DNA from: Actinomycetota bacterium
Lineage (GTDB): Bacteria; Actinomycetota; Geothermincolia; Geothermincolales; RBG-13-55-18
Direction of reading: 5' to 3'
DNA length: 64,000 nt
Assembly (NCBI GenBank): GCA_014360685.1
Contig: JACIXB010000011.1
Location: 62,001 to 126,000, forward strand
Shown: one piece after another, positions 1 through 64,000 of the stretch
How the letters are laid out: each line of letters begins with the position of its first letter
Numbering within the stretch: the stretch's first letter is position 1
Program-made: the position numbers and the translations under genes
The notes under the pieces: generated by a model
Databases searched by the model: none
What the model saw: the letters and a program-made list of their open reading frames with translations, nothing else
What the model was told of the DNA's origin: nothing

Positions 1-102
1 GAAGGGCGCGCCAGCCGCGATATCCTCCGTGCCCGCGCAAAACCGAAACGCGCGGCTTGCGCCACCCATGTGGGCTCCCATCCCTTCTTATCACCATTTA
101 CG

Positions 103-1224
103 TCACCGCGTCGCCGCGGACCCTCCCCGGCCGCTCTTCACCCGCTTCACCGACCACCCCTTCGTCGAGAGTATGTCCTCCGCCTCCCGCAACGCCTGGC
201 GCAACCTCTCCGTCACCCCCTCCAGGATAACGAGGTTCCCTCCGCACAATTCCCCGCGTCTCCACAGCGCCTCGGGGACGGGGAGGAAGGCCTCGCCCAG
301 GACCAGGCGAAGCACGGCCAGGACCCTCCGAACCGCCCTCCCTTCCTCCTCGCCTACTTCAAGGCCACGGGAAAGGAGGGGGACGAGGTTCCCGCTCCCC
401 ACCGGCCCCGGGCGGTTGTCGCGCAGGAAGAGTATCTCGTCGGTCAGCTCCTGGGGGCCGGCGCGGCGGAGCCCTCCCCGCCCGAGCAGGACCTGGCGCA
501 CCCCGTAGCCCCTCACCAGTTCCCCCGCATGCCCGGGAAGCTTGTCGGCATGCACCACGGCCACCACTTCGCCTCGAAGCGCCTCCTGGAACTCCTCCGC
601 GCTCCAGGGAACCCCTTCTCCTCCGCCCAGGTCAAGGATCAGATAGGCCAGGCCCAGGGAAGCCATTTCCGCGGCGAGCGCCCTCAAACGTTCGAGGTCA
701 CGGGCCTGGCCCTTCCCTTGCCGCTTCCCCGCTTTCCGGCCCCCCGCCGCGCCGCCCCGCAGGTCCAGGACAAAGGCGGGAACCGCCTCCCTGCCCGCGA
801 GCCCGCCGGCCAGTGCCTCCGCGGCGCGGCACAGGCGACCCTCCTCGCCTTCCAGCCCCAGAAGGGAGACTATATCGCGGCGACCCAGCGCCTCCTGCCT
901 GGTTAATTTTTCCACAATCCCGCCGAGGCCGGGTAACGCCGCCAGCTCCTCGGCCGCCTCCACCGGGAAACGGCCTTGGATCGCGGCGGCCGCTTCCTCC
1001 GGGAATAGCACCGCCTTGAGGAGCACGCCCCGAGCCTCGAGAAGACTCGCCGCCTTCCTCCCTTCTTGGGAGGGCACGGCTACGGCCGTGGTGCACAACT
1101 CCCCGGCCTGAGGAGGAGCGGGCACCAGCCGGACGCGGAACCCTCCCTCCTTGAGCAGCGCCTCGGCGCGCAGCATGTGATGGGTGGAAGGGAAGACGAG
1201 AACCGCTTCGCTCTTCCCGGCCAC
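103..1224 (-). CDS. DUF3343 protein fused to degenerate radical-SAM-like barrel
   Basis: Protein of 373 residues. Residues 1-70 read as a DUF3343 (putative Se/S carrier) domain, with the family cysteine in ELCTTAV (C44). The rest resembles a BioB/HydE-type TIM barrel: a KLTRQEAL segment near residue 107, alternating beta/alpha stretches such as AYLILDLGGGEG, and a late LGEAFLPVPEAL segment. The CxxxCxxC cluster motif of real radical SAM enzymes is absent, so it is probably not a radical SAM enzyme. It starts at GTG three bases after the stop of the upstream thioredoxin-like gene and is the last gene of the arsR-ACR3 operon. Its role may be sulfur, selenium or metalloid transfer; this is inferred from the domain and neighbours. 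Confidence 0.72.
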   Translation of the reverse strand: MAGKSEAVLVFPSTHHMLRAEALLKEGGFRVRLVPAPPQAGELCTTAVAVPSQEGRKAASLLEARGVLLKAVLFPEEAAAAIQGRFPVEAAEELAALPGLGGIVEKLTRQEALGRRDIVSLLGLEGEEGRLCRAAEALAGGLAGREAVPAFVLDLRGGAAGGRKAGKRQGKGQARDLERLRALAAEMASLGLAYLILDLGGGEGVPWSAEEFQEALRGEVVAVVHADKLPGHAGELVRGYGVRQVLLGRGGLRRAGPQELTDEILFLRDNRPGPVGSGNLVPLLSRGLEVGEEEGRAVRRVLAVLRLVLGEAFLPVPEALWRRGELCGGNLVILEGVTERLRQALREAEDILSTKGWSVKRVKSGRGGSAATR

Positions 1225-1227
1225 GGC

Positions 1228-1608
1228 CTACTCTTCCCGCCTCACCCGGCCGGTCTCCACGGCCTGTTCCACTTCCTCCAGGTCGGGCACCCTGCCATAG
1301 GCCACCAGCCTGCCGTCCACGGCCACCGCCGGGAGCACGTAGCGTAGGGAGAAGGCCACCCGGGAGGCGAAGTCTTCCTCCCCCGCCCGGCTTAGGTAGG
1401 CGGCCAGCCGTGCCAGGCCTTCGGTGTAGCCGCGGTCATCGGCCATGGAGTAGCGGGTTATCTCCGCCGAGGGGAACCTCTCCTCCACCTTGGACATGAG
1501 CACCTCCAGGCGGGACAGCTTTTCCGCCTCCCGCAGGGAGACCGGCCCGGCACAGGAGCACGCCGGGGCGGGGATGAAGAACTCCACCCTGTGACCTGCG
1601 ACCCCCAT
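1228..1608 (-). CDS. Thioredoxin-fold-like small protein of ars operon
   Basis: Small protein of 126 residues. The ATG at 1608 is chosen because a strong AAAGGTGG ribosome site lies 8 bases upstream; an upstream in-frame ATG would add nine residues. An FFIPAPACSCAGP segment sits near the N-terminus where a thioredoxin CxxC would be (here C-S-C). LPAVAVDGRLVAYGRVPD in the C-terminal half matches the cis-proline strand of thioredoxin folds, where the small Trx-like proteins have TPGVVIDGKVV. It lies between the ACR3 exporter and the DUF3343 gene. It could be an ArsD-like or redox partner; the assignment is by pattern only. Confidence 0.65.
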   Translation of the reverse strand: MGVAGHRVEFFIPAPACSCAGPVSLREAEKLSRLEVLMSKVEERFPSAEITRYSMADDRGYTEGLARLAAYLSRAGEEDFASRVAFSLRYVLPAVAVDGRLVAYGRVPDLEEVEQAVETGRVRREE

Positions 1609-1954
1609 GCCCACCCACCTTTCCCTAAGTCGCATTCAGAAAGGCGTCGTCCGGGAGACCCTTTTCCTGATTACCAGGAACCAACCATCCCTATTTTTAC
1701 CATCAGCGTCATTTTCCACGGAGCCCGAGGTCTCCCTTTTTGCCCCATGAAAACCGCGCCTTTGATCTCGAGTTCAACGCCATGATGATCTTCCTGCAAC
1801 AGCTTATACTGCTACCCATGACTTACCTATCCGCCGCCACGGAGACCGCGCCTGTCCCACATCTTGCCGGGCCTCCTCCCGGCAAACCCATCGAGCGGCG
1901 GGACCTCCCCTTTTTGCCACCCCATCATTAGGCTTCGAAGGCTTGCGGGAGTTG
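1609..1954. other. Intergenic, inverted repeat, no gene seen
   Basis: Spacer of 346 bases inside the ars operon. It contains a perfect 8-bp inverted repeat (TTGCCGGG / CCCGGCAA, 1864-1885) with a 6-base loop, close to the end of the ACR3 gene and without a T-run. It may be an mRNA-stability hairpin or weak terminator. I see no convincing ORF or RNA gene. Confidence 0.4.
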
Positions 1955-3145
1955 TTACCGCTTCTCCTGGAGCGAACCACCGTCGGCGGCCGTCACCGCC
2001 GGCACCCCCTCCGCCCGGAACCAGTGCTGCGTCCGCAGGCATATCTTCACCAACAGGAGCATGACCGGCACCTCAATGAGTACCCCGACCACCGTGGCCA
2101 GGGCGGCCCCGGAGGCGATGCCGTAGAGCACGGTGGCGGTGGCGATGGCCACCTCGAAATGGTTGGAGGCGCCGATCATGGCCGAGGGTGCGGCGTCCCG
2201 GTAATTGAGCCTTAAGAGCTTCGCCAGCCCGTACCCTATCCAGAAGATGAGGTTGGTCTGGATGAAGAGCGGTATGGCGATGTACAGGATGGACATGGGT
2301 TGGTCGATGATCAGCTGCCCCTTCAAGCTGAAGAGGATGATCAGGGTCGCCAGGAGGGCGATTATGGTTATGGGCGTGAGGTAGTGGATGAACTTCTCCT
2401 GGAACCATTCCATGCCCTTGCGTTTCAATATCCATTTCCTGGAAAAATAGCCGGCGATGAGCGGAAGGGCCACGTAGATGCCCACGGAGAGAACGATGGT
2501 CAGCCAGGGCACGGGCATGCTGTTCACGCCCAAGAGCCACCCTCCCAGGGGCGCATAGAGAACCAGCATGGTGAGGGAGTTGATGGCCACCATGACCAGG
2601 GTGTGCCCGTCGTTGCCCTTGGCCAGGTAGGACCACACCAGGACCATGGCCGTGCAGGGGGCGATGCCCAGGAGGATGCACCCCGAGATGTAGGACCGGA
2701 AGAGCTCGGGCTTCAGGGCCCCGTCCACCATTATGCCGCCGGTGGCGGGAACGTAGTGGGTGCCCAAATCCGCTCCGGGAATCCACCTCTTGAAAACGAA
2801 GCCCAGGAAGAAGGTAGCGATGGCCACCATGGTGAAGGGCTTGATGCACCAGTTGACGAAGAGGGTGAGCAGCACCGGCTTGGGGGTCTTGCCCGCCTTG
2901 ACCACCTCGGCGAAGTCGATCTTGACCATGATAGGGTACATCATGAAGAAAAGGCATATGGCGATGGGGATGGACACCTGGGCCACGGAGATCTTGTCCA
3001 GGGCTGGGCCCATCCTGGGGAAGGCTTTCCCCAGGAGAATGCCTATGCCGATGCACACCAGCACCCATATGGTCAGGTACTTCTCGAAGAAACCCAGCCT
3101 CCGCGCAGCCTTGGGCTGCTCCACAAGCTCCCGATCCTCCTCCAT
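1955..3145 (-). CDS. acr3: ACR3 family arsenite efflux transporter
   Basis: Integral membrane protein of 396 residues with about ten hydrophobic segments. It exports arsenite (and possibly antimonite) across the cytoplasmic membrane using the proton-motive force. The family cysteine is present in GIAPCTAMV (C164), as is the late [12 protein letters not shown] segment typical of ACR3/BASS-fold carriers. Length matches the family (350-400). The ATG at 3145 follows GGAAGGGGAAA. The gene is 75 bases downstream of an ArsR repressor gene and followed by thioredoxin-like and DUF3343 genes, so it is probably induced by arsenite through that repressor. Confidence 0.95.
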
Positions 3146-3220
3146 TTTCCCCTTCCTTCCGGACCTGCTTTGATCATTGCGGTCTTCCGCCCATGCGAGG
3201 TGGAAAAAATCCCTAAGAAA

Positions 3221-3583
3221 CTAGGTTGTCTTGCCGCATTTCTCCCTCGCCGGATAACCTGCCGGCAACCTGTGTACTCCCAGTATCTGCATAAACATAT
3301 CGTTCAGCTCCTCGATGGCAGCCTTAACCAGGGAGTAATAGCACCATGTCCCCTCCCTCCGCACTTCAACCAAGCCCGCTTCTCGCAATACCGCCAGGTG
3401 GTGAGAGGCAAGGGGTTGGGAGATCTCCAACTGCTCCTCTATGTCGCAGACGCATTTCTCGCCCTTGAAAAGGAGGCATAAAATCCGCAACCGGTTCACG
3501 TCGGCGATGACCCTGAGCATCCCGTAGAGCCTGAGTATCTCGTCCTTGTTCATGCATTCGGCGAGCTTCTTGCCGGCAGACAT
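3221..3583 (-). CDS. arsR: ArsR family metalloid-responsive repressor
   Basis: Winged-helix repressor of 120 residues. The helix-turn-helix spans about residues 45-70 (SQPLASHHLAVLREAGLV), and the ELxCxC-type sensing site is present as EKCVCDIEE (C44, C46), the classical As(III) site on the DNA-binding helix. The ATG at 3583 is preceded by AAGGAG. It heads the operon with ACR3, and three evenly spaced TTTATATAAA palindromes lie just upstream, so autoregulation is likely. Arsenite is the probable inducer; other thiophilic metals are possible. Confidence 0.93.
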   Translation of the reverse strand: MSAGKKLAECMNKDEILRLYGMLRVIADVNRLRILCLLFKGEKCVCDIEEQLEISQPLASHHLAVLREAGLVEVRREGTWCYYSLVKAAIEELNDMFMQILGVHRLPAGYPAREKCGKTT

Positions 3584-3603
3584 CCTTTACTCCTTGACAG
3601 GCA

Positions 3604-3645
3604 TTTATATAAAACAAGATTTATATAAATATTATTTTATATAAA
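3604..3645 (-). promoter_or_regulatory. Triple ArsR-type operator/promoter
   Basis: Three identical 10-bp palindromes TTTATATAAA occupy 3604-3613, 3620-3629 and 3636-3645, each start exactly 16 bp from the next. They cover the promoter region of the leftward arsR-acr3 operon (possible -35 TTGCAA followed at 17 bp by TTATAT). The central copy extends to the perfect 12-mer ATTTATATAAAT. Repeated A/T palindromes over the promoter fit ArsR dimers binding side by side. Confidence 0.75.
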
Positions 3646-3937
3646 TTGCAAACGGCGAAATTACAACCCCATCGCCATCACCGGCTTTTTCCGAGAATCC
3701 GTGTCCATGTCTGCTTGCATCGCTTATATAACCTTTCCATAACATCGTCACCAGCCACGCCGCCACGAAGACCTGGGCCGTGCTTTCTCCTTCTCCCGAC
3801 ATGCTGGTCAACCGGTAGGCAATCATCTTTTATCCATCTACGTTTACGCCCGCACGGTAAGCGACTTGCCGGACAAGCTCCGCGAGTGAGCTACTCGACT
3901 TGAAGAAATTGCCCAGCTACACCTTCCCGCCTTCGAA
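3646..3937. other. Intergenic, no gene seen
   Basis: Region between the DGC-protein gene and the arsR operator. A 64-codon leftward ORF (3632-3826) runs through the operator and has no recognisable domain, so I do not call it. Nothing else was identified. Confidence 0.4.
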
Positions 3938-4327
3938 TCAATCCTGTCCTCCCGCCGCCAGGGCCTCCTCGATGCGGCGTCTGACGTCCGCCTTGATCCT
4001 TTTCTTTTCCTCCTCGTCGTAATCAAGGACGGGGGCCTTCTTCACTCCGTAATCCTCCACCATCTCCACCCGGATGTCCGGCTTCCTCCCGGAATGTTCC
4101 TCCACGATCTTGGAACAGCACGTCACCGGGCAGCCCTCGATGATCACGAAGAGCCCCGCCCCGGCTATCTTGTTCAGCCCGGTGTCCTTGTCGATGGCCA
4201 CCGCCGGCAGACACACCAGGCGGTAATCCTCGTTCTCCTTCACCAGTTCCGTGGCCACCGCCCCGGCCAGCTGCCCGGTATTGGCGGCCCCGTAGCAGGT
4301 GGCGATTACGACCTTGAACTCGGCCAT
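3938..4327 (-). CDS. DGC-domain putative zinc-binding protein
   Basis: Protein of 129 residues of the DGC (putative zinc-binding) family. Conserved cysteines appear in the N-terminal VIATCYGAANTGQLAG and in IEGCPVTCCSKI. Members usually sit beside ArsR repressors, ArsP-type permeases and small thioredoxins, as here, and are thought to handle thiol-bound metal or metalloid in the cytoplasm; the exact role is unknown. The ATG has GGAGG seven bases upstream. The tail is highly charged and helical. It is probably the last gene of the cluster starting at the second ArsR (7462). Confidence 0.85.
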   Translation of the reverse strand: MAEFKVVIATCYGAANTGQLAGAVATELVKENEDYRLVCLPAVAIDKDTGLNKIAGAGLFVIIEGCPVTCCSKIVEEHSGRKPDIRVEMVEDYGVKKAPVLDYDEEEKKRIKADVRRRIEEALAAGGQD

Positions 4328-4508
4328 GCCGGAACCTCCCTTCCGTCTTGAGTCATCGCCGCCGCCTTCCGACTCCAGGCAAACTCCATGATCTTCCTTT
4401 ATGCGTGGCCACCGCTTCGCCGGCGGAGGCCACCGGCCCCTCCCTCGCGGATAACCGGGGTCCCGCGACCCGTGCCGGGCATGCGAACGCTCGCCTTTCC
4501 CGCAATGC

Positions 4509-5570
4509 CTACCCGGCGAACATCCCGAAGACGTATCCGGTGCCTATGGCGAAGAGGCATACCAGGGCTATATAAGTCAGGGCCTTTTTCAGTCCCATGA
4601 CACGGATAAGTACGATCATGCTGGGCAGGGAGAGCGCCGGTCCCGCCAGCATGAGGGCCAGTGCCGGTCCCTTGCCCATGCCCAGGTCCAGCAGGCCGCG
4701 CACGATGGGGACCTCGGTGAGGGTGGCGAAGTACATAAGGGCCCCGGAGACGGAAGCGATGGCGTTTCCTCCGATGGTGTTCCCGCCTACGTAGCGGGAG
4801 ATGACCTCCGGCGGGATGAGTTCCTTCACCACGCCCACCAGGAAGACCCCCAGGAGCAACACGGGCAGGATCATCTTCACCATGCGCCAGGTCTCCAGGA
4901 ACCAGGTCTTGACCTCCTCGCGGGTGAACCACCTTTTCACCAGGTAGATGAGCAGGGCGAGGAGCAATACCTCCCCGGCGTACTTATAGAGGGAGGGCAT
5001 CTTGGCCGTGCCGTAGACCAGGATGGCGATGAGCACCCCGAAGTAGGCCAGGTTCTGGTGCCCGGGCCGCACCCGGCTGCCGTCGTCGTAGGCGAAGGCT
5101 CCCTCCGCCTCGGCCTCCAGCACCCGGCGTTCCTCCTCCTTGTGGAAGATGGCGGCCATGATCAGCCCGATGACGAAGGCGAAGCCCACCGCCCCGATTA
5201 TGCGGCCCACACCCAGGTCGTAGCCCAGGAGGTGGATGGAATAGGTCATGGCCAGGATGTTGATGGCCGGGGAGGAGTAGAGGAAGGCCACCGCCGGCCC
5301 CAGTCCGGCGCCTTTCTCCCTTATCCCGGTGAAAAGGGGAAGCACGGTGCAGGAACACACGGCCAGGATGGCCCCCGACACGGAGGCCACGGAGTACGCC
5401 AGCACCTTGTTGGTCCGGGGACCGAAATACTTCATCACCGCCGCCGTGTTCAAGAAAGCAGCGATGGCCCCGGCGATGAAAAAGGCGGGCACCAGGCAGA
5501 ACAGGGTATGCTGGGCCACGTACTCGTAGAGGGTCTTCAGGCCCTCCATCATGAGCCCGCCGAAAGTCAT
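4509..5570 (-). CDS. ArsP/UPF0718-type permease
   Basis: Full-length permease of about 353 residues with two homologous membrane halves. Signature segments are CSCTVLPLFTGI and SSPAINILAM in the N-half, and TLTEVPIVRGLL and AGPALSLPSM in the C-half. The two halves are joined by a charged cytoplasmic loop around residues 145-170. Members export organoarsenicals or act as thiol/metalloid permeases. A GTG start at 5579 is possible, but GAAGGA would be only one base from it; the ATG at 5570 has better spacing. Neighbours are a thioredoxin and a DGC protein. Confidence 0.9.
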   Translation of the reverse strand: MTFGGLMMEGLKTLYEYVAQHTLFCLVPAFFIAGAIAAFLNTAAVMKYFGPRTNKVLAYSVASVSGAILAVCSCTVLPLFTGIREKGAGLGPAVAFLYSSPAINILAMTYSIHLLGYDLGVGRIIGAVGFAFVIGLIMAAIFHKEEERRVLEAEAEGAFAYDDGSRVRPGHQNLAYFGVLIAILVYGTAKMPSLYKYAGEVLLLALLIYLVKRWFTREEVKTWFLETWRMVKMILPVLLLGVFLVGVVKELIPPEVISRYVGGNTIGGNAIASVSGALMYFATLTEVPIVRGLLDLGMGKGPALALMLAGPALSLPSMIVLIRVMGLKKALTYIALVCLFAIGTGYVFGMFAG

Positions 5571-5756
5571 CTCCACCACTTCCTTCTTTTATTCCTGTGT
5601 CCCTCTTGCGGGGCGAGCACGACGACGCTCCTCGGGGCCTTGTGCTTCCAGCGGCCGCGGGGCGAAACGCCTCCAACGAACCGGGGCGGCACCTCCCGGA
5701 CTGTCAACGTTCCCGCCGCGGGCCCACCCGCCCGACGGTTGGGGCGCAGGCCCGTC

Positions 5757-5990
5757 TCAGGCCTTGAGCCAGCTCTCTATCTCCTTCTTGGAGGGGACCT
5801 TACCCTTGGAGACCACCTTGCCGTCGATGACCACTCCCGGGGTGGTGAGGACGTTGTACTTCATGATCTCCGACATGTCGGTGACCTCCTCCACCGTGGC
5901 CTCCAGGCCCAGCTCGGAGATCACCTCCCTGATGGCCTCCTTGGTGGCGATGCACTTCTTGCATCCGGGTCCCAGGACCTTGATCTCCAC
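5757..5990 (-). CDS. Small thioredoxin (TM0996/MTH895 type)
   Basis: Single-domain thioredoxin/glutaredoxin-like protein of about 77 residues. The redox motif is GPGCKKC near the N-terminus and the cis-proline region reads TTPGVVIDG. The GTG at 5990 (reading MEIKVLGPGCKKC) has GGAGG eight bases upstream and matches the usual family start; a GTG nine bases earlier overlaps the ribosome site. These small thioredoxins accompany ArsP-type permeases and may reduce a metalloid-thiol substrate or the permease. It lies in the leftward ArsR2 gene cluster. Confidence 0.9.
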   Translation of the reverse strand: MEIKVLGPGCKKCIATKEAIREVISELGLEATVEEVTDMSEIMKYNVLTTPGVVIDGKVVSKGKVPSKKEIESWLKA

Positions 5991-6195
5991 GCTTCTCACC
6001 TCCGTTTTTTCATGTTGTCTACACCTTCATCCAAGACTTTCGCCTTTTCTCACGTAAACAATCCCGTGCCTCCGAGCATCGTGAGCCACCCGAACACGGG
6101 TGCTGCGAATCTTTTCGCCTCTCCCCGCGGAAACGATCCCGCGCCTTACCTTCACTCATCGGCGGGCCCGTCACCGGCCCCTCGCCTCCGCCTCC

Positions 6196-6714
6196 TCAGA
6201 GGCCCAACTCCCGCAGCTTTTCCAGCCGCTCCTCCATACCCGCTTCGAGCAGGGCAGGGCAGTCCTCCACGCACCTCTCGCCCTCCACCAGCTGGGCGGC
6301 AAAGGCCATGCATGACGGCACTCCGCATTTGCCGCAGTTGGTGCGGGGAAGGTGGCGCAGGATGTCCAGGAGCTTGGGTGGGACCCGAGTGGTGTGGTCG
6401 GGCTCTATTTCCTCCCTCCGCTCCCAGATATCGTTCAGGCGCTTTATGATCTTCCCCGCCGTCCTCTCGGCGTGGGCCCGATCCTTGAGGTTGTTGATGC
6501 TTACCACGTTCTCCCGCAGCGCGTATTTGTGGGCGCCCTCCCTCCAAACGATGGTGGGCACCTTTGGATCGTAGAAGGCGTTTTTCACCTCCGCGTTCAC
6601 ATAGGGCATGATCGGCCCCAGGTCGGCGTCCGTCTTCACCCTGGCCACCCAGACGGGCGAGCCCGGGTCGCAGGGGGGCGAGAACATCTCCAGCTCGTAG
6701 TCCTTGATCAACAT
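6196..6714 (-). CDS. 4Fe-4S cluster-binding protein (FeS/CdhD-like motif)
   Basis: Protein of 172 residues. The C-terminal third carries the Fe-S motif TNCGKCGVPSCMAFA...ERCVEDCPAL, the four-cysteine 'FeS' domain seen in corrinoid Fe-S proteins and Rnf/Acs-associated proteins. The N-terminal 100 residues are not recognised. The ATG at 6714 is chosen because AGGAGAGGGAGAT precedes it. It lies between a small unknown gene and the small thioredoxin gene. It is probably an electron carrier or scaffold for this redox/metalloid cluster. Confidence 0.8.
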   Translation of the reverse strand: MLIKDYELEMFSPPCDPGSPVWVARVKTDADLGPIMPYVNAEVKNAFYDPKVPTIVWREGAHKYALRENVVSINNLKDRAHAERTAGKIIKRLNDIWERREEIEPDHTTRVPPKLLDILRHLPRTNCGKCGVPSCMAFAAQLVEGERCVEDCPALLEAGMEERLEKLRELGL

Positions 6715-6779
6715 ATCTCCCTCTCCTTTTCGCGCCTTCCGCCACGCCATCTCCACGGCGGCCGCGTGCGCGTTGTTTA

Positions 6780-7013
6780 TCAACCACCGGATGCGGTCCG
6801 ACCGGCGCCTTTCTTCCCCGTGACTATCTCTCCCTGGTTGGGGCGGTAGGATTCCTCGAACACCGGCACGCAATGCGGGAGCTCCGCTTCCTTGACCTTC
6901 TTCTCCAGGACCTCGCGGATGAACTTGAGCGCCTCCTCCCGGTCTTCGTCGGCCAGGATGCGCTTGAGCCAGATCAGTTCCTCCTCGCCCAGGGATACGG
7001 CTATCTTCCTCAT
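6780..7013 (-). CDS. Unknown 77-residue protein coupled to arsR2
   Basis: No family recognised. The sequence is mostly charged helix (SLGEEELIWLKRILADEDRE, then EALKFIREVLEKKVKEAEL) followed by LPHCVPVFEESYRPNQGE with one cysteine. Its ATG overlaps the stop of the ArsR gene (ATGA), indicating translational coupling, and GGAGG lies seven bases upstream. A role as small accessory or regulator of the operon is likely by position only. Confidence 0.7.
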   Translation of the reverse strand: MRKIAVSLGEEELIWLKRILADEDREEALKFIREVLEKKVKEAELPHCVPVFEESYRPNQGEIVTGKKGAGRTASGG

Positions 7014-7462
7014 CTTCCCCCACCTCCCCGCGTTTTCACGCCGGCCCGGCTGACGGCCGCGCGAGGCCGTGCTTCGTCCTCCCCGCTCCTCCCCGCCCCG
7101 GCGCTCGTTTCGCTACCGCAGCAGTATCTCGAGGCCTCCTCCCGGCCACCTCCCTCGCGGCCGAGGTAGCGGCGCATGACCTCCATAATGCCCTCCAGCC
7201 GTCCGGCAACCACGGTATAGTAGAAAGAAGTCCCCACCCTCCTGGAGGCCAGGAAGCCGGCTTCCTTCAGGACGTTGAGATGGTGGGAAGCCAGCTGCTG
7301 GGAGATGCCCAATTCCCTCTCCACCTCGCATACGCATCTCTCGCCCCGCAAGAGGAGGCAGAGGATGCGCAGACGGTTGGGGTCGGAGAGAACCTTAAGG
7401 CCCTCCGCCAGCTCCAGGATTCCCGGGTCCTCCACGCATTTCAGGATGGTTCTCCTCGACAT
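7010..7462 (-). CDS. Second ArsR family repressor
   Basis: Winged-helix repressor of 150 residues. It carries the As(III)-type site ERCVCEVE (C43, C45) and the recognition helix SQQLASHHLNVLKEAGF. A CC pair (RYCCGS) sits in the longer C-terminal tail, which is otherwise charged and low complexity. The ATG at 7462 follows GGGAGAGGGGAG; an upstream ATG at 7501 would start inside the operator. It heads a leftward cluster (77-residue protein, Fe-S protein, thioredoxin, ArsP-type permease, DGC protein) and is divergent from an ArsC-like gene, so one operator probably serves both. Confidence 0.92.
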   Translation of the reverse strand: MSRRTILKCVEDPGILELAEGLKVLSDPNRLRILCLLLRGERCVCEVERELGISQQLASHHLNVLKEAGFLASRRVGTSFYYTVVAGRLEGIMEVMRRYLGREGGGREEASRYCCGSETSAGAGRSGEDEARPRAAVSRAGVKTRGGGGR

Positions 7463-7488
7463 CTCCCCTCTCCCGATCTTCACTAATA

Positions 7489-7521
7489 TATATTTGTACA
7501 TATCTATATTTGTAGTATAAT
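7489..7521. promoter_or_regulatory. Divergent arsR2/arsC operator-promoter
   Basis: Direct repeat TATATTTGTA at 7489-7498 and 7505-7514, starts 16 bp apart, the same spacing as in the first arsR operator. A rightward promoter fits over it: TTGTAC (7494-7499), 16-bp spacer, TATAAT (7516-7521), reading toward the ArsC-like gene. The leftward arsR2 start is 27 bp away, so a repressor bound here would cover both promoters. Confidence 0.65.
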
Positions 7522-7607
7522 CATTCCTCGATGAGTGTCAATGACTTGCTGCCAAGCCCCCGGGTCCGGCGAGGATGGTAATATCTCTGATAACAGGGAG
7601 GGCGAAG

Positions 7608-8003
7608 TTGAAAAAAGTGCTCTTCGTCTGCGGGGAGAACGCCGCCCGGAGCCAGATGGCCGAGGCCTTCTTCAACCACCTTGCCCGGGAGTGGCGGGCG
7701 GAAAGCGCGGGGACCTTCCCGGTGGAGAAGGTGAACCCGTTGGCCGTGCGGGCCATGGAGGAGGTGGGCCTGGACATCTCGGACGCCCACCCCAAGGCAT
7801 TGGACCTGGGGCGCCTGGACGAGTTCGAGCGCATCATCTCCTTCGGTTGCATCGCCAGGGCCGCCTTCCCGGCGCGGGAACGCCTGGAGGAGTGGCCCCT
7901 CCCTGATCCCGGGAAGGGCGACCTGGAGTTCATGCGCCGTGTCCGGGACGAGATCGGAAGGCTGGTCGCCTCTCTGGTCGAGGAGCTGGAAGGCCACGGC
8001 TAA
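7608..8003 (+). CDS. arsC: ArsC-type low-MW phosphatase/arsenate reductase
   Basis: Protein of 131 residues with the low-molecular-weight tyrosine-phosphatase P-loop FVCGENAARSQMAE (C8-X5-R14) and a late DPGKGD segment. The family includes thioredoxin-coupled arsenate reductases, which turn arsenate into arsenite for export by ACR3. The start is a TTG with GGAGG eight bases upstream; upstream in-frame codons lack a ribosome site. It is transcribed divergently from arsR2. A protein-phosphatase function cannot be excluded, but context favours arsenate reduction. Confidence 0.85.
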   Translation: MKKVLFVCGENAARSQMAEAFFNHLAREWRAESAGTFPVEKVNPLAVRAMEEVGLDISDAHPKALDLGRLDEFERIISFGCIARAAFPARERLEEWPLPDPGKGDLEFMRRVRDEIGRLVASLVEELEGHG

Positions 8004-8155
8004 AAGCTTCGGCAACCCCCACCCATGCCATGGATCAGGTCGTCTCCGCGTCAAAAAGGAAACGACGTCCTCTTACGCCGAAGGGCCCTTGGTTCTTTTC
8101 TTCGCCATACGCGATCAATATCGGCTTCCATGGAAAAATGGATAAAATTTACATC

Positions 8156-8395
8156 ATGCAAAGGACACACCAGGCTCAAGGTACACCCTATGAGCAGAGC
8201 GAGGTCGCCGATAATAGGGCGAGACCGGAATCCCCGGCATCCCCCTTGACCTACGGAAATGACCTCCTGAAGCGAAGCCTGGGGCTCGAAGGATATTACC
8301 CGGCCTGGCTGTCTTTCCTGGTCCTGGCCCTTTTCTCTCTGGCCTTCTTCTCCCTGGCCGCCTGGATCTTCAACCTATCGCGCCGGCGTTCCTGA
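8156..8395 (+). CDS. Possible small single-pass membrane protein
   Basis: Candidate ORF of 79 codons. The N-terminal half is polar; the C-terminus is a clear hydrophobic span (YPAWLSFLVLALFSLAFF then SLAAWIF) followed by NLSRRRS, which resembles the last helix of an ABC-2-type permease. There is no clear ribosome site. It may be a remnant of a transporter gene or a genuine small membrane protein. The rest of 8004-8403 shows nothing. Confidence 0.3.
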   Translation: MQRTHQAQGTPYEQSEVADNRARPESPASPLTYGNDLLKRSLGLEGYYPAWLSFLVLALFSLAFFSLAAWIFNLSRRRS

Positions 8396-8403
8396 CCTGG
8401 AAA

Positions 8404-10290
8404 TCAAAGGTTCCCGCCGCCGACGTTCTCCTGCACGAAGTCGATGAGCGGCGCGATGACCTCGTTGGGACGCCGCGAAGGGGCGTTGGCGCAGGCGGTG
8501 AGCACGTCCATGTGGTTGTACCCCTTGATGAGCTTCCTCTCGCCCGGCACGGGGAAGAACATGAAGGTGCCCCCGCTCAACACACCCTGCTCGGCGATGA
8601 ACTCGATCTTGGGAAGGCTTTCCACCCGGTCCCCGTGGAGGAAATTGATCCCGTAATCGCGGGCGAAGGGGAAGAGGGCGGCCACGAGGTCCACCACCTG
8701 CCGGGTGGAGAAGTACCACTCGGTGAGGTTGAGCGGCCCCTTGAAGATGACCCGGGCCACGTCGTGGATGTCGCTCACCTCGTTCTCCACCGTGGTGTAG
8801 ACGACTTCTCCCTCCCGGTCACGAAAATCCGGGTCCGCGGCGTCCCCTGTCTCGTCGAAATCAACCCAGCGGTATAGGGGGCCCTGCCTCAGGTGCAGGG
8901 CGTCCGGCCCCGCGTCGTTGGCGATGTAATACGGCCCCTGCCCCAGCATGCCGCCCGCCAGCTCGCCGATCACCGGGATGCCCTGGATGAGCCCCGAGGC
9001 GGGGAACTCCTTCTTCACCACCGTGCCCCCTCCCAGGAATCCCATGCTGTTCTGGATCATGCCCACCGGGGCGAAGGAATCGTCGAAGACCACCCCCAGC
9101 ATGGCCTCGTTGGTGTAACGGAAGTCGGTGATCTGGGGAACTCCGTCCATGAAGGTCTGGAGGTCGCGCGAGTGCATGAAGCGCAGGAGCATCTGGGCCT
9201 GGCCGGAGAAGGGCGTCTCGCGCATCACGGAGCATTCCTCATCCGGCGCGTAATAGGCCATCATCCCCACCGCCTCCAGGAGGGCCATGGACTCGGCGTT
9301 GATCAAGGGGAAGGGAAGGATGCGGTTGGAGTTGGGGTCCACGCGCAGCTGACGCACCAGGGTGGCGTAGTTGTCGGCGGTGATGTCCCGCAACATGTCC
9401 TGGATGCCCTGGGGGAGCTGCCGGAGGACCGGCCAGACTATCTCGCTCACCGGGGTGACCGTGGTGTCCAGCCCGAAGATCCCGGCGCAGTTGTTGAAGC
9501 CCGCGTCCTCCAGGGTCTCCGGGTTCCCGTCCAGGTCCCACCCGGCGAACATGGAGGTCATGATGCCCCCCAGGGAATGGCCGCCCACGAATACCTTGTG
9601 CCTGCGCACCTCCGGGTCGGGCACCATGGTCATGATGACCCGGAAGACATCCTCGGTGGCCAGCTTGAGACCGAACTCGGAGAGGAAGGGCACGTCGGGG
9701 TCACGCAGCCATCCCCGGAAGGTGCGGCCGTTGACCTCCTTCCCCAGGTAGTAATAGTCGATGGCCACGCGGGCGGCCTGCTCAACGCTCATCCGGCCCG
9801 CCTCTATCTCCCCCTCCAGGTAATTGGCCACGGAGAGGTCCTCGAGGGTGTTGGGCCTCCTCTCCACGGCCCAGACCTCGAGGTTCAGGCCCCGCTGGGT
9901 CTTGGCAATATATACCAATTGGCGTCCCAGGTACTCGAACCCGTTGGCCCCTTCCAGGATGCCCGGGAGCATGACCAGCATGGCGTCGGTGCCCTCGGGG
10001 TCTACCTTTTTCGGGTCCTCCGGGTCCAGGGTGGAGCCGTCGGAGGGGCGGAAACGCAGGAAGTGAATGTAGTCGCACTCCGGCGGCGGCGTCCCGTTGT
10101 CCCGCGGGGCCGGAGAATATACGGCCTGTTCCTCCACCGTCACCGCGGCATCCACGTCCGCCTCGCTCCAGGCCCGCGGCGCTGGAGGATGTGGATCCTC
10201 CGGTATCGGACCCCCGGGCTGGTAACAACCGGCGCAGATGAGCAGGGCGGCGAAACAGGATGCGATGAGGATGCGGAAGGCTTTTTGCAT
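8404..10290 (-). CDS. Secreted lipoprotein alpha/beta hydrolase (lipase/esterase-like)
   Basis: Protein of 628 residues. An N-terminal export signal ends in LLICAGC (C22), close to a lipobox, so it is probably a membrane-anchored extracytoplasmic lipoprotein. The nucleophile elbow is GGHSLGG (S239) following HKVFV, typical of alpha/beta-hydrolase lipases. Acidic and histidine partners are likely in the C-terminal part (for example KGYNHMDVL near residue 592). No substrate can be assigned. It is monocistronic, with a 404-base spacer to the divergent FKBP gene. Confidence 0.85.
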   Translation of the reverse strand: MQKAFRILIASCFAALLICAGCYQPGGPIPEDPHPPAPRAWSEADVDAAVTVEEQAVYSPAPRDNGTPPPECDYIHFLRFRPSDGSTLDPEDPKKVDPEGTDAMLVMLPGILEGANGFEYLGRQLVYIAKTQRGLNLEVWAVERRPNTLEDLSVANYLEGEIEAGRMSVEQAARVAIDYYYLGKEVNGRTFRGWLRDPDVPFLSEFGLKLATEDVFRVIMTMVPDPEVRRHKVFVGGHSLGGIMTSMFAGWDLDGNPETLEDAGFNNCAGIFGLDTTVTPVSEIVWPVLRQLPQGIQDMLRDITADNYATLVRQLRVDPNSNRILPFPLINAESMALLEAVGMMAYYAPDEECSVMRETPFSGQAQMLLRFMHSRDLQTFMDGVPQITDFRYTNEAMLGVVFDDSFAPVGMIQNSMGFLGGGTVVKKEFPASGLIQGIPVIGELAGGMLGQGPYYIANDAGPDALHLRQGPLYRWVDFDETGDAADPDFRDREGEVVYTTVENEVSDIHDVARVIFKGPLNLTEWYFSTRQVVDLVAALFPFARDYGINFLHGDRVESLPKIEFIAEQGVLSGGTFMFFPVPGERKLIKGYNHMDVLTACANAPSRRPNEVIAPLIDFVQENVGGGNL

Positions 10291-10694
10291 GGTCTCCCCC
10301 TTTCTCGTCCCCCGACCGGCAATCGCGAGAGAGGTTTATGCTAATTGGAATTCCGCTGTTTAACGTCCTTTTCCTCTCACCATCCCCCAAACGGTGATCG
10401 CTAGCGCGGTGTTGCGCCCCCTCCAAGAGTCGACGATATTATATCAACCGGCTCCATAATAGTGGCATCTCTGCCACTTGTCAAACATGCAATTTTATCG
10501 AATGCCGCGCTATGGGGTTCACCCGCATGCCGAGTGGCCGGCCTTCTTTGAGGGCGGTTTGCCAACCGTGGGCGAGAGGTTATATCATGTCTTTACAGGT
10601 CATATCAGGTAAGTGAGGAGGTTTGAACGGAGGCTCAAGCCCTGAAGGCCTGGGCCTCCGGTCTTTTTACGGACGAAAAGAAAGGAGAATGCCC
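10291..10694. other. Divergent intergenic region with hairpin and promoter
   Basis: Spacer between the hydrolase gene and the FKBP gene. It contains a perfect 7-bp inverted repeat AGTGGCA-TCTC-TGCCACT (10461-10478). A possible rightward promoter is TTGCCA at 10559 with TATATC at 10581 (16-bp spacer). No additional gene seen. Confidence 0.4.
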
Positions 10695-11123
10695 ATGAAG
10701 GTCGGACCCTTCAAGAACGTGTTGCTCCACTACGAGCTCTTCGACGAGCAAGGGGAGCTCATCGACTCCTCGCCGCAGGGTCATCCCTTCAGCTTCGTTT
10801 TCGGCGAAGGGAGCATAATCCCCGGGCTGGAGAGGGAGCTGGAGGGCATGGAGCCGGGGGAGCAAAAGGAGATCGTCGTCCAGCCCGAGGACGCCTACGG
10901 CCCCAAGAACCCCAACCTCATCCAGAGGGTGCCGCGGGAGATGTTCTCCGGCGGGGCGGAACTCGAGGTGGGCATGGCCTACACGGGCAGGACGGACGCG
11001 GGGAACGTGGTCAACTTCACGGTCACGGACATGGACGACCAGAACGTGGAGATCGACCTCAACCACCCGCTGGCGGGCAAGGTCCTGCGCTTCAAGGTGA
11101 CCATCGAGGACGTCCTGGAATAG
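10695..11123 (+). CDS. FKBP-type peptidyl-prolyl isomerase (SlyD-like)
   Basis: Protein of 142 residues. It opens with VLLHYELFDEQGELIDSS, then FVFGEGSIIPGLERELEGM and NHPLAGKVLRFKVTI, the standard SlyD/FKBP layout with an inserted-flap chaperone domain in the middle. It catalyses proline cis/trans isomerisation and helps folding in the cytoplasm. The SlyD metal-binding histidine tail is missing; the protein ends at VTIEDVLE. The ATG at 10695 is seven bases after AAAGGAGA; an ATG six bases earlier is too close. Confidence 0.93.
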   Translation: MKVGPFKNVLLHYELFDEQGELIDSSPQGHPFSFVFGEGSIIPGLERELEGMEPGEQKEIVVQPEDAYGPKNPNLIQRVPREMFSGGAELEVGMAYTGRTDAGNVVNFTVTDMDDQNVEIDLNHPLAGKVLRFKVTIEDVLE

Positions 11124-11136
11124 TGCCGGCCGACCC

Positions 11137-11153
11137 CGGCCTCCGCGAGGCCG
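11137..11153 (+). terminator. GC hairpin after FKBP gene
   Basis: CGGCCTC-CGC-GAGGCCG stem-loop starting 13 bases after the stop codon. No T-run follows, so it is at best a weak or factor-assisted terminator. Confidence 0.35.
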
Positions 11154-11429
11154 GCCGTGGTTGAACGGATACCCGAATCTTGATCAAGGGAGAATGGAGT
11201 GGAAGAAAGCACGCCGGCCGGCCGGAAGGACAAGGGGCACGCCGCCGGACCGAAAACCGGTGACCGGAGTCGCAGACAACCGAAGGATCCGCGCCTGGAG
11301 GCCCTCATCTCCGATTGGAAGCGGGGCGAGAAGGAGCGCTGGAGAGGCCACGGCAAATCCGGCGGAAAGCGAAAACATTGACCGGAAGGGCCGGGAAGGG
11401 GCCCCCGCCGACGGTACCGGAAAGGGTGC

Positions 11430-11550
11430 GGTCGGCTCCCACAGATCCCCTTGCGGTAATATTGGCGGAAGACGTGCTTGAAGTGCTGGAAGGTGGCGTG
11501 GGTGGAGAGGAATTCGTGGATGCGGCCGGCCGAAACCCTCGGCCTCATCT
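11430..11550 (-). pseudogene. Remnant of a second glycosyltransferase 3' end
   Basis: Reading leftward, this stretch encodes PRVSAGRIHEFLSTHATF followed by QHFKHVFRQYYRKGICGS, homologous to the C-terminus of the adjacent glycosyltransferase (AGRIHEFLSTHATFQHFK, then HVFREYHWKAIGKS). It lies out of frame with that gene and lacks the rest of the protein. 67 bp are identical to the intact gene and the flanks are diverged, which fits a deletion or gene conversion between two tandem paralogs. Confidence 0.6.
11465..11531. repeat. 67-bp direct repeat, copy A
   Basis: Exactly identical to 11638-11704 (offset 173 bp), which lies within the intact glycosyltransferase gene. Copy A is in the pseudogene fragment. 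Confidence 0.9.
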
Positions 11551-11562
11551 GCCTTCCGGGGC

Positions 11563-12828
11563 TTACCCGGGGGAGCCGCCGCCCAGGCCCAACAAGGGAA
11601 GGAGCTTGCTCTTTCCGATGGCCTTCCAATGATACTCGCGGAAGACGTGCTTGAAGTGCTGGAAGGTGGCGTGGGTGGAGAGGAATTCGTGGATGCGGCC
11701 GGCCACGGCTCGGGGATCTTCCTCCAAGCCCACCACTATGGCGTTCCTCGTGGTGCCGAGAATCTCCCGCAGGGTGGGGATGTCGGAACACACGATGGGC
11801 ATGCGTAAGAGTCCCGCCTCAAGGAGCGGCAAACCGAAGCCCTCGGCGTAGCTGGTAAGCAGGAGGACGTCGGCCAGGGAATATATATCCCGGGTGGCCT
11901 TCCAGTCAGCCACGGTAGGAGTACCGTCGGGCATGCGGTGTTCGCCCAGGAAGAGCACGTGCTCCGCCATCCCCAGTTCCTCCACCAACCTCTTCAAGCG
12001 CTGGAAATAAGCACCCGCTTCCGTGTTGTGGGGATCGACGTATCCCGTGACGATGAGCAGAAGGCCGGGGTAGTAATAAAGGAGTGCGTGACAGATGCGG
12101 ATGGCCATTTCCAGGTTTTTCCTAGGCGTTATGCGTACCGGAGATATCACGTTGAGATCCCTCTCGTACAGCGAGAATTCCTCTATCAATACCGCCGCCT
12201 GGGGGGCCAGGGACAGGAAATGGGAGAGGTCGATGCCGTTCCTCACCACCTCTATCTCCTCCTCGGGAAGTCCGAGCAGGCGGGCGAACAAGGAGCGTCG
12301 GTGTTCGGTGATGGTCACGTACTTGGCTCCCCTGACCGGAGAAGTTATGAGGGTGTAGGGATACTCGCCCCGAGGGAGGCGGTAGGCGGGGTCAAAGTAA
12401 GGGGAATCGTGGCACCAGACCAACGCCCGTAGGGAGCCGTCTTCGATGAGATTCCTGAGAGCCGCGGTGGCCACCAGGTTGAAGGGCATGGTCAACATGT
12501 TGTGCACGATGAGAGCGTGGAAGCCTATCGTTGCCTCCTTCAGCTTGCCGAGCAACAACTCCACCTCCCGGCGGAACTCTGTCTCCGCGAGATCCCGGGT
12601 TCGGTAATGTGCGGAGGAGAGCTCAGGTATGATTTTGGTTTCCACGCCGGGAGCCACATCTCCCCCCGCACCAGCCAGCACCCGCACCCGCAGTCCGCAG
12701 TCGGCCAGAAAGCAGGCCTGGTTGCGGAGGATGGTCTCCACTCCCCCAACCACGGGAGGCGCGCTGTAGTGGACGATGGCCACCCCTTTCCCGTTTCCCT
12801 TCATGCCGGTATGCGCCTCTTTTTTCAC
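11563..12828 (-). CDS. GT4-type glycosyltransferase
   Basis: Protein of up to 421 residues with a GT-B fold. The N-terminal domain begins VAIVHYSAPPVVGGVET (glycine-rich acceptor loop); the C-terminal Rossmann domain has SPVRITPRKNLEMAIR and the donor-binding EGFGLPLLEAGLLRMPIVCSD with the E-x7-E pattern. It probably transfers a sugar from a nucleotide donor to a glycan, lipid or small acceptor in the cytoplasm. The start is uncertain: GTG at 12828 or ATG at 12804, neither with a good ribosome site. The 3' end is duplicated downstream as a remnant. Confidence 0.85.
   Translation of the reverse strand: MKKEAHTGMKGNGKGVAIVHYSAPPVVGGVETILRNQACFLADCGLRVRVLAGAGGDVAPGVETKIIPELSSAHYRTRDLAETEFRREVELLLGKLKEATIGFHALIVHNMLTMPFNLVATAALRNLIEDGSLRALVWCHDSPYFDPAYRLPRGEYPYTLITSPVRGAKYVTITEHRRSLFARLLGLPEEEIEVVRNGIDLSHFLSLAPQAAVLIEEFSLYERDLNVISPVRITPRKNLEMAIRICHALLYYYPGLLLIVTGYVDPHNTEAGAYFQRLKRLVEELGMAEHVLFLGEHRMPDGTPTVADWKATRDIYSLADVLLLTSYAEGFGLPLLEAGLLRMPIVCSDIPTLREILGTTRNAIVVGLEEDPRAVAGRIHEFLSTHATFQHFKHVFREYHWKAIGKSKLLPLLGLGGGSPG
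11638..11704. repeat. 67-bp direct repeat, copy B
   Basis: Lies in the 3' part of the glycosyltransferase gene and is base-for-base identical to 11465-11531. Confidence 0.9.
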
Positions 12829-13102
12829 GGTTTAATCTTACGGGTTAATTATATTCCCGCCCGTCGGCACCTACGATCCCGGGCGCCCGAGTCGCCCTCG
12901 GCCGCGCCATGGCCCCGCGATGGTGAGCGAAACCTTCAACCGCGATCCTTTGCGAGTATCCTCGGTCTTGTCGGGGAACGAGGTTACCGGTCGCCAAGTG
13001 TTCCGCGATTGTGGCGGGGCTTTGCCGGGCCTGCAACGCGCCGGCCCCGCCTCGGAGAACGAGGGCCGACGGCCTCCGGTCGATCCCTCCCCCGGGAGAG
13101 CG
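12829..13102. other. Intergenic, no gene seen
   Basis: GC-rich spacer between the glycosyltransferase start and the tRNA-Arg terminator. I see no ORF with a domain or a ribosome site. Confidence 0.4.
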
Positions 13103-13136
13103 AAAAAGCGGGCCGGGCAGATTCCCCGGCCCGCTT
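13103..13136 (-). terminator. Intrinsic terminator of tRNA-Arg
   Basis: Leftward reading gives a perfect 12-bp stem AAGCGGGCCGGG / CCCGGCCCGCTT with a 7-base loop, continuing into a T-run. It starts 6 bases after the tRNA 3' end. Confidence 0.85.
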
Positions 13137-13141
13137 GTCCC

Positions 13142-13218
13142 TGGCACGCCCGGAGGGAGTCGAACCCCCAACCTACGGATCCGTAGTCCGTCGCTCTATC
13201 CAGTTGAGCTACGGGCGC
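13142..13218 (-). tRNA. tRNA-Arg (ACG)
   Basis: 77-nt cloverleaf with encoded CCA. The acceptor GCGCCCG pairs with CGGGCGT. The anticodon stem is ACGGA/TCCGT with loop CTACGGA, giving anticodon ACG (read as ICG for CGN arginine codons). The D arm is GCTC...GAGC and the T loop TTCGACT. Confidence 0.97.
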
Positions 13219-13253
13219 ACATCCGGCGCCGTCCACAGGCACCGCCAAGAGAT

Positions 13254-13288
13254 ATTATATATCAACCCCGCCTTTCCCCCAATCTTTT
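13254..13288 (-). promoter_or_regulatory. tRNA-Arg promoter
   Basis: Leftward TATAAT (13254-13259) lies 17 bp downstream of TTGGGG, about 35 bases before the tRNA 5' end. The remaining spacer up to 13551 shows no gene. Confidence 0.6.
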
Positions 13289-13551
13289 CGAGAGGATGGA
13301 CTTAACATCAACCTTGCCTTTCTCCCGACCTCTTTAAATGGACGGGCTGCATAAAGCAGGCCTTGTAATTGCCCCCGAGATCCCCAGTCCAACATCGCGC
13401 GAGATCAGACGTAACACCGTCTAACCATGACCAAGTCTTTGGGGTTTCCTTCGATCTTCATGTTAAATCCACTTTCTCCCAGGATGTAAGCACTAGCCCA
13501 CAAGCTTTCGAGCCCGGGGGCGCCTTCCGGAACGATATGCATCCGCCCGCA

Positions 13552-13815
13552 TCAGAGGCCCAGCGCGCTGTCCTCGAGCTGGGCATCCGAAAAGTCCTCC
13601 GGGCTCACGGAGTCCATAGCCTGGTCCAGGTCACGAAGGAGGGAATCCACGTCGGACCTCTTGCCCACCTCCACCTGGATCTCCTCGCCAGTCGATGGCG
13701 CCGGCTCCTTACCGCCCTCCTCCTTCGAGCAGGAGGCGGCCAGGAGGGAAAAGGCCAGGAGCACCAGCGAGGCCATCCCAACGGTCATCGCCCTGCGGAT
13801 CCTTTTTCTCTCCAT
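13552..13815 (-). CDS. Small lipoprotein of unknown function
   Basis: Protein of 87 residues. Positively charged start MERKRIRR, hydrophobic core, and a good lipobox LLAASC followed by an acidic, polar mature part (SKEEGGKEPAPSTGEE). It is probably lipid-anchored outside the membrane. The ATG has GGGGGTG upstream. No domain recognised. A second exported protein gene lies just upstream in the same direction. Confidence 0.75.
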   Translation of the reverse strand: MERKRIRRAMTVGMASLVLLAFSLLAASCSKEEGGKEPAPSTGEEIQVEVGKRSDVDSLLRDLDQAMDSVSPEDFSDAQLEDSALGL

Positions 13816-13915
13816 TTCCGCACCCCCTCAAGCCATCTACACCCCTTGCCTCTATTACGACGGCAGCGTATTTATGCCTGATCACAGGCCCTCGACCCGC
13901 TCCCGCCACGAACGG

Positions 13916-14446
13916 TCAGACCGACTCCGGTAGCTGGTTCCGCAGCTCCTGGATGTCGGCGCGGATGGTCTGCTGGTAGAAGAGGCGGATATCCATCGCG
14001 TCCTGCCTCACTACCCGGAGCAGCTGGCGCGCCTCCCGGAGCAGGGAGTAGAAGCTACCCTGGGCCTGCTCGGGGGAAAGGGCAGCGATCTCCTCCAGCT
14101 TTTGTATGAAGGCCGCGTAATCCTGGGCGAACTTCTCGAACATCTGCTCCCAGGTAGCCAGGTCCTGCTCCAGCTTGGAGACGTCGTAGCCCTTGGCCTT
14201 CATCTTCTCCAGGAACTCGCTAACCGCGGACCTGACCTGCTCGTACACCTTCTGGTGTCTCTGCTGGTTGTTGTTGAAGCGGGCGATGATGAGCTCGATA
14301 CGCTGCTGGAGGAACTCCCAACGCTCTTGGAGCCTCTCCCGCAGGCGACCCTCCTCGCCGGATTGGTTTTCCTGGGCCAGGGCGGGAACCACCGAGCAGA
14401 CCAGCAGCAGGGCTACCACGCCGGCCAGCAATAACGCTTTCCTCAT
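13916..14446 (-). CDS. Secreted coiled-coil protein
   Basis: Protein of 176 residues with a classical signal peptide (MRKALLLAGVVALLLVC...PALA, cleavage after ALA-Q about residue 26). The mature part is almost entirely helical and coiled-coil: RLRERLQERWEFLQQRIELI, then QKVYEQVRSAVSEFLEKMKA. The ATG at 14446 has GAGGAGG upstream; the longer reading frame to 14539 adds an unlikely arginine-rich leader. No family recognised. Confidence 0.75.
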   Translation of the reverse strand: MRKALLLAGVVALLLVCSVVPALAQENQSGEEGRLRERLQERWEFLQQRIELIIARFNNNQQRHQKVYEQVRSAVSEFLEKMKAKGYDVSKLEQDLATWEQMFEKFAQDYAAFIQKLEEIAALSPEQAQGSFYSLLREARQLLRVVRQDAMDIRLFYQQTIRADIQELRNQLPESV

Positions 14447-14664
14447 GCCGCATCCCTCCTCTTCGCTCGTAGATCTACCTTGGCCTTTTCCGCGCCCGGA
14501 TACGGCCGCGGAGCTTGGCAAGGGCTCCGCGATTCCCAAGTGCGAGCTCCGGTTCAGTCCCGTCTCCCTCCCGCCTCCTTCCGCGGAAAACCGGTTTGCC
14601 CTCCCGCGACTTCTCTAACCCAAATTCTCGGAGGCCCCGGTTAAGAATATGTTAAAGCTCAATT

Positions 14665-14694
14665 AAAATTCCTTCCTCGTGGCTTTTATGGCAC
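14665..14694. repeat. 30-bp direct repeat, copy 1
   Basis: Begins AAAATTCCTTCC and ends TTTTATGGCAC; identical to 14743-14772, with 48 bp between the copies. No cas gene or further copy is in the window. Confidence 0.9.
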
Positions 14695-14742
14695 ATAGTC
14701 TACTCTGAGTTTCGCCTCTACGCTAATATCCTCCACTCACTC

Positions 14743-14772
14743 AAAATTCCTTCCTCGTGGCTTTTATGGCAC
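14743..14772. repeat. 30-bp direct repeat, copy 2
   Basis: Exact copy of 14665-14694. It lies 37 bp from the end of the ferredoxin-membrane protein gene. Confidence 0.9.
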
Positions 14773-14809
14773 GGTCATGCGCCAAGGGGTCCTGTCCCCG
14801 AACCTGGGA

Positions 14810-15685
14810 CTAAGGGTCGCTACTGCCCCGGGGAAGGGTGAGGGGGGATTCCCGGAAGCTGCCCTCGATCGCGCCCCGCGGGCAGGCCTTACGGCATTCC
14901 AGGCATCTTATGCAGTCCGGCGAGTCGGGGTCCTCGAAGATGTCGATGTCCACCGGGCAAACCCGGCGGCACCTCCCGCAGCGGTCGCAAAGCCCCTCGT
15001 CCACCCGCAGGCGGTAGATACTGAAGCGGTTGCAGAGGCCGAGCATGGCCCCCAGGGGGCATACCGCCCGGCAGAAGGGGCGCTTGGAAAACATGAACCA
15101 CAGGATGAAAAAGGCCAGAACGGCGATCTTCAACCAGAAGAACCAACCCGTGGGAGGCAGGGGATCCCTGGGTGGCGCCGCCTTTAAAAACAGGCCCCCT
15201 TCCAGGGCCCCCATGGGACAGAGGCGGGAAAACCAGTTCACGCCGGTAACAAAGGGCACCGCCATAACCAGCACCAGGAGGAAGGCATACCTTCCCCATC
15301 TCACCTCCCGCGGGAGGCGCAGCTTGGGAACCGGTACTTTATAAAGAAGGTCCTGGAAAAAACCGAAGGGACATATCCACCCGCAGGGCATCCTGCCCAC
15401 CACCGCCCCTACCAGCCCCACGGACCCCAGCACGTAGAGTAGGGCACCGAATCCCCGAGCGATGTAGCCTTTCACCTTCCCGGAGATAAGGGTGAAGGAG
15501 TGCTGGAGGCTGCCGATGGGGCAGGCGAAGACGGTCAGGGGGCAAGCGTAGCAGTTCAGGCCGGGGACGCAAATTCCCTTCAGGGTTCCCCGGTAAACGG
15601 AGCGGGAAAAGAGATAAGGGAAATAGGGGTTTATGGCCAGGAGCGCCACCAGTTGAGAAATCCGCCTGCTCCGCATCTCGCCCAC
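14810..15685 (-). CDS. NapH/CcoG-type polyferredoxin membrane protein
   Basis: Protein of 291 residues with about five membrane spans. The N-terminal NCYACPLTVFACPIGSLQ and GRMPCGWICPFGFFQD are signatures of this family. Near the C-terminus are two 4Fe-4S motifs, CDRCGRCRRVCP and CIRCLECRKACP. It probably moves electrons between the membrane quinone pool and redox partners. The start is GTG at 15685 or ATG at 15676. It is paired with a 52-residue CXXC membrane peptide immediately upstream, a recurring pairing in anaerobes. Confidence 0.88.
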   Translation of the reverse strand: MGEMRSRRISQLVALLAINPYFPYLFSRSVYRGTLKGICVPGLNCYACPLTVFACPIGSLQHSFTLISGKVKGYIARGFGALLYVLGSVGLVGAVVGRMPCGWICPFGFFQDLLYKVPVPKLRLPREVRWGRYAFLLVLVMAVPFVTGVNWFSRLCPMGALEGGLFLKAAPPRDPLPPTGWFFWLKIAVLAFFILWFMFSKRPFCRAVCPLGAMLGLCNRFSIYRLRVDEGLCDRCGRCRRVCPVDIDIFEDPDSPDCIRCLECRKACPRGAIEGSFRESPLTLPRGSSDP

Positions 15686-15691
15686 CCGGTG

Positions 15692-15850
15692 TCATATCAA
15701 GCCGATGCAGTCTAAACAGATGACCACCGCGTGGACGTATACCGCCCGCGGCCCCTCCCACAGGAGGGATAGGCCGATGGCCAGCGCGAAGATAGCCAGG
15801 AAAAACCACGCTGCCCGGACCTTGACGCGCTTTTTCCCCCGCTTTTTCAC
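15692..15850 (-). CDS. CD1871A-like small CXXC membrane protein
   Basis: Small gene of 52 codons plus stop. A basic N-terminus (MKKRGKKRVKVRAA) precedes one membrane span (WFFLAIFALAIGLSLLW), and the end is VVICLDCIGLI. The C-terminal CxxC followed by IGL matches the CD1871A family of CXXC-motif peptides. The GTG start has AGGAAGG just upstream. It ends 7 bases before the NapH-type gene, so the two are probably one operon, the peptide acting as redox accessory or anchor. Confidence 0.75.
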   Translation of the reverse strand: MKKRGKKRVKVRAAWFFLAIFALAIGLSLLWEGPRAVYVHAVVICLDCIGLI

Positions 15851-16114
15851 TTTCCTTCCTCTCCTCGTTCCCCGGAATTCACTTTCCCTTCTCCGGCATC
15901 ACCCGCCCCCCGGTGGATTACCGCCGTTGTGAGAAAAAACGCCTGCGTCTCGTTCCCAGTTTCACCCATTTCGAGCCACGTGTCGAGTGTGTCCGCCGGA
16001 AAAGCCGGCCTCTTAAATGTAGTAAAATCACTGCAGTCATTGAAAAAGGCCCGCTTCAGCCATGAGAATGCGGCGAATGCGCGATCTGGAGGTCACTTCG
16101 GGGAGGTTAACGGT

Positions 16115-16891
16115 ATGACCGACTCCACCAAGGGATGGGCGCTTATCACCGGAGCCTCGAGCGGCATCGGCGAGGCCTTCGCCAGGAGGCTGGCCGCGGA
16201 AAGCCATGACCTGGTCATCGTGGCCAGGCGATTGGAGCTGCTGGAAAAGCTGGCCGAAGAGCTGGAGGGGCGCCACGGCGTACGGGTGAAGGTGGAACCC
16301 GCCGACCTCAGCTCCGAGGCAGATGTGGAGCGGGTGGTCGAGCGGGTCAGGGAAACCGAGCCGCTATCCATGCTGGTGAACAACGCCGGGTTCTCCACCG
16401 CCGCGAGGTTCGTGGAGGCGGACCTGGAAAGCCAGCTGCGCATGATACGCGTCCACAACCTGGCCGCCGTTCGGCTGGTCCACGCCGCCCTGCCGGGAAT
16501 GCTGGCTCGCGGGAGGGGAAGCATAATAAACGTATCCTCTATGGCGGGGCTGGTCCCCGCCCCCTATAACGCCATCTACGACGCCACCAAGGCCTTCCTG
16601 GTCCTCTTCTCGGAGGGTCTCCACCAGGAGCTCCAGGGCACGGGCGTGAGGGTGCAGGCCCTATGTCCCGGATACACGCATACCGGGTTTCATGCCGCCA
16701 TAGGGGTGGATCGGAAGATACCGGAACCCTTCTGGCTGACCCCCGAGGAGGTGGTCGACGCCTCCCTCTCCGCACTCGAGAAGGGCACCGTGGTGTGCGT
16801 TCCGGGATGGAAGCAGCGCCTTTTCGCCTCTTTCCTGCTTTCCCTGCCCCGGCCCTTGAGGTACCGGCTGGTGAGGTTGGTCGAACGTTGA
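16115..16891 (+). CDS. SDR family NAD(P)-dependent oxidoreductase
   Basis: Short-chain dehydrogenase of 258 residues. Cofactor motif TGASSGIG (12-19), NNAG (89-92), and catalytic serine in NVSSMAG, Y155 and K159 (YDATK). The C-terminus has an amphipathic segment (RLFASFLLSLPRPLRYRLV) typical of membrane-associated SDRs acting on lipids or ketoacyl groups. The ATG at 16115 has GGGAGG eight bases upstream; a longer frame to 15929 is not supported. It is followed by an intrinsic terminator. Confidence 0.93.
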   Translation: MTDSTKGWALITGASSGIGEAFARRLAAESHDLVIVARRLELLEKLAEELEGRHGVRVKVEPADLSSEADVERVVERVRETEPLSMLVNNAGFSTAARFVEADLESQLRMIRVHNLAAVRLVHAALPGMLARGRGSIINVSSMAGLVPAPYNAIYDATKAFLVLFSEGLHQELQGTGVRVQALCPGYTHTGFHAAIGVDRKIPEPFWLTPEEVVDASLSALEKGTVVCVPGWKQRLFASFLLSLPRPLRYRLVRLVER

Positions 16892-16906
16892 AGCCAGGCG
16901 TGGGGA

Positions 16907-16925
16907 GAGGCGGCTTTCGCCACCC
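16907..16925. repeat. 19-bp repeat of tRNA-Ser variable arm
   Basis: GAGGCGGCTTTCGCCACCC is identical to 17036-17054, which forms the variable arm of tRNA-Ser. It lies directly after the SDR stop codon and can form a small GGCG/CGCC hairpin. Confidence 0.7.
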
Positions 16926-16975
16926 TACCCTGATCGTTCAGTCGGCGACCCAGAAAAGTGTTTCAATATATTGAG

Positions 16976-17005
16976 CGCTCGGAGCTTGTTCCCCGAGCGT
17001 TTTTT
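16976..17005 (+). terminator. Intrinsic terminator after SDR gene
   Basis: CGCTCGG stem (16976-16982) pairs with CCGAGCG (16993-16999) and is followed by six T. It ends two bases before the 3' end of the convergent tRNA-Ser gene. Confidence 0.85.
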
Positions 17006-17007
17006 CC

Positions 17008-17101
17008 TGGCGGAAGGGGAGGGATTCGAACCCTCGAGGCGGCTTTCGCCACCCACACGATTTCCAGTCGTGCTCCTTAGGCCAGACTCGGACACCCTTC
17101 C
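17008..17101 (-). tRNA. tRNA-Ser (GGA)
   Basis: 94-nt class II tRNA with long variable arm and encoded CCA. The acceptor GGAAGGG pairs with CCCTTCC. The anticodon stem is CACGA/TCGTG with loop CTGGAAA, giving anticodon GGA. Confidence 0.97.
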
Positions 17102-17146
17102 GCGTCCCTTTTATGCTGCCTCCGCGAACCGCGGTGGCAAATTAAT

Positions 17147-17175
17147 ATTATAGAGGGGCGCCTCCCCCCTTTCCA
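17147..17175 (-). promoter_or_regulatory. tRNA-Ser promoter
   Basis: Leftward TATAAT (17147-17152), 17-bp spacer, then TGGAAA as a weak -35. The spacer from 17176 to 17467 shows no gene. Confidence 0.5.
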
Positions 17176-17467
17176 GCGCATCGCCGCCTTAATCACGGCC
17201 CCAAAAACCACGCTCTTGCCAACTCATCCCGGCTATCCCTCCGCGCTTATTTCCCAGGGCAATCGATTTCCCGTGCGACGACGATATCGCCGATCCGCCT
17301 TCAACGCCCGTTGGCGGGCAGTCCTCCGCCAACTCCGCTAATAACCGATGGCCAGGCGCCCATCTCTTGACGACGTTCCCGGGAAGATCCGGGGAGATAA
17401 ACAGCACGCCCTGCACCACGGGCTCGCTGAATGCGAGGGTCCCTTGCCCTATGACGTTCCCCGGGCT

Positions 17468-17995
17468 TCATGCTCCCTGTTCGTCGGGCTCCTGCTTTTC
17501 GCGCTCCTCGATGATGAGCTCCGCCGCCTTCCGGGCCGCCCGCCCCACCACCTCCGAGCAGTGCTCCAGCATTCCCGAGCGGAAGGCCTCCTGCAGCTCC
17601 TGTGGATCGTAGAGGTTGTAAGTCCTGCCCATGAGCTTCTCCTGGATGTCGTGGCACCTCGCGCTACCGTAGTTCTCAACGAAAAAACCGTGGAGCTCCT
17701 TGCAAAGCAGGTAGGACCGCATGGGCTTCATCATGTCCTGGTGGTCCTTGCGCTCTCTCCCGAAGAGAAGGCCCAGGACCATGCAGCCTCCGGTCAGGGC
17801 GCCGCAGGATCCGTCCCCCGTCAGGCCGATGCCGTCCGCCAGGCCGCTGGCCGCCTTGAAGACCCCTTCCTCCTGGATGCCCATGGCGTCAAGGAGCCCG
17901 GCGACCACCGATTGCGCGCACCCGGTGCATGTGGCCTCGTACTCCTTCGCCAGCCGGTAAGCCTCTTCGCTCACTAAAGCATTGCTTCCTTCCAA
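17468..17995 (-). CDS. C_GCAxxG_C_C family redox protein
   Basis: Protein of about 175 residues. It carries ATCTGCAQSVVAGL near residue 20, GDGSCGALTGGCMVLG in the middle, and single cysteines in SARCHD and LEHCSEV, the C_GCAxxG_C_C pattern of this probable redox or metal-binding family. Members are often encoded near metalloid permeases or sulfur/selenium genes. The TTG start at 17995 is chosen because AAAGGAGG precedes it; GTG at 17974 is an alternative. It stands alone here. Confidence 0.82.
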   Translation of the reverse strand: MEGSNALVSEEAYRLAKEYEATCTGCAQSVVAGLLDAMGIQEEGVFKAASGLADGIGLTGDGSCGALTGGCMVLGLLFGRERKDHQDMMKPMRSYLLCKELHGFFVENYGSARCHDIQEKLMGRTYNLYDPQELQEAFRSGMLEHCSEVVGRAARKAAELIIEEREKQEPDEQGA

Positions 17996-18536
17996 GGCCT
18001 CCTCCTTTCCCTCTCCAGGCCGACCTCCCCACGCGACCCGGGTCTTGCCCTTATCCACCCTCTCCGGCCAAGCAACCCGAGGCACGAACATTGTATCCCA
18101 ACCCGACCGCCAACGGGTCGGGGAATGCCCGAAGCTGGGGGTTTGAGGCGAAAACCGGCCGGCGAGACCGCAAATCGGCTGCCCGGGCATTGACAAAGGC
18201 TACCGGTGGGAGCGCTTTCCCGGAGTACCGCCCTGGTTTGGCAGGACGTTTTACCACAAAATTCTTCCCTCAATACGACACCTCGTCGAAGAAGGCCCAG
18301 CGGTTCCCACCCGTTTCATCGCGGGCCCGGATGCTCGGCGCGGGCATAAACAATTGATGCTCCGCCTTATCCCATCGCCTGACCCTCAACGGCGATCAAA
18401 GGCTCGACACCACGGCCGCGAACCCCGCCTTTTCCCGGCTCCTGTGCCCGGCATCGAGCGAGACCGCGTGGGGCCACGGGCCACGGTCAATTTGTTGTCG
18501 ACTCAGGGGAATGATTGATATAAAAAGGTTGACCCC
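17996..18536. other. Intergenic, possible mobile-element end, no gene called
   Basis: Long spacer before the ROK kinase leader. 18480-18540 contains GGTCAATTTGTTGTCGAC and, 24 bp on, GGTTGACCCCACC, which resemble the repeated motifs at IS21-type ends; this is weak. The leftward ORF 18396-18599 has no domain and is not called. Confidence 0.3.
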
Positions 18537-18714
18537 ACCTTGCGCGGGGGCAAACTCCTCGCAGGGTAGGAAGCTGGTGTGGCCAAGCAATCCCCTCACG
18601 AAACGGGGATGAAAACAAAGCCGTTTGCGCGGCTCAAAACCTGCGGCGCTGCCTCAACGCGGCGCGGCAGCACGGGCATCGAGGCCCGTACACGGAAAAG
18701 ATAGGAGGTATGCC
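18537..18714 (+). ncRNA. Structured leader before ROK kinase, unassigned
   Basis: A series of hairpins precedes the kinase start: ACCTTGCG/CGCAGGGT (8 bp, with inner GGGG/CTCC), GCT-GG/CC-AGC, ATCCCC/GGGGAT, GCTGCC/GGCAGC and ACGGGC/GCCCGT. The density of stems suggests a regulatory 5' leader (riboswitch-like or attenuator). I could not match it to GEMM, cobalamin, ykkC or other classes. Function is unknown. Confidence 0.35.
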
Positions 18715-19662
18715 TTGGCGGTTCTGGGTATCGACCTCGGCGGGACCAAGACGGCCGGCATCATATATCACCAGGGCGAGGTGGTGGAAAGGTACCTCAG
18801 CACCACGGACATCGCCTCCTCGGAGACGGTCATCCAGGGAATCTTGAGCGCTTGCGCCAGCCTCCTGGAATCGGCCCGCGCCCACGGGGTCAAGGTGGAT
18901 TCCATCGGCCTGGGGATCGCGGGCTTCATCGACTTCGAGCGAGGCGTGGTCACCGAGGCTCCCAACCATCCCCTCCACGAAACCCCGGTCAGGGATATCC
19001 TCCAGGAATCCTTCGACATCCCGGTGGCGGTGGACAACGACGCCAACGTGGCCGCCCTGGCCGAGGCCCGGTTGGGGGCCGGCAAGGGTTCCCGCTACCT
19101 GGTTCACCTCACGCTGGGAACGGGCATCGGAGGGGGCATCGTCATCGACGGCGAGGTGTACCGGGGAGCGCAGGGCGCGGCCGCGGAGCTGGGGCACATG
19201 ATCATCGACGAGAACGGGCCCATCTGCAACTGCGGCGCCCGGGGATGCCTGGAGGCCCTGGCCTCCGGGGTGGCCATATACAAGCGCGTGGAGGAACTCT
19301 CCTGGACCAAGAAGAGGTCGCCCATGTTGGACGAGTTTCGCGCCGACCCCCTTTCCTTCCGCGCCGAGGCGGTGGGGCGCCACGCCTCGGAAGGAGACGG
19401 GCTGGCCTTGTCCATCCTCCGGGACGCCGGCAAGCACCTGGGAGTGGGGATAACCTCCATCATCAACATATTCAACCCCGACGCCGTGACCCTCAGCGGG
19501 GGCCTGCTGGGGTGCTTCCCCTTCATGGAGGAAGAGATGCGCATGACCATCGACGGCATGGCCATACCCATCAGCCGCAAACATGCCAGGATCCTCACCA
19601 CTACCCTCGGGGAGGACGGGGGAACCCTGGGCGCCGCCCTCCTGGCCCTTTCGGCGCGATGA
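18715..19662 (+). CDS. ROK family sugar kinase (glucokinase-like)
   Basis: Protein of 315 residues. The phosphate-binding DLGGTK is at 7-12, catalytic aspartate in VDNDANVAAL (D109), and the ROK zinc site is AELGH plus CNCGARGCLE (H161, C171, C173, C178). No N-terminal helix-turn-helix, so it is an enzyme rather than a NagC/XylR-type regulator. It phosphorylates glucose or a related hexose with ATP. The TTG start at 18715 lies six bases after AGGAGG. A GH31 glycosidase gene follows 200 bases on, suggesting joint use of oligosaccharide-derived sugar. Confidence 0.9.
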   Translation: MAVLGIDLGGTKTAGIIYHQGEVVERYLSTTDIASSETVIQGILSACASLLESARAHGVKVDSIGLGIAGFIDFERGVVTEAPNHPLHETPVRDILQESFDIPVAVDNDANVAALAEARLGAGKGSRYLVHLTLGTGIGGGIVIDGEVYRGAQGAAAELGHMIIDENGPICNCGARGCLEALASGVAIYKRVEELSWTKKRSPMLDEFRADPLSFRAEAVGRHASEGDGLALSILRDAGKHLGVGITSIINIFNPDAVTLSGGLLGCFPFMEEEMRMTIDGMAIPISRKHARILTTTLGEDGGTLGAALLALSAR

Positions 19663-19864
19663 AGCCACCTTTTCTACCGACGAGAACCCCGCGAACGATG
19701 CGGCTCCGCTGCCCCGACACGCGGACCCCAAAAGCCCTTCCGGGCATCACCGCCGGCAAGGGACCCGCCGGGACGGGATCCTGTTCGTTGCCCAAGCGGC
19801 ACTCCTACGCTAACCTTTGGGAAAGGCGTATTTCCAATACCTGCAAGCTCCAGGAGGTGCGGCA

Positions 19865-22345
19865 ATGGGAGAAGATTCCCTCACCCTCAAACCCTCGGAA
19901 GCCCTCAAGTTGGGAAGGACCATCTTTGGCAACCTCATCCGTTATCCCTTGTCCCTGAGGAAAAAGGTCTTCTGGAGCGGGGAGCCGCAGTGCTGGTTCG
20001 GACTCACCGACCACCCCCTCGACCGGGACGGGGGACCGATATCGGATCCTTTCACCACCTTGCGCAAGCTATTTGCCAGAAAGGCTTCCTGCGTGCTCCG
20101 GGTCTCCCTCCGGGAGAGAAGGGGAAATTCCTTTTTCTTCCATGCCCAGGCCTACAACGTGTATCTCCTGAGGGGAGTAAACCTATCCGCCGGCGCCCAC
20201 CGTTACCGGGTCGGCCGGTGGACCCCTTGCCGGGAATGCACGCTGCGCCTGGACTTCCTCCGCCCCGGAGCCTACCGCTTAAGGCTGGCGCGGGGAGGTT
20301 CGGTGCCCGAACACGATACGGAGATGGTCGTGGGGGACATCTCAACGGACACCACGGTATTATTCCAGGAAATGGAAGACAGGTACCGCCTGACCACCGA
20401 TGTCCTGCGCCTGGACATTTTGAAAACCGATTTCCGCATGGAAATCAGGCGGCCCGACGGCCGGCTGATAACGGAGACCGGCGGGAAGACCAAGAGCGAG
20501 TGGGCGCTGGCCATGGATTCCTGGCCCCTGGGCTTTCTCCAAGACCGCCGCACGGGGCGCACCTACGGCGTGGAATCCTTCCTCCTCCAGCCCGGCGAGT
20601 GCGTGTACGGATTCGGAGAAAAGTTCTCCTCCCTGGACAAGGTAGGGCAGAACATAGGCCTCTGGAACTGCGAGGGCATCGGCAACACCACCTGGCGTGC
20701 CTACAAGCACGTGCCCTTTTTCCTGAGCACCTCCGGCTACGGGGTCTTCGTGAACGAGAGCAAGCCCGTCCACTTCTGGGTGGGGACCCGGGAGACATGC
20801 AAGAACGTCATGGCCGTGGAAGGCGATTTGGTCGACTATTACTTCTTCGCCGGCAGCCCCAAGGAGATCCTGGACGCCTACACCGAGCTGACCGGCAAGC
20901 CCCCCGTCCCGCCCAAATGGTCCTTCGGGGCCTGGATGAGCCGGGTCTCCTACCGCAGCCGGGAGGAGGTATTGGAAACGGCTTCCAGGCTGCGCTCCAT
21001 GCGCTTCCCTTGCGACGTCCTTAACATCGACGTGGGCTGGTTCGACCAGGAATGGAAGTGCGACTGGAAGTTCAGCCGGGAACGCTTCCCGGATCCGGCG
21101 GCCATGTTCGCCGAGCTGGAGAAGATGCACTTCAAGGTGTGCCTCTGGCAGGCTCCCTACGTGGTGGATGACATGGAGATCTCGCGGGAGGCCCGGGAAG
21201 CGGGAGCCTTGGCCGAGAACCACGGCCCCTTCTTCTTCACCATCTACCCCGCCCATGCCATAGACTTTTCCCGTCCGGAGGGGGTCCGCTGGTACAAGGA
21301 GCAGCTGCGCCCGCTCCTGGAGATGGGCGCGGCGGCCATAAAGGTCGACTTCGGGGAGGGCATCGAGCGGCATATGTCCTTCGCCCGCTTTTCCGGGGCG
21401 GAGATGCACAACCTCTATCCACTCCTCTACCACCGCGCCGCCTTCGAGATCACCGAGGAGGTCAGGGGGAAGGGGGAGGGCATCGTCTGGGCTCGCAGCG
21501 CCTACGCCGGGGGGCAGAGATACCCGGTACACTGGTCCGGCGACAACTCCAGCACCTACCAGGATCTGCTCTGTTCCCTGCGCGGAGGCTTGAGCCTGGG
21601 GCTCTGCGGCTTCACCTTCTGGGCCCAGGATTGCGGCGGATTCACGGGGACCCCGGACGACAAGCTCTACGTGCGCTTCACTCAGTTGTGTGTCTTCAAC
21701 TCCCATATCCGCTACCACGGGGGTGGCCCCCGTTTCCGAGAGCCCTGGAATTACCAGCCCTGGGCGCAGGAGCTGGTGCGAAAATTCCTGGAGTTGCGAT
21801 ACCGGCTGATCCCCTACATCTATTCCGAGGCCCGCCATTTCGCCCGCCACGGCTGGCCCCTCTTGTGCCCTCTGGTCCTGGAGTTCCCCGAGGACCCCAA
21901 CGCCTATCACATCGACCACCAGTTCCTCTTCGGCCGCAACCTCCTGGTGGCCCCCATCCTGACCCCGGAGGATCGCCGCCTGGTCTACCTCCCCGAAGGC
22001 GGGTGGTACGATTTCTGGTCGGGAGAACTCCATCGCGGCCCCCGCTGGCTGGATTACCCCTGCCCCATCGAACGCATCCCCCTCTTCCTGCGGGAGGGCG
22101 CCGTGCTTCCGCTTGGACCGGCCATGCAATACGTGGGAGAGAAAGACCCCTTGGCGGAGCTCACCCTGGTGGTGTGCCCGGGTCCCGACGGGAGTGCTTC
22201 CTATGACCTGGAGGACGAGGGCGCCACCTACCAGTTGCGCGCCTCTATGGTGGAGGGAAGGCCGGTAGTGGAGGTAAGCCCCGACGTGAGGAAGGTCATG
22301 GTGGTGGGGCCCGGAATCTCCAGCACCGGCGAAAGCCTCTTGTAA
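19865..22345 (+). CDS. Glycoside hydrolase family 31 (alpha-xylosidase/alpha-glucosidase)
   Basis: Protein of 826 residues. The GH31 barrel has a family nucleophile motif KVDFGEG (D495) and an acid/base segment WSGDNSS (D560). KWSFGAWMSRVSYRS and LNIDVGWFDQEWK are typical of the YicI-like branch, and a C-terminal beta-sandwich follows. It hydrolyses alpha-linked xylose or glucose from the non-reducing end. No signal peptide, so it is probably cytoplasmic. The ATG has AGGAGG upstream. It is paired with the upstream ROK kinase. Confidence 0.92.
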   Translation: MGEDSLTLKPSEALKLGRTIFGNLIRYPLSLRKKVFWSGEPQCWFGLTDHPLDRDGGPISDPFTTLRKLFARKASCVLRVSLRERRGNSFFFHAQAYNVYLLRGVNLSAGAHRYRVGRWTPCRECTLRLDFLRPGAYRLRLARGGSVPEHDTEMVVGDISTDTTVLFQEMEDRYRLTTDVLRLDILKTDFRMEIRRPDGRLITETGGKTKSEWALAMDSWPLGFLQDRRTGRTYGVESFLLQPGECVYGFGEKFSSLDKVGQNIGLWNCEGIGNTTWRAYKHVPFFLSTSGYGVFVNESKPVHFWVGTRETCKNVMAVEGDLVDYYFFAGSPKEILDAYTELTGKPPVPPKWSFGAWMSRVSYRSREEVLETASRLRSMRFPCDVLNIDVGWFDQEWKCDWKFSRERFPDPAAMFAELEKMHFKVCLWQAPYVVDDMEISREAREAGALAENHGPFFFTIYPAHAIDFSRPEGVRWYKEQLRPLLEMGAAAIKVDFGEGIERHMSFARFSGAEMHNLYPLLYHRAAFEITEEVRGKGEGIVWARSAYAGGQRYPVHWSGDNSSTYQDLLCSLRGGLSLGLCGFTFWAQDCGGFTGTPDDKLYVRFTQLCVFNSHIRYHGGGPRFREPWNYQPWAQELVRKFLELRYRLIPYIYSEARHFARHGWPLLCPLVLEFPEDPNAYHIDHQFLFGRNLLVAPILTPEDRRLVYLPEGGWYDFWSGELHRGPRWLDYPCPIERIPLFLREGAVLPLGPAMQYVGEKDPLAELTLVVCPGPDGSASYDLEDEGATYQLRASMVEGRPVVEVSPDVRKVMVVGPGISSTGESLL

Positions 22346-22526
22346 GGCGCGTTTTGACCACAAAGGCTTCCCCGCAGGCTTGGCTTTTCCCGCGCAGGGG
22401 AAGCGATTTATGCGCACCAGCCCGGACCTCGAGCTCCTTCGCTCCAGGCGCAAGGGCTCTTTCTTGCCGGTGGACATAGGACTGTGCCGGCTAAGCTTTC
22501 GTCTTTCCCGCTCGGCGGGAATCGTT

Positions 22527-23105
22527 CTACGGTTGCCGCTCCTCGGAAACCGGTATACGCCGATGGTAAATCCGCTCGGCGACCAGGCCCATGGGGATCA
22601 CCAGGGCCACGGTGAGGCCCAGGCGCAGGAAGGTGAACTTCCATCCCAGGAACTGGAACTCCATGAGTTCCTGGGGGAGCTTGATGCAGGCCCAGGCGCA
22701 GAGGAAAACGGTCACGTTGGCCACCCGGGCCCCCTTCTTGAGCAGCATGGCCGCCAGGGGAAAGGCCACGTACAGGGGTCCGGTCGGCAGGGTTCCCAGC
22801 AGCACGGCCAGCAGGAGGCCGAGCAGCCCCGACTCCCGGCCCAGGTACTTCACCACCGTTTCACGCCTGACCCAGACCGCGAAGAGGCCCATGAGGACCA
22901 TGACCGCGGGAAGGATGAAAACCATTTCCTGGAAATATTCCCATGAGATACGAAGCGCCCGGCCGCCCCTGTCCCGGAAGACGAGGCCGAGGCCCGTAAA
23001 GGCGGCCACCGAGACGGCCAGGAAAAGGAGGTCCCACCTGATCTTTCTCCTGGCAGGGGCGCCGCCCGGTCCCGTGCCTGCCTTCTCGGCCTCCTTTTTC
23101 CTCAT
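22527..23105 (-). CDS. Half-size ArsP/UPF0718-like permease (a)
   Basis: Protein of 192 residues with four or five membrane spans. It resembles one half of the ArsP-type permease: LGTLPTGPLYVAFPLAAML and NVTVFLCAWACIKLPQEL correspond to the metal/thiolate-binding segments. A basic cytoplasmic N-terminus precedes the first span. It is the second gene after another half-size permease, so the two probably assemble as a heterodimer. A TTCCCGC-TCG-GCGGGAA hairpin lies just past its stop. Substrate unknown. Confidence 0.78.
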   Translation of the reverse strand: MRKKEAEKAGTGPGGAPARRKIRWDLLFLAVSVAAFTGLGLVFRDRGGRALRISWEYFQEMVFILPAVMVLMGLFAVWVRRETVVKYLGRESGLLGLLLAVLLGTLPTGPLYVAFPLAAMLLKKGARVANVTVFLCAWACIKLPQELMEFQFLGWKFTFLRLGLTVALVIPMGLVAERIYHRRIPVSEERQP

Positions 23106-23274
23106 GGTCTACACCTCCGTTTCCTGCGCCCGGGCCGGGTCGCTCGGTCGCCAGGCTTTCCTTCGGCCATAGCCCACCCTGATTCCGATATCCTTCACTC
23201 CGATATCCTTCCGCCCACCACTATCCCGGTCTCGGCCGCCTGCTCAAGGGCTCGCCTCGGCGGGCGCGCCTTGC

Positions 23275-23757
23275 TCATAGGATCAGCCCCATCAGCAGCG
23301 CTATGGCCAGGGCCACCAGGAAGCTCAAGCCGTTGCGCAGGAGGGCGAAGCGCCGGTCCAGCTCTTTTATCTCGAGGGGGAGGAACACGAACCCGATCAT
23401 GGTCAGGGTGGTGATGAAGGCGGCAATAGACATCACCCCGGCCCCCATGTCCAACAGGGACTTGGCCAGCGGGAAGGCTATGAGGGCGGGGATGAAGAGC
23501 ACCGATCCCAAGGCGGCAGCGGCCAGCAGCCCCAGCGCGCCCCTTTCGCTCCCGATGCTCAAGGCTATCCAGCGCGGGGGGATAAACCCCACGATCAGCC
23601 CGATCACGGCTATGATGGCCAGGACGCTCGGGCCTATGCGGCGGACCGCGTTCCAGGCGATGCGCAGGGCCATCACGGTCTTCTTACGGTCCCTTATCAA
23701 CGAGGCCAGGAGACAGGCCCCCACCAAGGAATCGATCACTATGGCCGTCAGGGACAT
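23275..23757 (-). CDS. Half-size ArsP/UPF0718-like permease (b)
   Basis: Protein of 160 residues with four spans, including LGSVLFIPALIAFPLAKSLL and AFITTLTMIGFVFLPLEIK, the counterpart of the second half of the full-length permease at 4509-5570. The ATG at 23757 follows GGAGG by eight bases. It is first in a two-gene operon with the other half permease and sits behind a promoter overlapped by the palindrome ACATATATATGT, suggesting ArsR-type control in trans. Confidence 0.78.
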   Translation of the reverse strand: MSLTAIVIDSLVGACLLASLIRDRKKTVMALRIAWNAVRRIGPSVLAIIAVIGLIVGFIPPRWIALSIGSERGALGLLAAAALGSVLFIPALIAFPLAKSLLDMGAGVMSIAAFITTLTMIGFVFLPLEIKELDRRFALLRNGLSFLVALAIALLMGLIL

Positions 23758-23855
23758 TCCGCATACCTCCAACCGGCCCGCGGGGGCTTAACCGTCCCCG
23801 CTCTACACCATCTTCCGGCCCCTCTCGCAGCCGGGGTTCATTAATAATGTATTAT

Positions 23856-23892
23856 ACATATATATGTTAAATTCATATAGTAGATCTGTCAA
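23856..23892 (-). promoter_or_regulatory. Permease-pair promoter with ArsR-like operator
   Basis: Leftward TTGACA (23887-23892), 17-bp spacer, TAACAT (23864-23869). The perfect palindrome ACATATATATGT (23856-23867) overlaps the -10 box. A/T palindromes over the promoter are shared with the two arsR operators. The rest of 23758-24197 holds no gene I can support. Confidence 0.6.
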
Positions 23893-24197
23893 TACCGTGC
23901 TTCTTAGGCTACCGTCGCCCTCTCGGAGCTCCGTGGCCTTATCCGCGTGCACGAGGTCATCCAGGCCCTTCGCCGGCGGCTCATTCCCCGCCCAGAAAAG
24001 GGCCCGTGCCGGGAGGGAGGCGGGAAGGCGGCCTCTCACGCGTCACGCAATCAAGCCACAAGCGAACGCCGACACCACTTACGGGGATGGCGATTATCGC
24101 GCGGGCGGCATATGCTCTGCGTCGTTTTCGCCCTCGACCAATATCCTCCAGGGCGACGAGGTCGCTGTGCGGGGGAAGAACGCGCGGGACCCGACGG

Positions 24198-24225
24198 CGT
24201 GGGACTTTGACGCTCAAGGCCCACG
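24198..24225 (-). terminator. Hairpin after DUF1667 gene
   Basis: A stem of about 12 bp (CGTGGG-CTTTGA / TCAAGG-CCCACG, one mismatch) begins nine bases past the stop. There is no T-run, so confidence is limited. Confidence 0.4.
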
Positions 24226-24233
24226 GTCCCGCT

Positions 24234-24605
24234 TCAAGCCAGCTGGTCAAGGCGGCGGGATGCCACCATGTCCGCGCCGGTGCCCAGGATGTCGCGGTAG
24301 ATCACCTGGCCGTCCTGCACCGGGGCCTCCACCTCGACATTCGAGAGGGCCTTCACCGCCTCCCGGACCAGGGACTTGGGGATGGGCCGGGTGGAGACCA
24401 CGGGGAGCAGGGGGAGGATGCCGTTCCGCACCCTCACCGTGGTGGTGACCATGCGGCGGGGGTCCCGGAATTCCTCCTCGGCGTAGCGCCGGCCCACCTC
24501 GCACTCGTTCCCGCTGACCTCCAGGACCTCCCCGTCCTCCTCCACCAACTCCAGCGAGCAGCTCAGCGGGCAGTTGACGCAGGTGAAGGTGTGTTTTTTT
24601 CTCAT
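24234..24605 (-). CDS. DUF1667 protein
   Basis: Protein of 123 residues with an N-terminal cysteine set (TCVNCPLSCSLEL, then GNECEVGRRYA) typical of DUF1667. Members are usually encoded with GlpA/GlpB-like flavoproteins and probably bind an Fe-S cluster to pass electrons. The ATG overlaps the upstream flavoprotein gene's stop by four bases (ATGA), indicating coupling. It is the last gene of the three-gene oxidoreductase operon. Confidence 0.9.
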   Translation of the reverse strand: MRKKHTFTCVNCPLSCSLELVEEDGEVLEVSGNECEVGRRYAEEEFRDPRRMVTTTVRVRNGILPLLPVVSTRPIPKSLVREAVKALSNVEVEAPVQDGQVIYRDILGTGADMVASRRLDQLA

Positions 24606-25948
24606 TCCCGGTCCTCCGGCTCCAGACTCTCCGGTTCTTGGTCCTCCGGCGCCACCTTCCCGGAAAGCTCCCCCGGCTCCCGGTCCTCAGGCATTACCTC
24701 GATGGAAAGCCCGCCCCGGGACACGGCCTCGCCCAGTTTTTCCGGGTCCGCCCTCAGCCTCACCATCTCCGGGGGGCGGACCATCCTGGCCCTCTTCGCC
24801 GCCAAGGGCATGCCTCCCGCCACCAGGCGAGCCCGCACCGCGCGCTCGGGGTGCCGGACCCGGAAGTAAAAGTAGACCTCGCGGTCATGTCCCCTCAGGA
24901 GCTGGGGGACCACGAACCTTACGTTCCGACCCGGTCGTACCGCGAGGGCTTCCCGCCTTCTCCTGGCCCCGTGCACCGCGTACTCCGCCGCCGCCCTCCC
25001 GGCCACCTCTGCGGTATGGGTCACGTAGTCCACCAGGTCGAAGACGTTCATCACGTTGCCGCAGGCGAAGATACCCTCCACGGAGGTTTCCATGCGCTCG
25101 TCCACCACCGGCCCGCCGGTGGCCGGGTCGAGCAGCACGCCCGCCCCCCGGGACAGTTCGTTCTCGGGGATGAGGCCCACGGAGAGCACAAGGGCATCGC
25201 AGGGGACCAGGCGTTCCGTCCCCGGGATGGGCTTCAGGTCCTCGTCCACCCGGGAGACGGTCACCGCCTCCACCCTTTTCCTCCCGTGTATGAAGGTCAC
25301 CGTGTGGGATAGGTGCAGGGGGATGTCGTAATCGTGCAGGCACTGCACCAGGTTGCGGGTTAGGCCCCCGGGGTGGTCCATGATCTCGTAGACCCCCTCC
25401 ACCTCCGCGCCCTCCAGGGTGAAACGGCGGGCCATGATCAACCCGATGTCCCCCGAGCCCAGGATGACCACCCGGCGGCCGGGCATGAGGCCCTCGATGT
25501 TGATGTCCCTCTGGGCGGCCCCGGCGCAGATCACCCCCGCGGGGCGGTAGCCGGGGATGAGCACCTGGTGGCGCGTCCTCTCCCGGCAGCCCATGGCCAG
25601 GACCACCGCTCTGGGTTTTATTTCCAGGACGCCGTCCCGGGAGTTGACGGCCGTCAGGCTGCGGTCCGGTCGGAGGTCCAGGACCATGGTGTTCAGCTTT
25701 ACCTCTATGTCCGACCTCTCCACCCGGTCTATGAATCGTTGCGCGTACTGGGGGCCGGTGAGGGTCTCCCCGAAGACGATGGACCCGAAACCGTCGTGGA
25801 TGCACTGGGGCAGGATGCCCCCCAGCTCCACGTCGCGCTCGATGAGCATCACATCCCGGGCACCGGCCTCGCTCGCCGCCAAGGCGGCTCCCAATCCCGC
25901 CGGCCCGGCCCCTATGACCACTACGTCCGGCTTCCTCGCCTTACCCAT
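24602..25948 (-). CDS. NAD(P)/FAD-dependent oxidoreductase (GlpB-like partner)
   Basis: Protein of 448 residues. FAD dinucleotide fold VIGAGPAGLGAALAASEAG at the start, LIERDVELGGILPQCIH next, a second Rossmann VVILGSGDIGLIMARR, and FACGNVMNVFDLVD near the C-terminus. It is related to the alpha-type subunit of sarcosine/opine/glycerol-3-phosphate oxidoreductases. The C-terminal 40 residues are a charged repeat (PEDREPGELSGK, APEDQEPESLEPEDRE). It overlaps the GlpA-like gene by 8 bases and DUF1667 by 4. Confidence 0.9.
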   Translation of the reverse strand: MGKARKPDVVVIGAGPAGLGAALAASEAGARDVMLIERDVELGGILPQCIHDGFGSIVFGETLTGPQYAQRFIDRVERSDIEVKLNTMVLDLRPDRSLTAVNSRDGVLEIKPRAVVLAMGCRERTRHQVLIPGYRPAGVICAGAAQRDINIEGLMPGRRVVILGSGDIGLIMARRFTLEGAEVEGVYEIMDHPGGLTRNLVQCLHDYDIPLHLSHTVTFIHGRKRVEAVTVSRVDEDLKPIPGTERLVPCDALVLSVGLIPENELSRGAGVLLDPATGGPVVDERMETSVEGIFACGNVMNVFDLVDYVTHTAEVAGRAAAEYAVHGARRRREALAVRPGRNVRFVVPQLLRGHDREVYFYFRVRHPERAVRARLVAGGMPLAAKRARMVRPPEMVRLRADPEKLGEAVSRGGLSIEVMPEDREPGELSGKVAPEDQEPESLEPEDRE

Positions 25949-27536
25949 GGCTTGCCCTCCCCGGACGCAGTAAATCCTTGGCCCGCCCCAGGTACAGAGG
26001 CGATCCGTCGCCGCTCTTGGTCACCTCGGTCACCGGTATGCCCAGCTCCCGGGCCAGGATGGCCGCCACCCGGTGCCCGCAGAAACCGCCCTGGCAACGT
26101 CCCATGCCCGTCCGGGTGCGCCTCTTCACGCCATCCATGTCCGTGGCGGGAACGAGGGAATGGATGGCCGCCAGGACCTCCGCCTCGGTAACGTACTCGC
26201 AGCGGCACACGATGTTCCCCCATCGGGGGTCCTTCCTGATCAGCGCCTTCCTCTCCCGGTCGTCCAGCTCGGCGAAGCGCGGGGTGGAGGGCCGCGTGGG
26301 GTCGAAGTCCGGCCGGGGCTCGCGGGGTATGCCGAGTCCGTGGAGGAAGCCCATGACCATCTCCACGATGGCCGGGGCGGAGGCCAGCCCCGGGGACTGG
26401 ATACCGGCGACGTTCACGAATCCGCGCACCCGCTCCGAGGCCTCGATGACGAAGTCCTCCTCGTACGTGGGGGCACGCACGCCGCTGAAGGCGGAGATCA
26501 CCGCCTCCCTGGGAAAAGATGGCAGGAGATAGTGGAAGCGTTCGAAGATCTCCTCGATCTCCTCCGCGGTTATGGAGGTGTCATGCTTGTCCTCCACCTC
26601 CACCGCCGTGGGGCCCAGCTGGAGGTTGCCCTCCACGGTGGGCATGGCACCGCCTCCCTTGGAGCGCTCCTTCTTCATGCCCGGCATCTTGAAAAGGGCC
26701 ACGCTGGACCGCACGTACTCGCTGGTCACCTGGCGGTCGAAGAGGAGGGTGGCCCCCTTGCGGGGGTGGATGCGGAAGCCCCCCGCCCCGGCCATCTCCG
26801 CCACCTCGTCGGCGAAGACCCCCGCGGCGTTCACCACCAGGCCGGTGGCGATCTCGCCCCGGTCGGTGATCACCCCCTTCACCTCGCCGTCCTCCACCCG
26901 GATCCCGGTGACCTCGGTGTTGAGGATGACCCGGGCTCCGTTGATCACCGCGTGCTCCGCCAGAGCGATGGTCAGCTTGTAGGGACAGACCAGGCCGTAG
27001 TTGGGGTCGAAGACGCCGGCCACCGCCTCCGGGGTCACATTGGGTTCCCTCTTCAGCACCTCCTCGCGGGATAACACCCGCAAACCCTCAATCCCAGCCG
27101 CCTTTCCGTAGGCCACTATGCCTTCCGGGATCTTCACCCGGAGGAGCTCGTCAAGCTCCTTGGGGCCCATTTTCTCCGTGACCTCCGGAGGAACGGATCG
27201 GGGCGTCACCACGATGAGCAGGCCCTGCCGCTTGAACTCCACCCCCAGGCCGGCCACGAAGTCGTCGTACATGCGGTTGCCGCGCACGTTGAGCTTCTGC
27301 TTGAGGGTTCCCGCCTCCTCGCCTATCCCGGAGTGTACCTCGGCGTTGTTGGCCTTGCTGGCCCCGCAGGCCACGTCGTTCTCCTTGTCCAGGACCACCA
27401 CGTCCGAAAGGTAACGGGTGATCTCCCGGGCGATGGCGCAGCCGATGATCCCGGCCCCCACGACCACCGCCCGGGCGGAGGCGGGCAGAGTGGGGTTCAA
27501 TCTCTCCCTCAGGCGATCCCGGTTCTTGTCTCTCAA
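25941..27536 (-). CDS. GlpA-like FAD oxidoreductase with BFD [2Fe-2S] domain
   Basis: Protein of about 531 residues. A DAO/GlpA fold begins VVVGAGIIGCAIAREI, with ACGASKANNAEVHSGI following. Near the C-terminus, IVCRCEYVTEAEV and GRCQGGFCGHRV form the BFD-like [2Fe-2S] domain. It probably oxidises glycerol-3-phosphate or a similar hydroxyacid anaerobically, passing electrons through the partner subunits. The TTG at 27536 is preferred because GGGGGAGGA precedes it; the longer frame adds an arginine-rich leader without a ribosome site. Confidence 0.88.
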   Translation of the reverse strand: MRDKNRDRLRERLNPTLPASARAVVVGAGIIGCAIAREITRYLSDVVVLDKENDVACGASKANNAEVHSGIGEEAGTLKQKLNVRGNRMYDDFVAGLGVEFKRQGLLIVVTPRSVPPEVTEKMGPKELDELLRVKIPEGIVAYGKAAGIEGLRVLSREEVLKREPNVTPEAVAGVFDPNYGLVCPYKLTIALAEHAVINGARVILNTEVTGIRVEDGEVKGVITDRGEIATGLVVNAAGVFADEVAEMAGAGGFRIHPRKGATLLFDRQVTSEYVRSSVALFKMPGMKKERSKGGGAMPTVEGNLQLGPTAVEVEDKHDTSITAEEIEEIFERFHYLLPSFPREAVISAFSGVRAPTYEEDFVIEASERVRGFVNVAGIQSPGLASAPAIVEMVMGFLHGLGIPREPRPDFDPTRPSTPRFAELDDRERKALIRKDPRWGNIVCRCEYVTEAEVLAAIHSLVPATDMDGVKRRTRTGMGRCQGGFCGHRVAAILARELGIPVTEVTKSGDGSPLYLGRAKDLLRPGRASHG

Positions 27537-28125
27537 CGCGTGTCCTCCCCCTGGACGAGATCGGTCCGCTCGCATCTTGGGGCTTGAACGGAACGCGCCT
27601 TGCTGCCCGGGCCCGCCTCTCGTCTCTTGTCCGGCGATGCCGGCCCGTCCCCGGACCGAGCGCCAGGGCGCGACGCGTTCCCTCGGAGCCACCTCATTCT
27701 ATCCTTGCGGTTGAGCGCGCGACAATCCCGCGACCTGCGCGTCCCCCCGCGCCCGGCGGTTTTGCCTCCTTTTCACAGGCGGAACGGCAGCCCGGTGAAC
27801 CGGGGCGGGATTGCTCGCCTGCGGGTTCATCCGTTACCCGTGCCCGCTCTATAGCCAGAGGATCCGTGTCCCAGGGCACGAGACATTCACGTCTTTTCTC
27901 GCTGTCGTTCCTCACCGACACGGCGCGCCGGCGGCCTCCTGGTACGCTTTATGCCCCCGACAGGTCGGGGAGGGACCGGCCGGCGCGGGCTGTGGAGCGG
28001 CGCGCCAGCCCTGCTATGGATAAATGATGGAGCCGCTCTCGTCCTCCCTGGACGACGCTTGCGGGTCCGCAGGCCGGGAGATTATAAGGTCCCGTCGTCT
28101 TACGGACCCCTCCGGGCGCTCTCGT
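27537..28125. other. Intergenic, no gene seen
   Basis: A 589-base GC-rich spacer between the membrane ferredoxin gene and the GlpA-like gene. It contains a CCCCGAC-AG-GTCGGGG hairpin (27955-27970) that could end the upstream transcript. ORFs here have no domain or ribosome site. Confidence 0.4.
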
Positions 28126-28953
28126 TCAACGCGGCACCATGGAGCTGGCCCGGTTGGGACAGAACCTCACGCACAGCCCGCATCCCTGGCAGTCGGCGAC
28201 CCTCGCCCTGCCCCCCACCAGGGAGCGTTCCCGGAAGGCGCACACCTCCACGCAGGTCCCGCAGCCCCGGCACTTCTCCGGGTCCACCACGGAGCGGTAC
28301 CTGGATGGAATATAATGGTAACCATCCTCCTTGAAGGTGCGGTACCCGATTATGGGCAGGCAGGAGCAGGCGCAGCAGTTGCAGATGACGAAGTAGTTGG
28401 CGCTCCCCCGGAAGTACATGTGGCGGTCGAGCATCTGCACCAGGCCCTTCTCGCTGCTCTCCCGCACGATGCGCAGGGCTTCTTCCTTGTCGATGGGCCG
28501 GTAGTCCCGGGGGAAGAGCTCCAGCCAGATGGGAGCGCCGGTGAGGATGACGATGTCCGTCTCCAGGGGGTGGTCGCAGGCCCGGGTGGCCAGGCGGCAG
28601 CGGCAGGGCCCCACGGCGATGCGGCCCTCGTCGGGTAGCTCCCGGATGAAATCCTCCATCTCGGAGAGGGTCATCACCTGGCTCACGATAGCCCTCTCGG
28701 CCATGAACTTGGCCAGGGCGTAATAGAAAAACTTGCGCACCGGCGGACGGGCCATGAAGGGGCGGTTGAGCAGCCAGTAGAAGAAGGCCAAAAGCTGGAC
28801 CTCGAAACGGGCATAGAACTTCAGCATGCGTTGGCGCACCCGGCTGTCCTCGGCGATGAAAAGGTCTCCCCAGTGGAGCGGGACGGCCAGCAAAAGAACG
28901 GCAAGAGAGCCCGCAAGCCCCCATGGAACTCCGTGTTTTTTCTCCTCCCTCAT
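28126..28953 (-). CDS. Membrane-anchored 4Fe-4S ferredoxin protein
   Basis: Protein of 275 residues. One N-terminal membrane span (WGLAGSLAVLLLAVPLHW) precedes a central part with CRCRLATRAC and ICNCCACSCLP cysteine groups, then two classical 4Fe-4S motifs, CRGCGTCVEVCAF and CQGCGLCVRFCP. It is probably an electron carrier on the inner membrane face. It lies upstream of, and in the same direction as, the GlpA-like operon but 590 bases away, so co-transcription is doubtful. Confidence 0.85.
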   Translation of the reverse strand: MREEKKHGVPWGLAGSLAVLLLAVPLHWGDLFIAEDSRVRQRMLKFYARFEVQLLAFFYWLLNRPFMARPPVRKFFYYALAKFMAERAIVSQVMTLSEMEDFIRELPDEGRIAVGPCRCRLATRACDHPLETDIVILTGAPIWLELFPRDYRPIDKEEALRIVRESSEKGLVQMLDRHMYFRGSANYFVICNCCACSCLPIIGYRTFKEDGYHYIPSRYRSVVDPEKCRGCGTCVEVCAFRERSLVGGRARVADCQGCGLCVRFCPNRASSMVPR

Positions 28954-29568
28954 GGTCGACGCCCCCTTCTCTCAACGCCTCCCGCCTTCCCGCGGTTTCC
29001 GGCCACTCCAAGTCCTCTTCCGGGCCGCCGGGTCGAATGGGCCCCACCCTTCCACCACCGACGGCGCCGACAACTCATAAGCATATCACCGCGAGGCGAA
29101 ATCGGGGGTGATCCCCAATCCACGTACCGAGCCGACCAGCGTCATGAAGGATCTTTCCGGTCCCGTTACCCGAAATGTAATCTCAAGCATGGAACACCCT
29201 CGGGGACCGTCATATTGCTTCTCGCTTGTCGGGACGCGGCTGCCCCCGCGGCCTCACCTTGGCCCGGCCGACGCGAGTCCCCCGCGCGCCTTCGCCCGCA
29301 TTCCCGCGCATGCATCTTCGCCCACGACCGGCGACTCGAAATCGTGGTCCACGGGGCACGCGCTGACCGCTTGGCCGTGGGCGGCGTTTCCTCAGTGTCT
29401 TGTCCCTGAGCCACGATCGGGGAGGTTCCCGGCACGCGTCCCCTTTTCAGCGGGGTTGACCGAGGACATGGCGCGGCACCCTTCCAGGGATTAACATCTA
29501 AACAAAAGGCAAAGATTTTCTGCGGCGCTCCCACCGCAGGGAAGCGGTTGCGGGAAGGGATGAACATC
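28954..29568. other. Divergent intergenic, no gene seen
   Basis: A 615-base spacer between the leftward ferredoxin gene and rightward msrBA. I find no domain-bearing ORF, tRNA or clear riboswitch. Confidence 0.4.
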
Positions 29569-30450
29569 ATGGCCTGGAGAAAACTCTCTCCCGAGGAGGA
29601 GAAGGTTATAGTCCACGGGGGCACGGAACCGCCCTTCAGCGGGGAATATACCGATCACTTCCAGTCCGGCACCTACGTGTGCCGCAGGTGCGGCGCGCCC
29701 CTCTACCGCTCGGAAGATAAGTTCCACTCCGGCTGCGGGTGGCCGGCCTTCGACGACGAGATATCGGGCGCCGTAAACCGTCGGCCCGACCGCGACGGTA
29801 AAAGGACGGAGATAACCTGCGCCGCATGCGGTGCGCACCTCGGGCATGTTTTCGTGGGCGAGGGCTTCACCCCCAAGAACGTGCGGCACTGCGTTAACTC
29901 CGTGTCCCTGCTCTTCGTCCCCTCCGTGGAGAGAATAGTGCTGGGCGGAGGCTGCTTCTGGTGCACGGAGGCCGTTTTCCGGCGGCTTCCCGGGGTGGTC
30001 TCCGTGACTCCCGGCTACGCCGGCGGAACCTTGCCCCGTCCAACTTACAGGCAAGTATGCACTGGCGACACCGGGCATGCCGAGGTGGTCCTGGTGGAAT
30101 ATAACCCCCGGCGCATATCGCTGCGCGAGATTCTCGAGGTTTTCCTCGCCTGCCACGACCCCACTTCCCTTGACCGCCAGGGCGCGGACGTGGGCAGCCA
30201 GTACCGCTCCATAATACTCTACAGCACCGAGGAACAGGGGCGCGAGGTAAGGGGTTTCCTGCGCGAGGCGACCCCAAGATATGCGCGTCCGCTGGTAACG
30301 GAGACGGCCATGCTCGAGCAATTCTACCCCGCCGAGGAGGAGCATCGCCATTATTACGAGAGGAACCAAGACGCCCCTTATTGCCGCCTGGTGATAAAGC
30401 CCAAATTGGACAAGGTTGCCTCCGGTTTAAAGGCCGGTCCGAAAGGCTAG
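29569..30450 (+). CDS. msrBA: MsrB-MsrA fusion methionine sulfoxide reductase
   Basis: Protein of 293 residues that repairs both stereoisomers of oxidised methionine. N-terminal MsrB: zinc cysteines CRRCGAP and CAACGAHLGH, catalytic C108 in RHCVNSVSL. C-terminal MsrA: GGGCFWCTEAVF with catalytic C129. The domain order MsrB then MsrA is the reverse of the common fusion. The ATG at 29569 sits about nine bases after GGAAGGG; ATG 29560 and TTG 29548 are alternatives. No signal peptide, so it acts in the cytoplasm. Confidence 0.93.
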   Translation: MAWRKLSPEEEKVIVHGGTEPPFSGEYTDHFQSGTYVCRRCGAPLYRSEDKFHSGCGWPAFDDEISGAVNRRPDRDGKRTEITCAACGAHLGHVFVGEGFTPKNVRHCVNSVSLLFVPSVERIVLGGGCFWCTEAVFRRLPGVVSVTPGYAGGTLPRPTYRQVCTGDTGHAEVVLVEYNPRRISLREILEVFLACHDPTSLDRQGADVGSQYRSIILYSTEEQGREVRGFLREATPRYARPLVTETAMLEQFYPAEEEHRHYYERNQDAPYCRLVIKPKLDKVASGLKAGPKG

Positions 30451-30874
30451 GCGGCCAGGTACCGCCGGACGGGAACGTGGAAGCCCTCCATCTCTCCAGA
30501 CCTTGTTCTTCTTCATCGGGCGCTCCTCGCCCAAAGCCACCAAGCTCGCCGGATCGTCGGAGATCGAAGGCTCACCGCCCGCGGCCTCGCTGGCTACCGG
30601 ATCGCCCGACCCCGCTTTTCTCGAACCGCGACATGCCCTAAGGACTCGGCTTCTACCCTTAGCGGGGTCGGCCGCCTCGGTTTTCCCGCCGGGGAAAATC
30701 CTTTCCCGACGACCGCGCTCGCGCACGCCTTCCCATGAGAGGCCCCGGGGTCGGTTTTTCAGCCCGGAGTCCGGCCGGTACGGAGGAGCGTTGAAAGCGA
30801 TGACCAGAGGCTATAGATTAGAGTGGCGGCGGGAAAATGAGGCACATCGGCGCAAGCGGGGACTGACCGATCAG
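30451..30874. other. Intergenic, no gene seen
   Basis: Spacer between msrBA and the propeller-protein gene. It contains a TTTTCCC/GGGAAAA inverted repeat near 30680-30700. No gene recognised. Confidence 0.4.
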
Positions 30875-30897
30875 CGACGCCCGGGTTCCGGGCGTCG
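30875..30897 (+). other. Hairpin in propeller-gene leader
   Basis: Perfect 9-bp stem CGACGCCCG / CGGGCGTCG with a 5-base loop, ending just before the ribosome site (GGAGGGG at 30902-30908) of the next gene. It could modulate translation or stabilise the mRNA. Confidence 0.5.
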
Positions 30898-30915
30898 AAA
30901 CGGAGGGGAAAGGGC

Positions 30916-32136
30916 ATGGAACATCGCTGGGTAACCTGGCTCAAGCTGGTAGTGGCCGTTTTCTTTTCCGTTCTCGTTTTTTCCTTCGTTATTCTCACGG
31001 TAAAAGGCGCGCGGCAGGTGGGGGCGACGCCGACCGAGCCCGCGACCGGCCTGGAGCCGCATTCGGTTTCCGCCCCCTTTAACTCCTTGCCGGAACTGGT
31101 AAACGAACTGGCCCGCCTGGAGGTCCTGCCTTTGCGGCCAACCTGGGAGTTCGAGGCGGGCAGCGGCCAAGTACGGCTCTTTCCCGACCGGGACAGGATC
31201 TACGTCGCCTCCTCGACGGACTCCAGCGGCGGTTTTCTTTACTGCGTCGATGCACGTTCTGGAAGGGTGATCTGGAGCCGCGCCTTCGATGCCTGGATCT
31301 CCTGCTCGCCCAGCTCTTGGGAAGGCATCGTCTACGTGGGGACCACCTCCGACGTACTTTACGCTCTCGACGCCACGAGCGGCTCGACGCTGTGGTCCTT
31401 CACCGCCCAAGGAGAGATATTAACTCCGCCCGTCGTGGATGGCGGCCTCCTGCTTTTCTTCGCCGATAACGACGCGGTTTTCGGCCTTTCCAACCGCCTT
31501 TACGCCCTGGATTCCGGGAGCGGCGCCCTGTTGTGGTCCTACGAAACCGCCAGCTGGACGCCCTCTCCGCCCACCACCGGGCATGGAATGGTCTTCACCG
31601 CGGGCTCGAAGTCCACCGTCCTTGCCCTGGACAGGAGGACGGGGAAAGAGGTCTGGGCGAGCCCGGTGGACAGCATCGTTTTTTCCTCTCCCCTCCTCGA
31701 CGGCGATCGCATCTACGTGGCTACGGTCAACGGGCGGCTCTATGCCCTGGAGGCCCTCACCGGTGCGCGGCTTTGGGAAGTCGGCATGTACCACTTCACC
31801 CCTTCCCTTCCGCGCCTTGCGGGGAATAACATCCTGCTGGACCGTTGCCCGGACGGCATCCTGGCCTTTTCGTTACAAGACGGCCATGTCCAATGGGCCA
31901 TGGGCGGTGATGCCCTTCTGGTCACCGAACCGTTTTCCTCCGGAACCGTTTACGCTTACTTTCCCGAAGGCCGGCTCCTCGAGCTGGACGCGAAAACGGG
32001 ACGGTGCGGGCGCATATACGTGTCGGATTTCCGCTTCTCGACGCGACCATGGGTGAGCGACGGATGGCTTTACTTCGCTTCCTCGGACGGTATCGTCCGG
32101 GCCACTCCCCTGCCGGGGATCCCCCAAGAGCAATGA
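30916..32136 (+). CDS. PQQ-like beta-propeller repeat protein, membrane anchored
   Basis: Protein of 406 residues. An N-terminal span (LKLVVAVFFSVLVFSFVIL) anchors it outside the membrane. The rest is PQQ-type propeller blades with repeated G..LYALDA.SG...W motifs (VLYALDATSGSTLWSF, RLYALDSGSGALLWSY, TVLALDRRTGKEVWAS, RLYALEALTGARLWEV). It lacks obvious quinoprotein catalytic residues, so it is probably structural or binding. The next gene, a GT87 transferase, starts 24 bases on in the same direction. Confidence 0.85.
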   Translation: MEHRWVTWLKLVVAVFFSVLVFSFVILTVKGARQVGATPTEPATGLEPHSVSAPFNSLPELVNELARLEVLPLRPTWEFEAGSGQVRLFPDRDRIYVASSTDSSGGFLYCVDARSGRVIWSRAFDAWISCSPSSWEGIVYVGTTSDVLYALDATSGSTLWSFTAQGEILTPPVVDGGLLLFFADNDAVFGLSNRLYALDSGSGALLWSYETASWTPSPPTTGHGMVFTAGSKSTVLALDRRTGKEVWASPVDSIVFSSPLLDGDRIYVATVNGRLYALEALTGARLWEVGMYHFTPSLPRLAGNNILLDRCPDGILAFSLQDGHVQWAMGGDALLVTEPFSSGTVYAYFPEGRLLELDAKTGRCGRIYVSDFRFSTRPWVSDGWLYFASSDGIVRATPLPGIPQEQ

Positions 32137-32160
32137 GAGGCGGGCGGGCCGGAGCGGGCC

Positions 32161-33603
32161 ATGGCAGCGAACGCGGAGGGGGGAAGGGCGACCGTGGGGA
32201 AAGGCTTACCGCGAAGAGAGCTGAGGTCCGAGCTGGCCTACCTGGGCATGCTCTCCCTCACCTTCTTCCTATACATGGCGCTCGCTCTCTCATCGCTGGC
32301 GCCCAACGGCGTGATCGGGAAGATGTCGACCATCCACATGGCCGCGCAGAGGAACGTTTTCCTGCGCAACCTACTCGTGGTATGCGGTTTCCAGAACGCA
32401 GGCCCCCTGCGGTTGCGCATTTTCCTCTACCTCGTGCTTGTGCTGCTGGCGGCTTGTTACCTGTGGGCCCTACATATCTTCCGACACCGGCCGAGAGGGC
32501 TCCCTTCCATCCTCTCCGTTTGGCTGTTCTTGAACCTTATTCTCTTGTTCGTCCCCCCGCTTCTCAGCCGGGACGTTTTCTCCTACATGTTCTACGGGAA
32601 AATCGCCACCGCTTACGGCCATAACCCCTACCTGGTAACCCCCCAGCGTTTTTCCGCCGACCCCTTGTTCCCTCTCACCAGCCTCTACTGGAAGAACACG
32701 CCCGTGGTTTACGGCCCAGTTTTCACCTTGCTATCCATGCTTCTCACCCGCATGGCGGGAAACCAGATCACCCTGGGTATATACCTCTTCAAATCAATGG
32801 CCGCGTTATTCAATTTGGCCTGCGTACTCCTCATCTGGCATATTCTGGGAAAGCATGCTCCGCGGCGCCAAGCCTTCGGTACCATGCTTTATGCATGGAA
32901 TCCCCTCGTCCTGATCCACTCCGTGGGCGGAGGGCATAACGACGTCATCATGGCCGCCTTCGCCCTCGCAGCGCTGGCCTTGCTTCTCGGGGGGAAGAGA
33001 TTCTCCGGCTTTTTTCTGCTCTGCATTTCATTCATGGTGAAGTACGTGACCCTGATACTCATAGCCTCATATGTCCTATACCTTTTCCTGAAGCGGGAAA
33101 GCCTCAAGGGCTGGGCGAGGGAGGCCTTCTTCCTCGGCCTTATCCTCCTGGTCGTCTTTTTCGCCTTTTATGCGCCTTTCTGGGAGGGACTCAGGACCTT
33201 CTCCCCTCTCCTCGAGAACCTCAAATTGCGCAACTACAATCTGCCCGCCGGATGGTTGCTTGCCGCACTGGGAGGCCTGCTGCACCTGGTCTTGCGCCTG
33301 GGGATACAGACCGCTTTTTCCGCCGCTTCCATCCTGTGCTCACTGGCTTTCAGCCTCCTCTTCGTGGTATGCCTGGTCCGGTTTACCCTGCGGTGCCGAT
33401 CGGAGCGCGACTTTCCAGAGTGCTGGTTCCTGATTACCTTGATTTTCCTCCTCACCCGCTCTTATTTTCTCTCCTGGTACATGTTCTGGGTTTTCCCCTT
33501 CCTATGCCTCCGGCGTTGGGATGGGCTCTCCCGCTTCACGTTGCTCGCCGGAACCGTGACCCTGTACTTCGCCGACCTCATGCCCTATTCCTCGGGGGGT
33601 TGA
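32161..33603 (+). CDS. GT87-family polyprenol-phosphate mannosyltransferase-like protein
   Basis: Protein of 480 residues with about 11-12 membrane spans. Between the early spans lies SRDVFSYMFYGKIATAYGHN, the acidic GT-C motif of the MptA/MptB family. Members use polyprenol-phosphate sugars to extend lipoglycans outside the membrane, chiefly in Actinomycetota. Its pairing with an exported propeller protein suggests a cell-envelope glycan role. Gene starts at ATG with GGAGCGGG upstream. Exact sugar and acceptor unknown. Confidence 0.85.
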   Translation: MAANAEGGRATVGKGLPRRELRSELAYLGMLSLTFFLYMALALSSLAPNGVIGKMSTIHMAAQRNVFLRNLLVVCGFQNAGPLRLRIFLYLVLVLLAACYLWALHIFRHRPRGLPSILSVWLFLNLILLFVPPLLSRDVFSYMFYGKIATAYGHNPYLVTPQRFSADPLFPLTSLYWKNTPVVYGPVFTLLSMLLTRMAGNQITLGIYLFKSMAALFNLACVLLIWHILGKHAPRRQAFGTMLYAWNPLVLIHSVGGGHNDVIMAAFALAALALLLGGKRFSGFFLLCISFMVKYVTLILIASYVLYLFLKRESLKGWAREAFFLGLILLVVFFAFYAPFWEGLRTFSPLLENLKLRNYNLPAGWLLAALGGLLHLVLRLGIQTAFSAASILCSLAFSLLFVVCLVRFTLRCRSERDFPECWFLITLIFLLTRSYFLSWYMFWVFPFLCLRRWDGLSRFTLLAGTVTLYFADLMPYSSGG

Positions 33604-33954
33604 TGTTTCGCGTGGTCCTGCTCTCGGGCGCCTTGCGCCGGGACCGAGCGCTTCTCCGGGTCCCGACCCTTATCGGAAACGATGATCGCGGCACCGCCCG
33701 CGGATCGGCATCGCAGGGCTGCAGGCCCCGCGGGGCGAAGCCGCCTCCGGGGGGAGGGAAAATCGGGTTGACGCCGAAAGGAAAGCGTCACGGCGACGAC
33801 CCCGTTCCGGCATCCCGCCCATCCCCACACAAACGCGGCCCGTCTGCTCATCCCGCATTTGCCGGCCGCGGGTACCCGTAGGGGGCTTTCTTCCCGTGTT
33901 TCCGGCCCATCATCCCGGACGGGGAACCCGCGCATCGTCCCGGGATGAGGCAAT
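33604..33954. other. Intergenic, no gene seen
   Basis: A 351-base GC-rich spacer between the GT87 gene and the tRNA-Ile terminator. No domain-bearing ORF seen. Confidence 0.4.
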
Positions 33955-33978
33955 AAAAAAGAAGGCGTTAACGCCTTC
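33955..33978 (-). terminator. Intrinsic terminator of tRNA-Ile
   Basis: GAAGGCG-TTAA-CGCCTTC stem-loop followed, leftward, by six T. It begins six bases after the tRNA 3' end. Confidence 0.85.
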
Positions 33979-33983
33979 CTTCC

Positions 33984-34060
<77 letters not shown>

Positions 34061-34072
34061 TCGCGAAAATAA

Positions 34073-34101
34073 ATTATAACCATGTCATGCTCCTTGTACA
34101 A
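34073..34101 (-). promoter_or_regulatory. tRNA-Ile promoter
   Basis: Leftward TTGTAC (34096-34101), exactly 17-bp spacer, TATAAT (34073-34078), 12 bases before the tRNA 5' end. Confidence 0.8.
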
Positions 34102-34110
34102 GAAATCGAC

Positions 34111-34169
34111 TTATGCACATTTTCAACAACATGTTGTGGATATCTTTGCTTATTGCCACAATATGTTGT
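34111..34169. promoter_or_regulatory. DnaA-box-like/palindrome cluster
   Basis: Contains a perfect TTATGCACA DnaA box (34111-34119), TTTTCAACA (34120-34128) and TGTGGATAT (34135-34143). Two 12-mers, ACAACATGTTGT (34126-34137, perfect palindrome) and ACAATATGTTGT (34158-34169), have starts 32 bp apart. It lies upstream of the tRNA-Ile promoter and next to the end of a lipoprotein gene. It could be a DnaA-binding locus or a dimeric repressor site. Confidence 0.5.
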
Positions 34170-34171
34170 GA

Positions 34172-34759
34172 TTATTCCTCCGGGGCCAGGCCCTCGGGGA
34201 GGCGGAAGTTCTCCTCGGAAACCACTCCCACCCGGCGGTATTCCCACTCCATCCTCTTTATTGTCCTCCCTCCGCCTACCGCTTCCCAAAGGGAGGGAAG
34301 GTGCCCCGGCCCGCCGAGACGGGCTATTATGGAGCGCCCGTCCTGCGTGTCCATGCGAAATTCTCCGCCGCTCCAGAAAGAAGCCAACCCGAAATAGGGC
34401 TTCATCACCTGATGGGGCATGAAGCCAGCCCTCTTAGCCGCCTCCTCCCGGCTTATTTCCCGGTAAGTCTTGCGTTGCAGGTTTATCATCCAGCCGCGCC
34501 CCTCTTCTTCGTTGTATATCACCACCCTGGGCACCTCCTCGAGCACGATCCGGAAGGAGCCCCCTCCGTATATCCCCACCCCCAGGACCTCGCCGTCCTC
34601 CACGGCCTTGACCTGGTACCTGCCTTCCATGGTGTTGCGCATTCCCTCCTCGCGGGGCCCTTCCACGGCTTTCCCGCCGCCGCAACCCCACAAGCCCACC
34701 GCGAGCAGGAGAGAAAGGGCCAGGGCCGCCATCCTCGCGCTGCAGGAACTCGAGGTCAA
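34172..34759 (-). CDS. Lipoprotein of unknown function
   Basis: Protein of 195 residues. The hydrophobic signal ALALSLLLAVGLWGC carries a lipobox (LWGC), so it is probably lipid-anchored outside the membrane. The mature part is mixed beta (YQVKAVEDGEVLGVGIYG, RMDTQDGRSIIARL), reminiscent of outer-leaflet lipoproteins such as LolA-like folds, but not assigned. The TTG start at 34759 follows GGGAGG by seven bases. It is a single gene. Confidence 0.75.
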   Translation of the reverse strand: MTSSSCSARMAALALSLLLAVGLWGCGGGKAVEGPREEGMRNTMEGRYQVKAVEDGEVLGVGIYGGGSFRIVLEEVPRVVIYNEEEGRGWMINLQRKTYREISREEAAKRAGFMPHQVMKPYFGLASFWSGGEFRMDTQDGRSIIARLGGPGHLPSLWEAVGGGRTIKRMEWEYRRVGVVSEENFRLPEGLAPEE

Positions 34760-34903
34760 GGATCCACCTCCCTGGATGTCTCCGAGCCCGGGCGGACATT
34801 AAAACCTGCCGCGGCCGGCTTTTCTCCCCCCTCCCGGCGCCCCCGCCGCGGCGAGGTGACCAGGCCGCGCGCCCATCGGTCGTCTCTTGGAGAAGTATCC
34901 CGC

Positions 34904-36358
34904 TTACCCCTTCATAACCGCCACCGGCCTCATGCGGGCCACCCGGCGGGAAAGCCCCGCCCCCTCGCATATCTGCACCACGGCGCGCACGTCCTTGTAT
35001 GCCTCGGGCGCCTCCTCCGCCAGCCCGGAGAGCTGGGCTGCGCGTACCAGGATCCCCATTCCTTCCAGCCTTCTCTTCAGCTCTTCGCCCCTCACCTGCT
35101 TCTTGGCCGCCTTCCTGCTCATGGTCCTGCCCGCCCCGTGGCAAGTGGAGCCGAAGCTCTTTTCCAAAGCCTCCTCCGTACCCACAAGCACGTAGGAGTG
35201 GCTTCCCATGTCGCCGGGGATAATCACCGGCTGTCCGGTTTCTGCGTACTTGTCGGGGACCTCCGGCCGCGATCCCGGAAAGGCGCGGGTGGCCCCCTTC
35301 CGATGGACCATGAGGGTGAGGCGTTTGCCGTCGACTACGTGCTCCTCCATCTTGGCCAGGTTATGGGAGACGTCGTAGAGCACGTGCATCCCCAGGCTCC
35401 GCGCCCCGGCGCGGAAAACCTTCTCGAAGCATTCCCTTATCCAGTGGGTGATGGCCTCCCGGTTGCACATGGCGAAGTTCGCGGCACAGGCCATGGCCGC
35501 CAGGTAGTCGCGGCCCTCCCGGGACTCCACGGGCGCGCAGACCAGTTGTCGGTCGGGCAGGGAATACCCGTACTTCTTGATGGAAGCCCCCATCACGTCG
35601 ATGTAATCCGTGCATATCTGGTGCCCCAACCCCCTGGATCCGGAATGCACCATGACCACCAGTTGTCCCTCGAAAAGGCCCAGCTTCTCCGCGGGGGGCC
35701 TGGTCTCCTCCACCACCTGGATTTCCAGGAAATGGTTACCGGATCCCAGGGTCCCCACCTGGTCCTTTCCCCTGGCGAAGGCGCGCTCGCTGACCTTTGA
35801 AGGGTCCGCCCCCGGGTAACGTCCCCGCTCTTCCATGGCCTCCAGGTCCTCCTCCCAGCCAATACCCCGCGCCACCAGCTCGGGGGCCCCATCGGCCATC
35901 AATCGCTCCACCTCTCTGCGCTCCAGGTGAATCCTCCCCTTGGTGCCGAGCCCCTTGGGAACGGAGGCGTTGAGCATGTCCAGCAACTCCGGAAGTTTTT
36001 CCTTCGCCTCCTCCCAGCCCAGGGAGGTGAGCACCAGCCTCACCCCGCAGGAGATGTCGTAACCGACCCCGCCGGGGGAAATGACCCCCTCTTCCGCCAG
36101 GGTGGCCGCTACCCCGCCGATGGGAAAGCCGTACCCCCAGTGAATGTCCGGCATGGCCATGGAGGCCCTGACTATGCCGGGAAGGCAAGCCACGTTGGCC
36201 ACCTGCTGCAAGGCGTTGTCCGCGTCAGCTTTTTCCAGTATTTCCCTGTCAGCGAAGACTATGCCCGGCACCCTCATGCCCTCACGGGCATCAGCCGGAA
36301 TCTCCCAGGCGTATTCATCGATTTGCTTGACCTTGTCGAGAAAACCCACCCATCTCAC
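34904..36358 (-). CDS. rtcB: RNA-splicing ligase RtcB
   Basis: Protein of 484 residues that joins RNA 2',3'-cyclic phosphate or 3'-phosphate ends to 5'-OH ends, using GTP and manganese. Signatures are AMPDIHWGYGFPIGGVAA, GVGYDISCGVRLV (metal-binding Cys), GSGNHFLEIQ, VHSGSRGLGHQI and the C-terminal SCHGAGRTMSR, where the histidine accepts GMP. Length fits the family. GTG start at 36358 or 36349. The archease gene lies 205 bases upstream in the same direction, as often seen. Confidence 0.97.
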   Translation of the reverse strand: MRWVGFLDKVKQIDEYAWEIPADAREGMRVPGIVFADREILEKADADNALQQVANVACLPGIVRASMAMPDIHWGYGFPIGGVAATLAEEGVISPGGVGYDISCGVRLVLTSLGWEEAKEKLPELLDMLNASVPKGLGTKGRIHLERREVERLMADGAPELVARGIGWEEDLEAMEERGRYPGADPSKVSERAFARGKDQVGTLGSGNHFLEIQVVEETRPPAEKLGLFEGQLVVMVHSGSRGLGHQICTDYIDVMGASIKKYGYSLPDRQLVCAPVESREGRDYLAAMACAANFAMCNREAITHWIRECFEKVFRAGARSLGMHVLYDVSHNLAKMEEHVVDGKRLTLMVHRKGATRAFPGSRPEVPDKYAETGQPVIIPGDMGSHSYVLVGTEEALEKSFGSTCHGAGRTMSRKAAKKQVRGEELKRRLEGMGILVRAAQLSGLAEEAPEAYKDVRAVVQICEGAGLSRRVARMRPVAVMKG

Positions 36359-36562
36359 CCCCTTAAGGAGTATCGCGCTCCGGCTTGGTCCTCGGGGCCC
36401 ACGGCCCCCCTCTGGGGAAAGGCGCCCCCTCCGCGGTTTGACCAGGCCGCCCGCGCAGGGAGCGGGACCCCGTTTCGGGTCCGCATTACGGAATTGTCGC
36501 TTGGTCGCATCCCGCTCCGCCGGTGGCTTTAACCGGCGCAGGCTCCGCGTGCCGCGTGCGCG

Positions 36563-37006
36563 TCAGACATCGAATATCACCTGGGCGATCCAGGTGTCGT
36601 TCTCCCTTTTCAGCTGCAGCATATGGTAAGTCGCCGCCTTTATCTCCCCGGAGACCTTGTGTTTGGCCGGATCCAGGGGCTCTCCCCAGCCCCAGCCCTC
36701 GGCCAATTCCTCGGTCACCTCCCGGACCTCGAAGTCACCGAAGGCCCAGCCCTCGGTTTCGACCAGGAAGAGGACCTCTGAGAGCCATTTCACGAGCAGT
36801 TCCTCGGGCCCGGAGGCCCGGGCCTTTACGTCCTTCCTCTCCCTCAAGCTTACGCTTTCCACGTCCAGGATCAAGGACATCATCCCCAGCGCGGCATGGG
36901 CGAAAACCTCCTCCCTGGACTTTCCGTAAGCCCTTATCCCCACGTCCGCCGTATGATCGAGAACCTCGAACCTTCTCAGTCTTCCTCCTCCTTTTCGTCC
37001 GACCAC
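36563..37006 (-). CDS. Archease, RtcB activator
   Basis: Protein of 138-147 residues with the archease opening [16 protein letters not shown], a central [18 protein letters not shown], and the C-terminal [10 protein letters not shown]. It speeds RtcB guanylation and widens its nucleotide use. The annotated GTG (37006) lies inside gyrA; a CTG at 36979 overlapping the gyrA stop (CTGA) and preceded by AGGAGGAGG may be the real start. It sits between gyrA and rtcB, so all three may be co-transcribed. Confidence 0.92.
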
Positions 37007-39435
37007 CCCTCGCGGGAGGCGAGGTGGGCGATGGAGGCCACCCGGTCCTCCTCCCTCAGGTTCATGACTCTGACCCCCTGGGTAGCCCGCCCCATGCGCG
37101 AGATGTCCTCAACCGGCACCCTAATCACCACTCCTTCCACCGATATGGCCATCAACTCCTGGTTGTCCTTTACCACCCTGGCGCCCGCTATCTTCCCCTT
37201 GGTCCCGCCGGCGGCGATGGTGCGCACTCCCTTTCCGCCCCGGTGGTGCCTGGGGTACTTGGATATGGCGGTACGTTTTCCGTATCCCTGCTCGGTAATC
37301 ACGAAAAGGTCGGCGTCCTCGGAAGCGATGCCCATGGCGATCACCTCGTCGCCGGGAGAGAGATTTATCCCCCGCACGCCCCGGGTATCCCTGCCCATGG
37401 GGCGGCAGTCCGTCTCCGTGAAGCGGATGGCCTGGCCTTCCCGGGTCACGAGTATGAGCTCGCTCTTCCCGTCGGTAAGCCTGGTGTCGATGACCTCGTC
37501 TCCCTCCTGTAGGTCTATGGCTATCAGGCCGTCGCGACGCGGCGAGTCGTATTGCCTGAAGGGGGTCTTCTTGATCATGCCCTTTTTCGTGGCCATGACC
37601 AAAAAGCTCTCCTCCGGATAGCCGCGGGTGGCGATCACCGAGCATATCTTCTCGCCCGGCCCCAGGGGGAGCAGGTTCACCAGGGCTTGCCCCCTCGAGG
37701 TGCGGGATCCCTCCGGGAGTTCGTAAACCTTCAGGCGGTAAGACTTCCCGCGGTTGGAAAAGAAGTGTATGAAGTGATGGGTTGAGGCCACGAACAGGTG
37801 CTCCACGAAGTCGCCTTCCTTGAGGTTCATCCCCGTCACCCCCTTACCCCCCCTTCTCTGGGTCCGGTAAGTGGCGATGGGCAGCCTCTTCACGTAACCG
37901 GAATGGGTTATGGTCACCACCACCTCTTCCTCGGCGATCAGGTCTTCGATCTCCAGGTCCTCGTAGTCGGGGATAATCTCCGTCCGGCGGGGGTCGGCGT
38001 ATTTCTTCTTTATCTCCTCGAGCTCCTCCACGATCAGGTCGCGCACCTTCCCTTCGTCGGCCAGGATATCCCGTAGGCGCGCTATCTCCTTCTTGAGCTC
38101 CTTGTGCTCCTCGCGGACCTTTTCCCTCTCCAGGCCGGTCAGCCGCTGGAGCCTCATGTCCAGTATGGCTTGTGCCTGTTCCTCGCTCAGCTTGAAGCGT
38201 CTCATCAAGCCGTCCCTGGCGTCCTGCACGGTTCGCGATTTCTTTATGAGGTCGATGACCGCGTCCAGGTTCGCCAGGGCCACGAGGAGCCCCTCCAGGA
38301 TGTGCGCCCTCTTCTCGGCCCTGTTCAGCTCGAAGCGCGTTCTCCTGGTAATAACCTCCATCTGGTGATCGACGTAGGCCGCCAGCGCGTCCCTCAGGGA
38401 GAGGATGCGCGGCACCCCGTCGACCAGGGCCAGCATGATGATGCCGAAAGACTCCTGGAGCTGGGTATGCTTGTAAAGCTGATTCAGCACTACCTGCGGC
38501 GCCGCTTCCTTGCGCAGTTCCACCACCAACCGCATTCCAGCGCGGTCGCTCTCATCCCTGAGATCGACTATCCCCGCCAGCTTCTTGCTCCTGACCAGCT
38601 CCGCTATGCGCTCCGTCAGGCGCGCCTTGTTCACCTGGAAGGGGATCTCGGTGATTACGATACGGTTCCTTCCCGACTTGGTCTGCTCGATATGCGCCTT
38701 TCCCCGCACCTTGATGACGCCGCGGCCGGTCTCGTAGGCCTCCCTCAAGCCCTCCAGGCCCATCACCACGCCGCCGGTGGGAAAGTCGGGCCCCTTGACG
38801 TACTTCATCAGCTCCTGCGAATCCAGTCCCGGGTCCCGTATCAGGGCCACGGTGGCATCTATAACCTCCCCCAGGTTGTGCGGGGGTATGTTGGTGGACA
38901 TCCCCACCGCTATCCCGGAAGAGCCGTTCGCCAGCAGGTTGGGGAACCTGGACGGCAGAACGGTCGGCTCCTGAAGCGACCCGTCGTAATTGGGCACGAA
39001 GTCAACGGTGTCCTTGTCGATGTCCCTCAAGAGCTCCATGCTGATGGGGGACAGCCTCGCCTCGGTATAGCGCATGGCGGCCGGGCCGTCTCCGTCGACG
39101 GAGCCGAAGTTCCCGTGTCCGTCCACCAACTCGTAGCGGCTGGAAAAATCCTGCGCCATGCGCACCAGGGTGTCATATATGGCGGCGTCCCCGTGAGGGT
39201 GGTACTTACCCATGACGTCCCCCACCACCCTCGCCGATTTGCGATAGGGACGGTTGGGAGTGAGGTTCTGCTCGAACATGCCGTAAAGGATGCGGCGGTG
39301 AACGGGTTTCAGCCCGTCCCGCACATCCGGAAGCGCCCTCCCCACGATTACGCTCATCGCGTAGTCGATGTAGGACCGGCGCATCTCCTCCTCTATCTCC
39401 ACCGTCTTAACTTTTCCGGATAATGCCTGCACCAT
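36976..39435 (-). CDS. gyrA: DNA gyrase subunit A
   Basis: Protein of 819 residues. Breakage-reunion domain with [40 protein letters not shown] and the catalytic tyrosine in [11 protein letters not shown]. The C-terminal domain has six blades, with a GyrA box at QRRGGKG. With GyrB it introduces negative supercoils. The ATG follows GGGAGG. It is 42 bases downstream of gyrB. Usual length (about 820). Confidence 0.98.
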
Positions 39436-39477
39436 CTCCGAATCCTCCCTTTGGTGGGGTTGTGCGGCTCCGGGTCA

Positions 39478-41439
<1,962 letters not shown>

Positions 41440-41469
41440 CTACCTGTTAAAATTATAACACCCCAGGGG

Positions 41470-41485
41470 TGTTTCACGTGAAAAA
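41470..41485. promoter_or_regulatory. parS-like site (15/16 match)
   Basis: TGTTTCACGTGAAAAA differs from the parS consensus TGTTTCACGTGAAACA by one base. It lies between gyrB and the DUF721 gene. ParB is encoded in this window, so weak ParB binding is plausible. Confidence 0.65.
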
Positions 41486-41510
41486 CGGGCCGTGGATTAA
41501 TTATATAAAC

Positions 41511-41789
41511 CTATACTTCAGGTTTAACTTTTATTACAATGCCTTCTATTTCCACGCCGGTGGCGTTTTTCAGGAACTCCATGATCTCCTGTCTGCGCAT
41601 GTTCATCTCGTGGGCCCAGGCGTGTGACCTGACCCTTACCACCAATCTCTTCCCCCTGAAACCACAGGGCGTTCCCTCCGGGAACCTTCCCGACCCATTC
41701 CAAGCCCTTTTTATAGCCAGCAGGTCCTCCACTCTATCCAAACCCTCTCCGGCGAGCGCCTCCCTTAATATGCCGTTTATTTTCCTCAT
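41511..41789 (-). CDS. dciA: DUF721/DciA-like protein
   Basis: Protein of 92 residues with the DUF721 core LAIKRAWNGS and GFRGKRLVVRVRSHAWAHEM. DciA proteins load the replicative helicase DnaB where DnaC is absent. The place, between recF and gyrB, is typical of Actinomycetota. ATG with GGGGAGAAAA upstream. Confidence 0.85.
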   Translation of the reverse strand: MRKINGILREALAGEGLDRVEDLLAIKRAWNGSGRFPEGTPCGFRGKRLVVRVRSHAWAHEMNMRRQEIMEFLKNATGVEIEGIVIKVKPEV

Positions 41790-41986
41790 TTTTCTCCCCG
41801 CTTCAACTTCTCCCGGTCACAATCTTAAAACATCCGGAGGACAAGGCCCGACGGTTGACGGCGCCTGTGTTCTCGACCCCATGATCGAACCCGGCCGCCG
41901 GGGCTTCCTCCTCCTTTATACATACTCTTCGTCGCCGATCCTATCCGTGATGTTTTAACGGGCCGGTTTCAGGGGGTTTGAAATGT

Positions 41987-43030
41987 TTAACCGTGAAGGG
42001 CTCCGTGCTTTATTGAATCGAGGTCGATGGTTCTCCCGGCTGCCGCTTCCTGCACCCCGTCCGCGGAAGTCACCAGGGCCTGCGCTCTAGACCTTATGTT
42101 CCCGGCGAGCTTCTCCCGGTTCCGAGCGTCAAGCTCCGAGAAACAGTCGTCAAACAACAACAATGTCCTTCTTGAGGTATACTCCTCCTTTATCCTGGCC
42201 TGAACCAGCCTGCAGGCCAAGCAGAGCATCTTCTGTTCTCCCTGCGACCCCTCCCTCCTGATGTTCCTTCCGCCGAGGTAAAAAACAATCTCGTCCCTAT
42301 GCGGGCCGACGAGGGTCATCCCTCTTCTCGTTTCCGCCTCCCTCATTTTCCTTACCTTCTCCAAGTTATATTCTTCGTCCTCCGGGGAGAGATTCGAATA
42401 GTACTTCACTTCCACCTCTCCCATCCCCCATTCCCACATTTCCTCCTTCAACATATCAGAGAGAAGGCGTACCGCCGCTCCCCTCTCCCTAACCACGTCC
42501 ATTCCATACCTCACCAGTAGGAGATCCCAGCTTTGGACCTCTTTTACCCTGTTTATTTCTCTTCTCGTCATTCTTAAGGCCTCGTTTCTCTGTTTAAGAA
42601 TGCGGCGGTACTCCTTTATTATCTCCCCATAAGCGGGCTTGACGTCTTTTATCACCTCGTCCAAATACTTTCTCCTCCACTCCGGGTTGCCCTTGACTAT
42701 AAATATGTCCTCCGGAACGAAGGCCACCGCTCCCATCCCTTTAAAAACGCTTTTCTCCGCTTCCCCTTCTCTCCTCAAAATCGTCACTACCCTCTCCTCT
42801 ACCTCTCCCCCCATGCGCCCTTCGACCCACCCCTCGGGGGTCCCGTTTTTCACCATCTCTTTTAAGTCCGCCCCCTTTATAGACCTTCCTTCCACAAGTA
42901 AAAAAACGGCTTCGAGAAGGTTTGTCTTCCCTGCGCCGTTCCTTCCCGTCACCAGGTTTAAACCCGGCCCGAAATCTACCGCGAAATCTTTATAATTTCT
43001 GAAATTTTTCAGTCTTATTTCCCTCAGCAA
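41987..43030 (-). CDS. recF: DNA replication/repair protein RecF
   Basis: Protein of 347 residues, an SMC-like ATPase for gap repair and RecA loading. Walker A GRNGAGKTNLLEA, signature RREGSQGEQKML, Walker B TLLLFDDCFSELD. TTG start two bases after the dnaN stop, so translation is coupled. Its third codon positions are more A/T-rich than those of gyrA and rtcB, as in neighbouring dnaN and dnaA. Confidence 0.97.
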   Translation of the reverse strand: MLREIRLKNFRNYKDFAVDFGPGLNLVTGRNGAGKTNLLEAVFLLVEGRSIKGADLKEMVKNGTPEGWVEGRMGGEVEERVVTILRREGEAEKSVFKGMGAVAFVPEDIFIVKGNPEWRRKYLDEVIKDVKPAYGEIIKEYRRILKQRNEALRMTRREINRVKEVQSWDLLLVRYGMDVVRERGAAVRLLSDMLKEEMWEWGMGEVEVKYYSNLSPEDEEYNLEKVRKMREAETRRGMTLVGPHRDEIVFYLGGRNIRREGSQGEQKMLCLACRLVQARIKEEYTSRRTLLLFDDCFSELDARNREKLAGNIRSRAQALVTSADGVQEAAAGRTIDLDSIKHGALHG

Positions 43031-43032
43031 CT

Positions 43033-44121
43033 TCAGATCCTTATAGGCATGATTATGTACATGAAATCTTCTCTCCCCTTTTCTTTTATGAGCCCGGGTT
43101 TAAGCGGTTCATTAACGCCCACGACAACCGTGTCCCCTTCTATGGATGTGATACCGTCCTCGAGGAACTTCCCGTTAAACGCGATGGTCACCGGATCGCC
43201 CTTATAATCTACTTCCAGGGTTTCCTTTCCTTCTCCCACATCCCTCGATTCCGTATTCACTACTACCTTACCCTCTCCTATCTGGAGTTTTACCGTGCTG
43301 TTCACGAGGGAGACCCGCTTCAAGGCGTTTAAAAATTCTTCCTTCCTGATCTCCAAGGTTTTCTCCGTTTGCTCCGGTATAAACTGCTCGTAACGCGGGA
43401 ACTTACCCTCGATAAGCCTTACGGTGAATTCGATGTTCCGGTCCTCAAACTTCAGTTGGCCTTCATTATCGTCCCTATATACCTTTACCGTGCCCTCGCC
43501 CTTTACAATCCTTGAGAAGTTCAGGAGCGGCGCCGCGGGAACAATATAACTGCCTTTCTCCACCACCGTGTACCCGTCCTTCATCTTTTTCACGGCGAGC
43601 CTATAGCTGTCCGTGCTCACCAGCCTTATCTCGTCTTCATCTATCTCCATGTATATCCCCGTCAACGTGGGCCTCTTCTCATCCCTGGAGGCGGCTTTGG
43701 AAACCGCCTGAACGGATTTCGAGAACGTCGACTCGTCGAGTCCATCCACTATCAGAACGCCGACATCGGGGGCACTCGGGAAATCATCCGCGGGCATCGT
43801 GAATATCCTGAACAGGTTGTTCTCTCCCTTGACTTGCAGCTCACTTCCCTCCAGCTCTAAAACCAACTTCTCATCCCTTGAGTCTCTGAAGAGATCCAGG
43901 AGTATTTTGTGGCTGACGACACAAACCCCCTCGGTTTCCACGTTCGCGGTACAGCGGGTGGTCGAAGAGGATTCCAAGTCCGTCGTGAGTAATTCAACTC
44001 TATCGCCACGGGCTTCTATCTTCACCCCTGAAAGTATGGGCATGACGCTTCTTGAGCTTACAGAGTGCTGCACAAGCTGCAGTGCCTTTTGAAAATCCTC
44101 TTTCAAAACCTCGAGTTTCAT
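43033..44121 (-). CDS. dnaN: DNA polymerase III beta sliding clamp
   Basis: Protein of 362 residues forming the ring clamp. Three repeated clamp folds: N-terminal VLKEDFQKALQLVQHSVSSR, TTDLESSS, and the C-terminal MYIIMPIRI. The first ATG (44121) has AGGAGG eight bases upstream; a GTG directly before it is possible. It is between dnaA and recF as usual. Confidence 0.98.
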   Translation of the reverse strand: MKLEVLKEDFQKALQLVQHSVSSRSVMPILSGVKIEARGDRVELLTTDLESSSTTRCTANVETEGVCVVSHKILLDLFRDSRDEKLVLELEGSELQVKGENNLFRIFTMPADDFPSAPDVGVLIVDGLDESTFSKSVQAVSKAASRDEKRPTLTGIYMEIDEDEIRLVSTDSYRLAVKKMKDGYTVVEKGSYIVPAAPLLNFSRIVKGEGTVKVYRDDNEGQLKFEDRNIEFTVRLIEGKFPRYEQFIPEQTEKTLEIRKEEFLNALKRVSLVNSTVKLQIGEGKVVVNTESRDVGEGKETLEVDYKGDPVTIAFNGKFLEDGITSIEGDTVVVGVNEPLKPGLIKEKGREDFMYIIMPIRI

Positions 44122-44375
44122 CACGTATGCCTCCTTACTAATAAGACTTATATTAATACTTTTCAGTATTCATCTTCTTATTACTTGTTAAAAGGTTGAA
44201 AAACCACGGAAAGTAAGAGTTGGGCACGGATAACGGGGGCCAACGGTTGTGTAAAAGGGTGTGAAAAAACAGTGGAGGGGTGTGGATACGACGTGCGGTT
44301 CAATCGCAAGATGTACCGGGCACCCTCCATGAACCAACTACTTATAAACATCAGTCCTCCTTTTCAAGCTGATTT
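44122..44375. promoter_or_regulatory. dnaA-dnaN spacer, candidate oriC
   Basis: A/T-rich stretch (44140-44200) followed by three leftward DnaA-box-like 9-mers: TGTGTAAAA (44248-44256), TGTGAAAAA (44260-44268) and TGTGGATAC (44281-44289). In many Actinomycetota oriC lies between dnaA and dnaN. It may also serve as the dnaN promoter. Confidence 0.55.
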
Positions 44376-45710
44376 TCAACACTTTTTCAACCGATTGGTA
44401 ATTTTCTGGACCATATTGTATATTTCCCTTTTTTCCTTCATCAGTTCCCTGATCTTCTCTACGGAGTGGATGGCCGTGGAGTGGTGTCTGCCTCCCAGCG
44501 CGCTGCTGATGGCGGGAAGCGAAGCATCGGTCAGCTCGCGGCAGAGATACATGCAAATCTGGCGCGCCGTCACCAATTGCCTTGAGCGGTTGGCGCTCTT
44601 GAGTTGGTCGACGGTTATATTGAAACATTCCGCAGTGATGTTGATTATCTGGTCGATGGTGATATCAGGGGAGGCTTCCTCCGGAAGGATATCGTGCAGC
44701 ACCTCGGTGGCAAGATCAACACTTATGGGTTGTTTCACCAGGTTGGAGTATGCCACGACCCTTATGAGGGCGCCCTCAAGTTCACGGATATTGGATTCAA
44801 AGCGGGAGGCTATAAAGTGAATAACGTCATCCGGGACGTCTTTCTTATCCAGCTCGACCTTTTTCTTGAGAATAGCGATGCGGGTTTCAAGATCGGGAGG
44901 CTGAATGTCGGTGATCAGTCCCCATTCAAACCTCGATATCAACCTGTCTTCGAGGTTGGGAATATCTTTAGGTGGCCGGTCGCTGCTGAGGACGATCTGT
45001 TTATTATTATTGTGCAGGTCGTTAAAGGTGTGGAAGAACTCTTCCTGCATTCTCTCCTTGTTGGCCAGGAACTGAATATCGTCCACCAGCAGCATATCGT
45101 TGGACCTGTACTTCTTCTGGAAGCTCGGGACCCTCTTGTCTCGAATGGCATTAATGTAGTCATTAACGAACTTTTCGGTGGAAACGTAGGTGATCTTGAA
45201 GTTCGGGTACAGTTTCTTGGTGTAGTGTCCTATGGCGTTCATCAGGTGAGTCTTTCCCAAGCCCACGCCACCGTAGATATAAAGCGGGTTATAAGACGTG
45301 GGGTTCTCGGACACCGAGAGGGCGGCCGCGTGAGCAAATCGGTTGCTGGGACCCGTGACAAAGGTTTCAAAGGTAAACCTCGGGTTCAGGTCGGAAGAGG
45401 AGGTATCCTCCTCGAGAAGGTTAACGTCAAGAAAAAGCGGCTTTCTAACCCCCTTTTTTCTACGGTCCTTAAAGGTAAGCCTTACATCATTTACGCCATT
45501 AAAGGTCTCCTTTACTACCTCCCGTATAAGGTTGAGATAGCGCTTGTCCACCCACTCCTTGGTGAAGATGTTGTTGGTATAAAGTAAGAGCGTATTCCCG
45601 TCAACGCCGTCGAAATGTATGTTTTTAAGCCAGATAGAGGATGCGTCGGGTATGTTTTCCCTCATTCTTTCCACGCATTTTTCCCACAGATGGCTCGATT
45701 TAGAGGTCAT
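44376..45710 (-). CDS. dnaA: Chromosomal replication initiator DnaA
   Basis: Protein of 444 residues. Walker A GGVGLGKTHLMNAIGHY, Walker B LLVDDIQFLANKE, sensor-2 region SRFEWGLITD, and the DNA-binding signature GGRHHSTAIHSVEKI. Binds 9-bp DnaA boxes and melts oriC. ATG follows GGGGGATGATCC. It lies with dnaN-recF-gyrBA downstream and a GHKL-HTH protein gene upstream in the same direction. Confidence 0.98.
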   Translation of the reverse strand: MTSKSSHLWEKCVERMRENIPDASSIWLKNIHFDGVDGNTLLLYTNNIFTKEWVDKRYLNLIREVVKETFNGVNDVRLTFKDRRKKGVRKPLFLDVNLLEEDTSSSDLNPRFTFETFVTGPSNRFAHAAALSVSENPTSYNPLYIYGGVGLGKTHLMNAIGHYTKKLYPNFKITYVSTEKFVNDYINAIRDKRVPSFQKKYRSNDMLLVDDIQFLANKERMQEEFFHTFNDLHNNNKQIVLSSDRPPKDIPNLEDRLISRFEWGLITDIQPPDLETRIAILKKKVELDKKDVPDDVIHFIASRFESNIRELEGALIRVVAYSNLVKQPISVDLATEVLHDILPEEASPDITIDQIINITAECFNITVDQLKSANRSRQLVTARQICMYLCRELTDASLPAISSALGGRHHSTAIHSVEKIRELMKEKREIYNMVQKITNRLKKC

Positions 45711-45759
45711 AGGATCATCCCCCTGGCGGGTCCGCCGAACGCGTCACAGGCGTATTCTA

Positions 45760-46500
45760 TTATAGCGACAGAATGCTCCGCAAGTACGACTTGCCCATAT
45801 CGGACAGGAATCTTTTTCCATCTGAAGATCGCGTCACCAGCCCCAACCGCTCGAGCCTCACGAGTTCACGGTGGGCGGTACTCAGGCTTATTCCCAGTTC
45901 AGCGGAGACCTGGGAGGGTCCCAGGAACTCTTCCTCCGTGAGGAGAAAAAGAATGTTATTCTGGCGTTGGGAGAGCTCCTCCACCATGCCGTTATGAATA
46001 GTAGGGGAAACATCCATGTCTGAAATGGAAACAGAGATATAGGTTCCTCCACCGGGTTGACTGAACACGTTTAACTCCCCTCCGAGACTCGATATCTCTC
46101 TTTGGGCGAGGTAGAAGCCGAGGCCCACCCCACGGATTACGGAACGCTGCGCCTCGGTGGCCGTGGAGTAACCGGGTTCCATGGCGAGATCCAAACGGTT
46201 TATACCCGGACCGTTGTCGGAGATGTAGAACCGCTTGCGGGAGGGCTCTACAACCAGGGATGCGGAACACGGAACGGCATGGACGAGGTTGTCGATCAAC
46301 TCCCGAAGGGCGACCTCGGGGGGTTGCGCCACGCCGCCCTCCAAAGAGCTCAAGACTATATCCATCACCCTTTCGCGAAAGGCGTGAAAATCATCCGTGT
46401 GGACCTCATGGACCGCAAAACCGCTTCCGTTCGGAACGGCGATCCGGGTGTGAGGGGGCCTTATCGTCCATCCCGATTCAGGGTCCCTCGACCATTCCAT
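45760..46500 (-). CDS. GHKL ATPase fused to winged-helix domain
   Basis: Protein of 246 residues. A histidine-kinase-like ATPase: N box RELIDNLVHA, G1 DNGPGI, G2 RGVGLGFYLAQRE. A C-terminal winged helix follows (GPSQVSAELGISLSTAHREL, then VRLERLGLVTRS). No dimerisation histidine box or membrane span, so it is not an ordinary sensor kinase; an anti-sigma/SpoIIAB-like or regulator role is possible. The ATG at 46500 has AGAGGAGGTG upstream. It is 50 bases from dnaA, between dnaA and the origin-proximal spacer. Confidence 0.82.
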   Translation of the reverse strand: MEWSRDPESGWTIRPPHTRIAVPNGSGFAVHEVHTDDFHAFRERVMDIVLSSLEGGVAQPPEVALRELIDNLVHAVPCSASLVVEPSRKRFYISDNGPGINRLDLAMEPGYSTATEAQRSVIRGVGLGFYLAQREISSLGGELNVFSQPGGGTYISVSISDMDVSPTIHNGMVEELSQRQNNILFLLTEEEFLGPSQVSAELGISLSTAHRELVRLERLGLVTRSSDGKRFLSDMGKSYLRSILSL

Positions 46501-46690
46501 TTTTTCACCTCCTCTTCCGGCGAGGAGAAAAACCCTTGTAAGTAAAGGAAAAACCTTCGAAATAGGTTGAAACGGCGGGATGGATGTGCACAGCCTGACG
46601 ACCCTAAAAAAGCAGGAAATACGCACGAGCGGCTCTCGTGAATCAACCTCCCATACTCGTTAAAGTGCGCAAACAAAAGGCAAAACATAG

Positions 46691-46722
46691 TTTTCCACAA
46701 CTTTTTCAACAGCTGTTGATAA
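46691..46722. promoter_or_regulatory. DnaA-box cluster, candidate oriC core
   Basis: Three near-consensus DnaA boxes: TTTTCCACA (46691-46699), TTTTCAACA (46703-46711) and reverse TTATCAACA (46714-46722), with the perfect palindrome CAACAGCTGTTG (46707-46718). They lie in the spacer where gene direction diverges, left to dnaA-gyrA and right to rpmH-parB. That makes it a good alternative to the dnaA-dnaN spacer. Confidence 0.55.
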
Positions 46723-46899
46723 CCATAAGATCCCCGCCGCCGAGCTCGAAGCAAGATGGATTATAACAACGAAAGTGGCGGGTATTAAGGGGTATTTTTG
46801 ACAAAATGTTCGATTCATGTTGGCGGCGGTCCCCGCCGGCGGCTCCCCCGCCGTGGCCCGCCGGGACGGGCTACGTGCATGGCCATGAATCCCGCGCCG

Positions 46900-47012
46900 T
46901 CCCCGCCCCACCCCCAAAAGGGCGCGGAAACCGTCCAGTATGCGGTCCTTTTCCTTCTTTCCGGCCTTGCGGTATCTTTAGCCACCTCTTGGGTTATCCT
47001 CTTCCTGGTCAT
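46900..47012 (-). pseudogene. Transposase N-terminal remnant (frameshifted)
   Basis: Leftward from ATG 47012: MTRKRITQEVAK, then after a one-base frameshift YRKAGKKEKDRILDGF. This matches the N-terminus of integrase-core transposases (typically MTRKRLTQEVA..YRKA..KEK..ILDEF). The rest is lost. Confidence 0.6.
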
Positions 47013-47023
47013 GAGGCCCAACC

Positions 47024-47245
47024 TCAACCTCCCCACCTCTCCGGGGTCCTCGCCCTCGAGGACCTGCGGTGTTCCACGCTGAACCCCTCCGTGCCGTCCT
47101 TGTATTCCTTGAGCAGGGAGAAGAACCTCGCCTTGCCTATCCCCAGGAGCTCCTCCACCTCTCTTCCCCCCAGGTTTTTCTCCAGGTATACCATGAGCTA
47201 GGCCTTCACCTGTGCGGTGGTGAATCTCTTGTGGATGTGCTCCAT
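47024..47245 (-). pseudogene. Transposase N-terminal remnant (stop-interrupted)
   Basis: Leftward from ATG 47245 the reading is MEHIHKRFTTAQVKA, an in-frame TAG, then LMVYLEKNLGGREVEELLGI, GKARFFSLLKEYKDG and TEGFSVEHRRSS, ending at a TGA. It resembles the HTH start of integrase-core (IS481/ISNCY-like) transposases, with the catalytic part missing. A second remnant follows in the same direction. Confidence 0.65.
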
Positions 47246-47414
47246 GTCTCCGCCTCTCTTTTTGACCGCGCCTACAGTTTTCGATCTAAGCCGGGAGAAG
47301 TGCTGGAGGACAGGGGGAAGAGCCAGGAGGTCGTCTGCTGGAATATCTTAGTGCCCAGCGTTCAAGCTTAAACTGTCCGGTTTTTAATTTTATATGACAC
47401 GATCTTGCGGTTCC
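47246..47414. other. Intergenic upstream of rpmH
   Basis: Short spacer between the transposase remnants and the rpmH promoter. No gene seen. Confidence 0.4.
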
Positions 47415-47443
47415 TTGACACCCGAAGGGGGCGCGGATATAAT
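47415..47443 (+). promoter_or_regulatory. rpmH-rnpA promoter, consensus sigma-70
   Basis: TTGACA (47415-47420), 17-bp spacer, TATAAT (47438-47443): both hexamers perfect. The rpmH start codon is 25 bases downstream of the -10. Confidence 0.9.
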
Positions 47444-47467
47444 CTTCCTGCTTTAGTGGAGGTAAAG

Positions 47468-47602
47468 ATGAAGAGAACCTATCAACCAAATACCAGAAAA
47501 AGGAAAAAGAACCACGGGTTCCGCAAGAGGATGAGCACCCGAGCGGGTCGCGCTATACTCAAGAGGAGGAGGCTGAAGGGCAGGAAGAGGCTAAGCGCAT
47601 AA
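47468..47602 (+). CDS. rpmH: 50S ribosomal protein L34
   Basis: Protein of 44 residues with the L34 signature [18 protein letters not shown] and [20 protein letters not shown] follows GGAGGTAAAG. The next gene, rnpA, starts five bases after the stop. Confidence 0.98.
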
Positions 47603-47606
47603 GCGC

Positions 47607-47954
47607 ATGGAAACGCTCAAGAAGAGCCGCGAGTTCAAGAGGGTGCTCGAGGGAGGAAGCCGGGAAAAACTGGAAAATATTGTTATTTGCGCGCTCCCCA
47701 ACCCCGGGGGACCGCCCAGGGTTGGCATATCGGTTACCAAGAGGGCAAGGGGGAGCGTAAAAAGAAACAGGATAAAAAGGAGGATAAGGGAGGCGGTCAG
47801 GAGGTGCGCCTCCCTTTTACCACCAGGAGTAGACATGGTCATCATTGCCGGCGAGAGGTGTTTGGACTCTGACTTCAGCAGCATTGAAAGGGATATAAGG
47901 ATATTTGCAGAGAGATGGAAGAAAGAAGAACATCGGCAAGAGGAAGGGTGCTGA
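47607..47954 (+). CDS. rnpA: Ribonuclease P protein component
   Basis: Protein of 115 residues that assists the RNase P RNA in cleaving tRNA 5' leaders. Signature [14 protein letters not shown]. The end overlaps yidD by 40 bases in another frame, a usual arrangement. Confidence 0.96.
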
Positions 47955-48175
47955 GATTCCCGTCCACAGCAGCCGCCTGGGTGGTCAAGGCCTACGGGAT
48001 ATTGGTTTCCAGCTGGACCCCTCCCAGGTGTAGATTCTACCCCACTTGCTCACAATATATGGTCCAGGCGTTGGAAAGGCACGGCCTCCTCAAGGGCGGC
48101 CTTATGGGACTGCGAAGGATTCTCCGCTGCCACCCGCTGAATGAAGGCGGATACGACCCCGTCCCGGAGAGATAA
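47915..48175 (+). CDS. yidD: Membrane protein insertion efficiency factor YidD
   Basis: Protein of 86 residues with [19 protein letters not shown] and [20 protein letters not shown], the YidD pattern. It aids YidC-dependent membrane protein insertion. Overlaps the end of rnpA and ends three bases before yidC. Confidence 0.96.
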
Positions 48176-48178
48176 GCA

Positions 48179-49237
48179 ATGATGAGCGCATGGTCCGAGA
48201 TATGGAATGGTATAGTAGCCTTTTTTAATTTTCTGCTGCAGGCATTTTATAGGTTCAGCGGAAATTATGGGTTAGCCATTATCATACTCACCGCGCTTAT
48301 CAAGATCGTATTAATCCCATTGACCATAAAGCAGACCAGGTCGATGCTGGCCATGCAGAAAATACAACCGGAGATTAAAAAAATACAGGAAAAATACAAG
48401 GACGACAAGGAACGGCTTTCCCAGGAGATGATGAAATTCTACAAGGAGAACAAGATCAACCCCTTGGGGGGTTGCTTGCCGCTGCTCCTTCAAATACCGG
48501 TGTTCTTTGCGTTATTCACGGTATTGAGAAAATACCTCTTGACGCCCCCGGCGCTTCTTGTGGGCAATACTTACTCCGTTTTCGGCGGTATTGACCTAAT
48601 GGGGGGAGCCGCATATGCGCTTCTGCCGGTGGTAAAGAAGGCCGGTTTCTTGTGGATGGGAAACCTTGCCGACACCACCCGCATCGCGGACCCCTATTTC
48701 GTGCTCGTCATATTGTTGGCCGCCTCCACCTGGTATTCGCAAAAGCAGGTCATGACCGATCCCCGGCAGAAGAACATGATGATCATCATGCCCATCTTTA
48801 CCGCGTTTATAGGGTACAGCCTCCCGGCGGGAGTGTGTGTTTATTGGGTTACCACCAATATCCTCCAAATATTGCAACAGTGGGGGATGGAATTGTACGA
48901 CAAGAGAGTCAAGGGAAAGGGCGAAGCGAAGGCACAATATGCCCAGAAAGCAGGTCGAGTTGAAAAGGGCGAGCAGATTAAGAAAAGGCCTGCTGCCCGG
49001 GTGGCACCCAAACCTCCCGAAAGGGGTGGGGTGGGGAAGCCCGCCACCAAAGGACAGACCAAGAAGAAGGGGAGCAAAAAGGTCGACTCCGGCAAGGAAA
49101 AGCCATCCGCCAAGGGTGCTGGGACCGCGAAAAAAGCCGCAAAGACAACGGATTCCGGGAAACCCAGGGGCACCGGGGGATCCCAGAAAAAGCGCCCCAA
49201 GACACCACCCCCGGGATCGAAAGCTAGGAGCCGATGA
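48179..49237 (+). CDS. yidC: Membrane protein insertase YidC
   Basis: Protein of 352 residues of the Gram-positive type (Oxa1/YidC core, no large periplasmic domain). Core motif LTALIKIVLIPLTIKQTRS with the conserved arginine of the hydrophilic groove, then NPLGGCLPLLLQIPVFFALF. The last about 95 residues are a lysine/proline-rich tail (KKGSKKVDSGKEKPSAKG) that probably binds ribosomes. ATG-ATG start with GGAGAG upstream. Confidence 0.97.
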   Translation: MMSAWSEIWNGIVAFFNFLLQAFYRFSGNYGLAIIILTALIKIVLIPLTIKQTRSMLAMQKIQPEIKKIQEKYKDDKERLSQEMMKFYKENKINPLGGCLPLLLQIPVFFALFTVLRKYLLTPPALLVGNTYSVFGGIDLMGGAAYALLPVVKKAGFLWMGNLADTTRIADPYFVLVILLAASTWYSQKQVMTDPRQKNMMIIMPIFTAFIGYSLPAGVCVYWVTTNILQILQQWGMELYDKRVKGKGEAKAQYAQKAGRVEKGEQIKKRPAARVAPKPPERGGVGKPATKGQTKKKGSKKVDSGKEKPSAKGAGTAKKAAKTTDSGKPRGTGGSQKKRPKTPPPGSKARSR

Positions 49238-49279
49238 AGGAGAGGAAAGACCGGGATAAGAATAAAAAGGAGTAAAGAT

Positions 49280-49747
49280 ATGGAGCTCACAGAGAAGAGA
49301 AACACACCAAAGAGCATAGTCGTGGACATAGTCAACCTCATGAACCTTAGAACCAGGGTCACTTCTTGGGAAGACGAGGAGGAGATACACGTGGATATAT
49401 GGGGGGAAGACCTCGGTATTCTCATCGGCAAGGGAGGATCTACCCTCCAAGCATTGCAGGACCTAGTTACGGTGATCGCCAGAAGAAGAGGGCATACCGA
49501 TAGAAGAATAACCATCGACGTGGAAAGGTACAAGGAGAGGAAGCGGCAAAGGCTCAGGGATTACGCTGAGAGAATGGCGGAGAAAGCGACCAGCACCGGG
49601 AGGCCGGTAAAACTTGAGCCCATGACATCCAGGGAAAGGAAGATAGTGCACGATACCCTAAAAGAGATACCGGGCGTGGAGAGTTTCAGCGAGGGAGAAG
49701 AACCACACCGGAGGGTGGTAATCAAGCCTCTTCTGGGCGCCGGATAA
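49280..49747 (+). CDS. jag: Jag/KhpB-like RNA-binding protein
   Basis: Protein of 155 residues. KH domain (GEDLGILIGKGGSTLQALQD) then R3H domain (MTSRERKIVHDTLKEIPGV). The N-terminal Jag domain is absent or short. These proteins bind RNA and influence cell division and envelope growth. ATG follows AAGGAGTAAAGAT. Confidence 0.95.
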   Translation: MELTEKRNTPKSIVVDIVNLMNLRTRVTSWEDEEEIHVDIWGEDLGILIGKGGSTLQALQDLVTVIARRRGHTDRRITIDVERYKERKRQRLRDYAERMAEKATSTGRPVKLEPMTSRERKIVHDTLKEIPGVESFSEGEEPHRRVVIKPLLGAG

Positions 49748-49865
49748 GTCGCCAAAACAGCACAAGCACGCTCTCGAGGGAGGCTGGACGGGTTCTGTAC
49801 AAGGATCCTGTGACTTCTTGTCACGCGAATGCGGGAAGCAACCCCCTCCACCGCAGTAAGATCAT

Positions 49866-49881
49866 TGTTTCACGTGAAACA
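49866..49881. promoter_or_regulatory. parS: parS site (perfect)
   Basis: TGTTTCACGTGAAACA, the full 16-bp consensus bound by ParB. It is about 2.2 kb from parB and near the candidate origin. Confidence 0.97.
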
Positions 49882-50090
49882 GCCTTCTCGATCACCTCTC
49901 CCCGCGAAAGAGCTTAATATCTTTATCGGATCGAAGTATGTGCCATGCGCCCGACCATAAGCCGCAAGGCACAAGCCCCGGGAGAATTCCTTTCCACGGG
50001 CCACGCGGATAGGGAGAAAGCTCAACCGGAACTTTATACTATTTGCCAAAAGAATCGACAAGGGCCAAAAAGGCAATAGTCGATCGAATT

Positions 50091-50106
50091 CGTTTCACGT
50101 GAAACT
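50091..50106. promoter_or_regulatory. parS: parS site (core perfect)
   Basis: cGTTTCACGTGAAACt: the 14-bp core GTTTCACGTGAAAC is perfect; only the outermost bases differ. It is 225 bp from the first parS. Confidence 0.93.
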
Positions 50107-50318
50107 GCAGTGAAGGAAAAACGGGGAAAAAGGAGAAAGAGAAACAGAAAAAGCCAAAATTTATGGTGGCAAGGGAAGGCCGCGAAAAGCCGGCAGGGAA
50201 AAGGTCGCGGAGCCGGGGAGAATCAAGGCGACCGAGGAACCATCGAGACATGGGGTTGCCGGGAAGGGCAACTCCCCGGTCGCTCGTTGTTGGGGGCCGA
50301 TGAGTTCAACAGGGCGAG

Positions 50319-51029
50319 ATGGGTTTAAATAATCGACAGAGAGACGCAGGATCCAGCGAAAGGAAAGACAGGATATGCCAATCCATCCGGAAGGTGGGGA
50401 ACAGGCTGGGAATCGAAATATCCCAAGAAATGCTGGATTTATCGGTAACCTATATTGAAGAATTGTTGCGTTGGAACAAGGCCTTCAACCTTGTGGGAAG
50501 GAGGCTTGACCTGGAGGGAGTGTTGCTGTTATTCATTGACTCCCTGACGCCCTTGATGATGAAGGGTGTTTTTTCAGGGGATGTGGAGGTGTTGGATATC
50601 GGGAGCGGAGCCGGAATGCCCGGCATTCCCCTATACTTGATCGGAGGCCCTTTTTCGCTGACCATGGCGGAAGCGCAAAGAAAAAGGGTTACCTTCCTCA
50701 GGCATATTTGTCGCAAGCTCGGGCTCTCCCAAGCGGATGTTTATCCTGGCAGGATCGAAGAGATGCGGAAGCAGGAAGATTATATGAGTTTTTTTGACGT
50801 GGGCCTGTCAAGGGCGGTTATGGATCCCATGAAGCTGCTCGGGATAGCCGGGCCATTGATAAGCGAGGGAGGCAAACTGGTGCTTTTCGTGGGCGGCTCG
50901 GATGGAGAGCGGTTGAGAAGGGGCGCTTCAGGGCTGGAGAAAAGGGGATGGAAAATGGAAAGCCTGAGATCCACCCAGAGATATGTGGGCCGGGATAATT
51001 ACCTCGCTATCCTGAAAAAAACTTCTTGA
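50319..51029 (+). CDS. rsmG: 16S rRNA (guanine-527-N7)-methyltransferase
   Basis: Protein of 236 residues. SAM-binding motif VLDIGSGAGMPGIPLYL and core SVTYIEELLRWNKAFNL typical of RsmG. Methylates G527 in 16S rRNA. The ATG (50319) lacks a clear ribosome site; the true start may be a few codons away. Codon use is A/T-richer than the surrounding operons. Confidence 0.95.
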   Translation: MGLNNRQRDAGSSERKDRICQSIRKVGNRLGIEISQEMLDLSVTYIEELLRWNKAFNLVGRRLDLEGVLLLFIDSLTPLMMKGVFSGDVEVLDIGSGAGMPGIPLYLIGGPFSLTMAEAQRKRVTFLRHICRKLGLSQADVYPGRIEEMRKQEDYMSFFDVGLSRAVMDPMKLLGIAGPLISEGGKLVLFVGGSDGERLRRGASGLEKRGWKMESLRSTQRYVGRDNYLAILKKTS

Positions 51030-51251
51030 AGGAATAGGGGACGGGATAGAAGGATCGTAGATGGCATCCTATCATGTTGGTTGTGGGGCCGGGCGAGGAG
51101 GCGCTGCGACCAGGCGAATCTAATCGGCATCGAAAAATCGAGATGATGGCCGGGTGATTCCTTGAAAGGGCGGGCGGAGGGATGGAACGAGGACCGGAAT
51201 TAGGCGAGCCGCCGGAAGGCAGCGATTATTAAAATCTAAGAGGTGAGGGCC

Positions 51252-52049
51252 ATGGAAGAGGGAGAGGATAAGCCCGAGCGCAAGGAAACCGCCAAAGTAG
51301 TGGCCATCGCCAACCAGAAGGGTGGCGTAGGGAAGAGCACTACGGCTATTAATCTGGGGGCCTATCTGGCACTGGAAGGGAAGCGCGTCCTGGTCATCGA
51401 CCTGGATCCCCAGAGCAACGCCACCAGCGGCCTGGGCGTGGGCCCCTGCATTGATGGCCACCAAATATACGATGTATTGGTGAACGAGGTTCCTATAAAA
51501 GACATCATAGTTTCAACTTCCACCCCGGGGCTTTATTTGGCCCCTTCCTCCCTCCGCCTTGCCGGGGCGGAGGTAGAGTTGGTCTCTGTTTTCTCCAGGG
51601 AGGGAAGGCTGAGGAGGGGCATCGAGCCCGTAAAAAGCGAATACGACATCATCCTGATTGATTGCCCTCCTTCGCTCGGATTGCTGACCGTAAACGCGCT
51701 TACGGCTGCCGACGAAGTCCTCATCCCCATCCAATGCGAGTACTACGCACTCGAGGGATTGGTGCTTTTATTGCGAACCATCGAGAAGATAAGGGTGCAT
51801 TTAAACCCCGAGCTTCGTATAGGGGGAATACTTCTTACCATGCATGACCCGAGGACCAATATCTCGAAACAGGTAATGGAGGAGGTAAGGAAACAATACC
51901 CGAGAGAGACCTTCCGCACCGTAATTCCCAGGAATGTTCGGCTGAGCGAAGCGCCGAGTTACGGAAAGCCTATCTCCGAATACGACCCGTTTTCCAGGGG
52001 GGCACTGGCTTATCATGAGTTGGCAAAGGAAGTGATGTCCAATGGCTAA
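51252..52049 (+). CDS. parA: Chromosome partitioning ATPase ParA
   Basis: Protein of 265 residues with deviant Walker [29 protein letters not shown], and Walker [18 protein letters not shown]. Works with ParB and parS to separate the origins. ATG at 51252 is preceded by GAGGTGA; GTG at 51243 is an alternative. Overlaps parB by 8 bases. Confidence 0.96.
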
Positions 52050-52908
52050 GAGAGGATTGGGAAAGGGACTGGGAGCACTTATTTCGTCGAGCACCGCCGC
52101 CGAACAGCCAAGATACGAGATGATACCCGTGGACAGCATCTCGCCCAGTCCGCTTCAGCCCAGGAAGAAGTTCAAAGAAGAAAGCCTCGAGGAGCTTGCC
52201 GCGTCCCTGAAGGAACACGGAGTGGTACAGCCGATCATCGTGCGCCCCTCGGGTACGGGATATGAGCTCCTGGTAGGCGAGAGGAGGTGGAGGGCTGCCC
52301 AGTTGGCGGGGCTGAAGTCTATCCCCGCGGTGGTGAGGGAGGCGGAGCCCTCCGAATGCTTGCAGGTGGCACTGGTGGAAAACCTGCACAGGGATGACCT
52401 GAACGGCATAGAGGAGGCCAGCGCCTACCGCCAGCTCATGGAGGAATTCGGCCTGACCCAGGAGGAAATTTCGCAGAAAGTTGGCAAATCGAGGTCGGCG
52501 GTGGCCAATGCGCTACGCTTACTTCAACTTCCAGTGGAGATTCAGGCATCGGTGGTAGCCGAGGAAATCACTGCCGGTCATGCCCGCGCGCTCCTCGCCC
52601 TGCAGGGCGATCCTTACCAGGAGACACTACTCAAGCGGATAATCGAGGAGGGGCTGTCCGTGCGGGAGACGGAAGAGCTGGTGCGTAGTAGGCTGAAGGG
52701 CGCAGGGGCCGAAAAAGGGGCAGCCAGGGAGAAGCCCAAACAACTCCAGCACTACGCGGAGCTGATATCCGCCAGCCTGCAGGCGCGGGCAAAGGTGGTA
52801 CAGGGCAAGAGGAAGGGCAAGATAGTCATCGAGTTCAAGGGGGAGAAGGACCTGAGGAGGCTGCTCAAGGAAATAGGCGTCCAGGTGGAGGAAGAGGCAA
52901 CGGGATGA
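52042..52908 (+). CDS. parB: Chromosome partitioning protein ParB
   Basis: Protein of 288 residues. N-terminal [11 protein letters not shown] (ParA-interacting), CTP-binding [13 protein letters not shown] and [37 protein letters not shown], and a C-terminal dimerisation helix. Binds the parS sites at 49866 and 50091. Ends in a convergent region with ddl holding an 8-bp inverted repeat TTATCCCC / GGGGATAA (53014-53041). Confidence 0.96.
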
Positions 52909-53044
52909 GGGTGCTCGTCACGGAGAGCCCGTGGCCTCGTTTGGAAGCAGGACCCGGTTAAAGAAAAAGGTTCGGTCGAGGGCGCATATCCCGCGGACCC
53001 ACTCCGTTCACCGTTATCCCCGGGAAGAAACCAGGGGATAAGCG

Positions 53045-53992
53045 TTAAGTGTATTTCTCCAGGGCCAGGTCAACCAGGCGCTCCACCAGGCGTTTGAAGG
53101 ACAAGCCGGCCGCCTCCGCAGCCAGAGGTAGGAGGCTTGACTCCGTCATTCCCGGACTGATGTTAAGCTCAAGGACCATCGGCACACCTTCCCGGTCGAC
53201 GATGATATCCACCCGGGATAGATTCTGGCATTCCAGACTGCGGTGGGCCTTAATGGCCGCCTCCACCACTCGTTCAGCGGTTTCCTCGGGAAGACGGGCC
53301 GGGCAATAGTAATCGGTTGCCCCCAGGGTGTAACGGGATTCGAAATCGAAGAACCCGCTGTGGGGAACGATTTCCACCACCGGGAGTGCCTCCAGCTCTC
53401 TATTCCCCAGGATGCTGACCGCCACCTCGGTGCCGGGGACGAATTTCTCCAGCAGGACCCGATCGTCGTAGTGGAGGGCCGAGCGGACGGCCTCGGGCAG
53501 GGCTACCTCGTTGTCCACCACCCTTACCCCCAGCGCCGATCCCTGGGCCACCGGCTTCACGACCAAGGGATATCCCAACTTTTGTCCCGCAGTCGCCAGG
53601 GCGGCCAAGGCGCCCATTTCCTCGAAAGTGGCCTCGCTTAACACGAAGAAGGGAGGGGTGGGAATGCCGTTACGGATGAAGACTTCCTTGGAAAGAGCCT
53701 TGTTGAAGCCCAAAGCGCTGGAGAAAACGCCCGGTCCGGTATAAGGGATGCCCAGTATCTCCAACAGCTCCTGCACCGTACCGTCTTCCCCGAATTTGCC
53801 GTGGAGGGCGATATATGCCAGGTCCAGTCCCGCCCTTTTCAAATTGGGAACCAGGTTTTCGTCGACGTCGAACTCCACCACATCGTGTCCCAGTGCCTGG
53901 AGAGCCCGGGACACTCTTCTTCCGGAGCGCAGGGATATATCCCTTTCCAAGGATCTTCCCCCCATGAGAACGCCGATTCGCATCGCACTCAA
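53045..53992 (-). CDS. ddl: D-alanine--D-alanine ligase
   Basis: Protein of 315 residues, ATP-grasp fold. N-terminal GVLMGGRSLERDISLRSG, HGKFGEDGTVQ, ATP loop KPVAQGSALGV, and C-terminal LELNISPGMTESSLLP. Makes D-Ala-D-Ala for peptidoglycan. ATG followed by MSAMRIGV; start at either Met is possible. Adjacent upstream gene is an aminotransferase. Confidence 0.95.
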   Translation of the reverse strand: MSAMRIGVLMGGRSLERDISLRSGRRVSRALQALGHDVVEFDVDENLVPNLKRAGLDLAYIALHGKFGEDGTVQELLEILGIPYTGPGVFSSALGFNKALSKEVFIRNGIPTPPFFVLSEATFEEMGALAALATAGQKLGYPLVVKPVAQGSALGVRVVDNEVALPEAVRSALHYDDRVLLEKFVPGTEVAVSILGNRELEALPVVEIVPHSGFFDFESRYTLGATDYYCPARLPEETAERVVEAAIKAHRSLECQNLSRVDIIVDREGVPMVLELNISPGMTESSLLPLAAEAAGLSFKRLVERLVDLALEKYT

Positions 53993-53996
53993 CCCC

Positions 53997-55274
53997 CTAT
54001 TCCTCGGTGCCGGGATAGCCGTTTGTCTTCGGCCCCAGGCCCAGGGACTTGGCCAGGGCCACCTCCCGCTTGACCACCTTCGACAGGCGCTTTATGCCTT
54101 CCCACACCAGCTCGGGCTCCGGGTAACTGAAATTCAGCCGCATGCTGTTCTCGCCTCCCTCATATGGGAAGAAGCCCCTTCCGGGGACGTAAGCCACCTT
54201 GGCGTCGATGGCCGAGGCTAACATGTCGGAAGTCCTTATGAACTCCGGAAGGGTGACCCAGAGGAAGAGGCCGCCCTGCGGGCGTGTCCAGGATGCGATC
54301 CCGGAGAGAAATTCCTCCATGGCTTCGAGCATGACATTCCTGCGTTCCCGGTAGATCTCCACCAATTGCCCGATCTGGCCTCTCCAGTCATGGCGGGAGA
54401 AGTATAGGTGGGCCACCCTCTGGGTGAATGATGAGGTGCAGAGGTCCGCGGATTGCTTGGCCAGGAGGAGCTTCTCCAGTATGGGGTGAGGGGCAGCCAC
54501 CCACCCTATGCGCATACCGGCGGAGAATATCTTGGAAAGGGTTCCCAGGTAAATCACCCGGTTCTCGTCCAGGGTGCGCAATGCCGGGGAGGGCTCCCCC
54601 TCGAATCGCAGCAACCCGTAAGGGTTATCTTCCACCACCAGGCAATCGAAGGTCTCCGCGAGCTGCAGGAGGCCGTAGCGACGCTCGGTGCTCATGGTGA
54701 CTCCCGCGGGGTTGTGAAAGTTGGGCACGGTGTATATGAACTTGACTTGCCGGCCGCGCCCGGATAGGCGGCGAAGGGTTTTCTCCAGCGGGTCGAGGAG
54801 CATGCCCTCCCCGTCGATGGGTATGGTGTGGATTCGAGGCTGGTAACTCAGGAAGCTGTTGAGCGCCCCTACGTAGCTGGGGGCCTCGGTTACGATGTCG
54901 TCGCCCGGATTTATGAAGATTTTGGAAATTATTTCCAAGCCCTGCTGGGCGCCGTTGGTTATGATTATGTCCTCGGGCAGGCAGGGGATCCCCTCCTCGC
55001 GCATGACCTCCACCAGGCTCCTCTTCAGGGGCGCATAGCCGTCCGTTGGTCCGTACTGCAGGGCTGCGGCATGGTCCTCGCGCAGGACTTCCTCCACCAA
55101 GCCGAGTATCACGCCTGGATCCATGGCCTGGGTGTAAGGCAACCCCCCGGCAAGAGAGATGATGTCGCGGCGGGCGGTGACGGCCAAGAGGTCTCGGATC
55201 TCCGAGGAGAGCATGCTCGATGTGCGGTGAGCATACTTGTCACCGAAAGGATCCAACACGAACCTGCGTGTCAT
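53997..55274 (-). CDS. PLP-dependent aminotransferase (class I/II, MocR-related)
   Basis: Protein of 425 residues. Fold-type I with substrate loop ISLAGGLPYTQAMDP, TNGAQQGLEIISKIFINPGD, and the PLP lysine in YLGTLSKIFSAGMRIGW. Related to 2-aminoadipate/aromatic aminotransferases (LysN type). ATG at 55274 has GAGGGG ten bases upstream; the longer frame to 55571 has an unlikely start. Lies four bases before ddl. Amino-acid substrate unknown. Confidence 0.9.
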   Translation of the reverse strand: MTRRFVLDPFGDKYAHRTSSMLSSEIRDLLAVTARRDIISLAGGLPYTQAMDPGVILGLVEEVLREDHAAALQYGPTDGYAPLKRSLVEVMREEGIPCLPEDIIITNGAQQGLEIISKIFINPGDDIVTEAPSYVGALNSFLSYQPRIHTIPIDGEGMLLDPLEKTLRRLSGRGRQVKFIYTVPNFHNPAGVTMSTERRYGLLQLAETFDCLVVEDNPYGLLRFEGEPSPALRTLDENRVIYLGTLSKIFSAGMRIGWVAAPHPILEKLLLAKQSADLCTSSFTQRVAHLYFSRHDWRGQIGQLVEIYRERRNVMLEAMEEFLSGIASWTRPQGGLFLWVTLPEFIRTSDMLASAIDAKVAYVPGRGFFPYEGGENSMRLNFSYPEPELVWEGIKRLSKVVKREVALAKSLGLGPKTNGYPGTEE

Positions 55275-55648
55275 GACCGTATCGCCCCTCGGCCGCAACC
55301 CGGCACTTTCGTATGAGTTGTAGTATACAGCACCTTTGACGGGAAGGATCGGATTCCCCGTGGCCCTCCCGGCTTGGCAGGGAAGACCCATGCGGGACCC
55401 GGGATCGGGGCGGAGGCATGACCAAGAGTCCAGGCCGCGAGCTCCTTGCCGAGGGAGGGGAAAGTCGGCGCCGGGCGCCTCCGCGAAAACCCCGGGGCCT
55501 TCAAGGGGGCGGTCCGAGGGGACGATAAACATGAACGGTTTAAAGTCGGAATGATCAATGCGATGCGACAAAGGGCGCGGGCGTACGTGCCCGGTGAAAG
55601 CGGGTGAGCCGTGGGGGATTACCCCTTCCGACGGGGAAAGGTGGGGCG
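55275..55648. other. Divergent intergenic, no gene seen
   Basis: Between the leftward aminotransferase and rightward cheR. GC-rich, no clear ORF or operator. Confidence 0.4.
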
Positions 55649-56506
55649 ATGGACGAGCGGGCGACCCGAACCGATGGAGGCAGGGAAGAAGCCACGGCGG
55701 GGGATCTCGGCTTCGAGCTGCTCCTCCGCTACCTCGGGTCCCACTTCGGACTCGATTTTAAGCAATACAAGCCCAATTACCTGAAGCGGCGCATAGGGGT
55801 GCGCATGAGAGCCACGGGTTGCGGTGATTACCTCCAGTACCGCCAGTACGTGAGGCAGCACCCGGAGGAATACGGGAGGCTCATCAACGACCTCACCATC
55901 AACGTCACGGAGTTTTTCCGTGACCCCGACGTGTATGAAGTCCTGCGATCCAGGGTCATTCCTGAGATCATCGATTACAAGAAAAAGATCGGCTCTTACA
56001 ACCTCAGGGCTTGGAGCGCGGGGTGCGCCACGGGAGAGGAGCCCTATTCCCTTTCCATCCTCTTTCTCGAGGCCACCGCGGGGCGAAATACACAAACCCC
56101 CTGGATGCTGCGCATAACGGCCACCGACCTTGACGACAAGGCTCTGAAGGCGGCCAGGGAGGGCTTTTACGAGAGCGTGAAGCTGTTGCCCGGGATAGAC
56201 CTTCGGAGATATTTCGACCAGGAGGGTAACGGTTACCGGGTGAAAGAGGAGGTCAAGAGGCCGGTTCGTTTCCTGCTCCTCGACCTGATGCACAAGCCTC
56301 CCCTGAGGCACCTGGACCTCATCCTGTGCCGCAACGTGCTCATCTATTTCGAGAGGAAAAAACAGGCCAAAATACTGGATATTTTCAGCCGTTGTCTGAG
56401 GGAAGGCGGGTTCCTGGTGCTGGGGAAAAGCGAGACCATCGTCGGCCCGGAGGGCTCCAGCTTCAAGCCCTATCGAAGGAAAGAGAGGATTTACGTGCGC
56501 ACCTGA
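55649..56506 (+). CDS. cheR: Chemotaxis protein methyltransferase CheR
   Basis: Protein of 285 residues. SAM motif WSAGCATGEEPYSLSI, NVTEFFRDPDVYEVL, and LILCRNVLIYFERKKQAKI. Methylates glutamates of the chemoreceptors. The ATG at 55649 follows AAAGGTGG. First gene of the che operon. Confidence 0.96.
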   Translation: MDERATRTDGGREEATAGDLGFELLLRYLGSHFGLDFKQYKPNYLKRRIGVRMRATGCGDYLQYRQYVRQHPEEYGRLINDLTINVTEFFRDPDVYEVLRSRVIPEIIDYKKKIGSYNLRAWSAGCATGEEPYSLSILFLEATAGRNTQTPWMLRITATDLDDKALKAAREGFYESVKLLPGIDLRRYFDQEGNGYRVKEEVKRPVRFLLLDLMHKPPLRHLDLILCRNVLIYFERKKQAKILDIFSRCLREGGFLVLGKSETIVGPEGSSFKPYRRKERIYVRT

Positions 56507-56638
56507 GGCCGCCGGGAAACGGCCGCCGACCTCTCGCTCCCCGGGTCGAGGCGGGGCGGGAAGGAGCCTCATCGGCCGAGGCGCCTGGGCGGACCATGTG
56601 AATCGTCGGCCTCGGAAGGAAGGTCGCGGCGCAAAATA

Positions 56639-56667
56639 TAAAACTATTAGGGATGGCTGCCGATTAA
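56639..56667 (+). promoter_or_regulatory. Possible sigma-28 (FliA/SigD) promoter
   Basis: TAAA (56639-56642), 16 bases, then GCCGATTAA (56659-56667), close to the flagellar-sigma consensus TAAA-N15-GCCGATAA (spacer one longer). It lies between cheR and the first receptor gene. Confidence 0.45.
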
Positions 56668-56760
56668 GCCAGTGGCGGAATGGCCGGACGGAGCTTTCGA
56701 TCCGGGAGGCGACCGGAACAACCCGGGCTGCCGGCCGCGAGGGTATGGAGGGTTAGGCGC

Positions 56761-58140
56761 ATGGATAAGACCTCCTCAACCGTTGAACATGGGGAGCTCA
56801 GGGCGGGCGCCAGGAGAGCGGCGATCGCCGTCGGGATAGCCTTCGTGGCCTTGACCCTGGCCATCTGCATCACAGGCTTGGTGGTCTTCACGGTGGGTTC
56901 CTCCAGGGCCCATCGTGCGGCGGAAGCCGGCGAGCTGGGCGAAGCCCGGGAAAACGCGGATTCCGCAAGGGGCCTCCTCGAGGCGGCTCGAGGTGCGTTC
57001 GCCGTCCTGCTGGCGATGGAGGTCGTCCTGGCGATGGCGTGGACGGCCCTCCTTTACCGGTGGATAACGGGAACGGTGAGAGAGGTGACCTGGCAGGTAC
57101 AACAAGTTTCCGCCGGCGACGGGGACCTTACCCGTCGCATAAGGGTGCGCGACCGGCGGATTTTCGGCGCCCTGGCCGACAGCATCAACGCCATGATCGG
57201 CGCCCTGCAGGGCTCGGTGGCGGAGATAAGCCGGATAGCCTCGGACCTGAACAAAAATGCCGAGCAGATGTCGGCGGTAATCCAGCAGATGAACGCCTCC
57301 AGCCAGGACATCTCCAACACCATTACCCACATCGCCAAGGGGGGCGAGGAACAGGCCCGAAGGGTCCTGGAAACCTCGCATTCCATGGAGCTCATGAACG
57401 CTTCCATCCAGGAGATGGCGGAGAAGGCCGACCTGTCCAACCGGGCGGCCATGGAGGCCATCGAGATCGCCCAGAAGGGGGCCGAGGCGGCCGTGGACAC
57501 GGCCGAGGCCATGGAGATAATCCGCGGGGCGGCCGAGGCGGTGGTGGAGGCGAGCGCCGGCCTCGAGGAGCGCTTCATGCAGATCGGGATCATCGTGGAC
57601 GTGATCGCCTCGGTGGCCGACCAGACCAACTTGCTGGCCCTCAACGCGGCCATAGAGGCGGCCCGTGCCGGGGAGCAGGGGCGGGGCTTCGCCGTGGTGG
57701 CCGAGGAGGTGCGCAATCTGGCGGAGAACTCCCGGAAGTCGGCGGAGCAGATAGCCAATCTGATCCGGGAGATCGAGTCCGGGGTGAACCGCATGAGGAC
57801 CAGCATCGATTCGGCGATCGAGCAGGTAAAGGGGGGTACCGAGGTGGTGGAGAAAGCCGGCAGGGCCCTGCAGGAGATAGCCCTGACCATCGAAACCACC
57901 TCGCGTTATGCCAACGAGATAGCGGAGATAACCAAGCGGCAAGTGCAGGAAAACGAGGAGGCCCTGAAAGCCATCACGGAGATAGCCAGCATCGCCGACG
58001 AGACGGCCGCTTCCTCGGAGGAGGCCTCCGCCACGGTGGAAGAACAAACGGCCTCCATGCAGGAGATGGCCGCGGCCGCGGCGGAGCTCGCGGCCATGGC
58101 GGAAAGGCTGAACCAGCTGGTGAAAGGCTTCAAAGTCTGA
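56761..58140 (+). CDS. Methyl-accepting chemotaxis protein 1
   Basis: Receptor of 459 residues. Two membrane spans ([20 protein letters not shown] and [20 protein letters not shown]) frame a sensory segment of only about 40 residues, so ligand sensing is minimal or indirect. Then HAMP and signalling domains with hairpin tip [21 protein letters not shown] 70-bp stretch here is identical to the next receptor gene. ATG with GGAGGG upstream. Confidence 0.93.
57632..57701. repeat. 70-bp repeat in receptor genes, copy 1
   Basis: Identical to 58956-59025, codes for the conserved tip of the signalling domain. Confidence 0.9.
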
Positions 58141-58171
58141 AACGCAACAGGCGCAAAGGGGTGGAGAAGGA

Positions 58172-59464
58172 ATGGACCCTCGCCAAGATGAGATCAAGAA
58201 GACCGCGGAGAGCATGGCCAGGTTCGTGGCAATGACGTCGGCCATCGTTTTCCCCCTCGGGATAGCGATGGATATCGGCATCGCTTACGCGGCGGCCAAG
58301 CTCTCCTGGAGCCCCCTCCTGGTGGGCCTCCTTTTCGGCTTCCTCGCCATCGCGGTGACCATGTCCGCGGCGGCCCTATATATAATCCCCGTGTATCTCT
58401 TGCCCGTCCGTTACCTCCGGCAGATATTGGAAAGGCTTCGACACGGGGATTTCACGGTACATGCCGACGAGGAAAAAAGCGGTTTGCTGCAGGGTTTTGC
58501 CATGGCCCTCAACGAACTGGCCGATTCCATGCGCGCCATGTTGAAGGAGCAGGCGGAGACGGCGGACCAGCTGACCTCGGCCAGCGAAATGATGTCCGGG
58601 GTTTCCAGGGAGACCACGGAGACGGCTCAGGAGACGGCCAACACCGTTTCCCAGTTGGCCCGGGGGGCCGAGGAGCAGGTCAACGCCATCATGCAGGCCC
58701 AGAACACGGTCAGCGAGATAGTGAGCGAGATTTCCCGGGTGGCGGAGAGCTCCCAGGAGGCCAGCCGCTTCAGCGAGCAGGCGCAGGACACGGTGGCCAA
58801 GGGAGTGATGGCCGTCCGACGGGCCACTGAGAAGATGCAGCAGATAAAGGCCACCGTGGACGCATCGGCGGACGCGGTCAGGGAATTGGGCGAACACTCC
58901 ACGCAGATAGGCCTCATAGTGGACGTCATCACCTCCATCGCCGACCAGACCAACCTGCTGGCCCTCAACGCGGCCATAGAGGCGGCCCGTGCCGGGGAGC
59001 AGGGGCGGGGCTTCGCCGTGGTGGCGGGGGAGGTACGCAACCTGGCTGAAGGGTCGGCCAAGGCGGCGTCCCAGATCGCCAACCTGGTGAGGGAAATACA
59101 GCGGGGGATCGAGCGCACCATCCAGGGAATGGAGGGCGGCACCCTGGTGGCGGACGAGGGAAACATGGTGGTGGGGGAGGCCAGGGAGATGCTCGAGAAG
59201 ATAGACGAGGCATCGCGCGCCATATCCGAAAAGATCGCCGCCATTTACGAGGCCACCCAGCAGATCTTCGAAAAGAGCGGCAAGGTGGTGGAGGCCATGA
59301 ACTCCATCGCCGGCATTTCCGAGGAATCCGCGGCCTCCACCCAAGAGGTATCCGCTTCCATCCAGGAACAGACGGCGGCCATGGAAGAGGTGACCGCTGC
59401 CGCCCAGGAATTGGAGGAAATTGCCAACAGGCTGCGAGCCATGCACCAGCAGTTCAGGCTGTAG
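58172..59464 (+). CDS. Methyl-accepting chemotaxis protein 2
   Basis: Receptor of 430 residues. Two spans ([20 protein letters not shown] and [18 protein letters not shown]) with only a few residues between them and no periplasmic sensor domain, so it probably senses membrane or cytoplasmic state. Signalling tip [20 protein letters not shown] is present. Same operon, 31 bases after the first receptor. Confidence 0.93.
58956..59025. repeat. 70-bp repeat in receptor genes, copy 2
   Basis: Identical to 57632-57701, including third codon positions, whereas flanking codons differ. Confidence 0.9.
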
Positions 59465-59547
59465 GCGGGAGGCTTCGTTGAGGACCGGTGTGGGTTGGGA
59501 TATAGTGAATTCATGAGCCGGTGCGTGACTCCCGGGAGGAGATGGAT

Positions 59548-60018
59548 ATGGCTGAGGAAGCGAAGTCGGCGGAAGAGATCCAGCTGGTGGTCTTCGGGCT
59601 GGGAAGGGAAGAGTTCGCCGTGGAGGTGTCCCAAGTACGGGAGATCATCCGCATGGAGGAGATAACGCGCATGCCCAAGAGCCCCCATTTCGTGGAGGGG
59701 ATCATCAACCTGCGGGGACAGATAATCGCCGTCATCGACCTGGCCAAGAGGCTGAATATCCCCTCAGGGGAGCGGGGCCCGGAGACAAGGATCATCGTGG
59801 TGGAGGCCGGCGAGGTCAAGGTGGGAATGATCGTGGATTCCGTCTCCGAGGTTTTGAGGATAAGCTCCGAGGCTATAGAGCCCAATCCGTCCCTGGCCGC
59901 CGACGTATCCGCGGCCTTCCTGCAAGGCGTGGTCAAGCACGACAATCGCCTTATCATCCTTCTCGATCTGACCAAGATCCTCTCCCTGGAGGAGATGGCG
60001 GGCATGGGATTTCAGTAA
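59548..60018 (+). CDS. cheW: Chemotaxis coupling protein CheW
   Basis: Protein of 156 residues linking receptors to CheA. Features: LVVFGLGREEFAVEVSQVRE, PHFVEGIINLRGQIIAVIDL, and KHDNRLIILLDLTKIL. ATG at 59548 has GGAGG eight bases upstream. Confidence 0.95.
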   Translation: MAEEAKSAEEIQLVVFGLGREEFAVEVSQVREIIRMEEITRMPKSPHFVEGIINLRGQIIAVIDLAKRLNIPSGERGPETRIIVVEAGEVKVGMIVDSVSEVLRISSEAIEPNPSLAADVSAAFLQGVVKHDNRLIILLDLTKILSLEEMAGMGFQ

Positions 60019-60184
60019 TCGAGGGTCGTTTTTCGATATATAGATGGGGATGCCCTATCCCGGCCCATGGAGACCGGGTTGACGCGGGAAGAGAGGAAGA
60101 ACAACGGCACGGGAGTTGATAATGATGGTGGCGGAAAAAGCGAGTGCCGGGGGCCCCGATAAGATCAAGGGAAAGGAGGGCAGA

Positions 60185-60550
60185 ATGGCGCCTACCGTTC
60201 TGATCGTCGACGACGCCCTTTTCATGCGCATGATGATCAGGGATATCCTGTCCAAGGACGGCTTCGAGGTCGTAGGCGAGGCGGAGAACGGCGTGGAAGC
60301 GGTGGAACGCTATAAGGAGATGCGGCCGGACCTGGTGACCATGGATATCGTCATGCCCGAGATGGACGGCATCGAGGCGGTCAGGCAGATCATGAAGATA
60401 GACCCCAACGCCAAGATACTTATGTGTAGCGCCATGGGCCAGCAGCCGCTGGTGGTGGAGGCACTCGAGGCGGGGGCAAAAGACTTCATCATCAAACCCT
60501 TCCAACCCTCGAAGGTCATCGAGGCGGTCGAGAAAGCGCTCAAGAGCTGA
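60185..60550 (+). CDS. cheY: Chemotaxis response regulator CheY
   Basis: Single receiver domain of 121 residues. Acidic pocket VDDALFM, phosphorylation site D54 (TMDIVMPEMDG), K in IIKPF. Carries the signal to the flagellar motor. ATG preceded by AAAGGAGG. Confidence 0.95.
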   Translation: MAPTVLIVDDALFMRMMIRDILSKDGFEVVGEAENGVEAVERYKEMRPDLVTMDIVMPEMDGIEAVRQIMKIDPNAKILMCSAMGQQPLVVEALEAGAKDFIIKPFQPSKVIEAVEKALKS

Positions 60551-60584
60551 GCGTTTCTCCCCCGAAGGGGAGGAGGTGGACTTT

Positions 60585-61640
60585 TTGCCCCGCAAGGTCA
60601 GGGTTTTGATAGTCGACGATTCCGCCTTGGTGCGCAAGCTCCTGAGGGACATCATAAACACCGATCCGGAAATGGAGGTGGCGGGCACCGCTGTCAACGG
60701 CGTAGAGGCCATCCGGGCCATTGCCGAACTCAAACCCGACGTGGTGACCATGGACATCCACATGCCCGAGATGGACGGCCTCACCGCGCTGGGGTATATC
60801 ATGCGCAAGATGCCCGTTCCGGTGGTGATGCTCAGCGCCATGGCCCAAAAGGGAGCTGCCGCCACCCTGAAAGCCCTCGAGCTGGGGGCGGTGGATTTTA
60901 TAACCAAGCCTTCCCATTATCCCTCTGCGGTCAAGGAGGTGCGGGAGGAGGTAATCCTGAAGATAAAAACGGCCTTTCACGCCAGGGGGCGGTTAAGGGG
61001 CGCCTTCCCGAGGGCCAAGGAGAGGAGGGGGCCCCTTCCGGGCGTAAAACCCGTCAGGGAGGAAAAGCTGGTGGTGATAGGGGCGTCGGCGGGCGGGCCC
61101 CGCGCCCTGGTGGAGATCATGCCCATGTTCCCCCGGGATATCCCGGCGGCCCTGCTCATTGTCCAGCACATGCCGGGCGTTTTTACCCGCTCTTTCGCCT
61201 CCAGGCTCAACTCCATTTCCGTCCTCCCGGTGAGGGAAGCCGAGGAAGGGGACGAGATCGAGCCGGGCACCGCGCTGGTGGCACCGGGCGGGAAAGACCT
61301 CATTGTTTGCCCCGACCGCAGCGGTTTGGGGAGGGTGGAGCTCATGGACTCCCCTAACCGTACCGGCGCCACCCCCCGCATCGACGCCACCATGATCACC
61401 GCCGCGGAGACCTTCGGCCCGCGGACGATCGGGGTGATAATGACCGGCATGGGATCTGACGGGGCCAAGGGGATGGGGATCATAAAGAAGAACAAGGGAA
61501 GCACCATCGCCCAGGACGAGGCCAGTTGCCTGGTTTTCGGCATGCCCAAGGTGGCTATCGAGAAAGGCCACGTGGATTGGGTGGTCTCCCTGGAGAAGAT
61601 CCCGGTAAAGATTCTGGAACTGCTGCAGAATCCAGGCTAG
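60585..61640 (+). CDS. cheB: Chemotaxis methylesterase CheB
   Basis: Protein of 351 residues. Receiver domain (VDDSALVR, D57 in TMDIHMPEMDG) then methylesterase domain (GASAGGPRAL with catalytic S168, VQHMPGVFTRSFA, MTGMGSDGAKGM). Removes receptor methyl groups. The TTG start at 60585 has GGAGG upstream with good spacing; GTG at 60576 sits too close. Confidence 0.95.
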   Translation: MPRKVRVLIVDDSALVRKLLRDIINTDPEMEVAGTAVNGVEAIRAIAELKPDVVTMDIHMPEMDGLTALGYIMRKMPVPVVMLSAMAQKGAAATLKALELGAVDFITKPSHYPSAVKEVREEVILKIKTAFHARGRLRGAFPRAKERRGPLPGVKPVREEKLVVIGASAGGPRALVEIMPMFPRDIPAALLIVQHMPGVFTRSFASRLNSISVLPVREAEEGDEIEPGTALVAPGGKDLIVCPDRSGLGRVELMDSPNRTGATPRIDATMITAAETFGPRTIGVIMTGMGSDGAKGMGIIKKNKGSTIAQDEASCLVFGMPKVAIEKGHVDWVVSLEKIPVKILELLQNPG

Positions 61641-61662
61641 CCTTCCATCGAGGTGATGGCCC

Positions 61663-63684
61663 ATGGACATGGACGTTTCCCAGTACAAGGAACTGTTCAT
61701 CAACGAAGCCCAGGAACACCTGGAGGCCCTGAACCAGGCCATGGTGGAGCTGGAGAAGGATCCGGGCAACCCCGACGTTCTCACCGAGATCTTCCGCTCC
61801 GCGCACACCCTCAAGGGCATGTCCGCCACCATGGGCTTCGACCAGCTCACGGAACTTACCCACGAGATGGAGAACGTCCTAGACGGGCTGCGCAGCGGAG
61901 ACATGGAGGCCAGCACGGAGATCGTGGATCTGCTCTTCAGTTGTCTCGATCTGCTGGGGTCCATGGTGGCGGCCATCGCCGAGGAAAGCGGCCGGTTCGT
62001 GGACTCCAAGCCGGTCATAGATGCCCTGCGGGAGGCTTACGGGGGCGGGAAATCAGCTTACGAGCCCAGGGCCAGGAGTGGCGAAGCGGTGGAATTACCC
62101 AAGGCGCCCCTCCCAGGCGGGGAAAAGCCGGCGGAGGCCGCCCCCCTCTCGGCAGAGAGCGCCGAGAGGCCCTCCGAAGGGGAGAGGGAAGTGCGCCTAA
62201 GGGTGACCCTGGACAGGGACTGCGCCCTGAAATCGGTGCGCGTGTTCATGATCTTCAAGAAGTTGTCCCGGTTGGGGAGGATAACCGGGTCCCAGCCTTC
62301 CATGGAGGACCTGGAGGACGAGAAGTTCGAGCGCTCCTTCGAGGTGAGCCTGCTCACCGCGGCGAGCGAGGAAAGCCTACGCCGCGAACTCATGACCATC
62401 GCCGAGGTCTCGGACGTGGAGTTATTGCCCTCTGGAATGGAGGTCGCGGCGGAGGCGCCGGAGGAGAAACGGCACGAAGCCGCCGAGGGCGGGGTTCCGG
62501 GAGCGGACGTCGGGCTAGAGCGTCCCGCGGCGCCGTTGCGGACCCAAAGCGTCCGGGTGAACATCGCCAGGCTGGACAACCTGATGAACCTCATCGGGGA
62601 GCTGGTGATCAACCGGACCCGGTTGCAGGAGATCGCCTCTTCCTACAACATTCCCGAGCTCAAGGAGGTCCTGGCCCAGACGGCACGCCTCACCGCCGAA
62701 CTCCAGGACGAGGTTATGAAAACGCGCATGGTCCCCGTGGACCACATATTCAACCGCTTTCCGCGCATGGTGCGCGACCTGGCCAAAAGCCGCGGCAAGG
62801 AGATCGACTTCACCATGGAGGGGAGGGACATCGAGCTGGACCGGACCATACTGGACGAGATAAGCGATCCCCTCATGCATCTCCTGCGCAACGCCGTGGA
62901 CCACGGTGTTGACAGCCCCGAAGAGAGGGAAGCGCGGGGAAAACCGCGACGGGGAAGCATCCGGCTGGCTGCCAGGAGAGACCGCAATTACGTCTCCATC
63001 GAGGTCTCCGACGACGGGCAGGGAATCGACGAACGTAAGGTTTACGAGGCCGCGGTGCGGCTTGGCCTGGTGTCCCCGGAGGAGAAGAAAGGCCTCAGCG
63101 AGGAGGACATGCTACGTCTCTTGACCACGCCCGGTTTCTCCACCGCCCAGGAGGTGAGCGGGGTTTCGGGGCGGGGAGTGGGCCTGGACGTGGTGCGCAG
63201 CAAAGTCGAGTCGCTGGGGGGCATTTTGGTCATGCAGACCAGGAAGGGAGAGGGGACGACCTTCGCCATGAAGCTTCCCCTTACCCTGGCCATTATCCAG
63301 GCCCTGCTGGTCAAGGCGGGCGGCGAGACGTATGCCATACCCCTGGGGACGGTTTCGGAGACGGCGGTGGTGTCCTCACACGAGATAAGGTACGTATCCA
63401 ACCAGGAGGTGATCTTCCTCCGCGACGAGACCCTCCCCTTGTTGAGGTTGACCCGCTGCTTGGGGCTGCCGGACGAGGACGGCCGGGGGACCTTCCCCGT
63501 GGTTGTGGTGGAGGTGACGCCACGCACGGTGGCCATCGCCGTGGACGAGCTTTTGGGACAACAGGAAATCGTCATCACCAGCCTGGACAAGTTCCTGAAG
63601 GGCATCAAGGGCTTCGGCGGCGCCACCATACTGGGCACGGGACAGGTGGCGCTCATACTGGACATACCGAGTTTGATATCCTGA
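61663..63684 (+). CDS. cheA: Chemotaxis histidine kinase CheA
   Basis: Protein of 673 residues. HPt domain with H48 in RSAHTLKGMS; CheY-binding P2-like domain around 165-265; dimerisation segment; ATPase N box LMHLLRNAVDHGVD, SDDGQGID and GRGVGLDVVRSKVE; CheW-like C-terminus. Phosphorylates CheY and CheB. ATG with GAGGTG upstream. Confidence 0.96.
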   Translation: MDMDVSQYKELFINEAQEHLEALNQAMVELEKDPGNPDVLTEIFRSAHTLKGMSATMGFDQLTELTHEMENVLDGLRSGDMEASTEIVDLLFSCLDLLGSMVAAIAEESGRFVDSKPVIDALREAYGGGKSAYEPRARSGEAVELPKAPLPGGEKPAEAAPLSAESAERPSEGEREVRLRVTLDRDCALKSVRVFMIFKKLSRLGRITGSQPSMEDLEDEKFERSFEVSLLTAASEESLRRELMTIAEVSDVELLPSGMEVAAEAPEEKRHEAAEGGVPGADVGLERPAAPLRTQSVRVNIARLDNLMNLIGELVINRTRLQEIASSYNIPELKEVLAQTARLTAELQDEVMKTRMVPVDHIFNRFPRMVRDLAKSRGKEIDFTMEGRDIELDRTILDEISDPLMHLLRNAVDHGVDSPEEREARGKPRRGSIRLAARRDRNYVSIEVSDDGQGIDERKVYEAAVRLGLVSPEEKKGLSEEDMLRLLTTPGFSTAQEVSGVSGRGVGLDVVRSKVESLGGILVMQTRKGEGTTFAMKLPLTLAIIQALLVKAGGETYAIPLGTVSETAVVSSHEIRYVSNQEVIFLRDETLPLLRLTRCLGLPDEDGRGTFPVVVVEVTPRTVAIAVDELLGQQEIVITSLDKFLKGIKGFGGATILGTGQVALILDIPSLIS

Positions 63685-63727
63685 TAATACAAGGGCGTTT
63701 GACGCGCGAACGGTGAAAGGAGCAGTC

Positions 63728-64000
63728 ATGACCGAAAGGAAAGGGCTCACCCCCCTGCAGCTGGACGCGCTGAGAGAAGTAGGCAACATAGGCTCGGGAA
63801 ACGCCGCCGTAGCCCTTTCCACCATGGTGGACAAGAAGGTGATGCTCAGCGTACCCCGCGCTTCGCTGGTCCCCCTGGTGAAGGTCTCCGACCTCGTGGG
63901 CGGCGCGGAGACGCCGGTGGTGGGCATCTACCTCCACATAAGCGGGGATGCCTCCGGGAGCATGCTCCTCCTGCTGGAGGAGAGCAGTGCCCGGGAACTG
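63728..64000 (+). CDS. cheC: CheC-like CheY-P phosphatase (partial)
   Basis: Reads to the window edge; 91 codons visible. Motif LREVGNIGSGNAAVALSTMV is the CheC/FliY-type phosphatase site (E...N). ATG follows AAAGGAG. It completes the che operon and probably helps dephosphorylate CheY. Confidence 0.9.
   Translation, partial: MTERKGLTPLQLDALREVGNIGSGNAAVALSTMVDKKVMLSVPRASLVPLVKVSDLVGGAETPVVGIYLHISGDASGSMLLLLEESSAREL

Follow-up and report, generated by a model that had tools for sequence, protein, structure and literature searches.

Gene content of the dnaA region

The stretch of DNA analysed here (64,000 nucleotides; hereafter, the window) carries a gene for a protein that combines a GHKL ATPase domain with a winged helix, and which is termed the GHKL gene below. 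An earlier note, made from the sequence alone, had placed this gene beside dnaA, and identification of the surrounding genes, including rnpA and yidC on the divergent side, confirmed this placement. The coding genes of the region are as follows:

45760..46500, minus strand: coding sequence of the GHKL-winged-helix protein, 246 aa (open reading frame with ribosome-binding site; HATPase_c and HTH_IclR matches above the Pfam cut-offs; conserved family)
44376..45710, minus strand: dnaA (TIGR00362, 549 bits), on the strand of the GHKL gene and 49 bp beyond its end
43033..44124, minus strand: dnaN (TIGR00663)
41987..43030, minus strand: recF (TIGR00611)
41511..41789, minus strand: dciA (helicase operator; PF05258, 34.4 bits), between recF and gyrB
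39478..41397, minus strand: gyrB (NF004189, TIGR01059)
47468..47602, plus strand: rpmH, read from the sequence, on the divergent side of the origin region and followed by rnpA and yidC

Reading of the open reading frame on the minus strand places the start of the GHKL gene at an ATG at position 46500, with GAGGTG just before it. An inverted repeat at 46501-46532 (TTTTTCACCTC / GAGGAGAAAAA) overlaps this ribosome-binding site; it showed no significance across 12 relatives. Between rpmH and the promoter of the GHKL gene, positions 46870-47340 (minus strand) hold a reading frame that has decayed and is interrupted by stops (MEHIHKRFTTAQVKA*LMVYLEKNLGGREVEELLGIGKARFFSLLKEYKDG...); it had no Pfam match and is probably a transposase remnant.

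Domain architecture and conserved motifs

Pfam searches of the window protein identified a HATPase_c domain at aa 62-159 (E = 1.1e-13; 52 bits against a cut-off of 26.4) and an HTH_IclR domain at aa 183-224 (E = 5.8e-7; 29.6 bits against a cut-off of 22). Motif conservation was assessed in an alignment (A4) with 34 relatives, which are approximately 23-71% identical to the window protein, and yielded the following elements, all encoded on the minus strand:

46276..46302, minus strand: N box, aa 67-75, ELIDNLVHA (E67, N71 and H74 invariant in alignment A4)
46201..46218, minus strand: G1 box, aa 95-100, DNGPGI (D95, G97, P98 and G99 invariant)
46114..46137, minus strand: G2 box and end of the ATP lid, aa 122-129, IRGVGLGF (G124 and G128 invariant; G126 conserved in 97%)
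45778..45978, minus strand: winged helix, aa 175-241 (Pfam HTH matches; helices and strands in the AlphaFold2 model)

The protein is thus a member of the GHKL ATPase superfamily, with a Bergerat fold and N, G1 and G2 boxes. An AlphaFold2 model built from a 34-sequence alignment (mean pLDDT 89.3) starts with a hairpin at residues 17-33, which contributes two extra strands, and a helix at 38-53, followed by the Bergerat-type fold, a disordered linker at 164-172 and the winged helix at 178-232; the latter is modelled as helices 178-189, 195-202 and 206-218 with strands 222-224 and 230-232. Its recognition helix reads approximately STAHREL, with R211 conserved in 97%, and its wing carries GKR. Pfam searches of the window protein and the 34 members found no HisKA/DHp phosphoacceptor, PAS, receiver or sensor domain. 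The description given in the earlier note, i.e., all three nucleotide-binding boxes plus an HTH and neither a histidine box nor a sensor, therefore agrees with the Pfam matches, the motifs of the 34 relatives and the AlphaFold2 model.

The note had also recognized no named family with this domain order, and the searches performed here concur. No NCBIfam model reached its cut-off for the window protein, PADLOC returned weak winged-helix matches only, and across Pfam, NCBIfam and PADLOC nothing besides generic domains scored above cut-off; a search of one literature library found no paper on the dnaA-linked GHKL-winged-helix protein. We propose a dnaA-linked GHKL-winged-helix family, defined by a single copy per genome, presence of both domains and a location directly upstream of dnaA.

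Comparison with two better known groups helps to delimit this family. The catalytic domain of histidine kinases (PF02518) shares the HATPase_c fold and the N, G1 and G2 boxes, whereas the GHKL protein lacks DHp/HisKA and sensor domains and has no response regulator beside its gene. GHL ATPases of the MutL/GyrB type share the invariant N-box glutamate (E67), which occupies the site of their catalytic base, and MutL/Mlh1 models match the region of the N and G1 boxes weakly; in contrast to these enzymes, the GHKL protein has no transducer (S5-like) domain and continues, after a short linker, into the winged helix.

Distribution and linkage to dnaA

A match to the GHKL protein with E ≤ 1e-10 was found in 23 of 59 relatives. 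A profile search of 397 genomes sampled across the phylum (threshold 1e-15) detected the family in 155 genomes, i.e., about two fifths, representing 86 of 240 genera. The best E value was ≤ 1.4e-40 in each of these 155 genomes, and no scores fell between approximately 1e-40 and 1e-15. Nearly all positive genomes had one match; in the few with two, a frameshift or a long linker appears to have divided a single gene into two matches. Outside the phylum, the search covered one other phylum and four single genomes. Among 100 genomes of the former, the phylum of an acidobacterium (G406), a single match passed 1e-14 (E = 4.4e-16), partial and confined to the ATPase part, and the GHKL-winged-helix family is, judging from these searches, not seen there. 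A single-protein scan of genome contigs found ordinary GHKL domains only, with 29-37% identity over the ATPase part.

Coordinates were compared in the 102 genomes with both a GHKL protein and a located dnaA. In 93 genomes the GHKL gene shares its strand and contig with dnaA and lies directly upstream of it; in another seven it ends a chromosome-sized record that starts with dnaA, such that the two genes are adjacent across the join of the closed chromosome, and in the remaining two a contig break separates them. None of the 102 genomes contradicts the linkage by carrying the gene away from dnaA. Conservation beside dnaA, the check proposed in the earlier note, hence extends to 100 of 102 genomes, very distant families included, and the scattering of homologs away from dnaA that the note had named as contrary evidence was not seen in this single-copy, linked family. 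In most genomes the gap between the two genes measures 8-61 bp, which fits co-transcription; larger apparent gaps occur where the GHKL part alone was matched. In the Eggerthella-type members examined, Pfam continues to recognize a C-terminal winged helix beyond a Pro-rich linker; the winged helix is kept even where this linker after the GHKL domain is long. By inference, carriers of the dnaA-linked gene include Eggerthella lenta, Cryptobacterium curtum and Atopobium parvulum (published genomes: PMC3035228, PMC3035227 and PMC3035223, respectively), and the phylum sampled is accordingly taken to be Actinomycetota.

Trees of the GHKL protein and DnaA from 27 genomes agree in their well-supported groupings, and the pairwise distances of the two proteins are correlated (Mantel r = 0.64; none of 2000 permutations reached this value), suggesting that the GHKL gene descended together with dnaA. 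Both proteins have long branches in the Atopobium-type (f19) and Eggerthella-type (f26) lineages, and the DnaA proteins of these lineages (loci L077 and L076) are unusually divergent, with 26-32% identity to the window DnaA. One genome (G007) cleanly lacks the GHKL gene, its dnaA facing rpmH directly, while a congener (G011) has it; this absence (locus L064) reads as a clean loss relative to the congener. Two further genomes of the same order (G016 and G017) also lack the gene. As it is cleanly absent from these three genomes, the GHKL gene is not needed in all lineages and is not universally essential. The G007 locus has DnaA boxes upstream of dnaA and a different promoter-like sequence, TAATAGAAT, close to dnaA.

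Putative promoter, DnaA boxes and the origin region

The region upstream of the GHKL gene and the gap between dnaA and dnaN contain the following features:

46760..46769, minus strand: TTGTTATAAT, putative extended -10 element for joint transcription of the GHKL gene and dnaA (all 12 same-family relatives have TATAAT)
46691..46722, both strands: upstream DnaA-box cluster, with TTTTCCACA (plus, 46691), TTTTCAACA (plus, 46703) and TTATCAACA (minus, 46714)
44248..44289, minus strand: second DnaA-box cluster, in the AT-rich gap between dnaA and dnaN, with TTTTACACA, TTTTTCACA and GTATCCACA

In the 12 same-family relatives, the TATAAT mostly occurs as an extended -10 element (TGnTATAAT), and the order is the -10 element, closely spaced DnaA boxes, a leader of approximately 200 bp and, last, the GHKL gene. 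A motif that precedes the -10 element, AAATnCCCCTTAA (window positions ~46777-46800; columns 55-77 of alignment A2), is kept in most but not all of the 12 relatives.

The cumulative GC skew has its minimum at 43-44 kb of the window; together with the AT-rich, box-containing gap between dnaA and dnaN, this suggests that the DNA unwinds beyond dnaA as seen from the GHKL gene. A bipartite origin is the probable arrangement: the GHKL-dnaA pair seems to be nested within it, between the two DnaA-box clusters, and the gap between dnaA and dnaN is the more likely place of unwinding. The location "between dnaA and the origin" given in the earlier note thus needs amendment: the GHKL gene lies inside the origin region, but DnaA boxes flank the gene pair, and the skew minimum and the AT-rich gap lie beyond dnaA. 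Similar arrangements occur in distant families, where DnaA boxes are found upstream of the GHKL gene and, at several loci, on both sides of the pair; one distant relative (L023), for example, has three boxes immediately before the GHKL gene and a further two immediately after dnaA.

Upstream DnaA boxes are also present in relatives without the GHKL gene, which argues that these boxes belong to DnaA. No DNA site specific to the GHKL protein was found among the conserved elements upstream of the gene. A conserved palindrome near the promoter (TTATCAACAGCTGTTGAAAA) was considered as an operator for the GHKL protein and rejected, as it is a pair of DnaA boxes and persists in relatives without the gene.

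Proposed function and alternative explanations

With confidence just above an even chance, we favor a role of the GHKL-winged-helix protein in regulating the dnaA operon or the origin through ATP-switched binding to DNA, a function inferred from the features described above. The protein would be a soluble DNA-binding switch encoded by the first gene of the dnaA operon and inherited with dnaA. ATP binding followed by hydrolysis, which would be slow given the invariant N-box glutamate, may shift the state of a dimer through the GHKL domain and the N-terminal hairpin; this state would in turn determine whether the two winged helices can bind DNA at the GHKL-dnaA promoter or in the origin region, and the ATP state could thereby be tied to DnaA supply or origin firing. 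As to the target, we give a slight preference to autoregulation of the dnaA operon over a direct effect on the origin or on DnaA. Two results count against the favored role: no DNA site specific to the GHKL protein emerged, and the gene is absent from G007, G016 and G017. Gene order around dnaA is commonly conserved in bacteria, for many reasons, and linkage alone is thus no proof of a functional tie.

That the GHKL protein acts directly on DnaA or on the structure of origin DNA (e.g., as an ATP-dependent roadblock or by aiding DnaA to assemble on the upstream boxes) rather than as a transcription factor strikes us as rather unlikely, although the strict linkage to dnaA, the position of the gene pair between two box clusters in the style of a bipartite origin and the long branches shared with DnaA in the f19 and f26 lineages would all suit such a role. 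The DnaA-box layout is, however, identical in relatives without the GHKL gene, and winged helices of the IclR, MarR and TrmB type belong, as a rule, to transcription factors. The stress or developmental switch suggested in the earlier note would make the protein a kinase or anti-sigma factor of a SpoIIAB/RsbW-like partner switch, serving a distant process, retained beside dnaA by old synteny and with an accessory winged helix. SpoIIAB is indeed the best, albeit weak, NCBIfam match, and like SpoIIAB/RsbW proteins (TIGR01925) the GHKL protein is small and soluble, with a GHKL domain, no phosphoacceptor histidine and the N-box glutamate found in SpoIIAB. We nevertheless regard this role as improbable, since the TIGR01925 match, at 28.6 bits, falls far short of the cut-off (135 bits), no STAS or sigma-factor gene occurs among the neighbors, and the extra winged helix is kept throughout the family; anti-sigma factors are not known to carry one.

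Descent from regulators of the COG2865 type through loss of the N-terminal domain appears highly improbable. These regulators likewise place a C-terminal winged helix after a GHKL ATP-binding domain, and a protein which we take to belong to this AlbA_2-HATPase_c_4-winged-helix group (DIP2311; PDB 3lmm) is, among the foldseek matches listed, the sole solved structure aligned over both domains (263 columns, E = 2.2e-6, TMq 0.48). The TM-score is low, though, none of the 34 members has a Pfam match to AlbA_2 (Schlafen-type) or HATPase_c_4, the window genome has no HATPase_c_4 gene, and the fixed link to dnaA further sets the family apart; where COG2865-type proteins have AlbA_2, the AlphaFold2 model has the short hairpin and helix. 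While the family may work like this group, it is not a member by these domain tests.

More tentatively, as a possibility somewhat short of even, the ATP-switched regulator favored here may represent an undescribed, phylum-deep control of initiation in Coriobacteriia and related lineages, in which a GHKL switch equipped with a winged helix and encoded within a bipartite origin would link dnaA expression or the firing of the origin to the ATP state of the cell. Control of replication initiation is poorly known outside E. coli, Bacillus and Caulobacter. AdpA and MtrA, DNA-binding proteins for which action at oriC has been proposed or demonstrated in Actinomycetota, have folds unrelated to that of the GHKL-winged-helix protein, and their genes are not known to lie beside dnaA. 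Present once per genome, apparently inherited vertically and kept in place next to dnaA, the GHKL gene is a specific candidate, open to experimental test, for a new way in which DnaA may be controlled in response to ATP. The many lineages concerned include Eggerthella, Cryptobacterium and Atopobium, and some of these bacteria live in the human gut and mouth.
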